This document shows, one piece after another, positions 1 through 64,000 of a stretch of 64,000 nucleotides of DNA; the stretch's first letter is position 1, and each line of letters opens with the position of its first letter. The notes under the pieces are model-generated. The model worked only from the letters and a program-made list of their open reading frames with translations, was not told where the DNA came from and searched no databases. A program made the position numbers and the translations under genes. Source of the stretch: Phreatobacter stygius (GTDB lineage Bacteria; Pseudomonadota; Alphaproteobacteria; Rhizobiales; Phreatobacteraceae). The DNA is taken from the NCBI RefSeq assembly GCF_005144885.1, contig NZ_CP039690.1, forward strand, positions 1,364,001-1,428,000, read 5' to 3'.

Positions 1-229
1 CCGCCCTTTATGACGCAAAGTCGCTCGGCAAATGCCGCTGCGCCCTGGCAACCGCCAATGCGGGCGCCGCAAACCTGCTTCGGAACGCGCCGCCGCGCGA
101 CCGTGATAGGCTCGCCGGCCCCGCCCTGGCCGTCCGCTCGGCGGCCTGATCGGTGCCATGGATCGTCACCGGTTGCATGCCGGCGCGGGCCGCCGCATAC
201 CGGCGGCGCAATGTGAAGCAGGCCAAGCC

Positions 230-1237
230 ATGTCACGCACCACCTTCTTCTGCATCGACGGCCATACCTGCGGCAATCCGGTGCGTGTCGTCACCGGCGG
301 CTCGATCCCGCAACTTGCGGGCGACACCATGTTCGAGCGGCGCCAGCATTTCCTCCGGGAGTTCGACTGGATCCGCACCGGCCTGATGTTCGAGCCGCGC
401 GGCCACGACATGATGTCGGGCTCGATCCTCTATCCGCCAACGCGCGCGGATTGCGACGTCGGCATCCTCTTCATCGAAACCTCCGGCTGCCTGCCCATGT
501 GTGGCCACGGCACCATCGGCACGGTGACCACCATCATCGAGCACGGCCTCGTCACGCCGAAGACGCCGGGCCTCCTGAAGCTCGATACGCCGGCCGGCCT
601 GGTCGAGGCGCGCTACGTCCAGAACGGCCCCTTTGTCGACAGCGTCCGGCTGACCAATGTGCCCTCGTTCCTGCTCGGGCGCGGCTACGAGGTCGATGTC
701 GAGGGGCTCGGCACGCTTGTCGTCGATGTCGCTTATGGCGGCAATTTCTACGCCATCGTCGAGCCGCAGCCGGGCTACCGCGATCTCGAGGACCTGCAAC
801 CCTCCGACGTGCTGCGGTTCAGCCCGGCGCTGCGTCGCGCCTTCAATGCGCGCCACAGAATCGTGCATCCGGCCAATCCGGCGCTCGATCACCTCACCCA
901 TGTCCTGTGGACCGGTCGGCCCATGCACGGCGGCACCGCCCGCAACGCGGTGTTCTATGGCGACAAGGCGATCGACCGCTCGCCCTGCGGCACCGGCACG
1001 TCGGCCCGCATGGCCCAGCTCGCCGCCACCGGCCGGCTCGCCGCGGGTGACGATTTCATCCATGAATCGATCATCGGCTCGAAGTTCACCGGCCGGATCG
1101 AAGGCCAGACCCGGGTCGGCCATGTCGAAGCGATCATTCCCTCGATCGAGGGCTGGGCGCGGGTGACCGGCACCAGCACGATCACCATTGACGATCGCGA
1201 TCCCTATTGGGCCGGATTTCAAGTCGCCGATCGGTAA
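230..1237 (+). CDS. Proline racemase family protein, probable 4-hydroxyproline 2-epimerase
   Basis: A 335-residue cytosolic enzyme of the proline racemase/hydroxyproline epimerase family. These enzymes invert the alpha carbon of (hydroxy)proline with two cysteines acting as acid and base. Both are visible: Cys91 in MCGHGTIG and Cys253 in SPCGTGTSA. The second cysteine argues against the trans-3-hydroxyproline dehydratase branch, which carries Thr there. I chose the ATG that gives MSRTTFFCIDGH, because family members begin a few residues before the conserved DGHT(C/A)GNP motif; an upstream in-frame ATG at 158 adds 24 non-conserved residues. No other hydroxyproline catabolic genes are adjacent, so 4-Hyp versus proline specificity is inferred from residues only. 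Confidence 0.88.
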   Translation: MSRTTFFCIDGHTCGNPVRVVTGGSIPQLAGDTMFERRQHFLREFDWIRTGLMFEPRGHDMMSGSILYPPTRADCDVGILFIETSGCLPMCGHGTIGTVTTIIEHGLVTPKTPGLLKLDTPAGLVEARYVQNGPFVDSVRLTNVPSFLLGRGYEVDVEGLGTLVVDVAYGGNFYAIVEPQPGYRDLEDLQPSDVLRFSPALRRAFNARHRIVHPANPALDHLTHVLWTGRPMHGGTARNAVFYGDKAIDRSPCGTGTSARMAQLAATGRLAAGDDFIHESIIGSKFTGRIEGQTRVGHVEAIIPSIEGWARVTGTSTITIDDRDPYWAGFQVADR

Positions 1238-1262
1238 CGTCGCCGGCCGGTCGGCGCGCCGT

Positions 1263-1658
1263 TCAAGGCTGCGGCGCGACCACCGGATAGACCGAGGTGA
1301 ACGGCTCGATGCGGACGATGCCGGCGGCGAAGACGCCGACCTTGGCCATCGGCGCCATGACCAATGCGCCGTCGACCCGGCGCTGCACCGCATAGCGCCA
1401 GAGCGACACCTGCCCCTCGGCGGCGATCTTGCGGGAAATCAGTTCGGCCTGGGCGCCGGCGCCAAGCCCTGCCAGTTCGGCATCCGGCACGCCGATGAAG
1501 ATCTCGTCGCGCGGCCCGATCACCTTGAACAGGGTGATGCCGCTCGCGGCCGGAGCGGTGCCGACCGCCGAGGCCGCGCTGCCGGCGAGACCCGACATCA
1601 GGGCTGCGAGGCTGCCGGCCATCAGGGTACGGCGGGCAATCGGGGACGAGAGGGCCAT
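1263..1658 (-). CDS. Small exported protein of unknown function with twin-arginine-like signal
   Basis: A 131-residue protein starting MALSSPIARRTLMAGSLAAL. The arginine pair followed by a hydrophobic stretch ending near ASA (about residue 31) looks like a Tat or Sec export signal. The mature part of about 100 residues is compact, without membrane segments or cysteine clusters, and I recognise no catalytic motif. The ATG at 1658 has GGAG eight bases upstream and is preferred over an ATG at 1712, which adds a charged non-signal extension. It faces away from the TonB receptor gene and ends 26 bases from the convergent epimerase stop. Function unknown; probably periplasmic. Confidence 0.6.
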   Translation of the reverse strand: MALSSPIARRTLMAGSLAALMSGLAGSAASAVGTAPAASGITLFKVIGPRDEIFIGVPDAELAGLGAGAQAELISRKIAAEGQVSLWRYAVQRRVDGALVMAPMAKVGVFAAGIVRIEPFTSVYPVVAPQP

Positions 1659-1853
1659 GACGAGATCTCCGGTGGATTGGCGCTGACATCTTGGGCGTGA
1701 AGCGGCATCCACGCCGCGTGTGAGGGCGGGGTTTCGCGCACCGATATTTCAGTTGGACGGCTCGCCCGCGTGGCCATGTTTCGACAGCCGAGGCCCAGCC
1801 TTCCCCGGCGATCCGGGAGTGGCGCAATCCCCATCGTCCTGGGACAGCCATGC

Positions 1854-1893
1854 TTGACAGATTGGCGAGCCTTGTATGTAACGTTATTACATA
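1854..1893 (+). promoter_or_regulatory. Predicted promoter with overlapping Zur/Fur-like operator for the TonB receptor
   Basis: TTGACA (1854-1859) is followed after 17 bases by TGTAAC (1877-1882), a plausible sigma-70 promoter. The -10 lies inside a perfect inverted repeat, TATGTAA (1875-1881), CGTTA, TTACATA (1887-1893); a second nested repeat, GTTAT-N3-ATAAC, spans 1883-1895. AT-rich palindromes like this, in otherwise GC-rich DNA, are typical of Fur-superfamily operators. Because the downstream receptor resembles ZnuD, Zur is the likely repressor (inference). Confidence 0.6.
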
Positions 1894-1931
1894 ACGAAGC
1901 CCCTACCCCAGGCGGCCCGGAGCAGCCACGC

Positions 1932-4037
1932 ATGCCTTTGCCCAATGCCTTCAAGTCCTCGTCGCTCGGCCTTCTCGCCTTGTCGATCCTGTCCGTTGGT
2001 GCCCAGGCCCAGATGGCGCTGCCCGAGATCCTGATCGAGGCGCCGCGGGCCGCACCCGAGGCCAATGCCACCGGCCTGACCGAGGGCCAGCTGACCGTCA
2101 TCGATCGGGCTTTCGTGCCGGTCACGGTGGTCAACCAGGGCGACATCCAGCGCAATGGCGGCGCGACGCTGGGCGACCAGTTGTTCACCCTGCCCGGCAT
2201 CACCGGCAACAGTTTCGCGCCGGGTGCGGCCAACCGCCCGGTCATTCGCGGCCTCGACAATGCCCGTGTGCGCATCCAGGAAAACGGCATCGGCGCCCAG
2301 GATGTCTCCGACCTGTCGGAAGACCATGCGGTGCCGATCGACCCGCTGGCGGCCGAGCGCATCGAGGTGATCCGCGGCCCGGCGGCGCTGCGTTTTGGTT
2401 CGGCGGCGATTGGCGGCGTGGTCAATGTCACCAATGAGCGCATTCCGACCCGGCTCGGGCCCGAAGGGGTCTCGGGCATGGTGCGCGGCTCGCTGTCGTC
2501 TGCCGACAACGGCCTCGATGGCGCCGCGCAGGTGCGCGGCCGCTCGGGCAACTGGGCCTATTCGGCCGATATCTATGGCCGCAACTCCGGCGACTACGCC
2601 ATTCCGGGCGGCCGCCAGGCCAACAGTTTCGCCAATGCCTTCGGCGGCTCGTTCGGCGCCTCCTATTTCTTCGATAGCGGTTATGTCGGCGCGGCGATCT
2701 CGCAGTTCCGCAGCCTTTACGGCATTCCCGGCGTCGAGCCGGCGGCCAACCGCACCCGCATCGACCTGATCCAGACCCGGATCACCTCCAGGGGCGAATT
2801 CCGCTTCGACAGCCCGGTCATCGACACCGTGCGCTTCTGGCTCGGCGGTTCGCTCTACCGGCACAATGAAGACTTCCTCGGCGCCGCCGGTTTCGAGACC
2901 GCCGCGACCTTCCGGCAGAAGGAGATCGAGGGCCGGGTCGAGAGCCAGTTCCGGCCGCTCGCGACCCCGATCGGCACCTTGAATTCGGTGTTCGGCCTGC
3001 AGTTCGGCGCCTCCAGCCTCGGCACATCAGGCGAGGCCGGCGGCCTGCTGGCACCGGCCAATACCCGCACCGCCGCGGCCTTCCTGTTCAACGAACTCGC
3101 CTTCACGCCGTCGACCCGCATGCAGGCGGCCTTCCGCATCGAGAGCGCCCGTGTCGGCGGCACCGAGGCGCTGTTCCCGCCCGACTATCTCGGCTCGTCC
3201 GGAGCGCCGGTCGAACAGGCGCAGGTGCGCAATTTCACCCCGATGAGCGTCAGCCTGGGCCTGTTGCAGGACCTGCCCTTCGGTTTCGTCGGCAGCCTGA
3301 CCGGTCAATATGTCGAGCGCGCGCCGCGCGCCCAGGAATTGTTCTCCAAGGGGCCGCACGAGGCCTCCGGCACCTTCGAGATCGGCGACCCGAACCTGCG
3401 CAAGGAGGCCGCGACCACCATCGAGGCAGGCCTGCGCCGCGCCCAGGGCCCCTGGCGCTTCGACGCGACCGCTTATTACACCCGCTATTCCGGCTTCATC
3501 TACAAGCGCCTGACCGGCGCGCGCTGCGACGAGGACTTCGCCTCCTGCGGCGCCGGCGGCGGCGAACTCCAGCAGGTCGTGTTCAGCCAGCAGGACGCGA
3601 CCTTTTACGGCGCCGAGCTGCGCGGCCAGCTCGATATCGGCGCGCTCGGCAACGGCACGATCGGTGTCGAGGCCCAATATGACTTCGTCCGGGCGCGTTT
3701 TGCCGACAACACCAATGTGCCGCGCATTCCGCCGCATCGCCTCGGCGGTGGCGTCTATTGGCGCAACGACAACTGGTTCGCCCGCATGACCTTGCTGCAT
3801 GCTTTCGCGCAGAACGACACCGCGTCGCACGAGACCTCGACCCCGGGCTATAACCTGCTCAACGCCGAGATCAGCTATCGCATGGCGCTGAAGAGCTCGC
3901 CCTTCAAGGACGTGACGCTTGGCCTGGTCGGCACCAATCTGCTCGACGAGACCATTCGCAACGCCGTGTCGTTCCGCAAGGACGAGGTGCTGATGCCCGG
4001 CCGCAACGTCAGGCTGTTCGCCACCGTGCGGTTCTAA
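1932..4037 (+). CDS. TonB-dependent outer-membrane receptor, ZnuD-like (probable zinc uptake)
   Basis: A 701-residue outer-membrane receptor. Residues 1 to about 27 form a signal peptide ending GAQAQ. The plug domain follows (about 55-160), with the typical QLFTLPGI, RPVIRGLDN and RIEVIRGPAALRFGS motifs. The rest is a 22-strand-type barrel ending in an aromatic residue (ATVRF), as expected for BAM insertion. The plug sequence DVSDLSEDHAVPIDPL closely resembles the SD(L/M)S.DHA segment of ZnuD-type zinc receptors, so zinc is the favoured ligand. A cysteine pair near residues 528-538 may form an extracellular loop disulfide. No TonB/ExbBD or zinc ABC genes are nearby. I chose the ATG directly before the signal peptide; an upstream in-frame ATG at 1770 would run through the operator. 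Confidence 0.85.
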   Translation: MPLPNAFKSSSLGLLALSILSVGAQAQMALPEILIEAPRAAPEANATGLTEGQLTVIDRAFVPVTVVNQGDIQRNGGATLGDQLFTLPGITGNSFAPGAANRPVIRGLDNARVRIQENGIGAQDVSDLSEDHAVPIDPLAAERIEVIRGPAALRFGSAAIGGVVNVTNERIPTRLGPEGVSGMVRGSLSSADNGLDGAAQVRGRSGNWAYSADIYGRNSGDYAIPGGRQANSFANAFGGSFGASYFFDSGYVGAAISQFRSLYGIPGVEPAANRTRIDLIQTRITSRGEFRFDSPVIDTVRFWLGGSLYRHNEDFLGAAGFETAATFRQKEIEGRVESQFRPLATPIGTLNSVFGLQFGASSLGTSGEAGGLLAPANTRTAAAFLFNELAFTPSTRMQAAFRIESARVGGTEALFPPDYLGSSGAPVEQAQVRNFTPMSVSLGLLQDLPFGFVGSLTGQYVERAPRAQELFSKGPHEASGTFEIGDPNLRKEAATTIEAGLRRAQGPWRFDATAYYTRYSGFIYKRLTGARCDEDFASCGAGGGELQQVVFSQQDATFYGAELRGQLDIGALGNGTIGVEAQYDFVRARFADNTNVPRIPPHRLGGGVYWRNDNWFARMTLLHAFAQNDTASHETSTPGYNLLNAEISYRMALKSSPFKDVTLGLVGTNLLDETIRNAVSFRKDEVLMPGRNVRLFATVRF

Positions 4038-4123
4038 GCCGGACCCAATGCGGAGCTTGCCTTGCGCAACGTCAGCCGGCCGGGATGATCGGCTGGTTCT
4101 TTGGGGGGCAATTTGGGCGACGC

Positions 4124-4267
4124 GTGAAGACCTTGGCCAATATCGCCGTCGCGCTGGTCGCGCTCGAGCACGTCGATATCCCGGTCCTGGAAATGTTCTT
4201 CTGGGACAAACCGAAGGGCATGCGCGCCTTTGGCATGACCCAGGCCCTGGTGCTGTTCACGCGCTGA
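4124..4267 (+). pseudogene. Truncated DUF1304-family membrane protein
   Basis: The frame from GTG at 4124 (or ATG at 4085) reads VKTLANIAVALVALEHVD, then VLEMFFWDKPKGMRAFGMT and a stop at 4265-4267. This matches the first third of DUF1304 proteins (a hydrophobic helix, then LEMF.W..P.G...FG), which are normally about 120 residues with four membrane segments. Only one helix and the conserved motif remain, followed by 10 unrelated residues. It looks like a 3'-deleted relic, squeezed between the receptor gene and livF. A functional micropeptide cannot be excluded but is unlikely. Confidence 0.6.
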
Positions 4268-4279
4268 AGCGCGCGCAGT

Positions 4280-4981
4280 TCAAAGGCCGAGATAGGCGCC
4301 GCGCACCTTGGGATCATCCAGGAGCGCGCGGCCCTCGCCGGAAAGCGTGATCGTCCCGGTCTCCAGAACATAACCGCGATCGGCGATCGACAGCGCCGAG
4401 AAGGCGTTCTGCTCGACCAGCAGGACCGTGATGCCACGCGCCTTCAGAGCCAGGATCGCCTCGAAGATCTGTTCGACCAGGATCGGTGCCAGCCCCATCG
4501 ACGGCTCGTCGAGCAGGATCAGTTCGGGCTTGGCCATCAGCGCCCGGCCAATGGCGAGCATCTGCTGCTGGCCGCCGGACAGGCCGCCCGCCTGCAGCGC
4601 CCGCTTCTCGGCCAGCACCGGAAAGCTCGCATAGACCCCGTCGAGATCGGCGGCGATGCCGTCGTCCTTGCGCGACCAGGCGCCGAGCCTGAGATTGTCC
4701 TCGACCGTCAGCGGCGCGAAGACCTGCCGGCCCTCCGGCACTTGGGCAATGCCGAGGCCGACCCGCCGATGCGCGTCGATCCGGTCGATCACTTCGCCCT
4801 TGAATCGGATGGCCCCGCCGGTGACCGGCTGCACGCCGGAAATGGCGCGCAGCAAGGTCGTCTTGCCGGCGCCATTGCCGCCGACCAGCGTGACGATCTC
4901 GCCAGCCTTCACCTCGAGCGAGACGCCGTGCAGCGCTTCGATGCGGCCATAACAGGAGCGCAGGTCGTCAACCCTGAGCAT
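4280..4981 (-). CDS. livF: Branched-chain-type ABC transporter ATP-binding protein LivF
   Basis: A 233-residue cytosolic ATPase of the HAAT (branched-chain amino acid) transporter family, pairing with LivG to power the LivHM channel. Walker A GGNGAGKT is at residues 34-41, the Q-loop is near 80, the signature LSGGQ is at 134-138, and Walker B ILLDEP is at about 155-160. The ATG at 4981 overlaps the livG 3' end by 14 bases, indicating translational coupling, and is preferred over an upstream ATG at 5029. It is the last gene of the minus-strand operon binding protein-livH-livM-livG-livF. The substrate is unproven; the shared control region with paaG suggests an aromatic acid. Confidence 0.9.
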   Translation of the reverse strand: MLRVDDLRSCYGRIEALHGVSLEVKAGEIVTLVGGNGAGKTTLLRAISGVQPVTGGAIRFKGEVIDRIDAHRRVGLGIAQVPEGRQVFAPLTVEDNLRLGAWSRKDDGIAADLDGVYASFPVLAEKRALQAGGLSGGQQQMLAIGRALMAKPELILLDEPSMGLAPILVEQIFEAILALKARGITVLLVEQNAFSALSIADRGYVLETGTITLSGEGRALLDDPKVRGAYLGL

Positions 4982-5759
4982 GGGCGGCCTCCCGTGCTCC
5001 GAGCCCGCCGAGATAGGCCCGGATGACATCCGGATTGGCGCGCACCTCCCGAGGGCTGCCCTCGGCGAGCGGCTTGCCGTGATCGAGCACCAGGATCCGG
5101 TTGGAGATCTTCATGACCAGCTTCATGTCATGCTCGACCAGCACCACGCCGATGCCGCGTGCGGCGATACCGTGGATGACCCGGTCGATCTCCTCGGTCT
5201 CGACCGGATTGCAGCCTGCCGCCGGCTCGTCGAGCAGCACGAGCTTCGGCTCGACGGCCAGCGCACGGGCGATTTCGAGCCGCTTCAGCGCGCCGTAGGG
5301 CAACGAACCGGCCGACAGATCGGCCAGCGGCTTCAGGCCGACGAGATCGAGCAGGGCCAGTGCCTTGGCGCGCGTCTCGCGGTTCTGGCGGCCAACCGAG
5401 GGCCAGGCGACGAGATGGGCCAGGACCCCGCGCTTCTCGCGCAGGTGGCAGCCGACCATGACGTTCTCGACCGCGCTCATCCGGAAGAAGATCTGCAGGT
5501 TCTGGAAGGTGCGCGACAGGCCGCGCGCCGCCAGGAGATGCGGCTCGAGGCCGGTGACATCAACGCCGTCCATCAGCACACGGCCGCTCTTCGGCAGGTA
5601 GACGCCGGAGACCATGTTGAACAGCGTCGTCTTGCCGGCGCCGTTCGGGCCGATGATCGCCAGAATCTCGCCGGCCCTGGCCTTGAACGACACGCCGTCC
5701 ACCGCCTTGACGCCGCCGAAGGCGATGCCGAGGCCGTCGGCTTCGAGAACGACGCTCAT
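4968..5759 (-). CDS. livG: Branched-chain-type ABC transporter ATP-binding protein LivG
   Basis: A 263-residue ATPase subunit. Walker A GPNGAGKT is at residues 37-44 and Walker B LVLLDEPAAGCNP in the second half, with the C-terminal extension ending IRAYLGG that is typical of LivG. The signature motif is degenerate (SLPYGALKRLEIARAL instead of LSGGQ), which is common in LivG: the partner LivF supplies a canonical one. The start overlaps the livM stop by ATGA, and its 3' end overlaps livF. It acts at the inner membrane with LivF, LivH and LivM. Confidence 0.9.
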   Translation of the reverse strand: MSVVLEADGLGIAFGGVKAVDGVSFKARAGEILAIIGPNGAGKTTLFNMVSGVYLPKSGRVLMDGVDVTGLEPHLLAARGLSRTFQNLQIFFRMSAVENVMVGCHLREKRGVLAHLVAWPSVGRQNRETRAKALALLDLVGLKPLADLSAGSLPYGALKRLEIARALAVEPKLVLLDEPAAGCNPVETEEIDRVIHGIAARGIGVVLVEHDMKLVMKISNRILVLDHGKPLAEGSPREVRANPDVIRAYLGGLGAREAAHAQG

Positions 5760-6742
5760 GCAGCCCTCCGGAACAGTTTTTCGCGCAGGGCCGGCACGAT
5801 GCCCGAGCGCAGGAAGATCATGAACAGCATGATGAAGGCGCCGATCATCAGGTGCTTGTAGTCGGACAGGAAGGTCAGCGTCTGCGGCAGCACGACGATG
5901 ACCGCCGTGCCGACGACCGAACCGACGATCGAGCCCATGCCGCCGATGACCACCATGGTGACCAGTTCGACCGAGCGCAGGAAGCCCGCGGCATCCGGCG
6001 TGATATGGCCGTCGAACAGCGCGAGGAAGCTGCCGGCGATCGAGGCATAGACCGCCGAGATGACGAAGACGGTCAGCTTGTAGCGCGCCACGTCGACACC
6101 GACGACCTTGGCCGCAACTTCCGAATCGTGGATTGCCCGCAGCGCCCGGCCGGTCGGGCTGTCGACCAGGTTGAGCGCCAGCCAGGCGGACAGGATCATG
6201 GTGGCGCCGCCGATCCAGTACCAGGTGTCGGAGCCGCGCACCGGCCAGCCGAACAGCACGAGCCGGGGCACGCGCATGCCATCGGGCCCGCCGGTCCAGG
6301 CCGCCTCGTTGGTGAAGACCATGGCGATGAGGATGCCGAAGCCAAGCGTGGCAACCGCCAGATAGTGCCCGCGCAACCTGAGGATCGGCCGACCCGCGAA
6401 ATAGGCCAGCAGCGCCGAGACGGCCGCGCCGGCAGCCATGGCGGCAAGCCCATGGAGGCCGAAACGTTGCGGCAGGATCGCCACGGCATAAGCGCCGATG
6501 CCAATGAAACCGGCATGGCCGAGGCTGACCTGGCCAGCATATCCCATCAACAGGTTGAGCCCGATCGAGGCGATCGCCAGGATCCAGACGATGGCGCCGA
6601 CCCGGTAGTAAAAGGATGACGGGAAGACCAGCGGCGGCAACACCACCAGCAGCGCCAGCACGACCAGCGTGCCGATCTTGTCGCCGGTCGCCACGGCCAG
6701 GATGCGGCTCAGCGGATGGGTTGGGGCGGCGGGATTGGCCAT
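5756..6742 (-). CDS. livM: Branched-chain-type ABC transporter permease LivM
   Basis: A 328-residue inner-membrane permease with about 8-10 hydrophobic helices. It contains the family signature GLNLLMGYAGQVSLGHAGFIGIGAYAVA near residues 60-90, and the later GRALRAIHDSEVAAKVVGVDV loop that contacts the ATPases. The ATG at 6742 gives MANPAAPTHPL; a longer frame from 6946 lies inside livH and is rejected. Four bases separate it from livH and four overlap livG, so it is co-translated in the transporter operon. Confidence 0.9.
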   Translation of the reverse strand: MANPAAPTHPLSRILAVATGDKIGTLVVLALLVVLPPLVFPSSFYYRVGAIVWILAIASIGLNLLMGYAGQVSLGHAGFIGIGAYAVAILPQRFGLHGLAAMAAGAAVSALLAYFAGRPILRLRGHYLAVATLGFGILIAMVFTNEAAWTGGPDGMRVPRLVLFGWPVRGSDTWYWIGGATMILSAWLALNLVDSPTGRALRAIHDSEVAAKVVGVDVARYKLTVFVISAVYASIAGSFLALFDGHITPDAAGFLRSVELVTMVVIGGMGSIVGSVVGTAVIVVLPQTLTFLSDYKHLMIGAFIMLFMIFLRSGIVPALREKLFRRAA

Positions 6743-6746
6743 GGTC

Positions 6747-7619
6747 TCAGACCCGCTCGATCTTGCTGCGGCCGAACAGTCCGTTGGGCATGACGAACAG
6801 CACGACCAGGATGACGATGAAGCCGACGGCATCCTTGTATTGCGAGGAGATGTAACCGGCGCCGAAGGCCTCCAGCAGGCCGACGCCCAGGCCGCCGACG
6901 ACCGCGCCGATCGGATTGCCCATGCCGCCGAGCATGGCGGCGGCAAAACCCTTCAGCGCCATCAGCGTGCCGACGTCGTAGCTGGTCAGCGTGATCGGCG
7001 TGACCAGCACGCCGGCGACCGCGCCGATGGCCGCCGAGACGGCGAAGGAGAAGCCGATGACGAAGCCGGTATCGATGCCCGCGAGCTTGGCGGCCACCCG
7101 GTTCGCGGCGGTCGCCAGCACCGCCTTGCCGAACAGCGTGCGCTCGAAGAAAGCCCAGAGCACCACCACGATCACCGCAGCACCGGCCAGCACCACCAGG
7201 CTCTGCGGCAGCACCGAGGCGCCGCCGACCCGGATCGGTTCGGCACCGAACCAGGGCGGCAGTTGGTGGAAGCGTTTGTCGAAGACGATCGCGGCGGCGC
7301 CGCGCAGGAAGATCGACGCGCCGATGGTGATGATGATCAGCGTCACCGGCGAGGCGCCACGCGCCGGTTCGATGGCGAGCTTGTGCAGGCCGATACCGAC
7401 GACCGTGGTCGCCAGGATGGCGACCAATGCCGCCAGCGGCACCGGCAGGCCGGCCAGCGTCAGGAACACGGTGGCCATGCCGCCCAGCATGACGAATTCG
7501 CCCTGGGCGAAATTGACCACGTCGGAGGCGTTGTAGATCAGCGTGAAACCCAGCGCGACCAGCGCATAGACGGCGCCGACCGTGAGCCCGGAAAAGGCGA
7601 ACTGCAGAAATTCGGCCAT
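6747..7619 (-). CDS. livH: Branched-chain-type ABC transporter permease LivH
   Basis: A 290-residue inner-membrane permease that starts MAEFLQFAFSGLTVGAVYAL and carries the family motif LIYNASDVVNFAQGEFVMLG in the first membrane segments. It ends NGLFGRSKIERV, a normal LivH C-terminus. A GGA ribosome-binding element lies nine bases before the ATG at 7619; an ATG 18 bases upstream is possible. A 235-base gap with strong hairpins separates it from the upstream binding-protein gene, which may reduce its expression relative to that protein. Confidence 0.9.
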   Translation of the reverse strand: MAEFLQFAFSGLTVGAVYALVALGFTLIYNASDVVNFAQGEFVMLGGMATVFLTLAGLPVPLAALVAILATTVVGIGLHKLAIEPARGASPVTLIIITIGASIFLRGAAAIVFDKRFHQLPPWFGAEPIRVGGASVLPQSLVVLAGAAVIVVVLWAFFERTLFGKAVLATAANRVAAKLAGIDTGFVIGFSFAVSAAIGAVAGVLVTPITLTSYDVGTLMALKGFAAAMLGGMGNPIGAVVGGLGVGLLEAFGAGYISSQYKDAVGFIVILVVLFVMPNGLFGRSKIERV

Positions 7620-7713
7620 GACAATTCCGTCAGCCATCAAAGACGAGCGGGCAGGACATGCATCGACGTCACCCCCGGCCGAGCCCGAGCAGAAGCTCTT
7701 GCTTCTGCGGGGG

Positions 7714-7776
7714 CGAGGGGAAGGGGGTCCAGGAGCCAAGGCACACTGCCCTGCGGCCCTGGATCCCCTTCCCTCG
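7714..7776 (-). terminator. Long imperfect hairpin between binding-protein gene and livH
   Basis: The arms at 7714-7733 (CGAGGGGAAGGGGGTCCAGG) and 7758-7776 (CCTGGATCCCCTTCCCTCG) are near-perfect inverse complements around a 24-base loop. It lies between two genes of one operon on the minus strand. No T-run follows, so it may act as a partial terminator or mRNA 3'-end stabiliser. It also resembles dispersed palindromic repeats seen in many Rhizobiales genomes. A smaller hairpin (AGAAGC-TCTT-GCTTCT, 7691-7706) sits beside it. Confidence 0.6.
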
Positions 7777-7816
7777 GCGCTGGCGCGCCTCGCCGGGAAT
7801 GACATAGCGTGCATTC

Positions 7817-7839
7817 GTCGGGCGGCGACGCCGCCCGAC
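7817..7839 (-). repeat. Perfect 11-bp inverted repeat just after the binding-protein stop
   Basis: GTCGGGCGGCG (7817-7827), one base, then CGCCGCCCGAC (7829-7839). It begins 16 bases beyond the stop of the substrate-binding protein gene (minus strand), where a 3'-protecting stem-loop would raise the level of its mRNA relative to livHMGF. Confidence 0.6.
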
Positions 7840-7854
7840 ATTCGGCACGCAATG

Positions 7855-9018
7855 TCAGCTGCCGCCTTCCGGCACGATGGTCCAGTCGCCGTTGCGGATC
7901 TCCAGCATCCGGAAGGCGGTCAGGTCGAGGCCCATATGATCGGTCGGGCTCATGTTGACGACACCGGCCGTTCCCATGAAGCCGCGGATCTGCTCCAGCG
8001 CATCGCGGATCTTTTTCGGATCGCTGGAATTGGCCTTCTTGATCGCTTCGACCAGCAGCATCAGCCCGTCATAGGCATGGCCGCCGAAGGTCGAGACCGG
8101 TTGGCCCGAGCGCTGCTCGTAGGTCGTGCTGTAGCCGACCACCACCGCCTTTTGCGGATCGGAGTCGGGCAGCTTGGCGGCGACCAGCAGCGCCGCCGCC
8201 GGCAGGCGCACGCCGTTCGCCGCCTCGCCGGCCAGTTCGATGAACTGTTTCGAGGCGACGCCATGGCTCTGGTAGAGCGGGAACGGCACGGCGAGCTGGC
8301 GATAATTGCGCGTCACGATCGCCGGGCCCTGGCCGAAACCGGCATTGACCACCGCCTGCACGCCGGCGCGGTTGCGAATATTGGTGAGCTGCGGCGTCAT
8401 GTCGGAATCGCGCGGCCCATAGCGTTCGCTATGGGCAATGGTGATGCCGAAGCGCGGCGCCACAGCCACGCACTGGTCATGCATCGAGGCCCCGAACCCG
8501 TCCGTGCCCGAGATCATCGCAATGGTGGTCAGCCGGCGCCGCTGGATATCCTGGAAGATCTTCTCGCAGGCCATCTTGTCGGTATGCGGCGTCTTGAACA
8601 CGTAAGGGCGCACCGGATCGATGATCTGGATCGCGCCGCCGAGCGAGATGAAGGGGATGCGCGCTTCCTCGAAGATCGGGATCATCGCCATGGTGGTGCC
8701 GGTGGTCGACCCGCCGACCATGGCGACGATCTTGTCGTCCTCGACCAGGCGGGTGGCGAAGGTGCGCGCCTGGTTGGCGTCGCCGCCGTCGTCATAGATG
8801 ATCAGCTGGATGCGCTGGCCGTTGATGCCGCCCGCTGCGTTGAGCCGCTCGACATACATTTCCAGCGTCCGCTTCGACGGATCGCCGAGGAACGAGGCCG
8901 GTCCGGTCGCCGACAGCACCGCGCCGATCTTGATCTGGGCTTGAGCCGCACCGGCTGCGAGCGTGACGAGCGTCGCCGCGGCGATGCTCGTGAATATCCG
9001 TCGGGTCCAACCCGCCAT
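7855..9018 (-). CDS. Periplasmic substrate-binding protein of branched-chain-type ABC transporter
   Basis: A 387-residue type I periplasmic binding protein (LivK/Peripla_BP_6 family) with a signal peptide (MAGWTRRIFTSIAAATL to AQAQ, about residue 28). The mature start IKIGAVLSATGPASFLGDPS, and ISLGGA and GFGASMHDQ, are family hallmarks of the ligand cleft. The ATG at 9018 has a strong GGAGG upstream. It is the first gene of the transporter operon and is transcribed divergently from paaG. Homologues bind branched-chain amino acids, amides, urea or aromatic acids. Its sharing of a control region with phenylacetate genes makes an aromatic acid ligand a reasonable inference, not a demonstrated one. 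Confidence 0.87.
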   Translation of the reverse strand: MAGWTRRIFTSIAAATLVTLAAGAAQAQIKIGAVLSATGPASFLGDPSKRTLEMYVERLNAAGGINGQRIQLIIYDDGGDANQARTFATRLVEDDKIVAMVGGSTTGTTMAMIPIFEEARIPFISLGGAIQIIDPVRPYVFKTPHTDKMACEKIFQDIQRRRLTTIAMISGTDGFGASMHDQCVAVAPRFGITIAHSERYGPRDSDMTPQLTNIRNRAGVQAVVNAGFGQGPAIVTRNYRQLAVPFPLYQSHGVASKQFIELAGEAANGVRLPAAALLVAAKLPDSDPQKAVVVGYSTTYEQRSGQPVSTFGGHAYDGLMLLVEAIKKANSSDPKKIRDALEQIRGFMGTAGVVNMSPTDHMGLDLTAFRMLEIRNGDWTIVPEGGS

Positions 9019-9081
9019 GGCAGTCCTCCCTGGTTTGGTTTCCTTGATGAGGTGCTGCGGGTTCGTTTCGTCCGACCCGCG

Positions 9082-9134
9082 TTGACACCTCACGCTGTCC
9101 GCGTATTTAATTGACCAACCGCCCGGTCAGTCAA
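9082..9134. promoter_or_regulatory. Divergent promoters with TetR-type operator between the liv-type operon and paaG
   Basis: Plus strand: TTGACA (9082-9087), 18 bases, TTTAAT (9106-9111) driving paaG. Immediately downstream is an inverted repeat TGACCAACCG (9112-9121), CC, CGGTCAGTCA (9124-9133), with 8 of 10 positions paired. Minus strand: TTGACT (9134-9129) with a possible -10 at 9110-9105 driving the binding-protein gene, so the operator lies between its -35 and -10. The GACC..CGGTC core is typical of TetR-family operators; the TetR gene that ends the paaGIK operon is the likely ligand. Confidence 0.6.
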
Positions 9135-9243
9135 GTGGCAAGTCGCCTGAAAGCGAATCGCCCGGACCAACGGACGAACAAGGATCGACGTGCCCGGCAT
9201 GATGCGACGGGGCGCGCGGACGAGGAAACACCGGGAGAGGACC

Positions 9244-10041
9244 ATGGACGAGGCAACCGTGCTCGTCGATATCAGGCTGGGCTATCGCGTGCTGACGCTG
9301 AACCGGCCGGACAAGCTCAATTCCTTTACCGGTGTCATGCACCGGGCGTTGCGGGCGGCGCTCGACGATGCCGAGGCCGACAAGAGCTGCAAGGCCCTGC
9401 TGATAACAGGCGCCGGCCGCGGCTTCTGTGCCGGCCAGGATCTGGCCGACCCCGAAATCGCCGCCGAGCCCGGCGACATGCCTGACCTCGGCGAGACGCT
9501 GGAGAAGCATTACAACCCGCTGATCCGCAAGCTGAGGGCGCTGCCTCTGCCGGTCGTCTGCGCGGTCAACGGTGTCGCCGCCGGCGCCGGCGTCAGCCTG
9601 GCGCTGGCGAGCGACGTGGTCATCGCGGCGCGCTCGGCAAGCTTCGGCCAGGCTTTCGTCAAGATCGGGCTCTTGCCGGATTCGGGCGCAACCTATCTGT
9701 TGCCGCGCCTGATCGGCCCGGCCCGCGCCCGCGCCTGGGCGCTCACCGGCGACACGCTGAAGGCCGAGCAGGCCGAGACCTGGGGGCTCGTCCACAAGGT
9801 TGTCGACGACCCCATCCTGATGGCCGAGGCCGAGGCGTTCTGCCAGCGTTTCGCCGTCGCATCCCCCGCAAGCCTCGCCGCGATCAAGCGCGCCTTCGAC
9901 ATTGCCGACGGCAATGACCTCGACTCCCAGCTCGATTATGAACGCGACGAGCAACGCCGGCTCGGCCGGGGCCGCGACTATGCCGAGGGCGTCGAGGCCT
10001 TCATGGAGAAGCGCAAACCGGTGTTCGGAGGTCGCTCATGA
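9244..10041 (+). CDS. paaG: Enoyl-CoA hydratase/isomerase PaaG (ring-epoxide isomerase)
   Basis: A 265-residue crotonase-fold enzyme. In the phenylacetate pathway PaaG converts the ring-1,2-epoxide of phenylacetyl-CoA to the oxepin form and later shifts double bonds. The oxyanion-hole segments are present: GAGRGFCAGQDL (about residues 57-68) and NGVAAGAGVSLALASD (about 110-125). The start at MDEATVLVDIR is supported by GGGAGAGGA just upstream. Its stop overlaps the paaI start by ATGA. It is the first gene of paaG-paaI-paaK-tetR, and the context makes PaaG more likely than a generic enoyl-CoA hydratase. Confidence 0.87.
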   Translation: MDEATVLVDIRLGYRVLTLNRPDKLNSFTGVMHRALRAALDDAEADKSCKALLITGAGRGFCAGQDLADPEIAAEPGDMPDLGETLEKHYNPLIRKLRALPLPVVCAVNGVAAGAGVSLALASDVVIAARSASFGQAFVKIGLLPDSGATYLLPRLIGPARARAWALTGDTLKAEQAETWGLVHKVVDDPILMAEAEAFCQRFAVASPASLAAIKRAFDIADGNDLDSQLDYERDEQRRLGRGRDYAEGVEAFMEKRKPVFGGRS

Positions 10042-10493
10042 AAGAAGCTCACGCGATCAACGAAGCCGCCATCGCCAGGGCTGCGTCCGAGGCCATGTGG
10101 GTCGATGACCAGGCCAGCCGCGCGCTCGGCATGACCCTGGTCGAGACCGGTCCGGGCAGCGCCACGCTGACCATGGCGGTGACCGAGGTCATGACCAATG
10201 GCCATGGCATGTGCCATGGCGGCTACATCTTCACGCTTGCCGACAGTGCCTTCGCCTTCGCCTGCAACAGCCACAATACCCGCACCGTCGCACACCACTG
10301 CGCCGTGACCTTCGTGGCCTCGGCCAAGCTTGGCGACCTGCTGACGGCCACCGCCCGCGAGATCTCGCGCACCGGCCGCTCCGGCATCTGCGACGCGACC
10401 GTCACCGACCAGGCCGGCGGCGTCATCGCCATCTTCCGCGGCCATTCCCGCACCCTCGGCGGCGCAATCGCGCCCGACCATCCGGCCCTGTGA
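10038..10493 (+). CDS. paaI: Hydroxyphenylacetyl-CoA thioesterase PaaI
   Basis: A 151-residue hot-dog-fold thioesterase. It contains the PaaI active-site segment NGHGMCHGGYIFTLADSAFA (about residues 54-73), almost the same as in characterised PaaI. PaaI releases CoA from dead-end ring-hydroxylated phenylacetyl-CoA or spontaneous oxepin products, rescuing CoA. The start overlaps paaG (ATGA), and eight bases separate its stop from paaK. Cytosolic, tetrameric in the family. Confidence 0.92.
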   Translation: MKEAHAINEAAIARAASEAMWVDDQASRALGMTLVETGPGSATLTMAVTEVMTNGHGMCHGGYIFTLADSAFAFACNSHNTRTVAHHCAVTFVASAKLGDLLTATAREISRTGRSGICDATVTDQAGGVIAIFRGHSRTLGGAIAPDHPAL

Positions 10494-10501
10494 GGCAAGC
10501 C

Positions 10502-11812
10502 ATGCTGGACAAGACCCGCTACCAGCCGCTCGTCGATCCGATCGAACGCGCCTCGCGTGACGAGATCGCCGCCCTGCAGACCGAGCGGCTGAAATGGTCG
10601 CTGCGACACGCCTATGACAATGTCGGGGCCTATCGGCGCAAGTTCGACGAGGCCGGCGTCCACCCCGACGATTTCGGGCGGCTGGAAGACCTCGCCAAGT
10701 TCCCGTTCACCACCAAGGCCGACCTGCGCGACAATTATCCCTTCGGCATGTTCGCGGTACCGCAGGACAAGGTCGTCCGCGTCCACGCCTCGTCGGGGAC
10801 GACCGGCAAGCCGACGGTGGTCGGTTATACCCGGAACGACGTGAACACCTGGTCCGACGTAGTCGCCCGCTCGATCCGCGCGGCCGGCGGCCGGCCCGGC
10901 ATGAAGATCCATGTCGCCTACGGCTATGGCCTGTTCACCGGCGGGCTCGGCGCCCATTACGGCGCCGAAAAGCTCGGCTGCATGGTGATCCCGGTGTCGG
11001 GTGGCATGACCGAGCGCCAGGTCCAGCTGATCCAGGACTTCAAGCCCGATATCATCATGGTCACGCCGAGCTACATGCTGGCGATCCTCGACGAGTTCAA
11101 GCGCATCGGCGCCGACCCCAGGCAGACCTCGCTGAACATCGGCATCTTTGGTGCCGAACCCTGGACCAATTCCATGCGCAGCGAGATCGAGGATGCCTTC
11201 GCCATGGACGCGGTCGACATTTACGGGCTGTCCGAGGTGATGGGTCCGGGCGTCGCCAATGAATGCGTCGAGACCAAGGACGGCTTGCATATCTGGGAGG
11301 ATCATTTTTACCCGGAAGTGATCGACCGGGTGACCGGCCAGGTGCTGCCCGACGGCGAGAAGGGCGAGTTGGTCTTCACCTCGCTGACCAAGGAAGCCAT
11401 GCCGATCATCCGCTACCGCACCCGCGACCTGACCCGGCTCTTGCCCGGCACGGCGCGCTCGATGCGACGGATGGAAAAGATCACCGGCCGCTCCGACGAC
11501 ATGATGATCGTGCGCGGCGTCAACGTCTTCCCGAGCCAGATCGAGGAGAAGATCCTGACCGTGCCGGAACTGTCGGCCCATTATCTCGTGGTGCTGACCC
11601 GCCAAGACCGCCTGGACGAGATGGACATTCAGGTCGAGGCGCGGCCCGAGGCGATCGGCCCGGAGGATCGCCAACGTGCCGGCGAGCGCCTCGCCCACGC
11701 GATCAAGGAAACCATTGGCATCTCCTCGACCGTCACGGTGGTGGCGCCCGGCACGCTCGAGCGCTCGCTCGGCAAGGCCCAGCGCGTGCTCGACAAACGT
11801 CCCAGGGCTTGA
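10502..11812 (+). CDS. paaK: Phenylacetate-CoA ligase PaaK
   Basis: A 436-residue adenylate-forming ligase that activates phenylacetate with ATP and CoA, the first committed step of the pathway. The AMP-binding P-loop motif SSGTTGKPTVVGYT is near residues 97-110. YGLSEVMGPGVANEC and ITGRSDDMMIVRGVNVFPSQIE are diagnostic of PaaK, and the C-terminal Lys of SLGKAQRV is the usual catalytic lysine. The length matches the family. The ATG at 10502 follows the paaI stop closely, and the tetR gene begins three bases after its stop. Confidence 0.95.
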   Translation: MLDKTRYQPLVDPIERASRDEIAALQTERLKWSLRHAYDNVGAYRRKFDEAGVHPDDFGRLEDLAKFPFTTKADLRDNYPFGMFAVPQDKVVRVHASSGTTGKPTVVGYTRNDVNTWSDVVARSIRAAGGRPGMKIHVAYGYGLFTGGLGAHYGAEKLGCMVIPVSGGMTERQVQLIQDFKPDIIMVTPSYMLAILDEFKRIGADPRQTSLNIGIFGAEPWTNSMRSEIEDAFAMDAVDIYGLSEVMGPGVANECVETKDGLHIWEDHFYPEVIDRVTGQVLPDGEKGELVFTSLTKEAMPIIRYRTRDLTRLLPGTARSMRRMEKITGRSDDMMIVRGVNVFPSQIEEKILTVPELSAHYLVVLTRQDRLDEMDIQVEARPEAIGPEDRQRAGERLAHAIKETIGISSTVTVVAPGTLERSLGKAQRVLDKRPRA

Positions 11813-11815
11813 CCG

Positions 11816-12439
11816 ATGGCCCGTCCCCGCGCCGCCGATTACGACGACAAACGCGCCCATATCCTGCACGCATCGGCCGAGCTGTTCTCGCGCCAAGGCT
11901 ATGACCGGACCTCGATCAACGACATCGCGGGTGCGTGCGGCGTATCCAAGGCCTTGATCTATCACTATTATCCGAACAAGGAGCAATTGCTCGTCGACAT
12001 CATCCGGCGCCACCTGGCCAACCTTCTGGAGACGGTCGGGCAAGCTGCCCGCTCGGCGCCGCCGGGCGACGAGCGGCTGCGTGCCATCATTGGTGCCTTG
12101 CTCGAGGCCTATCGCGACGCCGATACCCTGCACAAGATCCAGGTCAGCGAGCTGTCGCGGCTGCCGCCGGCCCATCAGGACGAGCTGAAGGCGGTCGAGC
12201 GCGCTCTGGTCGTGCTGTTCTCCGAGGCGCTGGCCCAGGCGGTGCCACCGCTCGCCGGGCGGAGCGCACTGCTGAAACCCGTGACCATGTCGCTCTTCGG
12301 CATGCTCAACTGGCATTACATGTGGTTCCGGCCCGATGGCCCGATGACCCGCGAGGCCTATGCCGACCTCGTCACCCAGCTGATCCTGGCCGGCGCCCGG
12401 ACGGTCGCCGAGCGCGGCCAGCTGGCCGCCGCCGAGTGA
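11816..12439 (+). CDS. TetR-family regulator of the phenylacetate operon (PaaR-like)
   Basis: A 207-residue TetR-type repressor. The N-terminal helix-turn-helix spans about residues 12-60 (HASAELFSRQGYDRTSINDIA, then GVSKALIYHYYPNKEQLL), and a helical ligand-binding domain follows. It is the last gene of paaG-paaI-paaK-tetR. PaaR-type TetR regulators elsewhere respond to phenylacetyl-CoA. By position it probably represses this operon and the divergent transporter through the 9112-9133 palindrome (inference). A PaaX gene is also present in the window, so the two paa blocks may have separate regulators. A hairpin of GGTTGCGG/CCGCAACC (12514-12545) follows the gene and may end transcription. Confidence 0.82.
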   Translation: MARPRAADYDDKRAHILHASAELFSRQGYDRTSINDIAGACGVSKALIYHYYPNKEQLLVDIIRRHLANLLETVGQAARSAPPGDERLRAIIGALLEAYRDADTLHKIQVSELSRLPPAHQDELKAVERALVVLFSEALAQAVPPLAGRSALLKPVTMSLFGMLNWHYMWFRPDGPMTREAYADLVTQLILAGARTVAERGQLAAAE

Positions 12440-12579
12440 GCCGCTCAGGGCATCCTGCCCGTTGCTTCGGCCAGGTGACCACCCAAGCCGGCATTGCTCG
12501 GCTCGGCCCGCAGGGTTGCGGGGCGCGCGGCCATCCGCCGCAACCGTGAGGCGAGCCATATCGCCCGCGGGGAATCCGG

Positions 12580-12585
12580 GCTAGC
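12580..12585. repeat. Left copy of 6-bp target site duplication (GCTAGC)
   Basis: GCTAGC directly abuts the left end (TGTTT) of the IS element, and the same hexamer abuts the right end at 13603-13608. It fits NCTAGN, the known target and duplication of IS481-type elements. Confidence 0.85.
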
Positions 12586-13602
12586 TGTTTGATCCCGGGC
12601 TTTGATGGTGCAATCTCGATGCAGGAATCGAGGGACGCGCTATGGGCCAGGTTCTCCACGGGAGCGCCACGACGACTGAGGCGGTCCGTCGAGCGATACA
12701 ACATAGTCAAGAGAGCCTGAGGGCTCTGTCTAAGCGCTACGGGATTAACCAGAAGACGGTCGCGAAGTGGAAGAAGCGGACCTCGGTGACCGATGTGCCG
12801 ACCGGGCCGAAGAACCCGACTTCGACAGTGCTGACGATTGAGGAAGAGGCCGTGATCGTCGCCTTCCGGAAGCATACTTTGCTGCCGCTCGACGACTGCC
12901 TCTATGCGCTACAGCCGACGATCCCGACGCTGACGCGGTCATCCCTGCACCGCTGCCTGCAGCGTCACGGGATCAGCCGCCTGCCCGAGGTCGAAGGCGA
13001 GAAGCCGGCGAAGACGAAGTTCAAATCCTATCCGATCGGCTTCTTCCACATCGATATCGCCGAGGTGCAGACCGCTGAGGGCAAGCTGTACCTCTATGTC
13101 GCCATCGATCGCACGAGCAAATTCGCCGTCGTACAGATCGTCAGGAAGACGGGGCGGACCTCCGCGTCAGCCTTCCTCTCGGCCTTGATCGAGGCCGTCC
13201 CCTACAAGATCCATACCGTTCTCACCGACAACGGCATCCAGTTCACCTTCCCGCCACGGTATGCCGATGGTCCGACGGCGCGCTACGTGACGCACATGTT
13301 CGGCATGCGCTGCCAGGAGAACGGCATCGAGCACCGCCTCACCAAGGTGAAGCACCCTTGGACGAACGGCCAGGTCGAGCGCATGAACCGCACCATCAAA
13401 GAAGCCACCGTCAAGCGTTACCACTACGACAGCCACCGGCAGTTCGAAGCGCATCTCGCCGACTTCGTCAGCGCCTACAATTTCGGGCGGAGGCTGAAGA
13501 CCCTCAAGGGCCTCACACCCTACGAATTCATCTGCAAACTCTGGACAACAGAGCCTCAACGATTCAGGCTCGATCCACTCCATCAAATGCCGGGACTAAA
13601 CA
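12586..13602 (+). mobile_element. Intact IS481-family insertion sequence (1017 bp)
   Basis: The termini are inverted repeats: the left end 12586-12608 begins TGTTTGATCCCGGG, and the right end 13580-13602 read inward begins TGTTTAGTCCCGGC; 19 of 23 positions match. Flanking GCTAGC duplications (12580-12585, 13603-13608) mark a clean insertion. Inside is one full transposase gene. The element sits between the paa tetR gene and a desaturase gene, and interrupts no recognisable coding sequence. Intact ends, an intact gene and a perfect duplication suggest a recent insertion. Confidence 0.92.
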
Positions 13603-13607
13603 GCTAG
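12642..13607 (+). CDS. IS481-family transposase
   Basis: A 321-residue DDE transposase. The N-terminal helix-turn-helix (about residues 12-45) includes LRALSKRYGINQKTVAKWKK. The catalytic core has FFHIDIAEV (first Asp), VLTDNGIQF (second Asp) and WTNGQVERMNRTIKEATV (Glu), an intact triad. The reading frame is undamaged. Its last codons run through the right inverted repeat, and the TAG stop (13605-13607) lies in the duplicated target GCTAGC rather than in the element. AGGGA precedes the ATG. Probably active, though this is not shown. Confidence 0.92.
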   Translation: MGQVLHGSATTTEAVRRAIQHSQESLRALSKRYGINQKTVAKWKKRTSVTDVPTGPKNPTSTVLTIEEEAVIVAFRKHTLLPLDDCLYALQPTIPTLTRSSLHRCLQRHGISRLPEVEGEKPAKTKFKSYPIGFFHIDIAEVQTAEGKLYLYVAIDRTSKFAVVQIVRKTGRTSASAFLSALIEAVPYKIHTVLTDNGIQFTFPPRYADGPTARYVTHMFGMRCQENGIEHRLTKVKHPWTNGQVERMNRTIKEATVKRYHYDSHRQFEAHLADFVSAYNFGRRLKTLKGLTPYEFICKLWTTEPQRFRLDPLHQMPGLNS

Positions 13608-13608
13608 C
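13603..13608. repeat. Right copy of 6-bp target site duplication (GCTAGC)
   Basis: Identical to 12580-12585 and directly adjacent to the right inverted repeat. Its TAG is the in-frame stop of the transposase gene. Confidence 0.85.
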
Positions 13609-13664
13609 CTGCTCGGACTGACAGATGATCGGGTCGGGAGCGGACACCGGCTCCGCAGCAAAGA

Positions 13665-13691
13665 CGGATTAGCCGCCCATGCGGCAATCCG
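13665..13691 (+). other. Stable hairpin immediately upstream of the desaturase start
   Basis: CGGATT-A-GCCGC, loop CCAT, GCGGC-AATCCG: an 11-bp stem with one bulged A. It ends 10 bases before the desaturase ATG, beside the GGGG ribosome-binding element (13693-13696). It could limit translation initiation or be a left-over terminator stem; no T-run follows. Confidence 0.5.
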
Positions 13692-13701
13692 CGGGGCAAG
13701 C

Positions 13702-14709
13702 ATGCACGGCACGACGCTGACGACCGGCAAACCGAAACAGTCTGGCTTCTATCATTCGATCTCCGCGGAACCCCACGCCAGCCGCACCAAGGCGATCCTG
13801 AAGGCTCATCCGGAAATCCGGGCGCTGATCGGCCGCAATCCCTGGACCGCCGCGGTCATGGTCAGCCATGTCGCGGCGCAGATTCTCGTTGCCATCGGCT
13901 TTGGCCATCTAGGCCTCGACTGGTGGTGGGCGGCGCTCGGCGTGGGCTGGCTGTTCGGCGCCTTCATGAACCACAACCTATTCATCGTCATTCACGAGGC
14001 GACCCACAATCTGGTGTTGCGCTCGCGCAACGCCAACAAGCTGATCGCCATCATCGCGGACCTGCCCAATTGCTTGCCCACGGCAATGAATTTTCGCGCC
14101 TTCCACCTTCAGCACCATGCCTTCCAGGGCGACATGGAGCGCGATGCCGACCTGCCCTCCGCGTGGGAGGCCCGTCTGGTCGGTCATTCGGTCTTCGGCA
14201 AGGTACTTTGGCTGTTCCTGTTTCCGCTGTTCCAGGGCGCCCACGCGCTGCGCGTGTCGAGGCTTGCGCCGCGCGACGGCTGGGCGCTTGCCAATATGGC
14301 CGCGACCGTGGTCTTCGTCGTCACCATGGGCTGGTTCGCCGGCGCCAATGCGCTGGTCTATCTCATCGCCTCATTCTGGTTCGCCATTGGCCTGCATCCG
14401 CTGGGCGGCCGCTGGATCCAGGAACATTACACCCTCGATCCCGAACAGGAGACCGGCAGCTATTATGGTGGCCTGAACCGGGTCTCGATGAATATCGGCT
14501 ATCACAACGAACACCACGACTTTCCGTCGGTGCCCTGGAACCGGCTGCCCGAGATCACCCGCATCGCGCCGGAATTCTACCTGACCCTGGTCAGCCACCA
14601 GTCCTGGACGCGGCTGCTCTGGGAGTTTTTTACCGACCCACGCTATTCGCTGCATTCGCGCGTGACCCGAGATCCGAGCCCGGGCCGCGGCGGCAGCCCT
14701 CAGGCATAG
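13702..14709 (+). CDS. Fatty acid desaturase resembling sphingolipid (dihydroceramide) delta-4 desaturase
   Basis: A 335-residue membrane desaturase with four hydrophobic stretches. It has the three histidine boxes that bind the di-iron centre: HEATH (about residue 98), HLQHH (about 135) and HNEHH (about 270). Residues SYYGGLNRVSMNIGYHNEHH, then DFPSVPWNRLPEI, are very like the C-terminal part of eukaryotic DES/DEGS enzymes, which insert the 4,5-trans double bond in dihydroceramide. The length matches (about 320-335), but the N-terminal DES lipid motif is not evident. It would act at the inner membrane. The gene lies between the IS and paaE, and its last 10 bases overlap the paaE 3' end on the other strand. 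No sphingolipid synthesis genes are in the window, so the substrate is inferred by homology. Confidence 0.78.
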   Translation: MHGTTLTTGKPKQSGFYHSISAEPHASRTKAILKAHPEIRALIGRNPWTAAVMVSHVAAQILVAIGFGHLGLDWWWAALGVGWLFGAFMNHNLFIVIHEATHNLVLRSRNANKLIAIIADLPNCLPTAMNFRAFHLQHHAFQGDMERDADLPSAWEARLVGHSVFGKVLWLFLFPLFQGAHALRVSRLAPRDGWALANMAATVVFVVTMGWFAGANALVYLIASFWFAIGLHPLGGRWIQEHYTLDPEQETGSYYGGLNRVSMNIGYHNEHHDFPSVPWNRLPEITRIAPEFYLTLVSHQSWTRLLWEFFTDPRYSLHSRVTRDPSPGRGGSPQA

Positions 14710-15788
14710 TCGAAATCGACGCTGACGGCTGACGTGCCGGATGTCGCCCGGCTCTGGCAGGTGAGCACGAAACCCGCTTCGATTTCCCAGGGTTCCAGCG
14801 AGAAGTTCTGGTCCATCGCCACCGCGCCTTCGACCAGCTTGGCGCGGCAGGTGCAGCACATGCCGCCCTTGCAGGAGTAAGGCAGGTCGAGCCCATGGCG
14901 GATCGCCGCCTCGACCACCGTCTCGGTCGGATCCATGGCGATGCTGTGCAATGCACCGTCGAGCCGGATCGACAGGGGCAGGCCGTTGGAAAGATCGGGC
15001 TTGCGCACCACTGTCGGGGCCTGCCGGCTGCCCGCGGTGGCGAACAGTTCGGAATGGATATGGTCATGCGCGATGCCGAGCGCTTCCAGCGTCTCGCGCG
15101 CCTCCTGGATCATCGCCTGCGGCCCGCACAGGAAGGCCTGATCGACGGTGCCGCCGTGCAATCCGTGCAGCACGAAAGTCCGGATCTTGGCGGCATCGAT
15201 CCGGCCATGGCTCACCGGGAAGTCGGAGGCCTCGCGGGACAGCACATGGTGCACCGAGAAGCGGCCGAGGAAGCTGTCCTTCAGGTCTTCCAGCGCGGTC
15301 TTGAAGATGATCGATGCGGCGCTGCGATTGCCGTAGATCAGCACGAGGCGGCTCGCCGGTTCGCGCGTCAGCACGGTGCGGATGATCGACATGACCGGCG
15401 TGATGCCCGAACCGCAGGCGATCGCCAGATAGACCCGCGGCTCCAGGGGATCGAGCGGCGTGGTGAACCGGCCCATCGGGGTCATCACCTCGATCGGGTC
15501 GCCGACCCTCAGCATCTCGTTGGCGAAGGTCGAGAAGCGGCCGCCGTCGACCCGCTTCACCGCCACGCGCAGATCGTCGTCGTCGATGCCGGTGCAGATC
15601 GAATAAGACCGGCGCAACTCCTCGCCCTCGATGGCCGTCTTCAGCGTCAGATATTGGCCGTGCTCGAAATGATAAGCCGGCTTCAGGTCGTCGGGCACGG
15701 CGAAGGCGATCGACACCGTGTCCTGGGTCTCGCGCCGGATATCGCTGACCACAAGGCGATGGAAATGGGGGGCATGGGCAGGGGTCAT
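14700..15788 (-). CDS. paaE: Phenylacetyl-CoA epoxidase reductase subunit PaaE
   Basis: A 362-residue flavin/iron-sulfur reductase that passes electrons from NADPH to the PaaABC oxygenase. An FAD-binding ferredoxin-reductase module occupies about residues 10-240, with RRSYSIC for flavin and ACGSGITPVMSI for nucleotide. A C-terminal plant-type 2Fe-2S domain has YSCKGGMCCTCRAKLVEG and a distal Cys in LTCQSR. The length matches E. coli PaaE. It begins 11 bases after the paaD stop and is the last gene of paaABCDE. Confidence 0.93.
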   Translation of the reverse strand: MTPAHAPHFHRLVVSDIRRETQDTVSIAFAVPDDLKPAYHFEHGQYLTLKTAIEGEELRRSYSICTGIDDDDLRVAVKRVDGGRFSTFANEMLRVGDPIEVMTPMGRFTTPLDPLEPRVYLAIACGSGITPVMSIIRTVLTREPASRLVLIYGNRSAASIIFKTALEDLKDSFLGRFSVHHVLSREASDFPVSHGRIDAAKIRTFVLHGLHGGTVDQAFLCGPQAMIQEARETLEALGIAHDHIHSELFATAGSRQAPTVVRKPDLSNGLPLSIRLDGALHSIAMDPTETVVEAAIRHGLDLPYSCKGGMCCTCRAKLVEGAVAMDQNFSLEPWEIEAGFVLTCQSRATSGTSAVSVDFDYA

Positions 15789-15799
15789 CGTCGGCGCCC

Positions 15800-16333
15800 T
15801 CAGATGCATTTGAAATAGTCGAAAGGCTCGGCGCAGGCGCGGCAGCGCCAATGCGCCTTGCAGGCGGTCGAGCCGAATTCCGAAACCTTGGCCGTATCGG
15901 CCGAACCGCAGCGCGGACAGGCCACGACCTCTTCGCCGAACAAGGCGCGCCTGCCGGCCTTGCCCTTGGGCGGAGCGATGCCGTAAGCGGCGAGCTTGGC
16001 CTTGCCGGCCTCGCTCATCCAGTCGGTGGTCCAGGCCGGCGACAGCACGCTGGTCACCTTGACGTTGGTGAAGCCGGCCTCTTCCAGCGCCACTTCGACA
16101 TTGAGCGCGATCAGGTTCATCGCCGGACAACCGGAATAGGTCGGCGTGATGAAGGCCTCGACCCGGCCGTTCTCGATCCTGACCTCGCGCAGCACGCCGA
16201 GATCCTCGATGGTCAGCACCGGCACTTCCGGATCGCAGACCGCGGCCGCGACCGCCCAAGCATCAGCCCAAGCATCAGCCCGAGACTTGTCGGCCGGTTG
16301 CCGCGCCTGATCGAAAGTTAGGACCGCGCCCAT
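15800..16333 (-). CDS. paaD: Phenylacetyl-CoA epoxidase assembly protein PaaD
   Basis: A 177-residue protein with an N-terminal MIP18/DUF59 domain (DPEVPVLTIEDLGVLREV, then TPTYSGCPAM). The C-terminal zinc-ribbon-like motif is CPRCGS, then CKAHWRCRAC. PaaD is needed for a functional epoxidase, probably through Fe-S or metal maturation. The ATG at 16333 (MGAVLTFDQ) lies seven bases after the paaC stop. Residues 20-27 contain a duplicated ADAW unit caused by a 12-bp tandem repeat, an unusual N-terminal feature. Confidence 0.92.
   Translation of the reverse strand: MGAVLTFDQARQPADKSRADAWADAWAVAAAVCDPEVPVLTIEDLGVLREVRIENGRVEAFITPTYSGCPAMNLIALNVEVALEEAGFTNVKVTSVLSPAWTTDWMSEAGKAKLAAYGIAPPKGKAGRRALFGEEVVACPRCGSADTAKVSEFGSTACKAHWRCRACAEPFDYFKCI
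16258..16281. repeat. 12-bp perfect tandem duplication inside paaD
   Basis: AAGCATCAGCCC occurs twice head to tail (16258-16269 and 16270-16281). On the coding (minus) strand it yields ADAWADAW in frame, in the poorly conserved N-terminal segment before the DUF59 domain. Confidence 0.85.
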
Positions 16334-16340
16334 ATCGACC

Positions 16341-17096
16341 TCACCAGGTGGCGTTCGGATAGGTGCGCTGCATGTATTGGAGGTCGGCGAGCAGGAAACC
16401 CATATGCTCACTATGCCGCCCGGCCCGGCCGCCGGCCTGGAAAGCCCCAACCTTGGGCTTGTTCAGTGTCGCTTCCGCCAGCACATGGTCGATGGTTTCA
16501 TCGAAACGCGGCCGGATCGCTTCCGGATCCGGCACGAAGCCCGCCTCGATCGCCGCCCGCATCGCCTCGTCGACCTCGAACAGCTCCCCCGAATAGGGCC
16601 AGAGCTCGTCGAGCGCGGCTTGAGCCCGCCGGTGGCTTTCCGCGGTGCCGTCGCCGAGCCGGATCAGCCACTCGCCGGTATGGCGCACGTGATAGGCCAT
16701 TTCCTTCTCGGCCTTGGCGGCGATCGCCGCCAGCGTCGGATCGCTCGAGGCCTTCATCGCCACGTGGAACGGATGCATGAAGGCCGAGAACAGCAATTGC
16801 CGTGTCATGGTGACGGCGAAATCGCCGTTGGGCTGCTCGACCAGCAAGAGGTTGCGGTATTCACCCTCGCGCCGGAGATAGGCGAGCTGGTCCTCGTCGC
16901 GGCCTCGGCCCTCGACGGTCCCGGCATAGCTGTAGAGCGACCGTGCCTGGCCGATCAGGTCGAGGCCGAGATTGGCGAGCGCCAGGTCCTCTTCCAGCAC
17001 CGGCGCATGGCCGCACCATTCCGACAGGCGATGGCCGAGCACCAGGGCGTCGTCGGCGAGCCTGAGGGTAGCGAGAAACAGCGGACCGTCGGTCAT
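16341..17096 (-). CDS. paaC: Phenylacetyl-CoA epoxidase structural subunit PaaC
   Basis: A 251-residue ferritin-like helical protein that forms the heterodimer core with PaaA. It starts MTDGPLFLATLRLADDALVLGHRLSEW and contains EEDLALANLGLDLIGQARSL and EKEMAYHVRHTGEWLIRLGDG, both characteristic of PaaC. PaaC keeps the di-iron fold but is the structural partner. It is separated from paaB by 12 bases and from paaD by seven. Confidence 0.94.
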   Translation of the reverse strand: MTDGPLFLATLRLADDALVLGHRLSEWCGHAPVLEEDLALANLGLDLIGQARSLYSYAGTVEGRGRDEDQLAYLRREGEYRNLLLVEQPNGDFAVTMTRQLLFSAFMHPFHVAMKASSDPTLAAIAAKAEKEMAYHVRHTGEWLIRLGDGTAESHRRAQAALDELWPYSGELFEVDEAMRAAIEAGFVPDPEAIRPRFDETIDHVLAEATLNKPKVGAFQAGGRAGRHSEHMGFLLADLQYMQRTYPNATW

Positions 17097-17108
17097 GACC
17101 TCACGTCC

Positions 17109-17399
17109 TCACATGTGTCCGACATCGTCAGGCACTTCATAGAAGGTCGGATGCCGGTAGATCTTCGACGCCGTCGGCTCGAACAGCATGTCCTTGTCGG
17201 CCGGATCCGAGGCGGTGATCGCCTGCGACGGCACGACCCAGATCGAAAGCCCCTCGCCGCGCCGAGTATAGGTGTCGCGCGCCGCCTGCAGCGCCATTGG
17301 CGCATCGACCGCGTGCAGCGAGCCGACATGGCGATGCGCCATGCCGTTGCGCGAGCGGATGAAGACTTCCCAGAGCGGCCAGTTTTGCGTGGTCATCAT
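17109..17399 (-). CDS. paaB: Phenylacetyl-CoA epoxidase subunit PaaB
   Basis: A 96-residue small subunit with WPLWEVFIRSRNG, then HVGSLHAVDAPMALQAARD, and the ending FYEVPDDVGHM, all typical of PaaB. It bridges PaaAC heterodimers in the epoxidase complex. Two adjacent ATG codons (17399, 17396) are both well spaced from GGAG. It begins 15 bases after the paaA stop. Confidence 0.93.
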   Translation of the reverse strand: MMTTQNWPLWEVFIRSRNGMAHRHVGSLHAVDAPMALQAARDTYTRRGEGLSIWVVPSQAITASDPADKDMLFEPTASKIYRHPTFYEVPDDVGHM

Positions 17400-17414
17400 G
17401 ATTGCTCCGCGGGT

Positions 17415-18407
17415 TCACTCGGCAGCCTGGGCGAGACGACGCGCGGCGCGCTTCTTGGCATGCGCCAGCGCCGCCTCGCGCACCCAGGCGCCAGCCTCGT
17501 GCGATCGGTTGCGCTGGGCCAGCCGCTGGCGGTTGCACGGGCCCTCGCCGGCCAGCACGCGCTTGAACTCGTCCCAGTCGATGGCGCCGAAGCGCCAGTG
17601 GCCGGTCGCCTCATCGAAGGCGAGGTCCTTGTCGGGAAATTCGAGGCCGAGGAAATGGCCCTGCGGCACGGTCGCATCGATGAATTTCTGGCGCAGCTCG
17701 TCATTGGAGAAGCGCTTGATCCGCCAGGCCATGTTCTGATCGGTGTGCAGGCTTTCGGCGTCCGGCGGGCCGAACATCATCAAGGCCGGCCACCACCACC
17801 GGTTCAGCGCATCCTGCGCCATGGCCTTCTGGTCCGCCGTGCCGCGCGCCAGCGTCATGACGATCTCGTAGCCCTGGCGCTGGTGGAAGCTCTCCTCCTT
17901 GCAGATCCGCACCATGGCGCGGGCATAGGGGCCGTAGCTCGTCCGGCACAGCGGGATCTGGTTCATGATCGCCGCGCCGTCGACCAGCCAGCCGACCATG
18001 CCGATATCGGCCCAGGTCAGGGTCGGATAGTTGAAGATCGAGGAATAGCGCGCCTTGCCGGTATTCAGCTGCTCGTTCATCTCCTCGCGGCTGATGCCGA
18101 GCGTCTCGGCGGCCGAATAGAGATAGAGCCCGTGGCCGCCTTCGTCCTGGACCTTGGCGAGCAGCGCCGCCTTGCGCTTCAGGCTCGGCGCGCGGGTGAT
18201 CCAATTGCCTTCCGGCAGCATGCCGATGATTTCCGAATGGGCGTGCTGCGAGATCTGCCGGATCAGGGTGCGCCGGTATTTCTCCGGCATCCAATCATTC
18301 GGCTCGATCTTCTCGTCGCGGTCGATGCGTGCCTGGAAACGGCCGTCCCTGACCTCGTCGACCGGGACCGGTCCGTCATCCCTAACGTTCAGGGCCTGCG
18401 TGTACAT
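17415..18407 (-). CDS. paaA: Phenylacetyl-CoA epoxidase catalytic subunit PaaA
   Basis: A 330-residue di-iron oxygenase subunit that adds O to the aromatic ring of phenylacetyl-CoA. The iron-ligand helices are visible: [20 protein letters not shown] near residues 105-125 and [15 protein letters not shown] near 190-205, each with the ExxH pattern. The ATG at 18407 (MYTQALNV) has GGAGG seven bases upstream; a longer start at 18434 would run into the promoter. First gene of paaABCDE, downstream of paaX on the same strand. Confidence 0.95.
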
Positions 18408-18432
18408 GGCGCACCTCCGGAGGGTTCGTGCC

Positions 18433-18474
18433 ACTATGTTACAAAAATTCTATAAGTCAATATTTTTCGTAACA
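18433..18474 (-). promoter_or_regulatory. paaA promoter with long-spaced inverted repeat (PaaX-type operator)
   Basis: On the minus strand TTGACT (18460-18455) and CATAGT (18438-18433) are 16 bases apart. The half-sites TGTTAC (18437-18442) and GTAACA (18469-18474), separated by 26 bases, bracket this core; the symmetry extends inward as TGTTACaAAAAT against the inverse of ATTTTTCGTAACA. E. coli PaaX likewise binds two short half-sites separated by nearly three helical turns. The one AT-rich island in the region is consistent with a control site. Confidence 0.65.
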
Positions 18475-18481
18475 CGACATC

Positions 18482-18504
18482 AAAAAGCATTGCTGCGGCG
18501 CAGC
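18482..18504 (-). terminator. Weak stem-loop with T-run after paaX
   Basis: GCTGC-GGC-GCAGC (18492-18504), followed on the minus strand by AATGCTTTTT. The stem is only five pairs. It sits 13 bases past the paaX stop and upstream of the paaA promoter, so it may partly separate paaX transcripts from paaABCDE. Confidence 0.35.
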
Positions 18505-18516
18505 GAGACCGCGGCG

Positions 18517-19410
18517 TCAGAGACCCCTGAAACGGCTGGCGAGATCAATGACGGACGGCGTCAGCGGCTCGGCATCGGCAGCGGCGACCTGGTCGAGATG
18601 GACCTCGGACGCCTCGGCCAGGGCTGCATAAAGCGCCGCGACGAGGCCGCGGGCCTGGCGGTCGGGCCGATCCGGTGGCAGCAGGTCTTCCGGCAGGCCG
18701 GGATCGCGGATGACGATCCGCCGGAACGCGTGGACGCTGAGGATCCGCAATGCGAAGGCATCGGCCGGCCTCAGGCCGGCACCACCACCGATCGCGCCGG
18801 CCAGCGCGACGTGGTCGCCGACGAAGCGCCGGTAAGCCTCGGTGATGCCGGCCATTCCGAGAATGTCGGTGGCGATGCGCCGCGTCGTCTCGTCGTCGGC
18901 CGAGGCGTCGAGCAGGAAAGCGCCGGCCGGCAGCCTGGCTGGGCTCACCGATGCCGGAGCGACGAAAACCCCGGGCACGAAGGACCGGTAACCGGCGGCA
19001 GCGAGGTCTTCGACATCCAGCGCCTTTTTAGCCTGCGCCGGAACGATGGCGATCCTGAAGCCGCCGCCAGCCGCCGGCCGCTCGCCCGCATAGACGCGCC
19101 GGAAGGCACCCGCGAAGGTTCGCTCGGCCGACCCCGACAGGCGATAGCGCGGCCGCTTGCCGACGCTGCGCTTGACGAACAGGCCGTCGGCGCCGAGCCG
19201 CGACATGGCGGTGCGGACCGCGCCTGCCTCGATGCCGAGGCCCCCCATCAGGTCGATCAGGGCGCGGATCGACAATTCGCCGCCGCGCGGCACGATGGCG
19301 TCGCCGAACAGGGTGACGATCAGCGATGCGGTGCGCACCGGCCGGTTCGCCAGGAAGCGGCGCCTGAGTGCTTCGGCCGCCTCCGCCATATCCGATGCGT
19401 GCGTTTCCAT
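18517..19410 (-). CDS. paaX: Phenylacetate operon repressor PaaX
   Basis: A 297-residue PaaX-family repressor. The N-terminal winged helix-turn-helix includes PVRTASLIVTLFGDAIVPRG, then GIEAGAVRTAMSRLGADGLF and GKRPRYRLS (about residues 28-95). The central and C-terminal PaaX domains include FRRIVIRDPGLPEDLLP. The family represses paa genes until phenylacetyl-CoA binds. Two starts are plausible: 19410 (METHASD) or 19389 (MAEAAEA), neither with a strong Shine-Dalgarno. It lies directly upstream of the paaA promoter and divergent from the efflux operon. Confidence 0.9.
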   Translation of the reverse strand: METHASDMAEAAEALRRRFLANRPVRTASLIVTLFGDAIVPRGGELSIRALIDLMGGLGIEAGAVRTAMSRLGADGLFVKRSVGKRPRYRLSGSAERTFAGAFRRVYAGERPAAGGGFRIAIVPAQAKKALDVEDLAAAGYRSFVPGVFVAPASVSPARLPAGAFLLDASADDETTRRIATDILGMAGITEAYRRFVGDHVALAGAIGGGAGLRPADAFALRILSVHAFRRIVIRDPGLPEDLLPPDRPDRQARGLVAALYAALAEASEVHLDQVAAADAEPLTPSVIDLASRFRGL

Positions 19411-19611
19411 GGACTGAGCGCTAGCGCGATGCGCCGGCAAGCGCAATCGCCGGGGCGCCCCGGCCGCGAGATCAGCCGCAGGACATGGTCTAGGCCATCG
19501 GGCCGAATGTCCTCTGGATCAGACAAGGCCTATGGTGACCCTTGGGAAACCAGGTCTGCGTGATCGCCTGCGACGTGAGGCGACCCCACGCGTTCTCGAA
19601 GGAATGGTCGC

Positions 19612-20817
19612 ATGCTCAGGGTTGTCATCGTTTTCGGATTGCTCGCCATTGCCGGAGGCATCGCGACCTGGCGTCCCGACCTTGCCGAACAGGCCTATGT
19701 CAAGGCGCAAGGACTGCTGAAGCGCGACACCCCGGCCGCCGAGGCTGCCACCCGCCGCGCCACCGGCCCGGCCGCCGTGCCGGTGACGCTTGCCCGCGCC
19801 GAGCGCCGGCCGATGCCGATCACCGTCGACGCCATCGGCACGGTGCAGCCGATCGCCTCGATCCAGATCAAGCCGCGGCTCGACACCCAGGTCGTCGCCG
19901 TGCATGTCGCCGAGGGCGCCCAGGTCAAGCAAGGCGAATTGCTGTTCAGCCTCGACGACCGCATCCTGCGCGCCCAGATCGGCCAGATGGAAGCCCAGAT
20001 CGTCAGGGACAAGGCGCAGATCGAACAGGCCACCCGCGACCGCGACCGCGCCACCGATCTCGCCAACCGGCGCGTCGGGTCGGAGGTCGCGCGCGACAAT
20101 GCCATTACCGCGCTGAAGTCCTTGCAGGCCCAGCTGACCGCCAACGAGGCGAACCGCGAGGCCCTGGTCGCCCAGCTGACCTATACCCAGATCACCGCGC
20201 CGGTCTCCGGCCGGATCGGCTCGATCCTCGCCAAGCCCGGCGCCTTCGTCCGCTCGGCCGATACCGCGCCGCTCGCCACCGTCAACCAGATCGACCCGAT
20301 CTATATCGCCTTCGCCGTGCCGCAGAACACCTTCTACGAAATGCGCGCGGTCCTGGGCGCCACCGCCACCGGGAGCCAGATCATCGTCGAGGCCACCATC
20401 GGCGGCCGGACCTCGCGCGGCGCCATCGCCTTCATCGAGAACACCATCGATCAGACCACCGGCACGGTGATCGCCAAGGCGCGCATGGAGAACGGCGCGG
20501 AGCAGCTCTGGCCCGGGGCCTTCGTGCCGGTCAAGGTGACGCTCGGCGTCGAGAACGATGCCGTGGTGATCCCCTCGGCCGCCCTGCAGGTCGGCCAGAA
20601 CGGGCCCTATGTCTTTGCCGTCCGCGACGGCCGCGCGGCCATCGTCAATGTCACGGTCGCCCGCTCGGCGGGTGATGTCGCGATCATTTCCAAGGGCCTC
20701 AACGGCGGCGAAGACGTGATCACCTCGGGCCAGCTCCGCCTCGTCGCGGGCATTCCGGTGGTCGCCCGGCCGAATGCCGCGGCGACCGAAACACCGGTTC
20801 CCGGCAAGCAGAGCTGA
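19612..20817 (+). CDS. RND efflux periplasmic adaptor (membrane fusion protein)
   Basis: A 401-residue HlyD/AcrA-type adaptor. An N-terminal hydrophobic anchor (residues 1-20) is followed by a barrel-sandwich/lipoyl half ([21 protein letters not shown], then [17 protein letters not shown]). A helical hairpin covers about 120-180, then [13 protein letters not shown] and the beta-barrel domain. The first residues lack a lipobox Cys, so it is membrane-anchored rather than lipidated. The downstream RND pump gene starts 14 bases after its stop. No outer-membrane TolC-type gene is adjacent. Confidence 0.9.
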
Positions 20818-20831
20818 GGGAGGTCAGGACC

Positions 20832-23800
20832 ATGCTTTCCGAGCTCTGCATCCGCCGACCGGTCATGACCATCCTGCTGATGGTCTCGTTCATCGCCGCC
20901 GGCATGTTCGGCTACAAGCAATTGCCGGTCGCGGCGCTGCCGCGGGTCGACTTTCCGACCATCCAGGTCCAGGCCCAGCTGCCCGGCGCCAGCCCGGAAA
21001 CCATGGCATCCTCGGTCGCCCTGATCCTCGAGAAGCAGTTCTCGACGATCGCCGGCATCTCGTCGATGACCTCGACCTCGTCGCTCGGCAATACCTCGAT
21101 CGTCTTGCAGTTCGACCTCAACCGCAACATCGACGGCGCTGCTCTCGACGTTCAATCGCAGATCTCGGCCGCCATGCGCCGCCTGCCGGTCGACATGCCG
21201 ACGCCGCCGAGCTTCAGGAAGGTCAACCCGGCCGACCAGGCGATCGTTTTCCTGTCGATCGCCTCGGATATCGCCAAGCTGTCCGATCTCGATCGCTTCT
21301 CCAATTCGGCCATCATGCCGCGCATTTCGACCTTGCCGGGCGTCGCCCAGGTGTTGGTCTTCGGCAGCCAGAAATATGCCGTGCGCATCCGCGCCGATCT
21401 CGACCAGCTCGCCGCCCGCGGGCTCAGTCTCGCCGATCTCCAGAATGCCCTGGTCAACGCCAATTCCAACCGCCCGGTCGGCTCGGTCAACGAGGGCGCC
21501 CGCTCGGCGATCCTCGATGCGACCGGTCCGGTCAACCGCGCCGCCGACTACGGGCCGGTGATCGTCGCCTGGCAGAACGGCGCGCCGGTGCGCGTCTCGG
21601 ATGTCGCGACCCCGGTCGACGGCGTCGAGAACGACCGCGTCGCCTCCTGGCTCGACGGCAAGCGCTCGCTGGTGCTCGCCGTCCAGCGCCAGCCGGACGC
21701 CAATACGGTCGAGGTGGTCGATCGCATCCGCGCGCTGCTGCCGCAGATCCAGGGCGAGGCGCCGGCCTCTTATGAAATCAAGGTGCTCAACGACCGTTCC
21801 GAGTCGATCCGTGCCTCGATCGAGGACGTCGAGTTCTCGCTGCTGCTGGCCGGCGGCCTGGTCGTGCTGGTGATCTGGTTCTTCCTGAAAAGCGTCCGCG
21901 CCACCATCATTCCCGCGGTGGCACTGCCGATCTCGCTGATCGGCACCTTCGCCGGCATGTATGTGCTCGGCCATTCCATCGACAACATCTCGCTGCTGGC
22001 CCTGACGCTCGCCGTCGGCTTCGTCGTCGACGACGCGATCGTCATGCTCGAAAACATCATGCGCCATATCGAGGAGGGCATGGAGCCGTTCCAGGCGGCG
22101 CTGGTCGGTTCGCGCGAGGTCGGTTTCACCATCGTCTCGATGACCATCTCGCTGGTCGCGGTGTTCATCCCCGTGCTGTTCATGGGCGGCGTGGTCGGAC
22201 GCATGTTCACCGAGTTCGGCCTGGTCATTTCCATGGCCATCCTGATCTCGGGCGTCGTATCGCTGACGCTGACGCCGATGCTCTGCTCGCGGCTCCTGAA
22301 GCCGATCGACCACGAAGCGAAGCCGATCCTGCCGCTGCGCCTGTTCGAGACCTTCTTCACCGGCCTGACCCGCGGTTACGGCTGGGCTTTGCGCAAGGTC
22401 GTCAACATGCCGGTCATCATGATCGGCGTGACCATTGCGACCTTCGTCTTCACCTTCATGCTGTTCCGCGACATTCCGAAGGGCTTCTTCCCGGTCGAGG
22501 ACAACGGCTTGATCACCGCCTCGACGCTCGGTCCGGATGACGCCTCGTTCGACGCCATGGTGACCCGCCAGCAGGAACTCGCCGCGGCGATCAGCCGGGA
22601 CCCGGATGTCATTTCGGTGAACTCGACGGTCGGCGGCGGCAATGCCGCCAACACCCAGAATTCCGGGCGCATGTTCATCACGCTGCGCGCCAAGCCCGAA
22701 CGCAAGACCAGCGCCAACGAGGTGATCCAGCGCCTGCGCCGGACCACCGCCCAGATCCCGGGCATCCAGGCCTTCTTCCAGCCGATCCAGTCGATCACCG
22801 TCGGCGCCGTGCAGTCGCGCAGCCAGTATCAGTACACGCTGCAGTCGCCCGACCTCGAGGGCCTGCGCCACTATGCGACCACCCTGGAAGCCAAGATCCG
22901 CACCTTGCCCGGCATCCTCGACGTCAATTCGGACCTGCAGATGAAGGCGCGGTCGACCATTGTCGACGTCAATCGCGACGCCGCCTCGCGTCTCGGCCTG
23001 ACCGCCGACCAGATCCGCTCGGCGCTCTATTCGTCCTTCGGTGTTCGCCAGGTCTCGACCATCTATGCGCCCGAGGACACCTATCAGGTGATCCTCGAGG
23101 CCGATCCCAAATATAACGACACCACGTCCATGCTGCGCCGGCTGACGGTCCGCACGCCGTCCGGCACCATCGTGCCGCTCGACGCGGTCGCCACCATCCG
23201 CGAGCAGCCGACGGCGCTGACCGTCAGCCACCTCGCCCAGCTGCCGGCGGTGACCATCTCGTTCAACCTGCCGCCGGGCGTCGCCCTGTCGCAGGCGGTC
23301 GAGCGCATCGAGGCCGCGGCCCGCGAGGTCAACCTGCCGGCGACCATCGCCACCAGCTTCCAGGGCTCGGCCCAGGTGTTTCAGCAGGCGGTCGCCAACC
23401 AGGGACTGCTCCTGTTCGCCGCGGTCCTGGTCATCTACATCGTGCTGGGTGTGCTCTACGAGAGCTTCATCCACCCGCTGACCATCCTGTCGGGCCTGCC
23501 CTCGGCCGGCATCGGCGCTCTGCTGACCTTGCAGATCTTCGGCCTCGACCTGTCGGTCATCGCCATGATCGGCGTCGTCATGCTGATCGGCATCGTCAAG
23601 AAGAACGCCATCATGATGGTCGACTTCGCGGTGGAGCGTCGCCACCACGGGGTACCGGCGAAGGAGGCCATCGTCGAAGCGGCCGTGCTGCGCTTCCGGC
23701 CGATCATGATGACCACGCTCTGCGCCATCCTCGGTGCCATGCCGATCGCCATCGGCGCCGGCGCCGGCGCCGAGCTGCGCCAGCCGCTCGGCCTGGCGGT

Positions 23801-23954
23801 TGTCGGCGGCCTGATGATGTCGCAATTGCTGACGCTGTTCATCACGCCGGTGATCTACATCATGTTCGACGGCCTCAGCGATTGGTTCGGCCGGCGCGGC
23901 AGCCAGAAGGCGGTTGCCGCTGCTCCGGTTCCGCACGGCACGCCGGCGGAGTAA
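20832..23954 (+). CDS. RND-family multidrug efflux transporter (MdtB/MdtC-like, HAE1)
   Basis: A 1040-residue inner-membrane proton/drug antiporter with the 12-helix RND pattern and two large periplasmic loops. It starts [20 protein letters not shown], typical of MdtB/MdtC-like members. The proton-relay aspartates occur in [17 protein letters not shown] (about residue 400). The second half carries [20 protein letters not shown] and ends [22 protein letters not shown]. It works with the upstream adaptor. Substrate unknown. A two-component regulator gene follows after 211 bases. Confidence 0.93.
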
Positions 23955-24071
23955 AGCCGGCAGCCGGCCCTTGGCGCCATCTGGCGACGTCTCCCCGGGC
24001 GACCCTTGCCGGTCGCCCGCGGCCCCCGCGCCGGACCAGAATTCCGAGCTTCGGGCCAACGAACGGACGAA

Positions 24072-24091
24072 AAACGTATCCAAACGTATCC
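24072..24091. repeat. Perfect 10-bp tandem direct repeat upstream of the response regulator
   Basis: AAACGTATCC occurs twice without a gap (24072-24081, 24082-24091), about 75 bases before the response-regulator start. One-helical-turn periodicity is common for activator binding sites. A TTGACA (24128-24133) lies between the repeat and the gene. Confidence 0.5.
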
Positions 24092-24165
24092 GAAGGCCTC
24101 TGCACGGGCGGATCGCGGTGTCTTGCGTTGACAGCATGACGCCCTGAGCCTTACCCCTGTCGGAC

Positions 24166-24834
24166 ATGTCTCGCCGCATCGCCGTCATTGCCGACGACCA
24201 TGGACTTTACCGCATGGGCCTGGCCTTCACCCTGAAGGACCGGCTCGGCTTCGACGACGTCGAAGAGGCGGGTTCGCTGGACGAAGCGCTGGAGAAGCTC
24301 GGCGAGATCGGCGATGTCGCGCTCGCCCTGTTCGACCTGTCCATGCCCGGCATGGCAAGTGCCGCCAGCCTCGCGGCGGTGCGCGAATGTTATCCGGATC
24401 TGCCGATAGCCGTGGTCAGCGCTTCCGAGGACCGCAAGGATGTGCTCGAGGCGCTCGCCGCCGGCGTCAACGGCTTCGTGCCGAAGCGCCTTGTCGAGGA
24501 CGACCTGGTCGCCGCGCTCAGGTCCGTTGTCGCCGGCGCCATCTTCGTGCCGGCCTCGCTCGCCAGCACCATGCCGCCACGCCAGCCGGCATCGGAGGCG
24601 CCCGACACCACCGACCGGCCGGCCGAACCGGTGGACCTGTCGCGCCTGACGCCGCGCCAGCGTGATGTGCTGGCCTTGCTGCTCCGGGGCCATTCGAACA
24701 AGGAGATCGCCCGCGATCTCGATCTCGGCCACGGCACGGTCAAGATCCACCTCGCCGCGCTGTTCCGCCACCTCGGCGTACGCAACCGCGCCGCCGCCGT
24801 GGCGGCTGCCGCGGCGCTCCTGCCGCGCGCCTGA
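24166..24834 (+). CDS. LuxR/NarL-family response regulator
   Basis: A 222-residue transcriptional regulator. The receiver domain spans residues 1 to about 120, with acidic pocket ADDH (10-12), phospho-acceptor Asp57 in LALFDLSMPG and Lys in FVPKR. A linker follows, then a C-terminal LuxR helix-turn-helix (about 160-215) with LTPRQRDVLALLLRGHSNKE and VKIHLAALFRHLGV. It is convergent with the hybrid kinase gene, 23 bases from its end. The two may be partners, but the kinase has its own receiver. Confidence 0.9.
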   Translation: MSRRIAVIADDHGLYRMGLAFTLKDRLGFDDVEEAGSLDEALEKLGEIGDVALALFDLSMPGMASAASLAAVRECYPDLPIAVVSASEDRKDVLEALAAGVNGFVPKRLVEDDLVAALRSVVAGAIFVPASLASTMPPRQPASEAPDTTDRPAEPVDLSRLTPRQRDVLALLLRGHSNKEIARDLDLGHGTVKIHLAALFRHLGVRNRAAAVAAAAALLPRA

Positions 24835-24857
24835 TCATCCGGCCCGCCGCGGCCAGG

Positions 24858-27170
24858 TCAGGCCGCCACCAGCCGCGCCACGGTCGCACGCAGCACCGGC
24901 ACCGCCACCGGCTTGGTCATCCAGGCAATGCCGCTCGACTGCAGCCGTGCCAGTGTCAGGGGATCGGTGGCGCCGGTGACGATCAGCGCCGGCAGCCGGG
25001 TGCTTCTGCCCTGCTGCCAGCCGCGCACCAGATCCAGCCCGTCTATGCCCTGTTCGAGCTGCAGGTCGATCACCGCGAGATCGATCGGCAGGGCCTGCGC
25101 CAGCGCCCGTGTCGCCTCCTCGGCGCTGTTGGCCGCGGTGACGGTCGCGCCGTCGTCGCGCAGGGTGCGCGCCAGCGCGTCGACGATCATCGGCTCGTCG
25201 TCGAGGATCAGGATATGCCGGCCGGCGAGTGACACCGACGGCGCGCTCGGCCGCGCTTCCTCCACGCGTATCGGCTGCGCGGCGATCGGCATTTCGACCC
25301 GGAACACCGTGCCGCGGCCGCGATGGCTGGCCACGCTGACATGATGGCCGAGCAGGTTGCACAGCCGCCGGACGATCGAAAGACCCAGCCCCAGCCCGTC
25401 GTTCTGGCCATGCGCCGCCTGCTTGGCCCGCTCGAACTCCTCGAAGATCCGGTCGCGGTCCTCGATCGGAACTCCGGTGCCGGTATCGTGGATCTCCAGC
25501 ACCGCCATGTCGCCGCGCCGGCGCACGCCAACCAGCACGCCGCCGGACGCGGTGAATTTCAGCGCATTGGCAACCAGGTTGCGCAACACCGTCTCGATCA
25601 GGATCGGGTCGCTGGTGACCGCAAGGCGCGATGGCACCAGCCGGAACTCGAGCCCGTTGGCGGCGGCCTGCGCGCGAAAGCCCGCGGCGATCCGTTCCAG
25701 GAGATCGCCGATCACGAAGACCCGCGGCTCGGCGACAACGATGCCGGCATCGAGCCTGGAGACGTCGAGCAGGGCGTTGAACATGTCCTGCAGCGACGAC
25801 AGCGTCGTCTCCATATTGGCGACCAGCCGGCGCGGCTCGTCGCCGGTCACCCGGCGCGCAAGCGCGCTGGCGAACAGCGACAGGGCATGCAGCGGCTGGC
25901 GCAGGTCGTGGCTGGCCGCCGCCAGGAAGCGCGACTTCGCCGCGGTCGCGGCAACCGCATCGTCGCGCGCGACGCTCAGGGCGTGGTTGGCGGTCTCCAG
26001 CTCGGCCGTGCGGTCGGCGACGCGAACCTCCAGCGTATTGGCCAGATGCCTCAGCGCTTCCTCGTTATCGGCCAGGCGATCGATCATGCCCTGCAGCGAG
26101 GCGGCCAGCGACACCACCTCCTTCGACGAGGATTGCGGCACCTCGATCACCACGCCGTCGAGCGCATCGGCAAGGCCGACCCGGTCGGCACGCGCGGCGA
26201 TCGCCTGCAGCGGACTTGCGATGCGACCCGCGACCCACCAGCCGGCCATCAGCACCAGAAGGCCGACGAAACCGCCGGCGGCGATGATCTGCCGGCGCAG
26301 CGTATCGACCGGCGCGAAGGCGATCTCGGCGCTCGAGGTCACCACGATCTGCCAGCCGAGCCCGTCGACGCCGCGCCCGCCGGCCGCCCGGCTGGTGCCG
26401 ATCAGCAGCACGCGGCCATCCGACATCTTCTCGATCTCGAAGCCGTCGGCGCGCCGGGCGACCGTCAGGGTCAAGGCCGGGTCGAGATGCTCGGGATCGC
26501 CGATGATCACCCGGCCGTCGCGGTCGAGCACCATCACCTCGAGGTCCGACTGGCGGCCGCGCGAACGCTCGATCAGCGAGCGCCGGAGATGGCCGAGCCA
26601 GTCCCAACTGACCAGCATGCCGAGCCTGCCGATCACCTCGCCCTCGGCATTGCGGACATTGGAGCCGATCTCGATGACACGCTCGCCGGTCGGCGTCAGC
26701 GATTGCGGCCGCTGGGTATTCTCGTTGGCTGCGCTGGCGCGATCGCGCGCCGCCTTGAACCACAGCCGCTCGCTGACGTCGGAGCCTTCGTCGCTGCCGC
26801 CGGAGGCGACGATCACCCGGCCATTGGTATCGGCCAGGCCGATCCAGACGATCTCTTCGAAATTCGCTTTGACGCGGTCGAGGATGGCGCGCCGCGCGGC
26901 ATAAGAATTCGCCCGGCCGGCGAAGGCCGGTATCGTCGCGATCGTGCGCGTGTTGCGCCAGCGCTCATAGACGTCGCTCTCCAGCGCCTCGCGCATGAAG
27001 CCGGCGAGGTCGGCGAGCGACCGGCCGATCGAGCGCTGTGCCTCGCGGGTTGCCGTCCACACGACCACCGCCGTGACGCTGAAGATCAGCGCCGCCGTCA
27101 ACACGGCCAACGTGCCGGTCAGGATGCCGCGCAGACCCGGGCGAGCAAGTGGCGTCGCGAAAATGGCCAT
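24858..27170 (-). CDS. Hybrid sensor histidine kinase with extracytoplasmic Cache-like sensor
   Basis: A 770-residue kinase. A membrane helix at about 18-38, then a periplasmic sensor (about 45-290) with Cache-like features (WFKAARDR, VIEIGSNVRNAEGEVIG, EVMVLDRDGRVI). A second helix at about 298-315 and a HAMP-like linker follow. A coiled coil leads to HisKA with His421 in SRFLAAASHDLRQPLHAL. The ATPase has FTASGGVLVG, DTGTGVP and GLGLGLSIVRRL. The C-terminal receiver begins HILILDDEP, with the phospho-acceptor in LAVIDLQL. The ATG at 27170 sits just before the membrane helix. It ends 23 bases from the convergent response-regulator gene, its probable phosphorelay partner. Confidence 0.9.
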   Translation of the reverse strand: MAIFATPLARPGLRGILTGTLAVLTAALIFSVTAVVVWTATREAQRSIGRSLADLAGFMREALESDVYERWRNTRTIATIPAFAGRANSYAARRAILDRVKANFEEIVWIGLADTNGRVIVASGGSDEGSDVSERLWFKAARDRASAANENTQRPQSLTPTGERVIEIGSNVRNAEGEVIGRLGMLVSWDWLGHLRRSLIERSRGRQSDLEVMVLDRDGRVIIGDPEHLDPALTLTVARRADGFEIEKMSDGRVLLIGTSRAAGGRGVDGLGWQIVVTSSAEIAFAPVDTLRRQIIAAGGFVGLLVLMAGWWVAGRIASPLQAIAARADRVGLADALDGVVIEVPQSSSKEVVSLAASLQGMIDRLADNEEALRHLANTLEVRVADRTAELETANHALSVARDDAVAATAAKSRFLAAASHDLRQPLHALSLFASALARRVTGDEPRRLVANMETTLSSLQDMFNALLDVSRLDAGIVVAEPRVFVIGDLLERIAAGFRAQAAANGLEFRLVPSRLAVTSDPILIETVLRNLVANALKFTASGGVLVGVRRRGDMAVLEIHDTGTGVPIEDRDRIFEEFERAKQAAHGQNDGLGLGLSIVRRLCNLLGHHVSVASHRGRGTVFRVEMPIAAQPIRVEEARPSAPSVSLAGRHILILDDEPMIVDALARTLRDDGATVTAANSAEEATRALAQALPIDLAVIDLQLEQGIDGLDLVRGWQQGRSTRLPALIVTGATDPLTLARLQSSGIAWMTKPVAVPVLRATVARLVAA

Positions 27171-27263
27171 GTCCGAAGTGTCGCGCGTCGCCGCGCCCCC
27201 GTCAAAGCCGGAGCGGCCGGAGCTGGCGCGCGGCAGCGGCAGGTCTGCCGCCAATCGATGTCA

Positions 27264-28379
27264 TCAGGATTTGAGCGACATTATCAGGCCGGTGGCTGGC
27301 GAGACCCGGCCTTCCAGCATGTCGTGATAAGCTGCCTTGATGGCCGCCGGCCCGTGATGGTCCTCGATGGCGAGCCAGTCCTCGACCGACCCCGTCAGCT
27401 CGTCCCAGACGCCGGCGAAACGTTGTTCCAGGCCGCCCGGCCCCCAATCGCCGTGGCGCTTGGCGATCTGCTCCGGCGCGAAGAAGAATTTCGGCCGCGC
27501 CCCCGGCAGGTCCATGCGTTTGGCGAGCCCTTCCCAATGGGTGCCGCCGACCCGGCAGGAATAGGTCAGCCGTTCGCCGAAATGCTGGTGCACCTTGGTC
27601 AGCACCGCGGCGCTGCCGGCCATGTCGACATAGACGCTCGGCACCGCCGGATCGAGGCCGTCGATCGCGTCATAGGTCACCACCCGGTCGAAATAGCCGA
27701 CCGTCTCGACAAAGGCCCGGTTGGCCGGCGAGGTCAGGCCGATCACCGTGACGCCGGCGGCCGCCAGCCGCTTCAGGCAGAAGGCCAGGCCGAGCGAGGT
27801 CTTCGACGAGGCGCTCGACACCAGCACCTGGCGCGCACCGAAAAAGCCGTTGTCGTCGAGGAAATCGGCGATCAGGAACGAGGTGACGACCAGCGGCTTG
27901 AGGATCATCTGGACGCTCTCACCGGTCCTCGAATAGGCCGGGTCGGCGGCGACACGCTCGTAGCTGTTATAGACCGCCGGCAGGGCCTTGCGGTGTTCGC
28001 TGACATCGATGAAGCGGCGGGGCGTCAGCCGCCCGGGCTCGACCACCAGATGTGACGACATCGGGAAATAGCCGTAGATCCGTTCGCCCACCGCCAGGCC
28101 CTCGACGCCCGAGGCGACGACATCGGCGAAACCCCAGACCGGAATGCGGCCGAAGCCTTCGGCCGCCGGGAAGAAGTCCCAATAGGACATCTGGTCGCCG
28201 AAGGCGGCATAGGTGATGTTGTTGGCGGTCAGGGCGAAATGATCCAGCGCCAGCACGGCCTTGCCGCTGGCAACCGCCGCCGCGGCGTCGATCGGCACCG
28301 TCTCGACCCGCGACTGGCGCAGGTCGTTGCGGTTCACCTCGAAATTCACGGACTTCAATGCCACGGCGCCGTCGGTCAT
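27264..28379 (-). CDS. DUF2855 family protein
   Basis: A 371-residue cytosolic protein of the DUF2855 family, recognised from VWGFADVVASGVEGLAVGER and VLVSSASSKTSLGLAFCLKR. It resembles medium-chain dehydrogenase/quinone-oxidoreductase folds: a GroES-like N-terminal half followed by a Rossmann-like segment (SSASSKTS, then VIGLTSPANRAFVETVGYFD). Activity is unknown. The ATG at 28379 gives MTDGAVALKSV; the 46 extra residues of a longer frame look non-coding. It is downstream of the AidB-like gene on the same strand, after a 144-base gap. Confidence 0.75.
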   Translation of the reverse strand: MTDGAVALKSVNFEVNRNDLRQSRVETVPIDAAAAVASGKAVLALDHFALTANNITYAAFGDQMSYWDFFPAAEGFGRIPVWGFADVVASGVEGLAVGERIYGYFPMSSHLVVEPGRLTPRRFIDVSEHRKALPAVYNSYERVAADPAYSRTGESVQMILKPLVVTSFLIADFLDDNGFFGARQVLVSSASSKTSLGLAFCLKRLAAAGVTVIGLTSPANRAFVETVGYFDRVVTYDAIDGLDPAVPSVYVDMAGSAAVLTKVHQHFGERLTYSCRVGGTHWEGLAKRMDLPGARPKFFFAPEQIAKRHGDWGPGGLEQRFAGVWDELTGSVEDWLAIEDHHGPAAIKAAYHDMLEGRVSPATGLIMSLKS

Positions 28380-28523
28380 CGCTGGTCTCCCGTTCATCCC
28401 ACGCCGTGCTCGAGGCTCAACTGTCGGCGGCGCTGATGTCAGCGATGTGTCAATACACGATACAAGGCCGGTATCGCCAGATGGTTGAAGCGCTGCGGCG
28501 TTTGGCGGCACCAGCACCCGGCG

Positions 28524-30164
28524 CTAATGCACCGCTACCCGCTGCAGGATCGCGTCGATGTCGGCGCCTTGCGGCAGGATGCCGTAGGAACGCCCACCCT
28601 CATGGGCAATGCGGGTGGCGATGAAGGCATCGGCCACCGCGCGCGGTGTGTGTCGCATCAGCAGCGAGGCCTGCAGCGCCAGCGCCATGCGCTCGGCATA
28701 GTGGCGCGCCTGGGCCTCCTGGGGAACGCCCTTCAGCCCGGCCTGGAGCTCGTCGACATAACGGTCGAGCCGCGAATCGACGCCGCGCGACAAGGCCAGT
28801 TCCTGGGCATAGGCCTCGCGCGCCGCCGGTTCCTTCATCAGCGTCCGCAGGATGTCGAGCGCGATGACATTGCCCGAGCCCTCCCAGATCGCATTGAGCG
28901 GCGCCTCGCGGTAGAGCCGCGGCAACGGGCTTTCCTCGACATAACCGGCCCCGCCATGGCACTCCATGCACTCGTAGACGAAGTTTGGATTGCGCTTGGT
29001 CAGCCAATATTTGCCGACCGCCACGGCCAGCCGGGCAAAGGCCTTTTCGGTCTCGGTTTCGCCGGAAAAAGCCCGCGCCACCCGCATGGTCAGCGCCACC
29101 GCTGCTTCATATTCCAGCGCGAGATCGGCGATCACCGCCCGCATCACCGGCTGATCGATCAGCGTCTTCTGGAAGGCGCGGCGGTGGCTGACATGATGCT
29201 GGGCCTGGGCCAGCGCCATGCGCATGATGCCGAGCGTGCCGGCCATGGTGTCCAGCCGGGTGTGATGCACCATGTCGATGATGACGGGAACGCCGCGCCC
29301 CTCCTCGCCCAGCAGCATGGCATAGGTGTCGTGATATTCGATCTCGCTCGACGCGTTCGACTTGTTGCCGAGCTTGTCCTTCAGCCGCATCACATGCAGC
29401 GAATTGCGCTCGCCGTCGGGCAGGATGCGCGGCACCAGGAAGCAGGACAGCCCACGCTCGGTATTGGCGAGCGTCAGGAAGCCGTCACACATCGGCGCCG
29501 AGCAGAACCATTTGTGGCCGACCAGCCGATAGGCCTCGCCGTCGCGGCTGGCCCGCGTGGTATTGGCGCGCACGTCGCTGCCGCCCTGTTTTTCGGTCAT
29601 CGCCATGCCAACCGTGATGCCGGCCTTCTCGCCGATCGGCTTCAGCGGCGCGTCATAGCGGCCGTCGATGATCTTCGACAGCCATGGCCCGGTGACGTCG
29701 GGCTGGTGGCGCAGCGCCGGCACGCTCGCATAGGTCATGCTGATCGGGCACATCGTGCCCTGCTCGGCCTCGGTGAAGAGTGCGAGCGACGCGGCATGGG
29801 CGACATGGCTGCCCGGCCGGTCCTCGGCCCAGGCGATGGAATGGATGCGGTGGCGCATCGCGATCTCCATCAGCCGGTGATAGGCCGGATGGAAACGCAC
29901 CTCGTCGAGCCGGCGGCCATAACGGTCGAACACGGTCAGTTCGGGCGGAAAGCGATTGGCCTCCTCGCCGAGCGCCAGGACCTCTTCCGAGCCCATCTCG
30001 GCGCCCAGAGCCGACAAGGGCTGCTCGACCCAGTCGCCGCCCTCGCGGCGGGTGGCTTCGTGCAGCACCGGATCCGACAGGAACAGGTTTCGGCCACCGA
30101 ATTCCGGTGGCTGATTGGTCACATCATGGGTGATCAGGTGGGTTGCGGGCGCGTGGCGGGGCAT
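28524..30164 (-). CDS. Acyl-CoA dehydrogenase family protein, AidB-like
   Basis: A 546-residue flavoprotein of the acyl-CoA dehydrogenase superfamily. It has the AidB-type N-terminus (TNQPPEFGGRNLFLSDPVL) and segments MAMTEKQGGSDVRANTTRA, GHKWFCSAPMCDGFL, ECHGGAGYVEESPLPRLYRE and NAIWEGSGNVIALDILR. In E. coli AidB binds DNA and is linked to alkylation damage, but many homologues are of unknown substrate. The ATG at 30164 begins MPRHAPATHLITHDV. No ada or alkB genes are in the window. Confidence 0.87.
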   Translation of the reverse strand: MPRHAPATHLITHDVTNQPPEFGGRNLFLSDPVLHEATRREGGDWVEQPLSALGAEMGSEEVLALGEEANRFPPELTVFDRYGRRLDEVRFHPAYHRLMEIAMRHRIHSIAWAEDRPGSHVAHAASLALFTEAEQGTMCPISMTYASVPALRHQPDVTGPWLSKIIDGRYDAPLKPIGEKAGITVGMAMTEKQGGSDVRANTTRASRDGEAYRLVGHKWFCSAPMCDGFLTLANTERGLSCFLVPRILPDGERNSLHVMRLKDKLGNKSNASSEIEYHDTYAMLLGEEGRGVPVIIDMVHHTRLDTMAGTLGIMRMALAQAQHHVSHRRAFQKTLIDQPVMRAVIADLALEYEAAVALTMRVARAFSGETETEKAFARLAVAVGKYWLTKRNPNFVYECMECHGGAGYVEESPLPRLYREAPLNAIWEGSGNVIALDILRTLMKEPAAREAYAQELALSRGVDSRLDRYVDELQAGLKGVPQEAQARHYAERMALALQASLLMRHTPRAVADAFIATRIAHEGGRSYGILPQGADIDAILQRVAVH

Positions 30165-30303
30165 AGCCGGTCTCTCCGCATTCTCGATGACAAGAAGTTT
30201 GCCACGGAAAATCGACGGCGACCATGGGTTGAAACTTGCGCGAGATGCCGGCCTGCCGTGCAACCGCCACACGCCGGCGCGGATCGCATGCGTCAGGGCA
30301 AAC

Positions 30304-30328
30304 GGTGGCGCCAGGCAATGGCGCCACC
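30304..30328 (-). terminator. Strong hairpin downstream of the TRAP binding-protein gene
   Basis: GGTGGCGCCA-GGCAA-TGGCGCCACC: a perfect 10-bp stem with a 5-base loop. It is 23 bases after the stop of the minus-strand gene and followed on that strand by GTTTGCC, a weak T-tract. Probable terminator, perhaps Rho-assisted. Confidence 0.55.
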
Positions 30329-30350
30329 GGGACAATATCGCGCCTGGGCC

Positions 30351-31442
30351 TTAGCGGCTTTGCGCCTGCTGCGACACGAAGGCGTCGAACGGCAGTTCGG
30401 CGACACGGAACCAGACCTGTTCCTTCTTCCAATAGGGCAGCCAGGAATCGTAGAACTTCTTGAAGTTCGGGTTCGAGGCGGCGAGCTCGCCATAGAGCGC
30501 CTGGGCCTCCTTGAAGGCTGCCTGCATCACGTCCTGCGGGAAGCCGCGCAGTTCCGCGCCATTGGCGACCAGCCGGAACAGCGCGTCCGGGTTCTGGTTG
30601 TCATATTTGGCGATGCTCAGCAGCAGGGTCTCGGCGCAGGCCGCCTCCAGCACCGCCTTATAGGCCGCCGGCAGCCCGTTCCACTTCTCCATGTTGATGA
30701 AGAACGAGACGTTGGCGCAGCCTTCCCACCAGCCGGGGTAATAGTAATATTTCGCCACCTTCTGGAAGCCGAGCTTCTCGTCGTCATGCGGGCCGGAGAA
30801 CTCGGCCGCGTCGATCGTGCCGCGCTCCAGCGCCGGATAGATGTCGCCGCCGCCGATCTGCTGCGGCACAACGCCGAGCCGCGCCAGGATGGTGCCGCCG
30901 AGGCCGGCGATGCGGAACTTCAAGCCGCGGAGATCGGCGACCGACTTGATCTCCTTGCGGAACCAGCCACCCATCTGCGCGCCGGTATTGCCCGACGGGA
31001 TGACGTGCACATTGTAGGACTTCATGAAGTCGCGGACGAGTTCGAGGCCGCCGCCCTGATGCAGCCAGGCATTCTGCTGGCGGGTGTTCAGGCCAAAAGG
31101 CATCGAGGTGTCGAAGGCAAAGGCCGGGTCCTTGCCGATATAGAAGCTCGACAGCGTGTGGCTGCACTCCACCGTGCCGTTCTGCACGGCATCCAGCGCC
31201 TGCAGCGCCGGCACGATTTCGCCGGCCGCGAAGGTCTGGATCTGGAACTGGTTGTCGGTCGCCTCGGCGACGCGCTTGGCCAGATGCGTGCTCAGGCCAT
31301 AGAGCGTGTCGAGGCTCTTCGGATAGCTGGAGGTCAGGCGCCAGGTGACCTTCGGCAGCGACTGGGCGATGGCCGGCGTCGCGACGGCTGCGACGGCACC
31401 GGTGGCGAGACCGGAAGCCTTGATGAATTTGCGGCGGTCCAT
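30351..31442 (-). CDS. TRAP-type transporter substrate-binding protein (DctP family), orphan
   Basis: A 363-residue periplasmic binding protein. The N-terminus MDRRKFIKASGLATGAVAAV is a clear twin-arginine (Tat) signal, cut near residue 26 (AIAQ). Mature motifs are GLKFRIAGLGGTILARLGVVPQ, then GDIYPALERGTIDAAEF and YYYYPGWWEG, matching TRAP binding proteins for 2-oxo acids and mannitol/chloroaromatic-like ligands. No DctQ or DctM membrane genes are adjacent, so it must pair with a distant permease or act otherwise. Confidence 0.9.
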   Translation of the reverse strand: MDRRKFIKASGLATGAVAAVATPAIAQSLPKVTWRLTSSYPKSLDTLYGLSTHLAKRVAEATDNQFQIQTFAAGEIVPALQALDAVQNGTVECSHTLSSFYIGKDPAFAFDTSMPFGLNTRQQNAWLHQGGGLELVRDFMKSYNVHVIPSGNTGAQMGGWFRKEIKSVADLRGLKFRIAGLGGTILARLGVVPQQIGGGDIYPALERGTIDAAEFSGPHDDEKLGFQKVAKYYYYPGWWEGCANVSFFINMEKWNGLPAAYKAVLEAACAETLLLSIAKYDNQNPDALFRLVANGAELRGFPQDVMQAAFKEAQALYGELAASNPNFKKFYDSWLPYWKKEQVWFRVAELPFDAFVSQQAQSR

Positions 31443-31679
31443 GGGAGTTCCTCTTGGCGAATTCTTGTGGTGGCGCCGGCGCCTTGCCGGCCGTCAGGCC
31501 GGACCGGCACGGGCGCCGCCACGAAAGGGCGGAACCTATCCCGATCGTCGTCCCCGTTGAACTGCCTAATCGTCGCGGCTGCCCGGCGGGCGGACCAACC
31601 CTGTCACGGCGCCCGCGGCAGAACCGTAGGAGGACGGCTGGCTCCGTCGAAATGAATTCGGCCGATAGCCAGCATCGAC

Positions 31680-32558
31680 CTAGTCGATGCCGGCGCCGGT
31701 CGCCCCGTTCGATGTCAGGGACGCCTGCAGATGGTCGTTGAGCGCACGCGCGGCGGCGCTCGGCCGGCCGGGGGCCAGATGCAGGGCGATCTCCGAGGCC
31801 GGCAGCGACGGCAGGCCGGCCTCGGGGCCGATCAGGCGCAATCCCGGGCGGGCGGTGCCGGCCTTGACCACAGTCACGGCCACGCCCGAGACGGCCATCG
31901 CCTCGACCGCGCCGATGCTCGAGCTGCTGAACAGGATGCGCCAGGGCAGGCCGGCGGCGTTGAGCGCGTCGAGCGCCCATTCCCGATACATGTTCGGAGC
32001 CTTGAGCAGGGCGAGCGGCAGCGGCGCGATGGTCGGCGTGTCGTGCCGATCGGAACAGGCCCATGAGGTGCGTTCGGTCCGCAACACGTCGCCGCGACCG
32101 TCGCCGGCCTTCTGTGTCGCCAGCACGAGATCGAAGCCGCTGCCGAGATCATTGAGCAGATCGCGGGTGAAGCCGGTGGTCACTTCCAGTTCGACCTCGG
32201 GATGCGAGCGCACGAACCGCGCCAAGGTGTCCGGCAGCACGATCGTCGCGTAATCGTCCATGACCGCGAGGCGCACGGTGCCGCTGACGCGCTTGGCGTT
32301 GACCACGTCCAGCGCCTCGTCATGGAGTGCGACGATACGCCGGGCATAGGCCAGGAAGTCTTCGCCGATGCGCGTCAGCTGCACCTCATGGGGCGAGCGT
32401 TGCAGCAAGGTCTGCCCGGCCAGCTCCTCGAGCCGCCGGATCTGCGTGCTGATCGTCGACTGGGTTCTGAACAGCGCCGCGGCCGCGCGCGTGAAGCTGC
32501 GCAATTCGGCAATGGTGACAAAACATCTCAAGAGATCGATATCGATGTTGCGCAGCAT
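31680..32558 (-). CDS. LysR-family transcriptional regulator
   Basis: A 292-residue LysR regulator. Winged helix-turn-helix at residues 1 to about 62 (LRCFVTIAELRSFTRAAAAL, then QSTISTQIRRLEELAGQTLL); the type 2 periplasmic-like effector domain follows. The ATG at 32558 (MLRNIDIDLL) is preferred over one 66 bases upstream. It is divergent from ilvD across 236 bases, so it may control that gene. LysR proteins normally bind in such a shared gap, but no specific palindrome stood out. Confidence 0.87.
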   Translation of the reverse strand: MLRNIDIDLLRCFVTIAELRSFTRAAAALFRTQSTISTQIRRLEELAGQTLLQRSPHEVQLTRIGEDFLAYARRIVALHDEALDVVNAKRVSGTVRLAVMDDYATIVLPDTLARFVRSHPEVELEVTTGFTRDLLNDLGSGFDLVLATQKAGDGRGDVLRTERTSWACSDRHDTPTIAPLPLALLKAPNMYREWALDALNAAGLPWRILFSSSSIGAVEAMAVSGVAVTVVKAGTARPGLRLIGPEAGLPSLPASEIALHLAPGRPSAAARALNDHLQASLTSNGATGAGID

Positions 32559-32794
32559 GGTCGCCCGCCCGTAACGGCAGGCCGCCTCCCGCGAGCGGCC
32601 GCGCCGCCGCCAGGATCGAGCCAAGCAGGCGGCGCCGCAAGCCCCGGATCCCCAGCGTCAAGACCCGATCGCGCCATGATCGATTCCATGGATGATCGTG
32701 ATGATGACTTTCGATTTCGTGGCGGACCCGGCCGGCCCTAGCGTCGCCGCCAGCCATTGCCGCGACGCCTGGCCCGTCGAAAAGGACCGATCCG

Positions 32795-34708
32795 ATGCCG
32801 CCCTTGAGATCCAATACCACCACGCAGGGCCGCGAGCGCGCCGGGGCGCGCGCCCTGTGGCGCGCCACAGGGCTCAAGGACGACGATTTCGGCAAGCCGA
32901 TCGTCGCGATCGCCAATTCTTACACCCAGTTCGTTCCCGGCCACGTCCATCTGAAGGATGTCGGCGACATCGTCGCAGCCGAAATCTGGGCCGCCGGCGG
33001 CGTGCCGCGCGAGTTCCACACCATCGCGGTCGATGACGGCATCGCCAATGGTCACGGCGGCATGCTCTACAGCCTGCCGTCGCGCGAGATCATCGCGGAC
33101 AGCATCGAATATATGGTCAATGCCCATTGCGCCGACGCACTGGTCTGCATCTCGAACTGCGACAAGATCACGCCGGGCATGCTGCTCGCCGCCATGCGGC
33201 TGAACATCCCGACCATCTTCGTCTCGGGCGGCCCGATGGAATCCGGGCGGACGTCCGACGCGCCGGCGGCGCCGCGGCTCGATCTGATCGCCTCGATCCG
33301 ACACGGTGCCGATCCCCAGACCTCGGACGCGGCGCTCGCCGCGATCGAGCGCGCCGCCTGCCCGACCTGCGGCTCCTGCTCCGGCATGTTCACCGCCAAT
33401 TCGATGAACTGCCTGACCGAAGCGCTCGGCCTGGCGCTGCCCGGCAACGGCACCTTGCTCGCGACGCACAGGTTGCGGCGTGACCTGTTCACCGAGGCCG
33501 GACGCACGATCGTCGCTCTGGCCAGACGCTGGTATCAGCACGACGACGAGCGTGCCTTGCCGCGCGGCATCGCAACCGCTGCAGCCTTCGCCAATGCGAT
33601 GACACTGGACATCGCCATGGGTGGTTCGACCAACACGATCCTGCATTTGCTGGCCGCAGCGCAGGAGGGCGGCATCGCCTTCGATCTCGCGACGATCGAT
33701 CGGCTGTCGCGCCGCGTACCCAATCTCTGCAAAGTGTCCCCGGCGACCGATCGCTACTTCATCGAGGACGTCCACCGGGCTGGCGGCATCATGGCGATCC
33801 TTGCCGAACTCGACCGCGCCGGCCTGCTCGACCGGACCACGGCGACCGTGCACACGAGCTCTCTGGGCGAGGCGATCGATGCCTGGGACATCCTCGGAGC
33901 CAGCGCGGCGCCGGTTTCCGACTTCTACCGCGCCGCGCCCGGCGGCGTCAGGACGATCGTGCCCTTCGGCCAGGACAAACGTTATGCCGATCTCGACCGC
34001 GACCGCGCAGGTGGCTGCATTCGCGATGGGGCCCATGCCTATAGCCGCGACGGCGGGCTGGCCGTCTTGCACGGCAACCTCGCGGCGCAAGGCGCGGTGA
34101 TCAAGACGGCGGCCGTCTCGGTGGAAATGCTGGCGTTCGAAGGTCCCGCCCGGGTGTTCGAATCCCAGGAGGCGGCGGTGGACGGCATCCTGGGCGGGCG
34201 CGTCAAGGCCGGCGATGTCGTGGTGATCCGCTACGAGGGACCGCGTGGCGGGCCGGGCATGCAGGAAATGCTGCATCCGACGACCTTCCTCAAGTCCATG
34301 CGGCTCGACCGGCATTGCGCGCTGGTCACCGACGGTCGCTTCTCCGGCGGCTCGGGCGGCCTGTCGATCGGCCACGTCTCGCCGGAGGCCGCAGGTGGTG
34401 GGCTGATCGGATTGGTCGAGGACGGCGACCTGATCGCCATCGACATCCCGGGGCGCTCCATCACGCTGAAGGTCGACGCGGCGATCTTGGAGAAGCGCCA
34501 CGCGGCGATGGAAGACTTGGGCGATGCGGGCTGGCGACCCAGGGCGCGCATACGCCTCGTCTCCCGTGCATTGGAGGCCTATGCGGCCACGGTTTCCAGC
34601 GCGAGCCAGGGCGCCGTTCGAACCATCGCCGCCGGCCCTGGGAAGACGAAAGCCAAAAGTGTTCCGGAAACAGCCGTTGGCGCGCGCGCGCTGGAAACCC
34701 TCACCTGA
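32795..34708 (+). CDS. ilvD: Dihydroxy-acid dehydratase IlvD
   Basis: A 637-residue IlvD/Edd-family Fe-S dehydratase, catalysing the third step of valine and isoleucine synthesis. Conserved elements include [31 protein letters not shown] (cluster cysteines and active site) and [24 protein letters not shown] precedes the ATG. The protein is somewhat long for the family; the extra residues are at the C-terminus ([19 protein letters not shown] onwards). IlvD-like sugar-acid dehydratases share these motifs, so biosynthetic assignment is likely but not certain. Confidence 0.85.
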
Positions 34709-34796
34709 ACAGGCGGAGAGCGGCTGCCCCCGCCGCGGGCCGCCGCCGTCATGGCCTTCGCGACAGCGGACGTGGCCGGTATACCCTGCGCCGCCC

Positions 34797-35990
34797 TCAG
34801 TGCATCCGCTCGACGGCGAGCGCGGTGGCCTCGCCGCCGCCGATGCACAGGCTGGCAACGCCGCGCTTCAGGCCCTGGCGCTCCAGCGCATGCAGCAGCG
34901 TCACCACGATGCGCGCGCCGGAAGCGCCGATCGGATGGCCGAGCGCGCAGGCGCCGCCGTTCACATTGACCCGGTCATGGCCGATGTCGAGGTCGCGCAT
35001 CGCCGCCATCACCACCACGGCGAAGGCCTCGTTGATCTCGAACAGGTCGACATCGCGTCCCGACCAGCCGATCCGTTCCAGGAGTTTTCCGATGGCGCCG
35101 ATCGGCGCGGTGGTGAACCAGGCCGGATCCTGCGAATGGGTGGCATGGCCGACAATGCGGGCGACCGGCGCCAGGCCGCGCCGCTCGGCCTCGGAGGCAC
35201 GCATCAAGGTGAGCGCCGCCGCCCCGTCGGCATTGGCGCTGGAGCTTGCCGCGGTCACCGTGCCGCCGGCCCGGAAGGCGGGCTTCAGCGTCGGGATCTT
35301 CGCCGGGTCGAGCTTGCGGGGATGTTCGTCCCGGGCAAAGACCGTGTCGCCGGTCTTGCCGCCCGGCACCGTCACCGCGACGGTTTCCGTGTCGAAGGCA
35401 CCGGTCTCGACCGCCGCCTTGGCCCGCCTGAGGGTCTCGATCGCATAGGCGTCCTGGGCGTCGCGAGTGAACTGATAACGCTCGGCGGTATCCTCACCGA
35501 AAGTGCCCATGGCCCGGCCGCCCTCATAGGCGTCCTCCAGTCCGTCCAGCATCATGTGATCGATCAGGCGGTCATGGCCGGCGCCATAGCCGCCGCGCGC
35601 CTTGGCGAGCAGATAGGGCGCGCCCGACATGCTCTCCATGCCGCCCGCCACCACGATGTCGGCCGAACCCGCCGTGATCAGGTCGCGGCCGAGCATCAGC
35701 GCCTTCATGCCGGAACCGCAGACCTTGTTGATGGTTGTGGCGCCGACCGCGTCGGGCAGGCCGGCATGCCGCGCCGCCTGGCGGGCCGGAGCCTGGCCCT
35801 GGCCGGCGGGCAGCACGCAGCCCATCAACACTTCGCCGACCTGGTCGGACGCGATGCCCGCCCGTTCGACCGCGGCCTGAATGACCCGCGCGCCGAGCTG
35901 CGGCGCCGGCACGGCGGCGAGGTCGCCGCGAAACCGGCCGAGCGGAGTACGGACAGCCGAAACAATCACCACGGGATCTGAAGCGGACAT
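34797..35990 (-). CDS. Acetyl-CoA acetyltransferase (thiolase)
   Basis: A 397-residue thiolase. The nucleophilic Cys is in TINKVCGSGMKALML (about residue 90); the catalytic His and second Cys are in NVNGGACALGHPIGASGAR and ASLCIGGGEATALAVE near the end. A biosynthetic-type acetoacetyl-CoA thiolase is the best match. A beta-ketoadipyl-CoA thiolase role for phenylacetate breakdown is possible, but the gene is far from the paa clusters. The ATG at 35990 gives MSASDPVVIVSAVRTPLG. It is divergent from a TetR gene that probably controls it. Confidence 0.9.
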   Translation of the reverse strand: MSASDPVVIVSAVRTPLGRFRGDLAAVPAPQLGARVIQAAVERAGIASDQVGEVLMGCVLPAGQGQAPARQAARHAGLPDAVGATTINKVCGSGMKALMLGRDLITAGSADIVVAGGMESMSGAPYLLAKARGGYGAGHDRLIDHMMLDGLEDAYEGGRAMGTFGEDTAERYQFTRDAQDAYAIETLRRAKAAVETGAFDTETVAVTVPGGKTGDTVFARDEHPRKLDPAKIPTLKPAFRAGGTVTAASSSANADGAAALTLMRASEAERRGLAPVARIVGHATHSQDPAWFTTAPIGAIGKLLERIGWSGRDVDLFEINEAFAVVVMAAMRDLDIGHDRVNVNGGACALGHPIGASGARIVVTLLHALERQGLKRGVASLCIGGGEATALAVERMH

Positions 35991-36004
35991 GGTCGGGCTC
36001 CTCT

Positions 36005-36027
36005 TTATATGATCATTGACATATAAT
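36005..36027. promoter_or_regulatory. AT-rich palindrome and -10 element between thiolase and tetR
   Basis: TTATAT (36005-36010), 10 bases, ATATAA (36021-36026) form an inverted repeat between divergent genes. A perfect TATAAT (36022-36027) on the plus strand could be the tetR -10. ATATGAT is also directly repeated nearby. The arrangement suggests repression of both genes by the TetR protein (inference). Confidence 0.5.
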
Positions 36028-36082
36028 ATGATAACCCTCATTCCATCAAGGCCGGACGAGCCGGCCGAACGGGGGAGCCGCC

Positions 36083-36682
36083 ATGCGTTATGCCAAGGGA
36101 CGTCGCGAAGAGACCCGCCAGCGCGTGCTCGACGTGGCCTCCCGGCGCTTCCGCAAGGACGGCATCGAGGCGGCTGGCGTTGCCGGCCTGATGGCCGATG
36201 CCGGCCTCACCCATGGCGGCTTCTATGCCCATTTCGCCTCGAAGGAAGCGCTGGTCCAGGACGCCGTCGCGACCGCCCTGACCGCCACCCGCGCCCATCT
36301 GACGAACGCAGTCGAGACTGCCCGCGCCGCTGGCGGCGACGGCCTCGAAGCGATCGTCGCGACCTATCTGCGCCCGGTTCATCGCGACCGTCCCGACGTC
36401 GGCTGCGCGGTGGCGAGCCTCGCCGCGGAGCTTGCCCGCCACCCGGCGGAGACCCGTCTCGTCCTGACCGATCAGGTCGCCGCGATCATAACGATCATCA
36501 AGGCCGCATTGCCGGAGGAGTTCGCCGGCGACGCAGCCGACGCCGCAGCCATGGCGATCTTTTCGACCATGGTCGGCGCCCTGCAATTGGCGCGCGCGGT
36601 GACCGACCCCGGTCTCTCGGATCGCTTCCTCGCCGCCGGCCGCGAGGCTGCCTTGCGGCTCGGCCGACGGCCGCGGCGCTGA
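36083..36682 (+). CDS. TetR-family transcriptional regulator
   Basis: A 199-residue TetR regulator with helix-turn-helix at about residues 8-55 (RQRVLDVASRRFRKDGIEAAG, in parts, then GLTHGGFYAHFASKEALV), characteristic of the QacR/TetR_C_16-like group. The C-terminal domain is helical; a Cys-Ala-Val segment (VGCAVASLAAELAR) is typical of the group. Divergent from the thiolase gene across 92 bases with a palindrome. The ligand is unknown. Confidence 0.85.
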   Translation: MRYAKGRREETRQRVLDVASRRFRKDGIEAAGVAGLMADAGLTHGGFYAHFASKEALVQDAVATALTATRAHLTNAVETARAAGGDGLEAIVATYLRPVHRDRPDVGCAVASLAAELARHPAETRLVLTDQVAAIITIIKAALPEEFAGDAADAAAMAIFSTMVGALQLARAVTDPGLSDRFLAAGREAALRLGRRPRR

Positions 36683-36721
36683 GGCCCTTCCCCGCCGCGC
36701 CAAGACGGGAACCACGGCGGT

Positions 36722-36757
36722 CGCGAAAGCAATGACCTCCGAGGTCATCGCTTCGCG
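36722..36757 (+). terminator. Long stem-loop after tetR containing a perfect 17-base palindrome
   Basis: Core ATGACCTC-C-GAGGTCAT (36732-36748), extended by CGCGAA(A)GC and GCTTCGCG arms (36722-36757). It lies 40 bases after the tetR stop and 48 bases before the monooxygenase start. Without a T-run it may be a Rho-independent-like stem, or an operator for the downstream gene. Confidence 0.45.
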
Positions 36758-36804
36758 TCATGAACTCTGTGAAAAGCTCCGTCTCACCGCCACGGAGCAA
36801 TCTC

Positions 36805-37131
36805 ATGGCCGTTACCTACACCACCGTCATCACGCTCAAGCCCGGCGCGGCGGCCGCCTTCATGGCGCTGCTGACCCCGGTGCTCGACGCCATGCGTCAT
36901 GAGGCGACCTTCATCAACGCCGTCCTGCACCAGGACGGCGGCGACCCCGATCGTTTCATGCTGTACGAAACCTGGGCCAACCCTCGAGATCTCGAGGAGG
37001 TCCAGATGGGACGCGCCTATCGCACCGCCTGTTGGCAAGGCTTGCCGGAGCTTTTGCGCGAGCCGCGCGAGGTCGCGGCCTGGCAGCCGCTGCGGACCGA
37101 CTTCAGAACGGCGATCGAACCCGCCGGGTAA
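36805..37131 (+). CDS. Antibiotic biosynthesis monooxygenase (ABM) domain protein, putative quinol monooxygenase
   Basis: A 108-residue single-domain protein of the dimeric ABM/YgiN type: MAVTYTTVITLKPGAAAAF, then HEATFINAVLHQD, and DRFMLYETWANPRDLEEVQ. Such proteins oxidise quinols or act as small cofactor-free monooxygenases. CGGAG precedes the ATG at 36805. It lies downstream of tetR in the same direction. The substrate is not predictable. Confidence 0.8.
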   Translation: MAVTYTTVITLKPGAAAAFMALLTPVLDAMRHEATFINAVLHQDGGDPDRFMLYETWANPRDLEEVQMGRAYRTACWQGLPELLREPREVAAWQPLRTDFRTAIEPAG

Positions 37132-37272
37132 AGGATTTGGACATCCTGCCGAACGAGCCCCGATACTGACATCCCGCGCTGCAACACATTATCAATGCCC
37201 CCAGGGAATGATGCGGCCGCTTTGCATGACCTGGCCTGGAGCGGGCGGGTCCAGGACCGGAGGCTCATGGCC

Positions 37273-39906
37273 ATGGGGTTGAAGGATCTGCTGGCGCCTC
37301 CGGGGCGGCGGATGACGGTGACGGCAGTCGCCATCCTTCTGGCCGGTCTGGCCGCGACCTTCGCCGCCCAGGCGATCGCCGAGCGCTGGATCGCCACCGA
37401 CATGCAGCGTCGTTTCGCCGCCGATGCGGCCGACACCAGCGCGGCGATCGGCGAACGGCTGCGGACCCATGCCGAGGTGCTGGTCAGCATGCAGGGGCTC
37501 TACGCCTCGATCGGCCGTATCGATCGCGCCCAGTTCCGCCGCTATGTCGACGTGCTGGACCTGGCGCGCCGCTATCCCGGTTTCCAGGCCTTGCAGTCGC
37601 TGCGCTACGTCACGCCGGACAACCTGGACGCCTTCATGGCCGAGGTCAGGAGCGACACCAGCGTCGATCCGCGCGGCCAGCCGGATTTCACCGTCCAGCC
37701 GCCGGGCCAGCGCTCCAGCTATAACGTCGTCGAATTCGTCGAACCGCTGCGCGGCAACGAGAACGCGTTCGGTTTCGATGCCGGCGCCAATCCGGTCCAG
37801 CTGGACTCGCTGCGCCGGGCCGCAGAGACTGGCCGGATCGTCGCGACACCACCGGTCCGGCTGGTGCAGGACACGTCCGGCGGCCAGGGTTTCATCCTGC
37901 GCGCGCCGATCTATCGTGTCGGCGAGCCGGCCCAGACCGCCCTGCAGCGGACCGCGGCGCTGCGTGGCTTCGTCGCCACCGTCTATCGCATGAACGAACT
38001 GATGCGCGGGGTGCTGGATGTCCGCACCTTGCAGCACATGCATATCCGCGTCGTCGACCGCGGTTATGCCAAGGCGACGCCGGAAGGCGTGATGACCAGC
38101 GAGCCGGAGGACGAAAGCGGTCTGGCGACCCTGATGTATGACAGCCTGGAAGCCAATCTCAGGCTGGTCACCCCGGTCGCCTCGTCGCCGCTCGGCATTG
38201 CCGCCGAACGGTCGCTGGTGGTCGGCGAAAGGGTCTGGCGCGTGCTGTTCACCGCCCGCCCCGGCTCGACCTACGAGCTCGATCACGCAGTGCCGAATCT
38301 CGTCTTCGGCAGCGGCCTGGTCATTAGCCTGCTGATCACCCTGCTGTCGCTCATCGTCATGCGGTCGCGGCGGCTGTCCGGCAGTCTCAGCGCGCTCAAT
38401 GCCGAACAACGGGCCCTGGTCGACAATCCGCTGGCCGGCATTCTCTTCACCAGGGGACACCGGATCCTGCGCGGCAACCGGCGCATCGCCGAATTGTGCG
38501 GCCGCGGCGTCGACGACCTCCCGGGCAGCGACATCGCCACGCTGGTCGCAAGCCCCGCCGATGGCGATGCCTTCGGCACGGCGTTGACCCGGATCCGCGA
38601 CACCGCGATGGCGGCAGAAGTCGAATTGCATATCCGCCACAAGGACGGCGCGACGCTCCTGGTCGACGCCTATGGCAAGCCGCTGACCTCGGGCGGCCGC
38701 AACGGCCCCGGCGAGATCTTGTGGGTCATCCAGGACAAGACCGATGCCCTGCTGGTCGAGGCCGAGCGGCGTGACCATGCCCGCGAGTTGCAGGACGCCA
38801 ACCAGCGCCTCACCGCCTCCTTGCATGCCTCCGAGACCCGCACCCGCGAGATCGCACTTTTGACCGAGCTCAGCAGCCTGCTGCAGTCCTGCCAGCGCCT
38901 CGACGAGATCTTCGCGGCGGTGCAGAGTTATGCCGGTCATCTCTTCCCGGCCGAAGCCGGCGCGCTCTATCTGTTCAACGACGCCCGCGACGCGGTTCAG
39001 CGCGGCGCCCATTGGGGCGCGCTGAAAGCCGACGTCGCCGCCTTCCATCCGGAGGCCTGCTGGGCACTGCGGCGCGGCCGCACCTTCCCTGTCTCGGAGG
39101 CCAGCCAGGGTCTGACCTGCAGCCATGCCGCGGCCTGTTGCGCGACACCGGGGTCGGCTTTCGTCTGCCAGCCGCTGATTGCGCAAAACAACCTGCTCGG
39201 CCTGCTTTATCGCGAAATGCCGGAAACCGCCGGAGCGACGGCCGCCGGCGCCTCCGCCAACCAGCTCGCCACCATGCTCGCCGAGCAGGTGTCGCTGGCG
39301 ATCGCCAATCTCGAGCTGCGCGAGCAATTGCGCAGCCAGGCGATCCGCGACCCGCTGACCGGCCTGCACAATCGGCGCTTTCTCCAGGAGGCCCTGACCC
39401 GCGAGATCGGCCGCAGCAGCCGCAGCGGCAAACCGCTGTCGCTCGCCATTCTCGACATCGACCACTTCAAGCGTGTCAATGACAGCCACAGCCACGAGGC
39501 CGGCGACGCGGTGCTGCGCGACATCGGCAGGATTCTCTACGAGACGGTCCGCAAGACCGATATCGTCGGCCGCTACGGCGGCGAGGAGTTCCTGCTGCTG
39601 CTGCCGGGCGTCGGTCTCGGCGCCGCCGAGCAGCGCGCCAACCAGGTGCTGGACGCCGTGCGCCGGATGCGCGTCACCTGGTCGGGCGGCACGCTTGATG
39701 GCATCACCGCCTCGATCGGACTGGCGGTCATGCCGCTGCATGTCGAAAACGGCGATGAATTGCTGGCGGCCGCCGACATCGCGCTCTACCGGGCCAAGGC
39801 CCAGGGCCGGAACCGGGTGGTGGTCACCGACAGGCGCGCCGGCGCGCCGCAGCCGGTTTCGACCGAGCTCAAGCCTGTCCCCGGTTCGGTCAAGGCGACC
39901 GGCTAG
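37273..39906 (+). CDS. Diguanylate cyclase with CHASE, PAS and GAF domains
   Basis: An 877-residue membrane-bound signalling enzyme. A membrane helix (about 15-37), a periplasmic CHASE sensor (about 50-330, with FQALQSLRYV and GNENAFGFDAG), a second helix (about 340-360), a PAS-like region (about 375-500) and a GAF domain (about 530-680) containing a Cys-rich loop TCSHAAACCATP. The C-terminal GGDEF domain has DPLTGLHNRRFLQEAL, the active site RYGGEEF and an inhibitory I-site RKTD five residues before it, so it should make c-di-GMP with product inhibition. The ATG at 37273 is nine bases after GGAGG; ATG 37267 is an alternative. Confidence 0.9.
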   Translation: MGLKDLLAPPGRRMTVTAVAILLAGLAATFAAQAIAERWIATDMQRRFAADAADTSAAIGERLRTHAEVLVSMQGLYASIGRIDRAQFRRYVDVLDLARRYPGFQALQSLRYVTPDNLDAFMAEVRSDTSVDPRGQPDFTVQPPGQRSSYNVVEFVEPLRGNENAFGFDAGANPVQLDSLRRAAETGRIVATPPVRLVQDTSGGQGFILRAPIYRVGEPAQTALQRTAALRGFVATVYRMNELMRGVLDVRTLQHMHIRVVDRGYAKATPEGVMTSEPEDESGLATLMYDSLEANLRLVTPVASSPLGIAAERSLVVGERVWRVLFTARPGSTYELDHAVPNLVFGSGLVISLLITLLSLIVMRSRRLSGSLSALNAEQRALVDNPLAGILFTRGHRILRGNRRIAELCGRGVDDLPGSDIATLVASPADGDAFGTALTRIRDTAMAAEVELHIRHKDGATLLVDAYGKPLTSGGRNGPGEILWVIQDKTDALLVEAERRDHARELQDANQRLTASLHASETRTREIALLTELSSLLQSCQRLDEIFAAVQSYAGHLFPAEAGALYLFNDARDAVQRGAHWGALKADVAAFHPEACWALRRGRTFPVSEASQGLTCSHAAACCATPGSAFVCQPLIAQNNLLGLLYREMPETAGATAAGASANQLATMLAEQVSLAIANLELREQLRSQAIRDPLTGLHNRRFLQEALTREIGRSSRSGKPLSLAILDIDHFKRVNDSHSHEAGDAVLRDIGRILYETVRKTDIVGRYGGEEFLLLLPGVGLGAAEQRANQVLDAVRRMRVTWSGGTLDGITASIGLAVMPLHVENGDELLAAADIALYRAKAQGRNRVVVTDRRAGAPQPVSTELKPVPGSVKATG

Positions 39907-39917
39907 GGCGCGGGCAG

Positions 39918-40925
39918 TCAGCCCAGCAGCGAGCGATACAAGGCCAGATAGCGATCGGCCATGTGGTCGACCGTGAAACGCGCGGCGACCGCCGCCCGGC
40001 AGGCGGCGCGGTCGATGTCGCCGATGCGGCCGATTGCGGCCACGGCGGCATCCATGCTGTCGACCAGAAAGCCGGTCACGCCATGGTCGATCAGCTCGGG
40101 CATTGATCCGCGGTTGGTGGCGATGACAGGCGTGCCGCAGGCGAGCGCCTCGACCACCGACAGCCCGAACGGCTCGTCGAAATTGATCAGGTGCAGCAGC
40201 GCGCGGGCCGAACCGAGCGCCTGGGTGCGGGCTGCGCCGCCGAGCGCGCCGCGATAGACCACCGTTTGCCCGTCCAGCGCGGGCGTGACCTTGGCATCAT
40301 GATAGGCCTGATCCTGGATGATGCCGGCCATCACCAGCCGCCGGCCGGCACGCCGCGACGCCTGGATCGCCTCGGCCGCGCCCTTGTCCGGATGGATGCG
40401 TCCGAAGAACAAGAGTTCGTCGCTGCCTCGCGGGTCGAAGGGAAAATCCGCCAGCGGGATGCCGTGATGGATGGTTGCGGCATAACGCAGGTCCGGATGG
40501 CGATCGGCGTCGCTGATCGCGACATAATGGACACGATCGTCATAGGCCTTGAAGGCCGGCAGGATGCGCTCCGAGGAGAAGCCGTGGATGGTCGTCATCA
40601 CGGGCGTCTCGACCAGCCGCGAGAACACCAGCGGCACGAAATCGGCCTGGTTGTGAATGAGATCGAACTCATCGGCGCGCTCGAAGACATGGGCGACATG
40701 GAGCATCTCCCATACCTTGGCGTCGATGCCGGGATCCTCGGAATAGGCGGCCGGCGCCACGCCGGCGAGCTTGCCGGCCGTCCGGCTGTCCATCGTGGCG
40801 AACAGGGTGACATCGACGCCACGGGCCACCAGCGCCTCGGTCAACAGGCTGGTCACCAGTTCCCACGGGCCGTAGTGGCGCGGTGGGGTGCGCCAGGAGA
40901 TCGGCGCCAGCATGGCAATCCGCAT
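39918..40925 (-). CDS. Glycosyltransferase family 4 protein
   Basis: A 335-residue GT-B glycosyltransferase: the N-terminal MRIAMLAPISWRTPPRHYGP is an acceptor-domain loop, and the donor-site motif EPFGLSVVEALACGTPVIAT is typical of GT4. It starts 25 bases after the GH13 stop, with AAGGGACG before the ATG, so the two are co-transcribed. The pair suggests synthesis or recycling of an alpha-glucoside, for example a compatible solute. Specificity is not assignable. Confidence 0.88.
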   Translation of the reverse strand: MRIAMLAPISWRTPPRHYGPWELVTSLLTEALVARGVDVTLFATMDSRTAGKLAGVAPAAYSEDPGIDAKVWEMLHVAHVFERADEFDLIHNQADFVPLVFSRLVETPVMTTIHGFSSERILPAFKAYDDRVHYVAISDADRHPDLRYAATIHHGIPLADFPFDPRGSDELLFFGRIHPDKGAAEAIQASRRAGRRLVMAGIIQDQAYHDAKVTPALDGQTVVYRGALGGAARTQALGSARALLHLINFDEPFGLSVVEALACGTPVIATNRGSMPELIDHGVTGFLVDSMDAAVAAIGRIGDIDRAACRAAVAARFTVDHMADRYLALYRSLLG

Positions 40926-40950
40926 GGGCTCGTCCCTTCCCTGGTGGTCG

Positions 40951-42549
40951 TCAGACCCGGAGAACCACGCCCTCGTCGGCGCGCAACGACAGCGCGCCGC
41001 CCTGAGGGAGCGCTGCTCCGGCCAGCGTGGACACCAGCGGCCGGCCGTCGCACGCCCAGGCCGGCAGCTCCAGGCATTGCGGCCGATCTCCGAGATTGAG
41101 CGCCACGACCAGCCGCTCCGCGCCGAGCTGGCGGACATAGGCGAGCACGTCGCCGTCAGCCTCCAGCAGCGCGAAGCTGCCCACCGCCAGGGCCGGATGC
41201 TCGCGCCTGATCGCCAGCAGTTGACGATAAAGCGTCAGGATCGACTGGGGCTCCGGCATCATCCTGGCGACATTGCGCGCCGGCCAGTCGCCATGGAGCG
41301 GCAGCCAGGGCCTTCCCGCCGTGAAGCCGGCCTGGGCGCTCGCGTCCCATGGCATCGGCGTGCGCACCGGATCACGGCCGAGGCCGAGCCCGGGTTCGCG
41401 CTTTTCGCGCGGGTCCTGAACCCGGTCCGGCGGGATCGCGACGTCGCTGAGACCTAGCTCGTCGCCATAATAGAGCGTCGGCGTGCCGCGCAGCGTCAGC
41501 AGCAACATGGCCGCGACGCGCGCCTGGGCCTGTCCACGCCTGGTGGCGACGCGCGGCCGGTCGTGATTGCCGAGCACCCAGTTCGGCCAGCCGCCCGACG
41601 GCAGCGCCGCCTCGTAGCCGGCGATCAGGGCCCCAAGCGAACGCGCCTGCCACGGCGCGTCGACGAGCTGGAAATTGAATGGCAGATGCACCTCCGGCCG
41701 GTCCTGCCCGTAATAATCCATCAGCCGCTCGACCGGCAGATAGATCTCGCCGATCAGCACACGCTCGCCCTGCCCCGCCGCGCCATAACCATCGGCGACG
41801 GCGCGCATGCCGGCGGCGATCTGATGCACCTCCGGCTGGTCGGTGGAATGAAGCTGCAGCACCCGGTGCATCTCGCCCATGCCGGGCCGATAGTCGGGAT
41901 TCACTGGATTGTCCGGGAAGTCCGCCGCCTTGACCATGTGCCACAGCACGTCGATGCGGAAGCCGTCGACGCCGCGGTCGAACCAGAAGCGCAAAGCTTC
42001 GTCCATCACCGACCGGACCGCCGGATTGCGCCAGTTGAGGTCGGCCTGTTCCTTCAGGAAGGCGTGGTAATAATACTGGCCGGTGGTCTCGTCCAAGGTC
42101 CAGGCCGAACCGCCGAAATCGCTGATCCAGTTGTTGGGCGGGCCGCCGGCGGCTGCGGCATCGCGCCAGATGTACCAGTCGCGTTTCGGATCGGTGCGCG
42201 AGCTGCGGCTGGCGACGAACCAGGGGTGTTGATCGGACGTATGATTGGGCACGAAGTCGAGCACGACCTTGAGCCCCAGCCCATGGGCCTTGGCCAGCAG
42301 GTCGTCGAAATCGGCGAGCGTGCCGAAGCGTGGGTCGATGCCGCAATAGTCGGCGACGTCATAACCGAAATCGGCCATGGGCGAGGGGTAGATGGGCGAG
42401 ATCCACAGAGCGTCGACGCCGAGCTCCGCGAGATAGCCGAGCCGCTGCGCAATGCCCTTGAGGTCACCGATGCCGTCGCCGTCGCTGTCCTGAAAGGAGC
42501 GCGGATAGATCTGGTAGATCACCCCCGATTGCCACCAGGACGCGGTCAT
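40951..42549 (-). CDS. GH13-family alpha-glucosidase/amylase-like glycosidase
   Basis: A 532-residue (beta/alpha)8 glycosidase. It starts WWQSGVIYQIYPRSFQDSDG and contains DFVPNHTS (region I), GFRIDVLWH (nucleophile Asp, region II), LIGEIYLP (acid/base Glu, region III) and LGNHDRPR (transition-state Asp, region IV). These resemble oligo-1,6-glucosidase/alpha-glucosidase subfamilies. A C-terminal beta domain follows. No signal peptide, so it is cytosolic. Start ATG 42549 (MTASWWQ) or 42555. It forms an operon with the GT4 gene. Confidence 0.9.
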   Translation of the reverse strand: MTASWWQSGVIYQIYPRSFQDSDGDGIGDLKGIAQRLGYLAELGVDALWISPIYPSPMADFGYDVADYCGIDPRFGTLADFDDLLAKAHGLGLKVVLDFVPNHTSDQHPWFVASRSSRTDPKRDWYIWRDAAAAGGPPNNWISDFGGSAWTLDETTGQYYYHAFLKEQADLNWRNPAVRSVMDEALRFWFDRGVDGFRIDVLWHMVKAADFPDNPVNPDYRPGMGEMHRVLQLHSTDQPEVHQIAAGMRAVADGYGAAGQGERVLIGEIYLPVERLMDYYGQDRPEVHLPFNFQLVDAPWQARSLGALIAGYEAALPSGGWPNWVLGNHDRPRVATRRGQAQARVAAMLLLTLRGTPTLYYGDELGLSDVAIPPDRVQDPREKREPGLGLGRDPVRTPMPWDASAQAGFTAGRPWLPLHGDWPARNVARMMPEPQSILTLYRQLLAIRREHPALAVGSFALLEADGDVLAYVRQLGAERLVVALNLGDRPQCLELPAWACDGRPLVSTLAGAALPQGGALSLRADEGVVLRV

Positions 42550-42985
42550 GAGCAATCCGCCGCGGCCCGCGACATCGGGCGGACGATCAGGTGGCCGGTC
42601 TCTCGTCCCATCACACCTGCACTCCTAGCCCGGCCGGCGAAAGCTCGGTCATCGGCCGAAACGGCCGCCGTCATCGGCGCGGTCGCGTCATTGACCGCTG
42701 TAGCACGTGCATCGGGCAACAGGCGGATTGAATGGTCGCTGGCCCGCTTGATGCCGGCTCAGGGTTTCGCTATGACACGCCGCCCATCGCATGGAGACGC
42801 CTGTGATTGTCCTCAACTTGTACATCGCCGCCGCGATGGCCGTTCAGGTCGCGTCGTCCTGAGGACCCTTGCGTCCTGACGTGAAATCTCGCCCCTGGGC
42901 CATTTCGGCAGCGACCTCCAGCACTCGAACCAGCCGGATTGCGAGTCCCGTCCAAGCGCCGCACAGGCGTCTGCCGAGAACCACC
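42550..42985. other. Intergenic region with no recognisable gene
   Basis: The 436-base gap between divergent GH13 and GNAT genes. Open frames here are short or continuations of shadows from neighbours and have no recognisable motif. It presumably holds both promoters, but I found no convincing -35/-10 pair, operator or terminator. Confidence 0.6.
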
Positions 42986-43759
42986 ATGACCATCGACAAC
43001 CGCACGGCCATGAGCCGTGTCTCTGCTTGTCTTCGCGCCACCATGAACTGCGGAAGCAATGTCTTTCGCCTCTCGCCCTTCACCGTCATGGTCGATGAGG
43101 CGAGCGCCGATCCGTTCCGCAGCTACGCGATACCGGACGACGGAGCCGAGCCGAATGCCGATGGCATTGCAGCCCTCGTCGCCCTGTTCGCGGCGAAAGA
43201 CCGCACGCCCAGGCTCGAATATATCCCGGACCTGGCGCCGGCCGTTCTGCCTTGTCTCGAAACGGCGGGCTTCAGGGTCGAGCGCTACCTGCCCCTGATG
43301 ACCTGCTCGCCGACAAGCCTCCTGCCGCCGCCTGATCTTGCCGGCGTCGATTGGCTGATCGTCGACGACGTCGCCGACCTCGCGGCCGCGGCGCGGGTTC
43401 AGAACGAAGCCTATGGCCTCGTCGAGACCCTCGCTGCCGACGTCGAGCGCCTGCGTCATGTCGTCGCCAAGGGTGGCGCGGTCGCGCTCGCACGTGCGGC
43501 CGGCGACGGCGAACCTCTGGGTTCCGGCCTCTATTCGCCGCCCCATGGCGGTGTCGCCGAGATCGCGGCGATCGGCGTGCGTCCGGCCGCCAGGCGACGG
43601 GGCATCGGCGGCGGCGTCACAGCCTTGCTGGCGCGACGCGCCATGGACAAGGGCGTCGCTTTCCCGTTCCTGATGGCAGCCGAGGACGACGATGCCTGGC
43701 GAACCTACCAGCGGATCGGCTTCACCGATTGCGGCACGATGCTGCACATCTCGCGCTGA
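42986..43759 (+). CDS. GNAT-family N-acetyltransferase
   Basis: A 257-residue protein whose C-terminal part (about 130-257) is a GNAT domain: EIAAIGVRPAARRRGIGGGV is the acetyl-CoA pyrophosphate-binding motif A (R-R-G-I-G), and YQRIGFTDCGTML is motif B. The N-terminal 120 residues may form a second degenerate acetyltransferase-like lobe. The start at 42986 (MTIDNRTAM) is chosen because upstream sequence reads as non-coding; the exact start is uncertain. Substrate unknown. Confidence 0.78.
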   Translation: MTIDNRTAMSRVSACLRATMNCGSNVFRLSPFTVMVDEASADPFRSYAIPDDGAEPNADGIAALVALFAAKDRTPRLEYIPDLAPAVLPCLETAGFRVERYLPLMTCSPTSLLPPPDLAGVDWLIVDDVADLAAAARVQNEAYGLVETLAADVERLRHVVAKGGAVALARAAGDGEPLGSGLYSPPHGGVAEIAAIGVRPAARRRGIGGGVTALLARRAMDKGVAFPFLMAAEDDDAWRTYQRIGFTDCGTMLHISR

Positions 43760-43768
43760 GCTGGGGCT

Positions 43769-43797
43769 GGCGTCCCGGTGCCATGCACCGGGGCGCC
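43769..43797. terminator. Bidirectional 13-bp hairpin between convergent genes
   Basis: GGCGTCCCGGTGC, loop CAT, GCACCGGGGCGCC: all positions pair (one G-U). It begins 10 bases after the GNAT stop and lies 25 bases beyond the stop of the convergent pat gene. AAAAA on the plus strand follows it, so neither strand has the standard downstream T-run. Probable shared terminator. Confidence 0.55.
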
Positions 43798-43821
43798 AAA
43801 AATGGCTTGGAAAAGCCCCCT

Positions 43822-46518
43822 TCAGGTCAATTCCAGGACGACGCGCTGCAACGAACTGTCGTCGGGATCGGTGCTGACCGAGAATCCCAGATCCCGCGCC
43901 AGCGCCAGCATCTTGTGGTTCTCGTTCAGCACCTGACCGTAGATGCGTTTGATGCGTTGTTCGCGCGCATAGTCGATGATCAGCCGCATCATGGTGATGC
44001 CGAGGCCCCTGCCCTGCATGTCGCTGCGGATGAACACGGCATATTCGGCATTGTCATTGTCCGGATCGGCATGCAGGCGTACCGTGCCGATGAGGTCGCC
44101 GGTCGCCTCTTCCAGCGCCACCAGCACCATCGATCGCGCATAGTCGATCTGGGCGAGCTTGGCGATGAAGGCGTGGCTGAACTGCTTGATCGGCGCGAAG
44201 AAGCGCTGGCGCAGGTCGTCCGGATCGACCCGTTCGAGGAAATCCCGAAAGATCGCCTCGTCCTCCGGCCGCACCGGCCGGATGCGGAAGCGATAACCGC
44301 TCTCGGTCTCGACCTGGCGTTCCCATTCCTTCGGATAGGGCCGGATGGCGAAGCGCGGATGGCCGCCCGCACCGAGCTTTGCTGCCTTCGGCGCGCCGAC
44401 CGCGATGCGCGCGTCGAGTGCCAGCACGCCCTGCGCGTCGGCCAGCAGCGGGTTGATGTCGATCTCGGCGACAGCGGCGAGGTCGGCGGCCAGCTGCGAC
44501 AGGCGCACCAGCACCTCGGCGACCTTGGCGCCATCGACCGGCGGGACGTCGCGATAGCCGGCCATCTGCTTGGCGATGCGCGTGCGGGCGATCATGTCGC
44601 GGGCGATCCGCATGTCGAGCGGCGGCAGCGCCAGGGCGCGATCCTTGATCAGTTCGACGGCCTTGCCGCCGCGCCCGAACAGCATGACCGAACCGAAGGT
44701 GCGGTCATCCGCGAGACCGGCGATCAGCTCGATGGCGCCCGGCCGATGGATCATCGGCTGCACCGTGACACCCTCGATCGTCGCTTTCGGCATGTCGCGC
44801 GCGATCCGCGTCAGCATGTCGGCCGCCGCCGCTTCGACCGCCTCGCGGGTCGCAAGCCCCAGTTGCACGCCGCCGACATCCGACTTGTGCACGATGTCGG
44901 GCGACAGGATCTTCACCGCGCAGGCATGGCCTTCGCTCAGGAATTCCACGGCATGGGCGCCGGCCTCCTCAGCCGTGCGCGCCGCGCGGATCGGGATGGT
45001 GGCGATGCCATAGGCGGCCAGGATGCGATCGACCAGGATCGGATCGAGCCAGCGCCGCCCGGCCCTGACGGTCTCCGATATCGCGGCGCGCAGCTTGGCA
45101 AGGTCGGCCGGCGGCACGATCTCGGCGCTCTCCGGCGTCTCCAGCAAGGCCGCCTGGCCGCGCGTATAACCCACCACATGCATGAAGCCGCGAATGGCCT
45201 CCGACTCGGTCGGGTAGCTCGGCAAGCCAGCCTCGGCGAAGATCGTCGTCGCTTCGTCCTGGTCGCCGAGCCAGACCGGGAAGACCGGCTTGACCCGGTC
45301 ACCCCTGGCGCGCCTGGAGGTCACGACATGGGCGACCGCCGAGGCCGCCTCATGGCTCGGCAGCAGGGCGGTCGGGCAATTCATCACCAGGACCGCGTCG
45401 ATATTGGGATCGTCGAGAGCGGCCTGCATGGCCTCGTCGTAACGGGCGGCATCGGCATCGCCGATGATGTCGATCGGATTGCCGTGCGACCAGATCGGCG
45501 GCATCGACACTTCGAGCCGGTTCAGGGTGGCGGTGCCGAGGTTGGCGAGCTTGCCGCCGCGATCCATCAGGCTGTCGACGGCCAGCACGCCGAGACCGCC
45601 GCCATTGGTGACGATGCCGAGACGGTCGCCGTGGAACGCGGTGAAGCGCGACAGCGTTTCGGCGGCCGCGATCAGCTCGTCGAGGTCGGCCACGCGTACC
45701 AGGCCGGCGCGGGCGAAGGCGGCGGCATAGACGTCGTCGGAGCCGGCGAGCGCGCCGGTATGCGAATGGGCCGCGTTGGCGGCGGCCCGGTGGCGACCGG
45801 ATTTGAGCACGATCACCGGCTTCGACCGCGCCGCGGCCCGGGCCGAGGCCATGAACTTGCGCACGTCGGTGACCGCCTCGATGTAGAGCAGGATGGCGCG
45901 GCTGCGGTAGTCGGCGGCGAAATAGTCGAGACAGTCGCCGATATCGACATCCAGCTGGTCGCCGAGCGTGACCACGCCGGAAAAGCCGATATTGCGCATA
46001 TGCGCCCATTCCAGCAGCGCCGCCGCGATCGCGCCGGATTGCGACACGAAGGCGAGCGAGCCGGGCTTGGCGCCACGCGAGGCGAAGCTCGCATCGACTT
46101 GGCCATGCGGCGCGATGACGCCGAAGCAGTTCGGCCCGACGATCCTGAGGCCATGGTCGCGCGCTGCCTTGGCGATCTTTTTCGCCGCGCTGTCATAGCC
46201 GTCTCGCTCGAGCGCCGAGATGACCACCGCCGCCGGCACGCCGAGGGCTGCCGCCTCGGCGACCAGCCCCGGAATGGTCCGGCCGGGCGTCGCCAGCACG
46301 ACCAGATCCGGGACGGCCGGCAGGGCGCCAAGCGACGCGTAGCAGGTAAGCCCTTCGAGCTCCTGGTGATGCGGATTGACCGGAAACAGGCCACCGGCAT
46401 AACCGGCCCGCCGCATATTGGCCAGCAGCGCCATGCCCATCGAGCGCGGCCGGTTGGTCGCGCCGACGATGGCCACCGATGACGGCGTGAAATAGCGATC
46501 GAGCCGGTAGAGAGACAT
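43822..46518 (-). CDS. Pat/PatZ-type protein lysine acetyltransferase (acyl-CoA synthetase-like + GNAT)
   Basis: An 898-residue two-part protein. Residues 1 to about 700 resemble ADP-forming acyl-CoA synthetases: a CoA-binding domain ([15 protein letters not shown]), a succinyl-CoA-ligase-like domain and an ATP-grasp domain ([19 protein letters not shown]). A C-terminal GNAT domain (about 735-890) has [17 protein letters not shown] as its acetyl-CoA loop. This is the PatZ/Pka architecture, which acetylates lysines of enzymes such as acetyl-CoA synthetase. The phospho-histidine expected for catalysis in true synthetases is not obvious to me, as expected if the domain is regulatory. Confidence 0.87.
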
Positions 46519-46671
46519 GAGACCTCCCGGACGGACGGCATGCCCGGCGCGAAGCCGGACCTTGGCCTGATGCTGGAGGCTGGCTGACGCGGGATCAAGC
46601 CAACCGGATCGTCAGCGTTAAGCCTGCGGCGCCGTGACGCGCAAGTCGGAGTGCGGGATATCCGTTCCTGA

Positions 46672-47292
46672 TCAGTCCCTGCCCTCGTATTTGTCCAGGA
46701 AGGCCTCGATGCCGAGCGCCCGGAAATCCGGCAAGGCAAGCCTCAGCCGCTCATGGCTCCAGTCCCACCAGGCCAGAGCCTGAAGCCGTTCGGCCGTCGG
46801 TTCGTCGAAGCGGCGACGGATCACCCGGGCCGGATTGCCGCCGACGATCGTATAGGGCGCGACATCCTTGGTGACGATGGCACCGGCCGCCACCACAGCG
46901 CCGGTGCCGACCGTGCGGCCGGCCAGCACCACCCCGCCATGGCCGATCCAGACATCATGGCCAATGGCCACGGCATGAGACCGGCGCCAGTCAAAAAAGC
47001 CGGCTTCGTCCGCTTCGCCGTCGAAATAGCGCGAAGCGCGATACAGGAAGTGGCTCTGGCTCGCCCGTTCGGTCGGGTGATTGCCCGGATTGATCCGGAC
47101 GTGCGACGCGATCGAGCAGAACTTGCCGATCTCGGACATGTCGATCTGGCCGTCCTGGACGATGTAGGAATAGTCGCCCATCCCGGTCTCCGAGATCACC
47201 GTGCGTGCGCCGACCTCGGTATAGGCACCGAGGCGGCTGTTGCGGACGATCGCATCCGGGTGGATCGATGGCGCGAGGTCGAGCGTGGTCAT
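46672..47292 (-). CDS. Phosphonate-associated hexapeptide-repeat acyltransferase
   Basis: A 206-residue left-handed beta-helix transferase: [20 protein letters not shown], then [20 protein letters not shown] and [14 protein letters not shown] are hexapeptide and xenobiotic-acetyltransferase signatures. Proteins of this type recur in phosphonate operons (the phosphonate-metabolism hexapeptide transferase family), with unproven substrate. The ATG at 47292 (MTTLDLAPS) is preferred over an upstream ATG at 47388, which lies in the PHO-box repeats. It is divergent from phnC, behind three PHO-box-like units. Confidence 0.85.
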
Positions 47293-47354
47293 GGGCGGTC
47301 TTTCTTCTGCGCGGATCGTGCCTTGGGTGGAAAACCACGGTCTTGCCGGCGCAA

Positions 47355-47383
47355 ATGACATATCGATGACGTTTGAATGACAA
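47355..47383 (-). promoter_or_regulatory. PHO-box-like triple repeat facing the hexapeptide transferase gene
   Basis: ATGACAT (47355-47361), ATGACGT (47366-47372) and ATGACAA (47377-47383) recur every 11 bases. Read on the minus strand they are TTGTCAT, ACGTCAT and ATGTCAT, close to the PhoB unit CTGTCAT, whose 11-base period is diagnostic. They lie about 65-90 bases upstream of the hexapeptide transferase start. Confidence 0.65.
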
Positions 47384-47431
47384 TCCAAAAGTAATCGAGA
47401 CTGCCATTTGCTTTGCCCATGACGACCAACA

Positions 47432-47460
47432 TCGTCACAAAACTGTTATTCGCCTGCCCT
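47432..47460 (+). promoter_or_regulatory. PHO-box-like triple repeat facing phnC
   Basis: TCGTCAC (47432-47438), AAAA, CTGTTAT (47443-47449), TCGC, CTGCCCT (47454-47460): three units at 11-base steps matching CTGTCAT at 4-6 of 7 positions. A weak -10 (TAGAGC) follows. PhoB control of phnCDEE under phosphate starvation is the natural inference. Confidence 0.55.
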
Positions 47461-47532
47461 AGAGCCGAGACATGGAGACAAGCCGGCATCTGTTCGCCGC
47501 GTGCCGTGTTGTCTTGGTCCAAGGCTCAACCC

Positions 47533-48330
47533 ATGCTCACCATCGACAAGGTCACCCGACGATTTGGCGCGAAAGCCGCCGTGTCGGACGTCTCCCTCGA
47601 AATCGCCGACGGCGCCTTCATTGGTGTGATTGGCCGTTCGGGTGCCGGAAAATCGACATTGCTGCGGATGATCAACCGCCTGCAGGAGCCGTCCGAAGGC
47701 CGCATCCTCTGCGACGGGCGCGACGTCACCGGCCTTCATGGCGCCGATCTGCGCGCCTGGCGCCAGTCCTGCGCCATGATCTTCCAGCAGTTCAACCTGG
47801 TCGGCCGCCTCGATGTGCTGACCAATGTGCTGATGGGCCGGCTCAACCATGTCGGCCAGGCTCGCGCCCTGTTGAAACTGTGGACAGCCGAGGACAAGGC
47901 CATCGCCCTGTCGGCGCTCGAACAGTTCGACATCGGGTCGCTGGCGAGCCAGCGTGCCGAGAGCCTGTCGGGCGGCCAGCAGCAGCGCGTGGCGATCGCC
48001 CGCGCCCTGGTCCAGGAACCGAAATTCATTCTCGCCGACGAGCCGATCGCCTCCCTCGACCCGCGCAACACCCGCATCGTGATGGACGCGCTGCAGCGGA
48101 TCAACCGTCACTACGGCATCACGGTGATCTGCAATCTTCACTCGCTCGACCTGGCCAAGACCTATTGCGACCGGCTGGTCGGCATGGCCCAGGGCCGGGT
48201 CGTCTTCGACGGCGTGCCGGCCGAATTGACCAGCGCGGCCGCCCGCGAGCTCTACGGCATCGAAGCCGATGACGTCATCGACAGCCATACCCCCGTTCCC
48301 GCGGCGGCCGGCGTCTTCGCCACCGCCTGA
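47533..48330 (+). CDS. phnC: Phosphonate ABC transporter ATP-binding protein PhnC
   Basis: A 265-residue ATPase. Walker A GRSGAGKS (residues 34-41), [20 protein letters not shown] (the Q-loop region characteristic of PhnC), signature [15 protein letters not shown] and Walker [13 protein letters not shown]. Genes phnD, phnE and a second phnE follow. The ATG at 47533 ([12 protein letters not shown]) is chosen over an upstream frame from 47413 that lies in the control region. It powers periplasmic phosphonate uptake. Confidence 0.93.
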
Positions 48331-48365
48331 CCCGACGCTTTCCTCCCCATCCCGGAGACACGATC

Positions 48366-49286
48366 ATGTTCAACCGTCGCAAAGTGCTGGCCGGCCTCGC
48401 CGGCCTCGCCCTTGCCGCCACCGCCGTCCAGGCCCAGACGCAGGGCTGGCAGAGCCGCTATCCCGAATTGGTGTTCGCCGTCATCCCGGCCGAGAACGCC
48501 TCGGGCGTGACCGAGCGCTACGGACCCTTCGTCGAATATCTGTCGCGCGAGCTCGGCACCAAGGTGACGCTGCGCATCGCCAATGACTATGCCGCGGTCA
48601 TCGAGGGCCAGCGCGCCGGCCAGATCCATCTCGCCTATTACGGCCCGGCGTCCTACGTCCGCGCCCGCACCGTCACCAACGGCGTCGTCGACCCCTTCGT
48701 CACCTCGATCAATTCGGACGGTTCGATCGGCTATTATTCGGTGCTTTATGTGCGCGCCGACAATCCGGCGACAAAGATAGAGGACCTGCGCGGCAAGAAC
48801 CTCTGTCTGGTCGATCCCAACTCGACCTCCGGCAACAACGTGCCGCGTTTTGCTCTGAGCAAGCTCGGCATCGCCAATCCCGACCAGTTCTTCGCCCGCG
48901 TCGTCTATGCCGGATCACATGAGAACGCCGTGACCGCCGTGCAGCAGGGCACCTGCGATGCCGCCTTCAACTGGTGGAACTCGGAGACCGACTCCAACCT
49001 CTCGCGCATGGCCAACAAGAACATGGTGCGTGCCGAGGACTTCAAGATGATCTTCAAGTCCGACCTGATCGCCGGTTCGCCTTATGCCTTCATCACCACC
49101 CTGCCGGAAGAGGCGCGGGCGGCCATCGTCAAGGCTTTCATGGAAGCGCCGGCCAGGGCCAAGGCCGCCTTCGACCGCCTGTCCGACGGCAAGGATCTCG
49201 GTTTCCACGCGGTCACCCATCGCGACTACGAGCCGATCGTCGAACTGCAGAAATTCGTCGATCAGATGCGCCGCGCGCGGACCTGA
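48366..49286 (+). CDS. phnD: Phosphonate ABC transporter substrate-binding protein PhnD
   Basis: A 306-residue periplasmic binding protein with a signal peptide (residues 1 to about 25, ending VQAQ). Mature motifs: LVFAVIPAENASGVTERYGP, then YYGPASYVRA, LVDPNSTSGNNVPRFAL and QQGTCDAAFNWWNSE, matching PhnD. A GGAG element precedes the ATG. Its stop is followed by a strong terminator before phnE. Confidence 0.93.
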   Translation: MFNRRKVLAGLAGLALAATAVQAQTQGWQSRYPELVFAVIPAENASGVTERYGPFVEYLSRELGTKVTLRIANDYAAVIEGQRAGQIHLAYYGPASYVRARTVTNGVVDPFVTSINSDGSIGYYSVLYVRADNPATKIEDLRGKNLCLVDPNSTSGNNVPRFALSKLGIANPDQFFARVVYAGSHENAVTAVQQGTCDAAFNWWNSETDSNLSRMANKNMVRAEDFKMIFKSDLIAGSPYAFITTLPEEARAAIVKAFMEAPARAKAAFDRLSDGKDLGFHAVTHRDYEPIVELQKFVDQMRRART

Positions 49287-49307
49287 CGTCCCCTCAAGCA
49301 ACCTCCC

Positions 49308-49339
49308 GGGTGGGCCCGTTCGAGGCCCACCCTTTTTTT
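49308..49339 (+). terminator. Intrinsic terminator between phnD and phnE
   Basis: Perfect 9-bp stem GGGTGGGCC (49308-49316), loop CGTTCGA, GGCCCACCC (49324-49332), followed by seven T (49333-49339). It starts 21 bases after the phnD stop and 52 bases before the phnE start, within an operon otherwise tightly packed. It should make phnCD far more abundant than the permease mRNA. Confidence 0.88.
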
Positions 49340-49359
49340 GTCGAGAAGAACCCAGGTTC

Positions 49360-50256
49360 ATGGCGAGCGCCGTTCCACGCCTTCCCGATCAGCAGCTCGA
49401 GCCGCTGGCCCGCGCCTACCGGCAAGCGGTCGGCGCCAAGCGCCGACAGCTGATCCTGGGCCTTGTCCTGTTCGGCTGCGCCACCGTGCTGGCCGGCGTC
49501 GTGGCGGATGTCGACCTGTCGAAATTCATCACTAATCTCTGGCGCTTCTCCGACTATATCGGCCGCATCTTCATCCTCGATAATGGCCCGGCCGCCGGGC
49601 GCACGGTGCTGGCCGATCCGGCCGAATGGATGTGGGGGCTCGACAAGTGGCTGAAGCTGCTCGCCGAGACACTGCTGATCGCTTATGTCGGCACGGTGCT
49701 CGGCGCCATGGCCGGCTTCATACTGTGCTTCTTCTCGGCGGAAAATCTGACGCCGAACCGCTGGCTCCGCGGCGCCGCCAAACGCTTCCTGGAATTCTGC
49801 CGCACCGTCCCCGAGATCGTCTTCGCCCTGATCTTCGTGGTGTCCTTCGGCCTCGGCCCGGTGCCCGGCGTGCTCGCCATCGCCATTCATACCACCGGCG
49901 CGCTCGGCAAACTGTTCGCCGAAGTGGTCGAGAATATCGACATGAAACCGGTCGACGGCCTGACCGCGACCGGCGCCACCTGGGGCCAGACCGTGCGCTT
50001 CGCCGTGGTGCCGCAGGTCCTGTCGAATTTTGTCAGCTACGCGCTGCTGCGCTTCGAGGTGAATGTCCGCGGCGCCGCGGTCATGGGCTTTGTCGGCGCC
50101 GGCGGCATTGGCCAGGACCTGATCGAGGCGATCCGGAAATTCTACTATCCCGATGTCTCGGCGATCCTGGTGCTGATCATCCTGACCGTCATGATCATCG
50201 ACCTCGGCACCGAGCGCGTCCGCCATGCGCTGATCGGCATGGAGAACCGGCCATGA
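49360..50256 (+). CDS. phnE: Phosphonate ABC transporter permease PhnE (first copy)
   Basis: A 298-residue inner-membrane permease with about six membrane helices and the BPD_transp_1 loop (EVVENIDMKPVDGLTATGAT, a variant EAA motif). The segment RTVPEIVFALIFVVSFGLGP is typical of PhnE. The ATG at 49360 follows the terminator; its stop overlaps the second permease by ATGA. It likely forms a heterodimer with that second PhnE. Confidence 0.92.
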   Translation: MASAVPRLPDQQLEPLARAYRQAVGAKRRQLILGLVLFGCATVLAGVVADVDLSKFITNLWRFSDYIGRIFILDNGPAAGRTVLADPAEWMWGLDKWLKLLAETLLIAYVGTVLGAMAGFILCFFSAENLTPNRWLRGAAKRFLEFCRTVPEIVFALIFVVSFGLGPVPGVLAIAIHTTGALGKLFAEVVENIDMKPVDGLTATGATWGQTVRFAVVPQVLSNFVSYALLRFEVNVRGAAVMGFVGAGGIGQDLIEAIRKFYYPDVSAILVLIILTVMIIDLGTERVRHALIGMENRP

Positions 50257-51134
50257 CCGCCAATGCCCTGCATCCCGTGGTCGCCGAGGCGCGCGCCCGC
50301 GAGGCCGAATTGCGGACCCGCTACCCGGCCGTCTTCACCGCCTCGCTCGGCCATCGCGTCAAGGTCGTCGGGACGCTTGCCGCTTTCGCCGCGCTGCTGC
50401 TCTTCGGCCTCGTCCAGCTCGAGTTTTCCCTGCCGAAAATGCTCTTCGGCCTCGGCAAGCTCGCCGAATTCCTCTGGCGCATGATCCCGCCCTCGACCGG
50501 CAGCTGGGCGAAGTTCCTGATCTACCTGCATGCCCTCGCGGAGACCGTGGCGATCGCCTTCCTCGGTGTCATGGCGGCGGCCCTGCTCGCCTTTCCTTTC
50601 GGCTTTCTCGCCGCCAAGAACGTCATCCCCAATGCGATCGTTCACTTCCTGTCGCGACGCTTTCTCGACACCATCCGGGGTGTCGACGAGCTGATCTGGG
50701 CCTTGATCTGGGTCAGTGTGGTTGGCCTTGGCCCCTTCGCCGGCGTGCTGGCGCTGGTCACCGCCAATTTCGGCACGTTCGGCAAGCTGTTTTCCGAAGC
50801 CGTCGAGGCGGCCGACCGCAAGGCCGTCGAGGGCGTCGCTTCGGTTGGCGGCAGCAGGCTCGACGGCATGCGTTTCGGCCTGTTGCCGCAGATCCTGCCG
50901 GTCATCGGCAGCCAGGTGCTCTATTATTTCGAGAGCAATACCCGCTCGGCCACCATTATCGGCATTGTCGGCGCCGGCGGCATCGGCCTGCATCTGGCCG
51001 AACAGATCCGCGTGCTGGAATATCAGCACGTCTCGGCCCTGATCCTGATGATCCTGCTGACCGTCGTGGCGATCGATCTGGTCTCCACCCGCCTGCGTCA
51101 CGCACTGATCGGCGACAGCGCCAGCCGGCGCTGA
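50253..51134 (+). CDS. phnE: Phosphonate ABC transporter permease PhnE (second copy)
   Basis: A 293-residue homologous permease: LDTIRGVDELIWALIWVSVV, then GPFAGVLALVTANFGTFGKL, EAVEAADRKAVEGVASVG (EAA loop) and GIVGAGGIGLHLAEQIRVLE. Two dissimilar PhnE copies in one operon are common in alphaproteobacteria, and imply a heterodimeric channel. It ends eight bases from the convergent phnF. Confidence 0.92.
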   Translation: MTANALHPVVAEARAREAELRTRYPAVFTASLGHRVKVVGTLAAFAALLLFGLVQLEFSLPKMLFGLGKLAEFLWRMIPPSTGSWAKFLIYLHALAETVAIAFLGVMAAALLAFPFGFLAAKNVIPNAIVHFLSRRFLDTIRGVDELIWALIWVSVVGLGPFAGVLALVTANFGTFGKLFSEAVEAADRKAVEGVASVGGSRLDGMRFGLLPQILPVIGSQVLYYFESNTRSATIIGIVGAGGIGLHLAEQIRVLEYQHVSALILMILLTVVAIDLVSTRLRHALIGDSASRR

Positions 51135-51142
51135 TCCTTGGC

Positions 51143-51877
51143 TCAACTGCCGACCGTGATGCGCACGCGGTCGGCGGAGAAATGCGACCGGGCCCATTGG
51201 ATCGGCACGCCGTCGCGGTCGACGTTGAGACTTTCCACCACCAGGATCGGCCGGCCGGCCGCCACTTCCAGCCGTTCGACATCGGTCGCATCGGCAATCG
51301 CCGCGCCGACATGGGTGGTCGCCCGGCGATAGTCCGGCACGCCGCAGGCGGCGAGCGCGGCCGAGATCGAACCGGTCGCGGCATAGACCTCCGGCACGCC
51401 GGCGAAACGCGGCAGCGGAAAAGCGATGATGGCCCAGGAGATCGGCACGCGATCGGCGAAATGGGCGCTGTCGATGACGACGACCGGATCCTCGGGCGAC
51501 AGCCCCAGCGCATCGGCCATTGCAATGGTGGCGCCACCGATCCGATGACCGATCAACCGGCCCGCCGGTTCGCGCGCCTGGCCCAGCACGATCTCGGAAA
51601 AGCGCGTGCGCGCGCCGATCGGATAGGTCAAGGGTTTCGCCTCGACATAGGTGCCGGAGCCTTGCGTCACCCGCACCAGCCCCTTCTCCACCAGCGATTT
51701 CAACGCCTGTCGGACGGTATGCCGGTTGACGCCGAACCGCTCCGACAGCGCGGCCTCGGTTGGCATGCGCGACCCCGGCGGCAGCCCGCCACCGACAATA
51801 TCGGCCTCCATCGCCTCGGCGATCTGCCGCCAGACCGTCACACCGCCGCCGCGTGCCAGCATCGCTCGCCTCGTCAT
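51143..51877 (-). CDS. phnF: GntR/HutC-family phosphonate regulator PhnF
   Basis: A 244-residue regulator. Winged helix-turn-helix at about residues 12-80 (EADIVGGGLPPGSRMPTEAA, then FGVNRHTVRQALKSLVEKGL and TQGSGTYV) and a C-terminal UTRA effector domain (about 95-240). The start is either 51877 (MTRRAMLARG) or 51862 (MLARGGG). It is divergent from phnG over a palindrome, its probable operator, and its 3' end nearly meets the second phnE. Confidence 0.9.
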   Translation of the reverse strand: MTRRAMLARGGGVTVWRQIAEAMEADIVGGGLPPGSRMPTEAALSERFGVNRHTVRQALKSLVEKGLVRVTQGSGTYVEAKPLTYPIGARTRFSEIVLGQAREPAGRLIGHRIGGATIAMADALGLSPEDPVVVIDSAHFADRVPISWAIIAFPLPRFAGVPEVYAATGSISAALAACGVPDYRRATTHVGAAIADATDVERLEVAAGRPILVVESLNVDRDGVPIQWARSHFSADRVRITVGS

Positions 51878-51986
51878 TCGCCTGTCATGCCCCCGGTGGG
51901 AAATGCGCCGCGCGCCGGAGCGCCACCTGAGCACCTTTGATGCGATCGTCGATATCACGCCGAGACGGCTTGATCATCAGGGTCCC

Positions 51987-52021
51987 TTGTCATAAAAGTA
52001 TAATCATCTAGATGAATATAC
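51987..52021. promoter_or_regulatory. phnF-phnG control region: palindromic operator overlapping a PHO-like box and TATAAT
   Basis: A 24-base near-perfect palindrome: half-sites GTATAATCATCT (51998-52009) and AGATGAATATAC (52010-52021), 11 of 12 positions paired, with core TCATCTAGATGA fully symmetric. TTGTCATAAAAGTATAAT (51987-52004) matches 14 of 18 positions of the PHO box consensus. TATAAT (51999-52004) lies inside both. This predicts PhnF repression combined with PhoB activation. Confidence 0.7.
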
Positions 52022-52026
52022 AACTC

Positions 52027-52506
52027 ATGATCAAAGCAGTGACCGACACCGATTCCAGATCCGACACCAGCCAGGCCGCCCGCAAGACCGCCATGGCCAT
52101 CACCGCGCGCGCCACATCAGCCGAACTGGCGCTGATCGAGACCGCGATCGCGCCCATGCCGGCGGTCCGGACGCTGCGAGCGCCCGAGATCGGCCTCGTC
52201 ATGGTGCGCGGCCGGATCGGCGGCGACGGCGCGCCGTTCAATCTCGGCGAGGCGACCGTCACCCGCGCCGCCGTTGCGCTGCCGAGCGGCGAGATCGGTT
52301 TCGGCCACGTGCTCGGGCGCGACGGCGAGAAGGCCCGGCTGGCCGCGCTTGCCGATGCGCTCTGGCAGAACCAAACCCACCGTGCCGCGGTGGAAGCCGT
52401 GCTCCAGCCGGTGCGCGAGCGCCTGGCAACCGAGAAGACCCTGAAGGCCGAACGCACCGCCGCGACCCGCGTCGACTTCTTCACCATGGTGCGGGGAGAC
52501 AATTGA
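52027..52506 (+). CDS. phnG: C-P lyase complex subunit PhnG
   Basis: A 159-residue subunit of the PhnGHIJ core. RAPEIGLVMVRGRIGGDGAP, then FNLGEATVTRAAV and the C-terminal RVDFFTMVRGDN match PhnG. The start is uncertain: ATG 52012 lies inside the operator, ATG 52027 (MIKAVTD) just after it, and neither has a Shine-Dalgarno sequence. Conserved residues begin near ARKTAMAI, so either start keeps the core. Its stop overlaps the phnH start (TGATG). Confidence 0.88.
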   Translation: MIKAVTDTDSRSDTSQAARKTAMAITARATSAELALIETAIAPMPAVRTLRAPEIGLVMVRGRIGGDGAPFNLGEATVTRAAVALPSGEIGFGHVLGRDGEKARLAALADALWQNQTHRAAVEAVLQPVRERLATEKTLKAERTAATRVDFFTMVRGDN

Positions 52507-53093
52507 TGGCCATCGCCCTGGCTTATGCCGATCCGGTGCACGAGGCACAGCAGGCCTTTCGCGCCGTGATGAACGCGCTTGCCCGGCCCGGCACGGTCCA
52601 GCCGGTCGCCGGCCTCGCCGAGGCGCCGGCTCCGCTTGATCCGGTTGCCGCCGCCGTGCTTCTGGCGCTGGCCGATTTCGAGACCTCGGTCTTCCTGGAC
52701 CGGCCGGCGTCAACCGACGATGTCAGGACCTACCTGACCTTCCACAGCGGCGCCAGGCTGGCCCAGGACCCCGCGCAGGCCGCCTTCGCCGTCATCGCTG
52801 ATCCGCTGGCTCTCGCCGACCTTTCGAGCTTCGCACTCGGCACCGATGCCTATCCGGATCGTTCGACCACCCTGATCCTGCAAGTGCCGAGCCTGACCGA
52901 AGGCCGCTCCTTCAGGCTCGAGGGTCCGGGCATCAAGGGTTCGGCCAAGCTGACGGTCACCGGCCTGCCCGCCGACATCACCGCGCGCCTGGCCGCAAAC
53001 CACGCGCTGTTCCCGCGCGGCGTCGACCTGGTGCTGGCGGCCCCCACCGGCGTGGCCGCCCTGCCGCGCACCACCCGCATCAGCGAGGCCTGA
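52506..53093 (+). CDS. phnH: C-P lyase complex subunit PhnH
   Basis: A 195-residue subunit with the PhnH hallmarks DPVHEAQQAFRAVMNALARPG, in pieces, and GVDLVLAAPTGVAALPRTTRI at the C-terminus. PhnH is a symmetric dimer core of the PhnGHIJ complex. It overlaps phnG and is followed by phnI after one base. Confidence 0.92.
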   Translation: MAIALAYADPVHEAQQAFRAVMNALARPGTVQPVAGLAEAPAPLDPVAAAVLLALADFETSVFLDRPASTDDVRTYLTFHSGARLAQDPAQAAFAVIADPLALADLSSFALGTDAYPDRSTTLILQVPSLTEGRSFRLEGPGIKGSAKLTVTGLPADITARLAANHALFPRGVDLVLAAPTGVAALPRTTRISEA

Positions 53094-53094
53094 C

Positions 53095-54216
53095 ATGTAT
53101 GTGGCAGTCAAAGGCGGCGAACGCGCCATCGACAATGCGCACACGCTGCTCGCCCATGCCAGGCGCGGCGATCCGGCCATTGCCGAAGTCGTCCCGGCGC
53201 AGATCCGCGAACAGCTGACATTGGCGGTCGACCGGGTGATGACCGAGGGCTCGCTTTATGACCGCGACCTCGCGGCGCTCGCCATCAAGCAGGCGCGCGG
53301 CGATCTCGTCGAAGCCGCCTTCCTGATCCGCGCCTTCCGCACCACCTTGCCGCGCTTCGGCGCGAGCGAACCGGTCGACACCGCCGCCATGGCGGTGCAG
53401 CGGCGCGTTTCGGCGACCTTCAAGGACATCCCGGGCGGCCAGGTTCTGGGCCCGACCTTCGACTACACCCATCGCCTGCTCGATTTCATGCTGGAAGCCG
53501 GCGCTCCGGTCGCCGAGCCGCCGACCGCGCCGGCCGACGACACGGCCATGCCGCGGGTCACCGACCTGCTCGGCCATGACGACCTGATCGAGCGCAACCC
53601 CGAGGCCGAACCCGGCGCGCCGGTCGGCGATCTCACCCGCGAACCGCTGGATTTTCCGGCCGACCGGGATCTCCGTCTGCAAAATCTTGCGCGCGGCGAC
53701 GAAGGCTTCCTGCTGGCCTTGGGTTATTCGACCCAGCGCGGTTATGGCCGCACCCATCCCTTCGCCGGCGAAATCCGGCTCGGCGAGGTCGAGCTCGAAT
53801 TCGTCACCGAGGATGTCGGTTTCGCCGTGCCGCTCGGCGACCTCACCATCACCGAATGCCAGATGGTCACCCAGTTCAAGGGCTCGTCGACCGAGGCGCC
53901 GCGCTTCACCCGCGGTTACGGCCTGGCCTTCGGCCATTGCGAACGCAAGACCATGGCCATGGCCCTGGTCGACCGGGCGCTGCGCGCCCGTGAACTCGGC
54001 GAGGAGATCACCGCGCCGGCCCAGGACGAGGAATTCATGCTGATGCATTCCGACAACGTCCAGGCCACCGGCTTCGTCGAACACCTGAAACTGCCGCACT
54101 ATGTCGACTTCCAGGCCGAACTCGGCCTGGTCCGCAAGATGCGTCAGGAACTGGCCGAGCGGCAGGACCTTGCCGAGAAGAACCGGCTCGCCCCGCTGAA
54201 GGATGCCGCGGAATGA
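53095..54216 (+). CDS. phnI: C-P lyase nucleosidase subunit PhnI
   Basis: A 373-residue subunit that attaches phosphonate to ribose (ribosyl phosphonate triphosphate synthase) with PhnG, H and L. It begins MYVAVKGGERAIDNAHTLL, then GYSTQRGYGRTHPFAGEIR and ALVDRALRARELGEE, all PhnI-like. Length agrees with the family (about 350-375). Its stop overlaps the phnJ start by ATGA. Confidence 0.93.
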   Translation: MYVAVKGGERAIDNAHTLLAHARRGDPAIAEVVPAQIREQLTLAVDRVMTEGSLYDRDLAALAIKQARGDLVEAAFLIRAFRTTLPRFGASEPVDTAAMAVQRRVSATFKDIPGGQVLGPTFDYTHRLLDFMLEAGAPVAEPPTAPADDTAMPRVTDLLGHDDLIERNPEAEPGAPVGDLTREPLDFPADRDLRLQNLARGDEGFLLALGYSTQRGYGRTHPFAGEIRLGEVELEFVTEDVGFAVPLGDLTITECQMVTQFKGSSTEAPRFTRGYGLAFGHCERKTMAMALVDRALRARELGEEITAPAQDEEFMLMHSDNVQATGFVEHLKLPHYVDFQAELGLVRKMRQELAERQDLAEKNRLAPLKDAAE

Positions 54217-55115
54217 CCGCCCACTATAATTTCGCCTATCTGGACGAGCAGACCAAACGGATGATTCGCCGAGCCATCCTGAAGGCCATTGCCATTCCCG
54301 GCTATCAGGTTCCCTTCGCCTCGCGGGAAATGCCCATGCCTTACGGCTGGGGCACCGGCGGCGTGCAGGTGACCGCCGCGATCCTCGGCGCCGACGACGT
54401 CTTGAAGGTGATCGACCAGGGCGCCGACGACACCACCAATGCCGTGTCGATCCGCAAGTTTTTCGAGAAGACCTCCGATGTCGCCACCACCACGGCGACG
54501 GCGGATGCGACCATCATCCAGACCCGCCACCGCATCCCCGAGAAGACGCTGACCGACCGCCAGGTGTTGGTCTATCAGGTGCCGATCCCCGAGCCGCTGC
54601 GCTTCCTGGAGCCGCGCGAGACCGAAACCCGCGTCATGCATGCGCTGGAAGACTACGGCCTCATGCATGTGAAGCTCTATGAGGACATCGCCACCCACGG
54701 CCATATCGCCACGACCTATGCCTATCCGGTGAAGGTCGAGGGCCGTTATGTCATGGACCCCTCGCCGACGCCGAAATTCGACAATCCGAAGATGGATGAC
54801 TGCGCCGCCCTGCAGCTGTTCGGGGCCGGCCGCGAAAAGCGCATCTACGCGGTGCCGCCCTATTCGAGCGTGGTGTCGCTCGATTTCGAGGACCATCCCT
54901 TCGAGCCGACCAAATTCGACCGGCCCTGCGATCTCTGCGGTGCGCGCCACACCTATCTCGACGAGGTCATCACCGACGACCGCGGCGGCCGCATGTTCGT
55001 CTGTTCCGATACCGACCATTGCGAGGAGCGCCGGGCGGAGGGCCATCGCGGCGAACTGCTGGGCGAGGCGCCCAAGGCCATCGCTGGGAAGGCCATCGCG
55101 GGAGCGACGTCATGA
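54213..55115 (+). CDS. phnJ: C-P lyase radical SAM catalytic subunit PhnJ
   Basis: A 300-residue radical SAM enzyme that breaks the C-P bond. The cluster-binding cysteines 239, 242 and 264 lie in CDLCGARHTYLDEV and MFVCSDTDHC, and the catalytic Cys is 270, spaced exactly as Cys241/244/266/272 of E. coli PhnJ. The C-terminus carries a KAIAG repeat created by a 15-bp tandem duplication. It overlaps phnI and phnK by ATGA at each end. Confidence 0.95.
   Translation: MTAHYNFAYLDEQTKRMIRRAILKAIAIPGYQVPFASREMPMPYGWGTGGVQVTAAILGADDVLKVIDQGADDTTNAVSIRKFFEKTSDVATTTATADATIIQTRHRIPEKTLTDRQVLVYQVPIPEPLRFLEPRETETRVMHALEDYGLMHVKLYEDIATHGHIATTYAYPVKVEGRYVMDPSPTPKFDNPKMDDCAALQLFGAGREKRIYAVPPYSSVVSLDFEDHPFEPTKFDRPCDLCGARHTYLDEVITDDRGGRMFVCSDTDHCEERRAEGHRGELLGEAPKAIAGKAIAGATS
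55074..55103. repeat. 15-bp tandem duplication at the phnJ 3' end
   Basis: AAGGCCATCGCTGGG (55074-55088) followed by AAGGCCATCGCGGGA (55089-55103), 13 of 15 identical, encoding KAIAG twice in the non-conserved C-terminal tail. Confidence 0.8.
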
Positions 55116-55888
55116 CCGACCAGCCATTGATGACCGCCGACAGCCTGTCGAAATTCTACGGCGCCCGCACCGGCTGCCGCGACGTGTCGTTCGATCTCCA
55201 CGCCGGCGAGGTGCTGGCGGTGGTCGGCGAATCCGGCTCGGGCAAGTCGACGCTCCTGAAGCTGCTCTCCGGCCAGATGCCGCCCTCCGCCGGCCAGGTG
55301 ATGTATGCCATGCGCGACGGCGTCACCCGCGACATCGTTTCGCTCTCGGAAGCCGAGCGGCGTTTCCTGTTTCGCACCGACTGGGGGTTCGTCCACCAGG
55401 ACGCGGCCGCCGGCCTGCGCATGGGCGTCTCGGCCGGCGCCAATGTCGGCGAACGGCTGATGGCGGTCGGCTGGCGTCACTACGGCCGGATCCGCGACGA
55501 GGCCGAGACCTGGCTCGAACGCGTCGAGATCGACCGCGACCGGATCGACGACAAGCCCACCGCCTATTCCGGCGGCATGCGCCAGCGCCTGCAGATCGCC
55601 CGCAACCTGGTGACCAATCCGCGCCTCGTCTTCATGGACGAACCGACCGGCGGCCTCGACGTCTCGGTCCAGGCGCGCCTGCTCGATCTGGTCCGCGGCC
55701 TGGTTGCCGATCTTGGCCTTGCGGCCATCGTCGTCACCCATGATCTCGCCGTCGCGCGGCTCCTGTCCCACCGCATTCTGGTGATGAAGGATGGCCGCGC
55801 CATCGAGACCGGCCTCACCGACCAGGTGCTGGACGATCCCCGCGAGCCCTATACCCAGCTGCTCGTCTCTTCGATCCTGCAGCCGTGA
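55112..55888 (+). CDS. phnK: C-P lyase ATP-binding protein PhnK
   Basis: A 258-residue ABC-type ATPase that binds the C-P lyase core. Walker A GESGSGKST (about residues 38-46), signature YSGGMRQRLQIARNL and Walker B LVFMDEPTGGLDVSVQARLLD. The dipeptide-type layout, with WGFVHQDAAAGLRMGVSAGA, is typical of PhnK. The start overlaps phnJ by four bases. Confidence 0.93.
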   Translation: MTDQPLMTADSLSKFYGARTGCRDVSFDLHAGEVLAVVGESGSGKSTLLKLLSGQMPPSAGQVMYAMRDGVTRDIVSLSEAERRFLFRTDWGFVHQDAAAGLRMGVSAGANVGERLMAVGWRHYGRIRDEAETWLERVEIDRDRIDDKPTAYSGGMRQRLQIARNLVTNPRLVFMDEPTGGLDVSVQARLLDLVRGLVADLGLAAIVVTHDLAVARLLSHRILVMKDGRAIETGLTDQVLDDPREPYTQLLVSSILQP

Positions 55889-55901
55889 GGACCCTTTCGA
55901 G

Positions 55902-56645
55902 ATGAGCGCGATCCTGACCCTCGACAATGTCGCCAAGAGTTTCGTCATGCACCTGCAGGACGGCTTGACGATTCCCGTCGTCAACGGCGTTTCGCTGACC
56001 GTGAAGCCTGGCGAGTGCATTGTGCTCGGCGGCCCCTCCGGCGCCGGCAAGTCGTCGATCCTGAAAATGATCTACGGCAATTACCGCGTCGATTCCGGCG
56101 CCATCCGCGTCGTTGCCCAAACCACCGTCGCCCAAACCACCTTCGCCAGCGAAACGGCCGGTGCCGAGACCGTCGACATCGCCACCGCGGCACCCCGGCG
56201 CGTGCTGGCGCTGCGCCGCCGCACCATTGGTTATGTCTCGCAGTTCCTGCGGGTCATTCCGCGTGTGCCGGCACTCGCCGTGGTCGCCGAGGCAGCCATT
56301 GCCTTCGGCATCGAGCGCGCCGAGGCGGAAGCCCGCGCCCGGACGCTGCTGACCCGCTTGAATGTCCCCGAGCGGCTCTGGTCCCTGCCGCCGGCGACCT
56401 TTTCCGGCGGCGAGCAGCAGCGCGTCAACATCGCGCGCGGTTTCATAGCCGACCATCCCATTCTGCTGCTTGACGAACCGACCGCTTCGCTGGATGCCAG
56501 GAACCGCGCCGCGGTGGTCGAGCTGATCGACACCAAGAAGGCCGACGGCACGGCGATCGTCGGCATTTTCCACGATGACGACGTCCGCGAACGGGTCGCG
56601 ACCCGCATCGTCGACGTCACCACATTCGCCGCACGTGCCGCATGA
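55902..56645 (+). CDS. phnL: C-P lyase ATP-binding protein PhnL
   Basis: A 247-residue ABC-type ATPase. Walker A GGPSGAGKSS, then RTIGYVSQFLRVIPRVPAL, signature FSGGEQQRVNIARGF and Walker B LLLDEPTASLD. An in-frame duplication (AQTTVAQTTF, about residues 73-82) sits in the loop before RRVLALRRR, where family members are shorter. GAGG lies before the ATG at 55902. Confidence 0.93.
   Translation: MSAILTLDNVAKSFVMHLQDGLTIPVVNGVSLTVKPGECIVLGGPSGAGKSSILKMIYGNYRVDSGAIRVVAQTTVAQTTFASETAGAETVDIATAAPRRVLALRRRTIGYVSQFLRVIPRVPALAVVAEAAIAFGIERAEAEARARTLLTRLNVPERLWSLPPATFSGGEQQRVNIARGFIADHPILLLDEPTASLDARNRAAVVELIDTKKADGTAIVGIFHDDDVRERVATRIVDVTTFAARAA
56115..56144. repeat. 15-bp tandem duplication inside phnL
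   Basis: GCCCAAACCACCGTC (56115-56129) followed by GCCCAAACCACCTTC (56130-56144), 14 of 15 identical and in frame, encoding AQTTV-AQTTF in a variable loop. Confidence 0.85.
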
Positions 56646-56661
56646 GGAGCCAAAGACGACC

Positions 56662-57819
56662 ATGAGAGCAACCACCGACAAGGGCTCAGCGTCGCTCTTC
56701 GCCCGCCGCGTCATTCTCGCCGACCGCGAGGTCGCGGCCACCATCGTCGTCGAGAACGGCGACATCGTCGGGCTCGAAGAGGACCGGCAGCGGTCGGACG
56801 CCATCGATTGTGGCGACGACCTGATCATTCCGGGCCTCGTCGAACTGCACACCGACCACCTGGAGCCGCATTACGCGCCGCGGCCCAAGGTCTATTGGGA
56901 TCCGCTCTCGGCGGTCTTCGCTTATGACGCGCAGATTGCCGCCTCCGGCATTACCACGGTGTTCGACAGCCTCAGGGTTGGCCGCGATGACGACCGGCCG
57001 GGTGTTTCGGATGCCCTGCTGGAACTCTCCGAGGCGATCGAAGCGGCCAAAAACACCGGGCTCTTGCGCGCCGACCATCACACCCACCTGCGTTGTGAGA
57101 TCCCCTCGCGCGGCGTGGTCGAGGAGGCCGCCGACTATCTCGCCCGCTTCGACGTGCGGCTGATGTCGCTGATGGACCACACGCCCGGCCAGCGCCAATT
57201 CCGCGACGAGGAGAAGCAACGGATCTATTACCGCGGCAAGAGCGGGCTGAACGAGGACGAACTGACCGGCCTGTTCGAGGCGCGCAAGGCGCGCTCCGCC
57301 ATCATTGCCGAGCCGAACAAGCGCGGCCTGGTGGCGCTCGCCCATGGCCGCCGGATCGCATTGGCGAGCCATGACGACACGCTGGAAGAGCACGTCACGG
57401 AATCGCTGGCCGACCAGGTGTCGATCGCCGAATTCCCGACCACGGTGGAGGCTGCCAGGGCGTCCCACGCCGCCGGCATCTCGGTGCTGATGGGCGCGCC
57501 CAATGTGGTGCGCGGCGGCTCCCATTCCGGCAATGTCTCGGCGGTCGAGCTGGCGGAGGCCGGCGTGCTCGACATTCTGTCTTCCGACTATGTGCCGATC
57601 AGCCTGATCCAGGGCGCCTTCGGGCTTGCCGGCGTGCCGGCCATGGGCGGCCTTCCCGGCGCTATCCGTACGGTGTCCAAGACCCCGGCGGCGGCGACCG
57701 GCATGACCGATCGCGGCGAGATCGCGCTCGGCAAGCGCGGCGATCTGGTGCGCGTGGCGCTGGTCGGCAACCAGCCGGTGGTCCGCCAGGTCTGGCGCAC
57801 CGGCCTCAGGATCTCCTGA
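56662..57819 (+). CDS. phnM: Phosphonate metabolism hydrolase PhnM
   Basis: A 385-residue amidohydrolase-fold enzyme that removes pyrophosphate from ribosyl phosphonate triphosphate. Metal-binding HTDHLEPHYAPRP (about residue 69) and downstream DHHTHLRCE, SLMDHTPGQRQF, SHDDTLEEHV and SGNVSAVELAEAG are PhnM marks. The start at 56662 (MRATTDKG) has GAGGAG upstream. Confidence 0.94.
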   Translation: MRATTDKGSASLFARRVILADREVAATIVVENGDIVGLEEDRQRSDAIDCGDDLIIPGLVELHTDHLEPHYAPRPKVYWDPLSAVFAYDAQIAASGITTVFDSLRVGRDDDRPGVSDALLELSEAIEAAKNTGLLRADHHTHLRCEIPSRGVVEEAADYLARFDVRLMSLMDHTPGQRQFRDEEKQRIYYRGKSGLNEDELTGLFEARKARSAIIAEPNKRGLVALAHGRRIALASHDDTLEEHVTESLADQVSIAEFPTTVEAARASHAAGISVLMGAPNVVRGGSHSGNVSAVELAEAGVLDILSSDYVPISLIQGAFGLAGVPAMGGLPGAIRTVSKTPAAATGMTDRGEIALGKRGDLVRVALVGNQPVVRQVWRTGLRIS

Positions 57820-57821
57820 CC

Positions 57822-58436
57822 ATGTCCATGCCCGGCGCCCAGGATCGCGCACCACTCGACGGCCCTGCCCGGATCGGGCCGGGCCGGCTGGTGCTGGTGG
57901 TCGGCCCGAGCGGTGCCGGCAAGGACACCTTGATCGACGCGGCGCGCCGGCGGCTCGCCGGCAGCGATGCCGTGCTGTTCCCGAGCCGCGTGGTGACCCG
58001 CCCGCCATCGGCGGCGGAAGCCAATGCCGAGGTCGATGCCGCGACCTTCGCGACCCTGGCCAGGGTCGGCGGCTTCGCGCTGTCCTGGTCGGCACATGGC
58101 CATGACTATGGCATTCCGATCGCCATCGATCACCTGCTGACCGAGGGCCGCACCGTCGTCTGCAATGTCTCGCGCAGCATTCTGGAAGCCGCGCGCCGGC
58201 GCTACGAGGCGGTGATCGTGGTCGAGATCACCGCTCCGGCGGCCGTGCTGGCGGCCCGCATCGCGGCACGCGGCCGGTCGAGCGACGGCGATGCGACAGC
58301 GCGGGTGGCCCGTCTCGTCGAGACCGTGGCGCCGGCCGACCTGACCATTCTCAACGACGGCCCGGTCGAAGCCGCGATCCAGCAGTTCCTGGCCATTGTC
58401 GACGGGCCAGCCAAGCCGGTGCGTGCCACCCGCTGA
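57822..58436 (+). CDS. phnN: Ribose 1,5-bisphosphokinase PhnN
   Basis: A 204-residue P-loop kinase converting ribose 1,5-bisphosphate to PRPP in C-P lyase recycling. VLVVGPSGAGKDTLIDAARR (Walker A near residues 26-37), FPSRVVTRPPSAAE and FALSWSAHGHDYGIP are PhnN-like. It starts two bases after the phnM stop and is the last gene of phnGHIJKLMN. phnO and phnP are not adjacent. Confidence 0.92.
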   Translation: MSMPGAQDRAPLDGPARIGPGRLVLVVGPSGAGKDTLIDAARRRLAGSDAVLFPSRVVTRPPSAAEANAEVDAATFATLARVGGFALSWSAHGHDYGIPIAIDHLLTEGRTVVCNVSRSILEAARRRYEAVIVVEITAPAAVLAARIAARGRSSDGDATARVARLVETVAPADLTILNDGPVEAAIQQFLAIVDGPAKPVRATR

Positions 58437-58509
58437 GACCCAAGCTCCCTCATCCGCCGTCGATCGACTTCGACGCGGGAGGACCCAAGCGAATTCCGCG
58501 AAGACCCGC

Positions 58510-58540
58510 TTGACCCGGCCCCTGGGGCCGCCCCGATAGA
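58510..58540 (+). promoter_or_regulatory. MerR-type promoter with 19-bp spacer and dyad operator
   Basis: TTGACC (58510-58515) and GATAGA (58535-58540) are separated by 19 bases instead of 17. The spacer carries a perfect dyad CGGCCCC-T-GGGGCCG (58516-58530). This is the standard autoregulated MerR operator geometry, and a MerR gene starts 30 bases downstream. A second repeat CCCCTGGG/CCCAGGGG spans 58520-58548. Confidence 0.65.
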
Positions 58541-58570
58541 CCCAGGGGTCAGCGAACAGCGAGGTGATTC

Positions 58571-59605
58571 GTGAGCTCTTCCACCCGTTTTTTGAGCCCG
58601 TCCGAGGCGGCCAGGCGGCTCGGCGTCTCAGCCAAGGCCCTGCGGCTCTACGAGCAGCACGGCCTCGTCGCCCCAGGCCGCACCGCGGCCGGATGGCGGG
58701 CCTATGGCCCGGGCGAGATCACCCGAGCCGCCGAGGTCGTAGCGTTGCGTGCGCTCGGCCTCAGCCTCGCCCAGGTGGCACGCGTGCTCAGCGGTGACCC
58801 CGAGGGCCTGGAGCCGGCGCTCGCCGCCCATGAAGCCACGCTCGAAGACCGGGTCCGCCAGCTCGCCGGCACCGTCGAGAAGATCCGCGGCCTGCGCGCC
58901 GATCTCGCCCGGGGCAAGGCGCCGGCCGCCGGCGAACTGACACGCCTGCTCGGATCGGCAGCCGAGCTCGGTGTCGCCTTCGACTTGCCCTGGCCGTGGG
59001 GCGGCGAACGGTTCGAGTTCAGCGACATCCGGCCGCTGAACTACATCATCGGCCCGCTGGGGAGCGGCAAGACGCGACTGGCGCAACGCCTGGCCGAGGC
59101 CCTGCCTGACGCCGGCTTCCTGGGCCTTGAGCGGTTGGCGGACGGCGGCGCAGCGGCGCGGACCCGGCTCGACGCCGATGCGGCGCTCAAGGCGCGGGTC
59201 GATCGGACCCTGGCCTGGCTCGTCGAGGACGGCGCCCTGGTGTCGGAAACCCTGGTCACCCTGCTTGTCGAACTGGAATCGGAAAGCCCGGCGGTCCTGG
59301 TGATCGACATGGTGGAACAGGGGCTGGATCAGGCCAGCCAGGAGGCCCTGATCGCCTCGCTGCGCCGGCGTGGGCCGAGCGCGCGACCGCTGTTCCTGCT
59401 GACGCGCTCCTCCGCGATCCTCGACCTGGCCGCCGTGGGTGCCGACGAGGCGATCCTTCTCTGTCCCGCCAATCACAGTCCGCCAACCCGGGTCGCGCCC
59501 TATCCGGGCGCGCCGGGCTACGAGGCGGTCGCCACCTGTCTGGCCTCGCCCGAGGTGCGGGCGCGGACCGACGGGGTCATCGCCTGGCGGCCCCAGGTGG
59601 CGTGA
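58571..59605 (+). CDS. MerR-family regulator fused to a P-loop ATPase-like domain
   Basis: A 344-residue protein. Residues 8-75 form a MerR helix-turn-helix (SEAARRLGVSAKALRLYEQHG, in parts, and GWRAYGPGEITRA), followed by the usual antiparallel helix (about 80-115). Residues 150-340 form a separate nucleotide-binding-like domain: P-loop GPLGSGKT (161-168), a candidate Walker B VLVIDMVEQG, and TRSSAI. Known MerR effector domains are far smaller and bind metals or drugs. GTG start at 58571 with GAGGTG upstream. It follows the phn operon, but nothing links it to phosphonates. Target genes unknown. Confidence 0.72.
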   Translation: MSSSTRFLSPSEAARRLGVSAKALRLYEQHGLVAPGRTAAGWRAYGPGEITRAAEVVALRALGLSLAQVARVLSGDPEGLEPALAAHEATLEDRVRQLAGTVEKIRGLRADLARGKAPAAGELTRLLGSAAELGVAFDLPWPWGGERFEFSDIRPLNYIIGPLGSGKTRLAQRLAEALPDAGFLGLERLADGGAAARTRLDADAALKARVDRTLAWLVEDGALVSETLVTLLVELESESPAVLVIDMVEQGLDQASQEALIASLRRRGPSARPLFLLTRSSAILDLAAVGADEAILLCPANHSPPTRVAPYPGAPGYEAVATCLASPEVRARTDGVIAWRPQVA

Positions 59606-59617
59606 TCGTCGCTTCTC

Positions 59618-59660
59618 GACCGCGCAGGAAAAGGCCTCGCGGACCGCGCAGGAAGTGGCC
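59618..59660. repeat. Tandem-like direct repeat of 19 bp (24-bp period)
   Basis: GACCGCGCAGGAAAAGGCC (59618-59636) and GACCGCGCAGGAAGTGGCC (59642-59660) differ at two positions and lie 24 bases apart, in the gap between the MerR and FkbM genes. Origin unknown. Confidence 0.6.
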
Positions 59661-59771
59661 AAATGGCCGATTTGGCAGGCAATCTCCAGCATGCCCCTGG
59701 AAAAGCGCGCGCCGCGCGGTAGCTTGTCGGATCATGCCGGGGCGCCGAGGCGTCACGGACGGCAAGCCCGC

Positions 59772-59777
59772 AGGAGG
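59772..59777 (+). promoter_or_regulatory. Perfect Shine-Dalgarno sequence fixing a TTG start
   Basis: AGGAGG lies eight bases before TTG at 59786, whose frame runs into the FkbM protein (LNRYVARIPMM). The nearby ATG is out of frame, so the TTG start is the only supported one. Confidence 0.7.
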
Positions 59778-59785
59778 ACCATCCC

Positions 59786-60514
59786 TTGAATCGTTATGTC
59801 GCCCGCATCCCCATGATGGTCTTCTGCCCTGAACCGATGGAATTCGCCATCAAGGACGTGCTCGAAGGCGAATATGAGGCCAATTATGACGGCATCGGCC
59901 TCGACATTCTCGATATCGGCGCCAATGTCGGCTCGTTCGCGCTCTGGGCCGCCGCCCGCTGGCCGGGCAGCGCGGTCAAGTCCTTCGAGCCCCATCCCGG
60001 CACTTTCGACTATCTCCGGCGCAACACCGAAGGCCGGCGCGACATCACCATCGTCAATGCCGCGCTGTTTCCGGGCCCGGAGAAACGCGCCACCTTCGTC
60101 AGCCGTTATGCCGGCGACGGCGAATCCGGGCTCGCCGCCTATTCCGGCGACACCTTCGTCGACGGCCATATGGCCGAGACCTACGAGGTCGACGTGGTGG
60201 ATCCGGCGAGCCTGCCCTCGGCCGATGTGGTCAAGATCGACATCGAGGGCGGCGAAGGCGACGTGCTTGCCCATCTCGACCTGTCGAAGACCTCGCTGGT
60301 GCTGCTCGAATTCCAGAACCGCCGGAACCGCGAACAGATCCGTGCCATCCTGGCCGACGGCTTCGACATCCTGCACGACGAGGAATGTTCCTGGGACCCG
60401 CTGCTCGCCTATCAAGGCTATCGCGCTGACCTGAAAGGCGACGCCTATGGCCGGATCTTCGCGGTCCGCAAGAATGTCTCGCGGATGACCCGGCGGCCGC
60501 CGATCGAGCTCTGA
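59786..60514 (+). CDS. FkbM-family SAM-dependent methyltransferase
   Basis: A 242-residue methyltransferase. Motif I LDILDIGANVGSFALWAAA (about residues 40-58) binds SAM, then SFEPHPGTFDYLRRN and VVKIDIEGGEGDVLAHLD (FkbM hallmark), and LLEFQNR. The family O-methylates sugars, glycolipids or polyketides; the acceptor here is unknown. Start codon TTG with an ideal AGGAGG. It is isolated, with a convergent cupin gene after it. Confidence 0.85.
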   Translation: MNRYVARIPMMVFCPEPMEFAIKDVLEGEYEANYDGIGLDILDIGANVGSFALWAAARWPGSAVKSFEPHPGTFDYLRRNTEGRRDITIVNAALFPGPEKRATFVSRYAGDGESGLAAYSGDTFVDGHMAETYEVDVVDPASLPSADVVKIDIEGGEGDVLAHLDLSKTSLVLLEFQNRRNREQIRAILADGFDILHDEECSWDPLLAYQGYRADLKGDAYGRIFAVRKNVSRMTRRPPIEL

Positions 60515-60518
60515 GCCG

Positions 60519-60980
60519 TTATCCCATGGCCACCGGTTCCATCCAATGGACGGCCGTCCCCTCGTGAACGGCCTGGATGCTGACATAGCCGAACAGACTG
60601 TCCGGCGAAGCGCCATGCCAATGACGCTCGCCGGGCGCGAACCAGACGCAGTCGCCGCTCCTGATCTCCTCGACCGGCCCACCCGCGCGCTGCACCCGGC
60701 CGACGCCGGTCAGCACATAGAGCACCTGACCGAGCGGATGACTGTGCCAATGGGTGATGGCGCCCGGCTCGAAGGTTGCGCGCACCACCGTCGGATCGCC
60801 ATCGCCGGCGCTGGCGATCAGCGTCTCGGCCCAGAACGGCCCGCTGGCGACGCCAGCTGGGCCAGACGCAATCGCGCTTCCCGCGCGGATGATGGTCATG
60901 GTTTTCGGAGCCCGCGGTATCTCGTCCGCGCCGTCGTCACGCATGAAGGGCAGGTCGGCCCGGTCAGTGCTGCTGCGCAT
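60519..60980 (-). CDS. Cupin-domain protein
   Basis: A 153-residue single-domain cupin. The metal-binding motif 1 is THWHSHPLGQVLYVLTGVGR (His, His, Glu-equivalent Gln) and motif 2 is APGERHWHGA. This fits small enzymes such as quercetinase-like or carboxymuconolactone-linked cupins. GGAGG precedes the ATG at 60980, which overlaps the tautomerase gene by 17 bases: one operon with the tautomerase. Confidence 0.8.
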   Translation of the reverse strand: MRSSTDRADLPFMRDDGADEIPRAPKTMTIIRAGSAIASGPAGVASGPFWAETLIASAGDGDPTVVRATFEPGAITHWHSHPLGQVLYVLTGVGRVQRAGGPVEEIRSGDCVWFAPGERHWHGASPDSLFGYVSIQAVHEGTAVHWMEPVAMG

Positions 60981-61389
60981 GACCGGCCTCCGCAGGCGCT
61001 TCGGTCGATGCGACCATCTGCGCCTCGCCGCTGCCGAACGACCACTCGTCGGCGCCCCCGGTGGTGATCACCACCATCACATCCTCCGGTCGGAGGCCGG
61101 GCGCTTCGGCCAGCACGGCAACCAGGCGGCGGTAGAAGGCTCGCTTGACCTCGGTCGAGCGCGGCCGGCCGGCCGTGATCTGGATCAGCACGAAGTCGTC
61201 CGAGCGCGGACCGCCGAGATAATGCCGGTCAAAGATCAGCTCACCCGGTTCGAGCTGATGGATGACCTGGAAGCGGTCGTCGCGCGGCACGTCGAAGGCT
61301 TCGACCAGGGCCTGATGCAGACCATCGGAGAGCGCGCCGAGATAGGCCGGCGGCTTGCCCTTGAGAAGCGAGATGCGTGCGAACGGCAT
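60964..61389 (-). CDS. Tautomerase family protein
   Basis: A 141-residue protein starting MPFARISLLKGKPPAYL. The second-residue proline, exposed after Met removal, is the catalytic base of the tautomerase/MIF superfamily. Mid-sequence LIFDRHYLGGPRSDDFVLIQ matches the Tautomerase_2 family. It is divergent from a LysR gene and coupled to a cupin. Substrate unknown; aromatic ring-cleavage intermediates are possible. Confidence 0.82.
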   Translation of the reverse strand: MPFARISLLKGKPPAYLGALSDGLHQALVEAFDVPRDDRFQVIHQLEPGELIFDRHYLGGPRSDDFVLIQITAGRPRSTEVKRAFYRRLVAVLAEAPGLRPEDVMVVITTGGADEWSFGSGEAQMVASTEAPAEAGHAQQH

Positions 61390-61480
61390 GACCGTCCTCC
61401 TGATGCGACAGGCCAGGCCCCGGAACGGGCTTGACGGCAGCCATCATGCCGCCGCACGTTAATCCTGAAAATCGGGAAAT

Positions 61481-61500
61481 ATTGGATCAAGGATTCCAAT
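61481..61500. promoter_or_regulatory. LysR-type operator palindrome
   Basis: ATTGGA (61481-61486), TCAAGGAT, TCCAAT (61495-61500), flanked by A and T tracts (AAAT, TTTT) that extend the symmetry. It lies 14 bases before the lysR start and about 90 bases from the tautomerase start, and contains a T-N11-A core as expected for LysR regulators. Confidence 0.6.
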
Positions 61501-61514
61501 TTTTAGGACTATCA

Positions 61515-62465
61515 ATGCGCCGGATAACCTTCGACCTCGACGTGCTCCGCAGCTTCGCCACCGGCGTCGATCTCGGCAGTTTCGCCCGCGCCGCGGAACG
61601 CTTGGGCCGGTCGACCTCGGCCGTCAGCGCGCAACTGAAAAAGCTCGAGGACCAGGCCGGCACGCCGATCTTCCGCCGGGCCGGCCGGGGTCTGGCCCTG
61701 ACCGATGCGGGCGAGGTCATGCTGGCCTATGCCCGCCGCCTGATCGACCTGAACGACGAGGCCGCGGCTGCGGTCAACGGCATCGAGCTCGAAGGCTGGG
61801 TCCGGCTCGGCCTGCCGGAAGATTTCGGCGAGGTGCTGCTGCCCGACGTGCTCGGCCGCTTCGCCCGCGCCAATCCGAAGGTCAGGATCGAGGCGAGAGT
61901 TGGCCGCAACGCCGACATCGTCGACCGGCTGATCGCCGGCAAGCTCGACCTGGCGCTGGCCTGGGACGACGGCCCGGCGAAGCTGAACAGCCGGCGTGTC
62001 GGCGAGTGGCCAATGCGCTGGATCGGGCCGGCGACCGGTCCCTGGCAGCTGGGCGACGAGGCTGTCGTGCCGCTGGCGACCTTCGAAGCACCGTGCCTGA
62101 TGCGCACGGCGGCGACGACGGCGCTCGATCATGCCGGCCTCGCCTGGCGATCGGCCTTCATCAGCCCGAGCCTTGGCGGCCTCTGGGCTGCCGTGTCGGC
62201 CGGCCTGGGTTTGAGCGTGCGCACCGAGATGGGCCTGCCGGCAAGCGTCCGCGCGCTCGATCCCGGCGAAGCCGGCCTGCCGGCCTTGCCGTCCATCGCA
62301 CTTGCCCTCTGCCAGGCCGAGGCGGAGCCGGCGCCCGCCACCGCCCGTCTCGCCACCATCGTGCTCGAAACCCTGGAAGGCGCCCGGGCCCGCCGGCCGG
62401 AGGCGACCGGCCAGTCCGCCACGATCGGAACCACGACCGACACCATAAAAAGGGGCCCGGCATGA
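61515..62465 (+). CDS. LysR-family transcriptional regulator
   Basis: A 316-residue LysR regulator: winged helix-turn-helix at residues 1 to about 64 (LDVLRSFATGVDLGSFARAA, then STSAVSAQLKKLEDQAGTPI) and the effector-binding domain. The ATG at 61515 (MRRITFDLD) directly follows the palindrome; a longer start at 61431 would overrun it. It is divergent from the tautomerase-cupin pair, its likely target. Its TGA stop lies in the loop of the downstream terminator. Confidence 0.88.
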   Translation: MRRITFDLDVLRSFATGVDLGSFARAAERLGRSTSAVSAQLKKLEDQAGTPIFRRAGRGLALTDAGEVMLAYARRLIDLNDEAAAAVNGIELEGWVRLGLPEDFGEVLLPDVLGRFARANPKVRIEARVGRNADIVDRLIAGKLDLALAWDDGPAKLNSRRVGEWPMRWIGPATGPWQLGDEAVVPLATFEAPCLMRTAATTALDHAGLAWRSAFISPSLGGLWAAVSAGLGLSVRTEMGLPASVRALDPGEAGLPALPSIALALCQAEAEPAPATARLATIVLETLEGARARRPEATGQSATIGTTTDTIKRGPA

Positions 62466-62476
62466 GCCGGGCCCCT
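62447..62476 (-). terminator. Perfect terminator hairpin shared by convergent lysR and phytase-like genes
   Basis: AGGGGCCCGGC (62451-62461), loop ATGA, GCCGGGCCCCT (62466-62476). On the minus strand it is followed by TTTTT (62451-62447), a canonical intrinsic terminator for the minus-strand gene ending at 62500. In the other direction the lysR TGA lies in the loop. Confidence 0.85.
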
Positions 62477-62499
62477 CTGTCGTCCTGAACGCCGGGACT

Positions 62500-63837
62500 T
62501 CAGCGGGCGCGCAGGAATTCCGGCACGCGCAGCAGCGCCATTTCGTTGTCGTCGGCCTGGTTCGGATCGCGGCTCGACGAGAACGGCAGGTTGTTGTCAT
62601 TGCCGACGATGATGTGGTCGGCATCGACCACTTCGACATTCTCGATGGTGAAGAACGGGAACTGGAAGGCGCCGCCCGACAAGGGCTTGCGGGCGCGATT
62701 GTTCGGGTCCTGGATGCGCAGGAGGTCGATGAAGCCGATCTTGCGCACCGCGCCGCCGGCATTGGCATCGGTCATTTCGATCTTCCAGATCCGCTTGATG
62801 CGCGGCAGCGCATGGAAGCAGGTCTCGGCCCGCTGGCCCTGCGGGCAGGCGCGCTCCGGCACGCCTTCATTGTCGTCGCGCACGATGATCATGCCGGTGG
62901 TGGCGTCGATCATGTTGAAATCGCCGATCGACAGGTTGTTCTCGTCGAGCACGAACTTCCAGTGCCGGCCGGTCCAGCGGCCCGCCTGCACGTCGAATTC
63001 GAGAATGCGCAGATATTGCTTGCCGTCGAGCATTTCGAGCGCATTGGTCTGGCTGTCCCAGAGCGCGCCTTCGAGCAGCGGGTAGAGGAAGCGGCCATCG
63101 GGCGAAGCTGCCATGCCCTCGAAGCCCTTCGAGCGGCGTACCCGGAAATCGACCGGACCGCCGGGAACCGCAGGGGTGGTGACCGCCGGATTGTCGGGCG
63201 AGCGCACGACCTGGCCGTCGACCAGCGTGTCGAACACCGCCTCGACCTTGCCGGTCATGTCGATGCGAATGAGATAGGGACCGAACTCGTCGCCGATCCA
63301 GATCTTGTCGCCAATGATCTGGAAGCTCTCCAGGTCGAAATCCGAGCCGGTCAGATAGCGCCGCTCGGTCGCCTCGTTGGCAATGCGGAACGGCACTTTC
63401 TTGTCCGGATCCGACAGGAAAATGGTCTGCAGCCGTTCAAATGCGCCCTTCTCCCAGTCGATCCGGTAGCGGTTCAGATAGAGCATCGAATCCGGCGAAT
63501 TGGCCTTGGCGCCGAAGCCGTTGTCGGTGATCACCCAGAACGTGCCGTCGGGCATGCGCTTGATGCCCGAATGACCCTGGGCCGGCTGGCCGCGGAACGG
63601 CAGCGACAGACCGGTCGGGCGGCCGGCGGATCGGCCCATCACCGAGCCGACGGCCTCGTTGCGCGCCGCGCCGGTGAACTTGCCCGGCGTCGCCAGGTCG
63701 GCGGGCGCATCCGCCGGCGGCTGGATGAAGGTCGCCGCCGGCAGCAGGGCATGACCGGCGAGCGTCGCCGGGAATTCCTGCTGGGCGAAGGCAGGCGATG
63801 CCGCAAAAACCGCGGCGGCGAGGACGAGAGCGCGCAT
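62500..63837 (-). CDS. Secreted esterase-like/phytase-like beta-propeller protein
   Basis: A 445-residue exported protein with signal peptide MRALVLAAAVFAASPAFAQQ. The rest is the phytase-like (PF13449-type) esterase domain: SGIKRMPDGTFWVITDNGFG, then LTGSDFDLESFQII, IGDEFGPYLIRID, KGFEGMAASPDGRFLYPLLE and VEVVDADHIIVGNDNNLPFS. Such proteins are predicted periplasmic or extracellular phosphoesterases or lipoprotein-like beta-propellers, with few characterised. The ATG at 63837 directly precedes the signal peptide. Possible link to phosphate scavenging is speculative. Confidence 0.83.
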   Translation of the reverse strand: MRALVLAAAVFAASPAFAQQEFPATLAGHALLPAATFIQPPADAPADLATPGKFTGAARNEAVGSVMGRSAGRPTGLSLPFRGQPAQGHSGIKRMPDGTFWVITDNGFGAKANSPDSMLYLNRYRIDWEKGAFERLQTIFLSDPDKKVPFRIANEATERRYLTGSDFDLESFQIIGDKIWIGDEFGPYLIRIDMTGKVEAVFDTLVDGQVVRSPDNPAVTTPAVPGGPVDFRVRRSKGFEGMAASPDGRFLYPLLEGALWDSQTNALEMLDGKQYLRILEFDVQAGRWTGRHWKFVLDENNLSIGDFNMIDATTGMIIVRDDNEGVPERACPQGQRAETCFHALPRIKRIWKIEMTDANAGGAVRKIGFIDLLRIQDPNNRARKPLSGGAFQFPFFTIENVEVVDADHIIVGNDNNLPFSSSRDPNQADDNEMALLRVPEFLRAR

Positions 63838-64000
63838 CGAAGGCTCCAGGAAGGTGGTCGAAGAGGGGGATCCAATGGGTGGTCGAACCCGCGTTCCCTG
63901 CGGGATCAGCCTGACAGGCGCGTAACGGTTCGGTGACACCGCGATGACGATGGCCGTGCTGCTCTCGCTTGCGACGCTCGGCCGCAGCGACCGGTAACAG
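63838..64000. other. Right-edge region with no recognisable gene
   Basis: The 163 bases upstream of the minus-strand phytase-like gene hold only a 17-codon frame (ATG 63943). It presumably includes that gene's promoter. Confidence 0.5.

Follow-up and report, generated by a model that had tools for sequence, protein, structure and literature searches.

What is a candidate sphingolipid desaturase doing among the phenylacetate genes of Phreatobacter stygius, and does its host possess a pathway in which such an enzyme could act? The gene lies in the 64,000-nucleotide stretch of DNA analyzed here (the window), which begins at position 1364001 of the single 7,354,671-base contig that constitutes the host genome. 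We argue that the main activity of its product is probably that of a bacterial dihydroceramide (sphingoid-base) delta-4 desaturase, and we hold it quite likely, judging from sequence, that its substrate is a sphingolipid. The delta-4 reading derives from the protein's family membership, its invariant histidines, a confident structural model, pathway-like genes in the host, and physical linkage to such genes in relatives. Articles designated by PMC number are cited from excerpts.

The desaturase and its family

The gene and the motifs of its product occupy the following positions in the window:

13702-14709, plus strand: desaturase open reading frame, ATG to stop, 335 amino acids, sphingolipid delta-4 desaturase (DES/DEGS) family
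13741-13845, plus strand: Lipid_DES N-terminal domain, genome profile match of 51.6 bits (contig 1377741-1377845)
13993-14007, plus strand: His box 1, HEATH, residues 98-102
14104-14118, plus strand: His box 2, HLQHH, residues 135-139
14503-14535, plus strand: His box 3 and DES signature, HNEHHDFPSVP, residues 268-278

The first-pass annotation, which proposed a bacterial homolog of the sphingolipid desaturases, had pointed to the last of these motifs and to all three His boxes, and they are indeed present, beginning at residues 98, 135, and 268. A Pfam scan assigns the protein to FA_desaturase (PF00487, 98.9 bits) and, at residues 14-48, to Lipid_DES (PF08557, 47.6 bits against a gathering cut-off of 23); it is the sole PF08557 match in the host genome at E <= 0.001. 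Histidines 98, 102, 135, 138, 139, 232, 242, 268, 271, and 272 are conserved in 33/33 aligned rows, and the N-E of HNEHH is likewise invariant in that alignment. Five NCBIfam models match at 16.9-37.7 bits, all below their cut-offs of 350-500. Identity as an ordinary DesA or DesB fatty acid desaturase was rejected at 24.5 and 19.1 bits against an equivalog cut-off of 500; the window desaturase has a superfamily in common with DesA, DesB, CrtW, and CrtR but lies far below their cut-offs.

An AlphaFold2 model built from 33 sequences has a mean pLDDT of 89.8 and a pTM of 0.88. By sequence search no solved structure was found, the single match being a chance one (E = 1). Foldseek comparison of the model with the PDB gives two matches below E 0.001, each to a chain in an FtsHi motor complex that the search output does not label a desaturase but that is presumably a fatty acid desaturase subunit, followed by AlkB (E 0.028, TM 0.49) and human SCD (E 0.15, TM 0.34). 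A viral library supplies five fold matches below E 0.001, four to giant-virus desaturases and one to a protein named for a cytochrome b5 domain. Such matches of a predicted structure back membership in the superfamily only.

The family itself is widespread. Specifically, 574 of 590 candidate stretches in our genome collection encode a relative of the desaturase at E <= 1e-3, and the family is thus not a chance match. The best 80 of the 574 relatives were retained; grouped by record title, they comprise 29 loci from Alphaproteobacteria, 4 from Verrucomicrobiota, and 47 from Bacteroidota, Ignavibacteriota, and KSB1. The maximum-likelihood tree has 108 rows, after omission of 2 of the 110 sequences for falling below 250 amino acids. 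Of its rows, 89 form a DES clade (support 95/97) made up of all 80 loci, the window desaturase, 7 copies from congeners, and human DEGS1, the sole eukaryotic row, represented by a provisional sequence. The other 19 rows, weaker desaturase matches from the host's order, fall outside the clade, and the tree separates the window desaturase from the ordinary desaturases tested. Within the clade, the window enzyme and the Phreatobacter copies are sister groups (99/97), and DEGS1 sits among the Bacteroidota on a branch of 2.16, its position unsure. The desaturases of four congener genomes are identical to those in MAGs assigned to Phreatobacter (Hyphomicrobiales), in keeping with a host of that genus. 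The proposal of a bacterial DES homolog is thus borne out by a Lipid_DES score above cut-off and by placement in a clade that includes one provisional eukaryotic row. PF08557 is absent from 14/14 named control genomes, including that of Caulobacter, a known sphingolipid maker. Carriage as phage or plasmid cargo was set aside: a tblastn search of the plasmid collection with the desaturase returned no match, nor did a pattern search of viral contigs with this single query, which reaches close relatives only.

Among characterized enzymes, the window desaturase most invites comparison with DEGS1 and DEGS2. The likeness extends to domain order, the three His boxes, the HNEHHDFP region, and, for the provisional DEGS1 sequence, 35% identity over 309 amino acids (E 2e-62). 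The differences are that the host is bacterial, that N-acylation would be performed by different upstream enzymes, and that the window enzyme is known from sequence. The same comparison frames the main rival explanation, namely that the enzyme is a sphingolipid C4-hydroxylase, or is bifunctional like DEGS2, and produces phytoceramide instead of, or besides, ceramide. A parallel exists in Caulobacter, in which the DesA-family enzyme CC_0202, a member of the desaturase/hydroxylase family reported to modify sphingolipids, is said to hydroxylate their amide-linked acyl chain (PMC11324152). CC_0202 differs in acting on that chain, and it is likened here by description, not by sequence. The match of the HNEHHDFP region to the provisional DEGS1 sequence argues against a hydroxylase, if weakly, as we know of no tested residue rule that separates hydroxylases from desaturases. 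We regard hydroxylation as unlikely while ranking it first among the competing explanations.

Host pathway genes and the origin of the host copy

The first-pass annotation made a sphingolipid substrate depend on whether the host makes sphingolipids, and proposed a search for serine palmitoyltransferase (SPT) genes. At the level of homology the genome has them: an SPT-like alpha-oxoamine synthase (AOS) is present, together with a ceramide synthase-like gene. Both belong to a pathway-like cluster at ~3.92-3.94 Mb, about 2.5 Mb from the desaturase:

L087:12665-19527 and L088:417-4614 (~3.925-3.937 Mb): spans of the cluster, outside the window
L087:13611-14915 (~3.9256 Mb): SPT-like AOS, best NCBIfam model SPT, under its cut-off
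L087:15150-16358, minus strand: second FA_desaturase, adjoining the SPT-like AOS, without Lipid_DES
L088:2894-4114: YghO (ceramide synthase) homolog own2894, 406 amino acids, 34.7% identical over 377 amino acids to E. coli BL21 YghO (E 7e-66)

The outcome named beforehand as contrary to the proposal, placement among ordinary desaturases in a genome without sphingolipid genes, is therefore not the one obtained.

A TIGR01825 search of the host genome gives three strong matches to AOS genes and a fourth, weak one. One of the three is a clear 5-aminolevulinate synthase, another resembles BioF/Kbl and falls below all cut-offs, and the third is the gene of interest. It passes the SPT equivalog cut-off of none of NF047599 (458 versus 500 bits), NF047603 (368.6 versus 670), and NF047600 (282.9 versus 640); for that reason we call it SPT-like, and we score the shortfall against the delta-4 reading. 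Its ten best solved chains are all SPTs, the first eight (327-342 bits) presumably Sphingomonas-type enzymes and the other two at 230 bits; the best non-SPT chain scores 199 bits versus 342 for the top SPT. The gene product is 41% identical to the SPT of E. coli BL21, an experimentally tested enzyme, and YghO of that strain corresponds to the N-acyltransferase gene aca (PMC9386255, the latter in Figure 9). YghO homologs of two relatives' loci, L010 and L060, match no family model above threshold. A second, weaker YghO-like match occurs in the host at contig 193837-194910 (146.8 bits).

The cluster further comprises a KdsR-like (3-ketosphinganine-reductase-like) SDR beside the SPT-like AOS (best model 266 bits, below its cut-off of 400), a MaoC protein, a ketoacyl synthase (KS), a 92-amino-acid protein, DUF4833, two LptF_LptG-family proteins, and PgpA. 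The KS and MaoC proteins may serve to build acyl chains specifically for the sphingoid base, in contrast to the AasR route that Caulobacter uses. The 92-amino-acid protein has no Pfam match; its identity of 43-46% to small proteins from eight Beijerinckiaceae clusters is our ground for the label ACP-like, and its counterpart at L010 has a sub-threshold PP-binding match. The second desaturase is scored as lacking Lipid_DES because PF08557 matches nothing else in the host genome. It might modify the ceramide acyl chain, and our guess is that it is the nearer counterpart of CC_0202.

The pathway-like genes are a constant of the genus. The SPT-like AOS (77-96% identity in the 11 congeners) and the YghO homolog, for which the host sequence was itself a query row, are each present in 12/12 genomes, 6.4 to 8.1 kb apart on the same contig in every one. 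Gene order is largely conserved in the two congeners compared, G003 (10/10 query genes) and G008 (9/10); the second desaturase is found in the host and in G003 and is absent from the G008 stretch.

Our comparison system is the route to ceramide in Caulobacter crescentus and E. coli BL21 (SPT, AcpR, AasR, CerR/Epi, and bCerS/Aca). In common with it, the host has a cluster containing an SPT-like enzyme, a YghO (Aca/bCerS) homolog, an ACP-like protein, and LptF/LptG-family proteins. In E. coli BL21, lptG/lptF adjoin spt, and in Caulobacter, LptF2/LptG2 lie in the region (PMC11324152). The latter bacterium has its SPT and ceramide synthase in the cytoplasm and its reductase in the periplasm (PMC11087976). 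The host differs in lacking a convincing CerR, in having instead the KdsR-like SDR, KS, and MaoC, and in the desaturation step, which would be extra. Specifically, the best match to E. coli Epi is 27% identical in the host (E 7e-14) and 28% in the genus (E 3e-19), and blastp of E. coli AcpR, AasR, Epi, LptF, and LptG against the host cluster yields no match, a result that we count against the delta-4 reading.

The desaturase itself is surrounded by other genes. It is flanked by paaK/tetR on one side and by paaE, paaD, paaC, and paaA on the other, but forms a unit of its own: it lies tail-to-tail with paaE, with a short overlap (13702-14709 versus 14700-15788). Its position inside the phenylacetate region is thus as first described, in a context that looks incidental. 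Between tetR and the desaturase is a mobile element:

12577-13611 (ends approximate), plus strand: IS481-family element, transposase at 12642-13607

The transposase scores 277 bits with NF033577 (cut-off 224), and a terminal repeat scan finds imperfect terminal inverted repeats, the best pair matching at 13/14. The element is not part of the enzyme; it bears on how the desaturase gene arrived. A sigma-70 scan of 12400-14900 returned no promoter-like site, a result of little weight (0.4 expected by chance, one promoter type covered). The desaturase is present in 8/11 congeners. In one of them, G001, it is split between two contigs (L096 and L111), one part bearing an in-frame stop, owing to either an assembly break or decay. 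An RND-type efflux gene, recognized by eye, lies 1-7 kb from the desaturase in five Phreatobacter-type loci and in two further congener stretches. Given the tail-to-tail arrangement with paaE, the IS481 element upstream, and the congener copies near an RND-type efflux gene, a functional link to phenylacetate catabolism is unlikely, and the paa genes are probably neighbors by accident.

With seven congener copies the host desaturase shares 57-61% identity, and those copies share 78-98% with one another, versus 77-80% identity of the host SPT-like gene to ten of the eleven congeners. Between two congener groups, SPT-like genes are 79% and desaturases 78-79% identical (9/12 SPT-like sequences extracted). 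The nearest relative by SPT-like gene, G003 (96%), returned no desaturase match. The simplest reading is a separate acquisition or a fast-evolving relocated copy. A further possibility, compatible with the delta-4 reading of the family, is that the acquired gene, though functional in the lineage it came from, is silent or stranded in this host and goes unused. The discordant identities, the lack of a match in G003, and an IS481 element that ends about 90 bp upstream of the start codon all favor it, but the frame is intact, all ligand histidines are retained, the structural model is confident, and a GC3 of 0.818 fits the neighboring genes (0.788-0.885). We consider a stranded copy improbable. 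The ~2.5 Mb that separate the desaturase from the host sphingolipid genes, and the IS element beside it, nonetheless count against the delta-4 reading.

Linkage and co-occurrence in relatives

Relatives of the window desaturase were scored for AOS genes (above 90 bits) and YghO homologs (above 60 bits) in the adjoining sequence, which reached at most 8 kb on each side and was often ended by contig edges; the queries were host, E. coli, and L060 sequences. An AOS and/or a YghO homolog lies near the desaturase in 22/29 alphaproteobacterial loci (AOS in 21, YghO homolog in 15). All four verrucomicrobial loci have an AOS, and two have a YghO homolog too. Seven of the alphaproteobacterial loci have an AOS frame that ends 12-21 bases upstream of the desaturase match. 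At 14 others a YghO homolog stands directly before the match, with a gap of 17-279 bases, and is itself preceded by the AOS except at L024, where the contig starts. At L009, both genes are 5-7 kb away. The seven unlinked loci are five of Phreatobacter type, L018, whose contig starts 576 bases upstream of the match, and L080, whose contig starts at the match itself.

Eight Beijerinckiaceae loci continue with GT2, MaoC, KS, and ACP-like genes; all but the GT2 have homologs in the host cluster. We note that one such locus, L010:5457-14086 (similar: L022, L039, L060, L062, and L064), carries AOS, YghO homolog, desaturase, GT2, SDR, MaoC, KS, and ACP-like genes and could encode a glycosylated ceramide. 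Another arrangement occurs in uncultured Alphaproteobacteria (L001, L003, L007, L011, L013, and L014), in which DUF4833, two LptF/LptG-like genes, AOS, and desaturase are consecutive. GT4 genes follow downstream (Pfam, L001), and the host cluster, too, contains DUF4833 and LptF/LptG-like genes.

The linked AOS of Alphaproteobacteria and Verrucomicrobiota are, among the matches listed, 30-37% identical to the host SPT-like AOS. We do not treat them as certified SPTs, as the best NCBIfam model for the 6/25 scanned is bioF (334-354 bits, no cut-off passed), and this too weighs against the delta-4 reading. For the 2/25 compared with the PDB, an SPT is the best chain, at 219 versus 195 bits and 229 versus 219 bits for the best non-SPT.

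Genome-level co-occurrence is less informative. A YghO-like gene is present in 50/50 desaturase-carrier genomes (50 of the 80), with a weakest E of 4.7e-35, and 7 of these genomes supplied query rows. A survey of 347 genomes of the host's order, in many of which scoring covered only some of the first-look candidates, found PF08557 at E <= 0.001 in 16: 11 clear (29.5-51.6 bits, from two families) and 5 borderline (21.9-24.1 bits). A YghO-like gene accompanies 11/11 clear carriers, 1/5 borderline ones, and 65/331 others. Independence is poor because 9/11 clear carriers belong to one genus, in which the YghO-like gene is present in 12/12 genomes. Four genomes, G233, G259, G280, and G393 (family f41, genus g89), have borderline PF08557 matches of 21.9-24.1 bits and no YghO-like match; these are possibly another desaturase type. 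In a Bacteroidota set (the phylum of Chitinophaga costaii, 198 genomes), PF08557 occurs in 22 genomes and a YghO-like gene in 190, or 22/22 carriers versus 168/176 others; with a gene so nearly universal, co-occurrence says nothing there, which leaves the alphaproteobacterial genomes as the one part that could inform. Among 47 Bacteroidota-type carriers, 46 have some NF047600 match, 11 above cut-off, 32 have a best match of at least 474 bits, and 1 has none; the weaker matches can be other AOS enzymes. With a high base rate and poor independence, co-occurrence as proof of a sphingolipid role was largely set aside. It adds little, and we therefore place weight on physical linkage and family membership.

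These data also bear on the last alternative, that the substrate is another lipid, for instance the acyl chains of phospholipids or a sphingoid-like compound made by the clustered AOS. None of the 47 loci from Bacteroidota, Ignavibacteriota, and KSB1 has an SPT-like AOS or a YghO homolog near the desaturase, which we count against the delta-4 reading; moreover, the linked AOS subfamily lacks an NCBIfam SPT assignment where scanned, and the Phreatobacter congener copies lie near an RND-type efflux gene. Opposed to this are the tree, which sets the window desaturase apart from the other desaturases included, and the YghO homolog that immediately precedes the desaturase in 14 alphaproteobacterial loci. 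The presence of a YghO-like gene in all carriers scored points the same way, discounted for the query sources and for the near-universality in the Bacteroidota set. Another lipid substrate is, in our estimation, the least probable of the three alternatives.

Proposed reaction and its meaning

We return to the reading that we favor, a delta-4 desaturase of sphingoid bases. The first-pass annotation envisaged an unsaturating step in case the host makes sphingolipids, and the tree, the host homologs, and the operon-like linkage in relatives lend support to such a step, as far as sequence comparison reaches. SPT, supplied by a dedicated acyl carrier protein, would form 3-ketosphinganine. The KdsR-like SDR would reduce it, and the bacterial ceramide synthase would N-acylate the reduced base. 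Finally, the integral-membrane di-iron desaturase would dehydrogenate C4-C5, giving a sphingosine-type (d:1) ceramide. If the KdsR-like SDR is the reductase, reduction could come before desaturation, as in eukaryotes. In this scheme, we infer the activity of each host pathway gene, the substrate, the regiochemistry, the order of steps, the cellular side, and the expression of the host copy.

The DES family, and Pfam's recognition of a bacterial member, are already known. Among the papers listed in searches of the open-licence PMC literature, a scope that mostly excludes subscription papers and preprints, we found none that describes a bacterial dihydroceramide delta-4 desaturase; specifically, no such enzyme appears in the excerpts of PMC11334938, PMC11765627, PMC11087976, PMC11324152, PMC12134224, PMC6460317, and PMC12255454. 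Clustering of a delta-4 desaturase with SPT and ceramide synthase genes in bacteria was likewise not found in the open-licence literature. The bacterial ceramide pathway is described as SPT, ceramide synthase, and reductase (PMC11087976). A 2020 chemotaxonomic survey considered sphingolipids apparently limited to Sphingomonadales within Alphaproteobacteria (PMC7179689), and Caulobacter makes them too (PMC11324152). A delta-4 desaturase and pathway genes in Hyphomicrobiales would widen both the picture of the pathway and its alphaproteobacterial range.

Bacterial sphingolipids of varying unsaturation have been observed in the Black Sea, in a report whose excerpts make no mention of a desaturase (PMC11334938). 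An enzyme responsible for that unsaturation is thus wanted. In animals, the ceramide double bond alters signaling and membrane behavior, and some bacteria may make animal-like unsaturated ceramides. Linked genes are present in named strains, namely Methylocapsa acidiphila B2, Methylocapsa aurea KYG, and Beijerinckia sp. L45, so the claim is directly testable. More tentatively, and with odds that we place well below even, several phyla may carry a complete route to delta-4-unsaturated ceramide, its genes clustered in Beijerinckiaceae and in Verrucomicrobiota and dispersed in Phreatobacter, with eukaryotic DEGS as a late branch inside a bacterial family, a nesting based on one provisional, long-branched DEGS1 row. 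If so, the double bond that defines animal ceramide would have arisen in bacteria.
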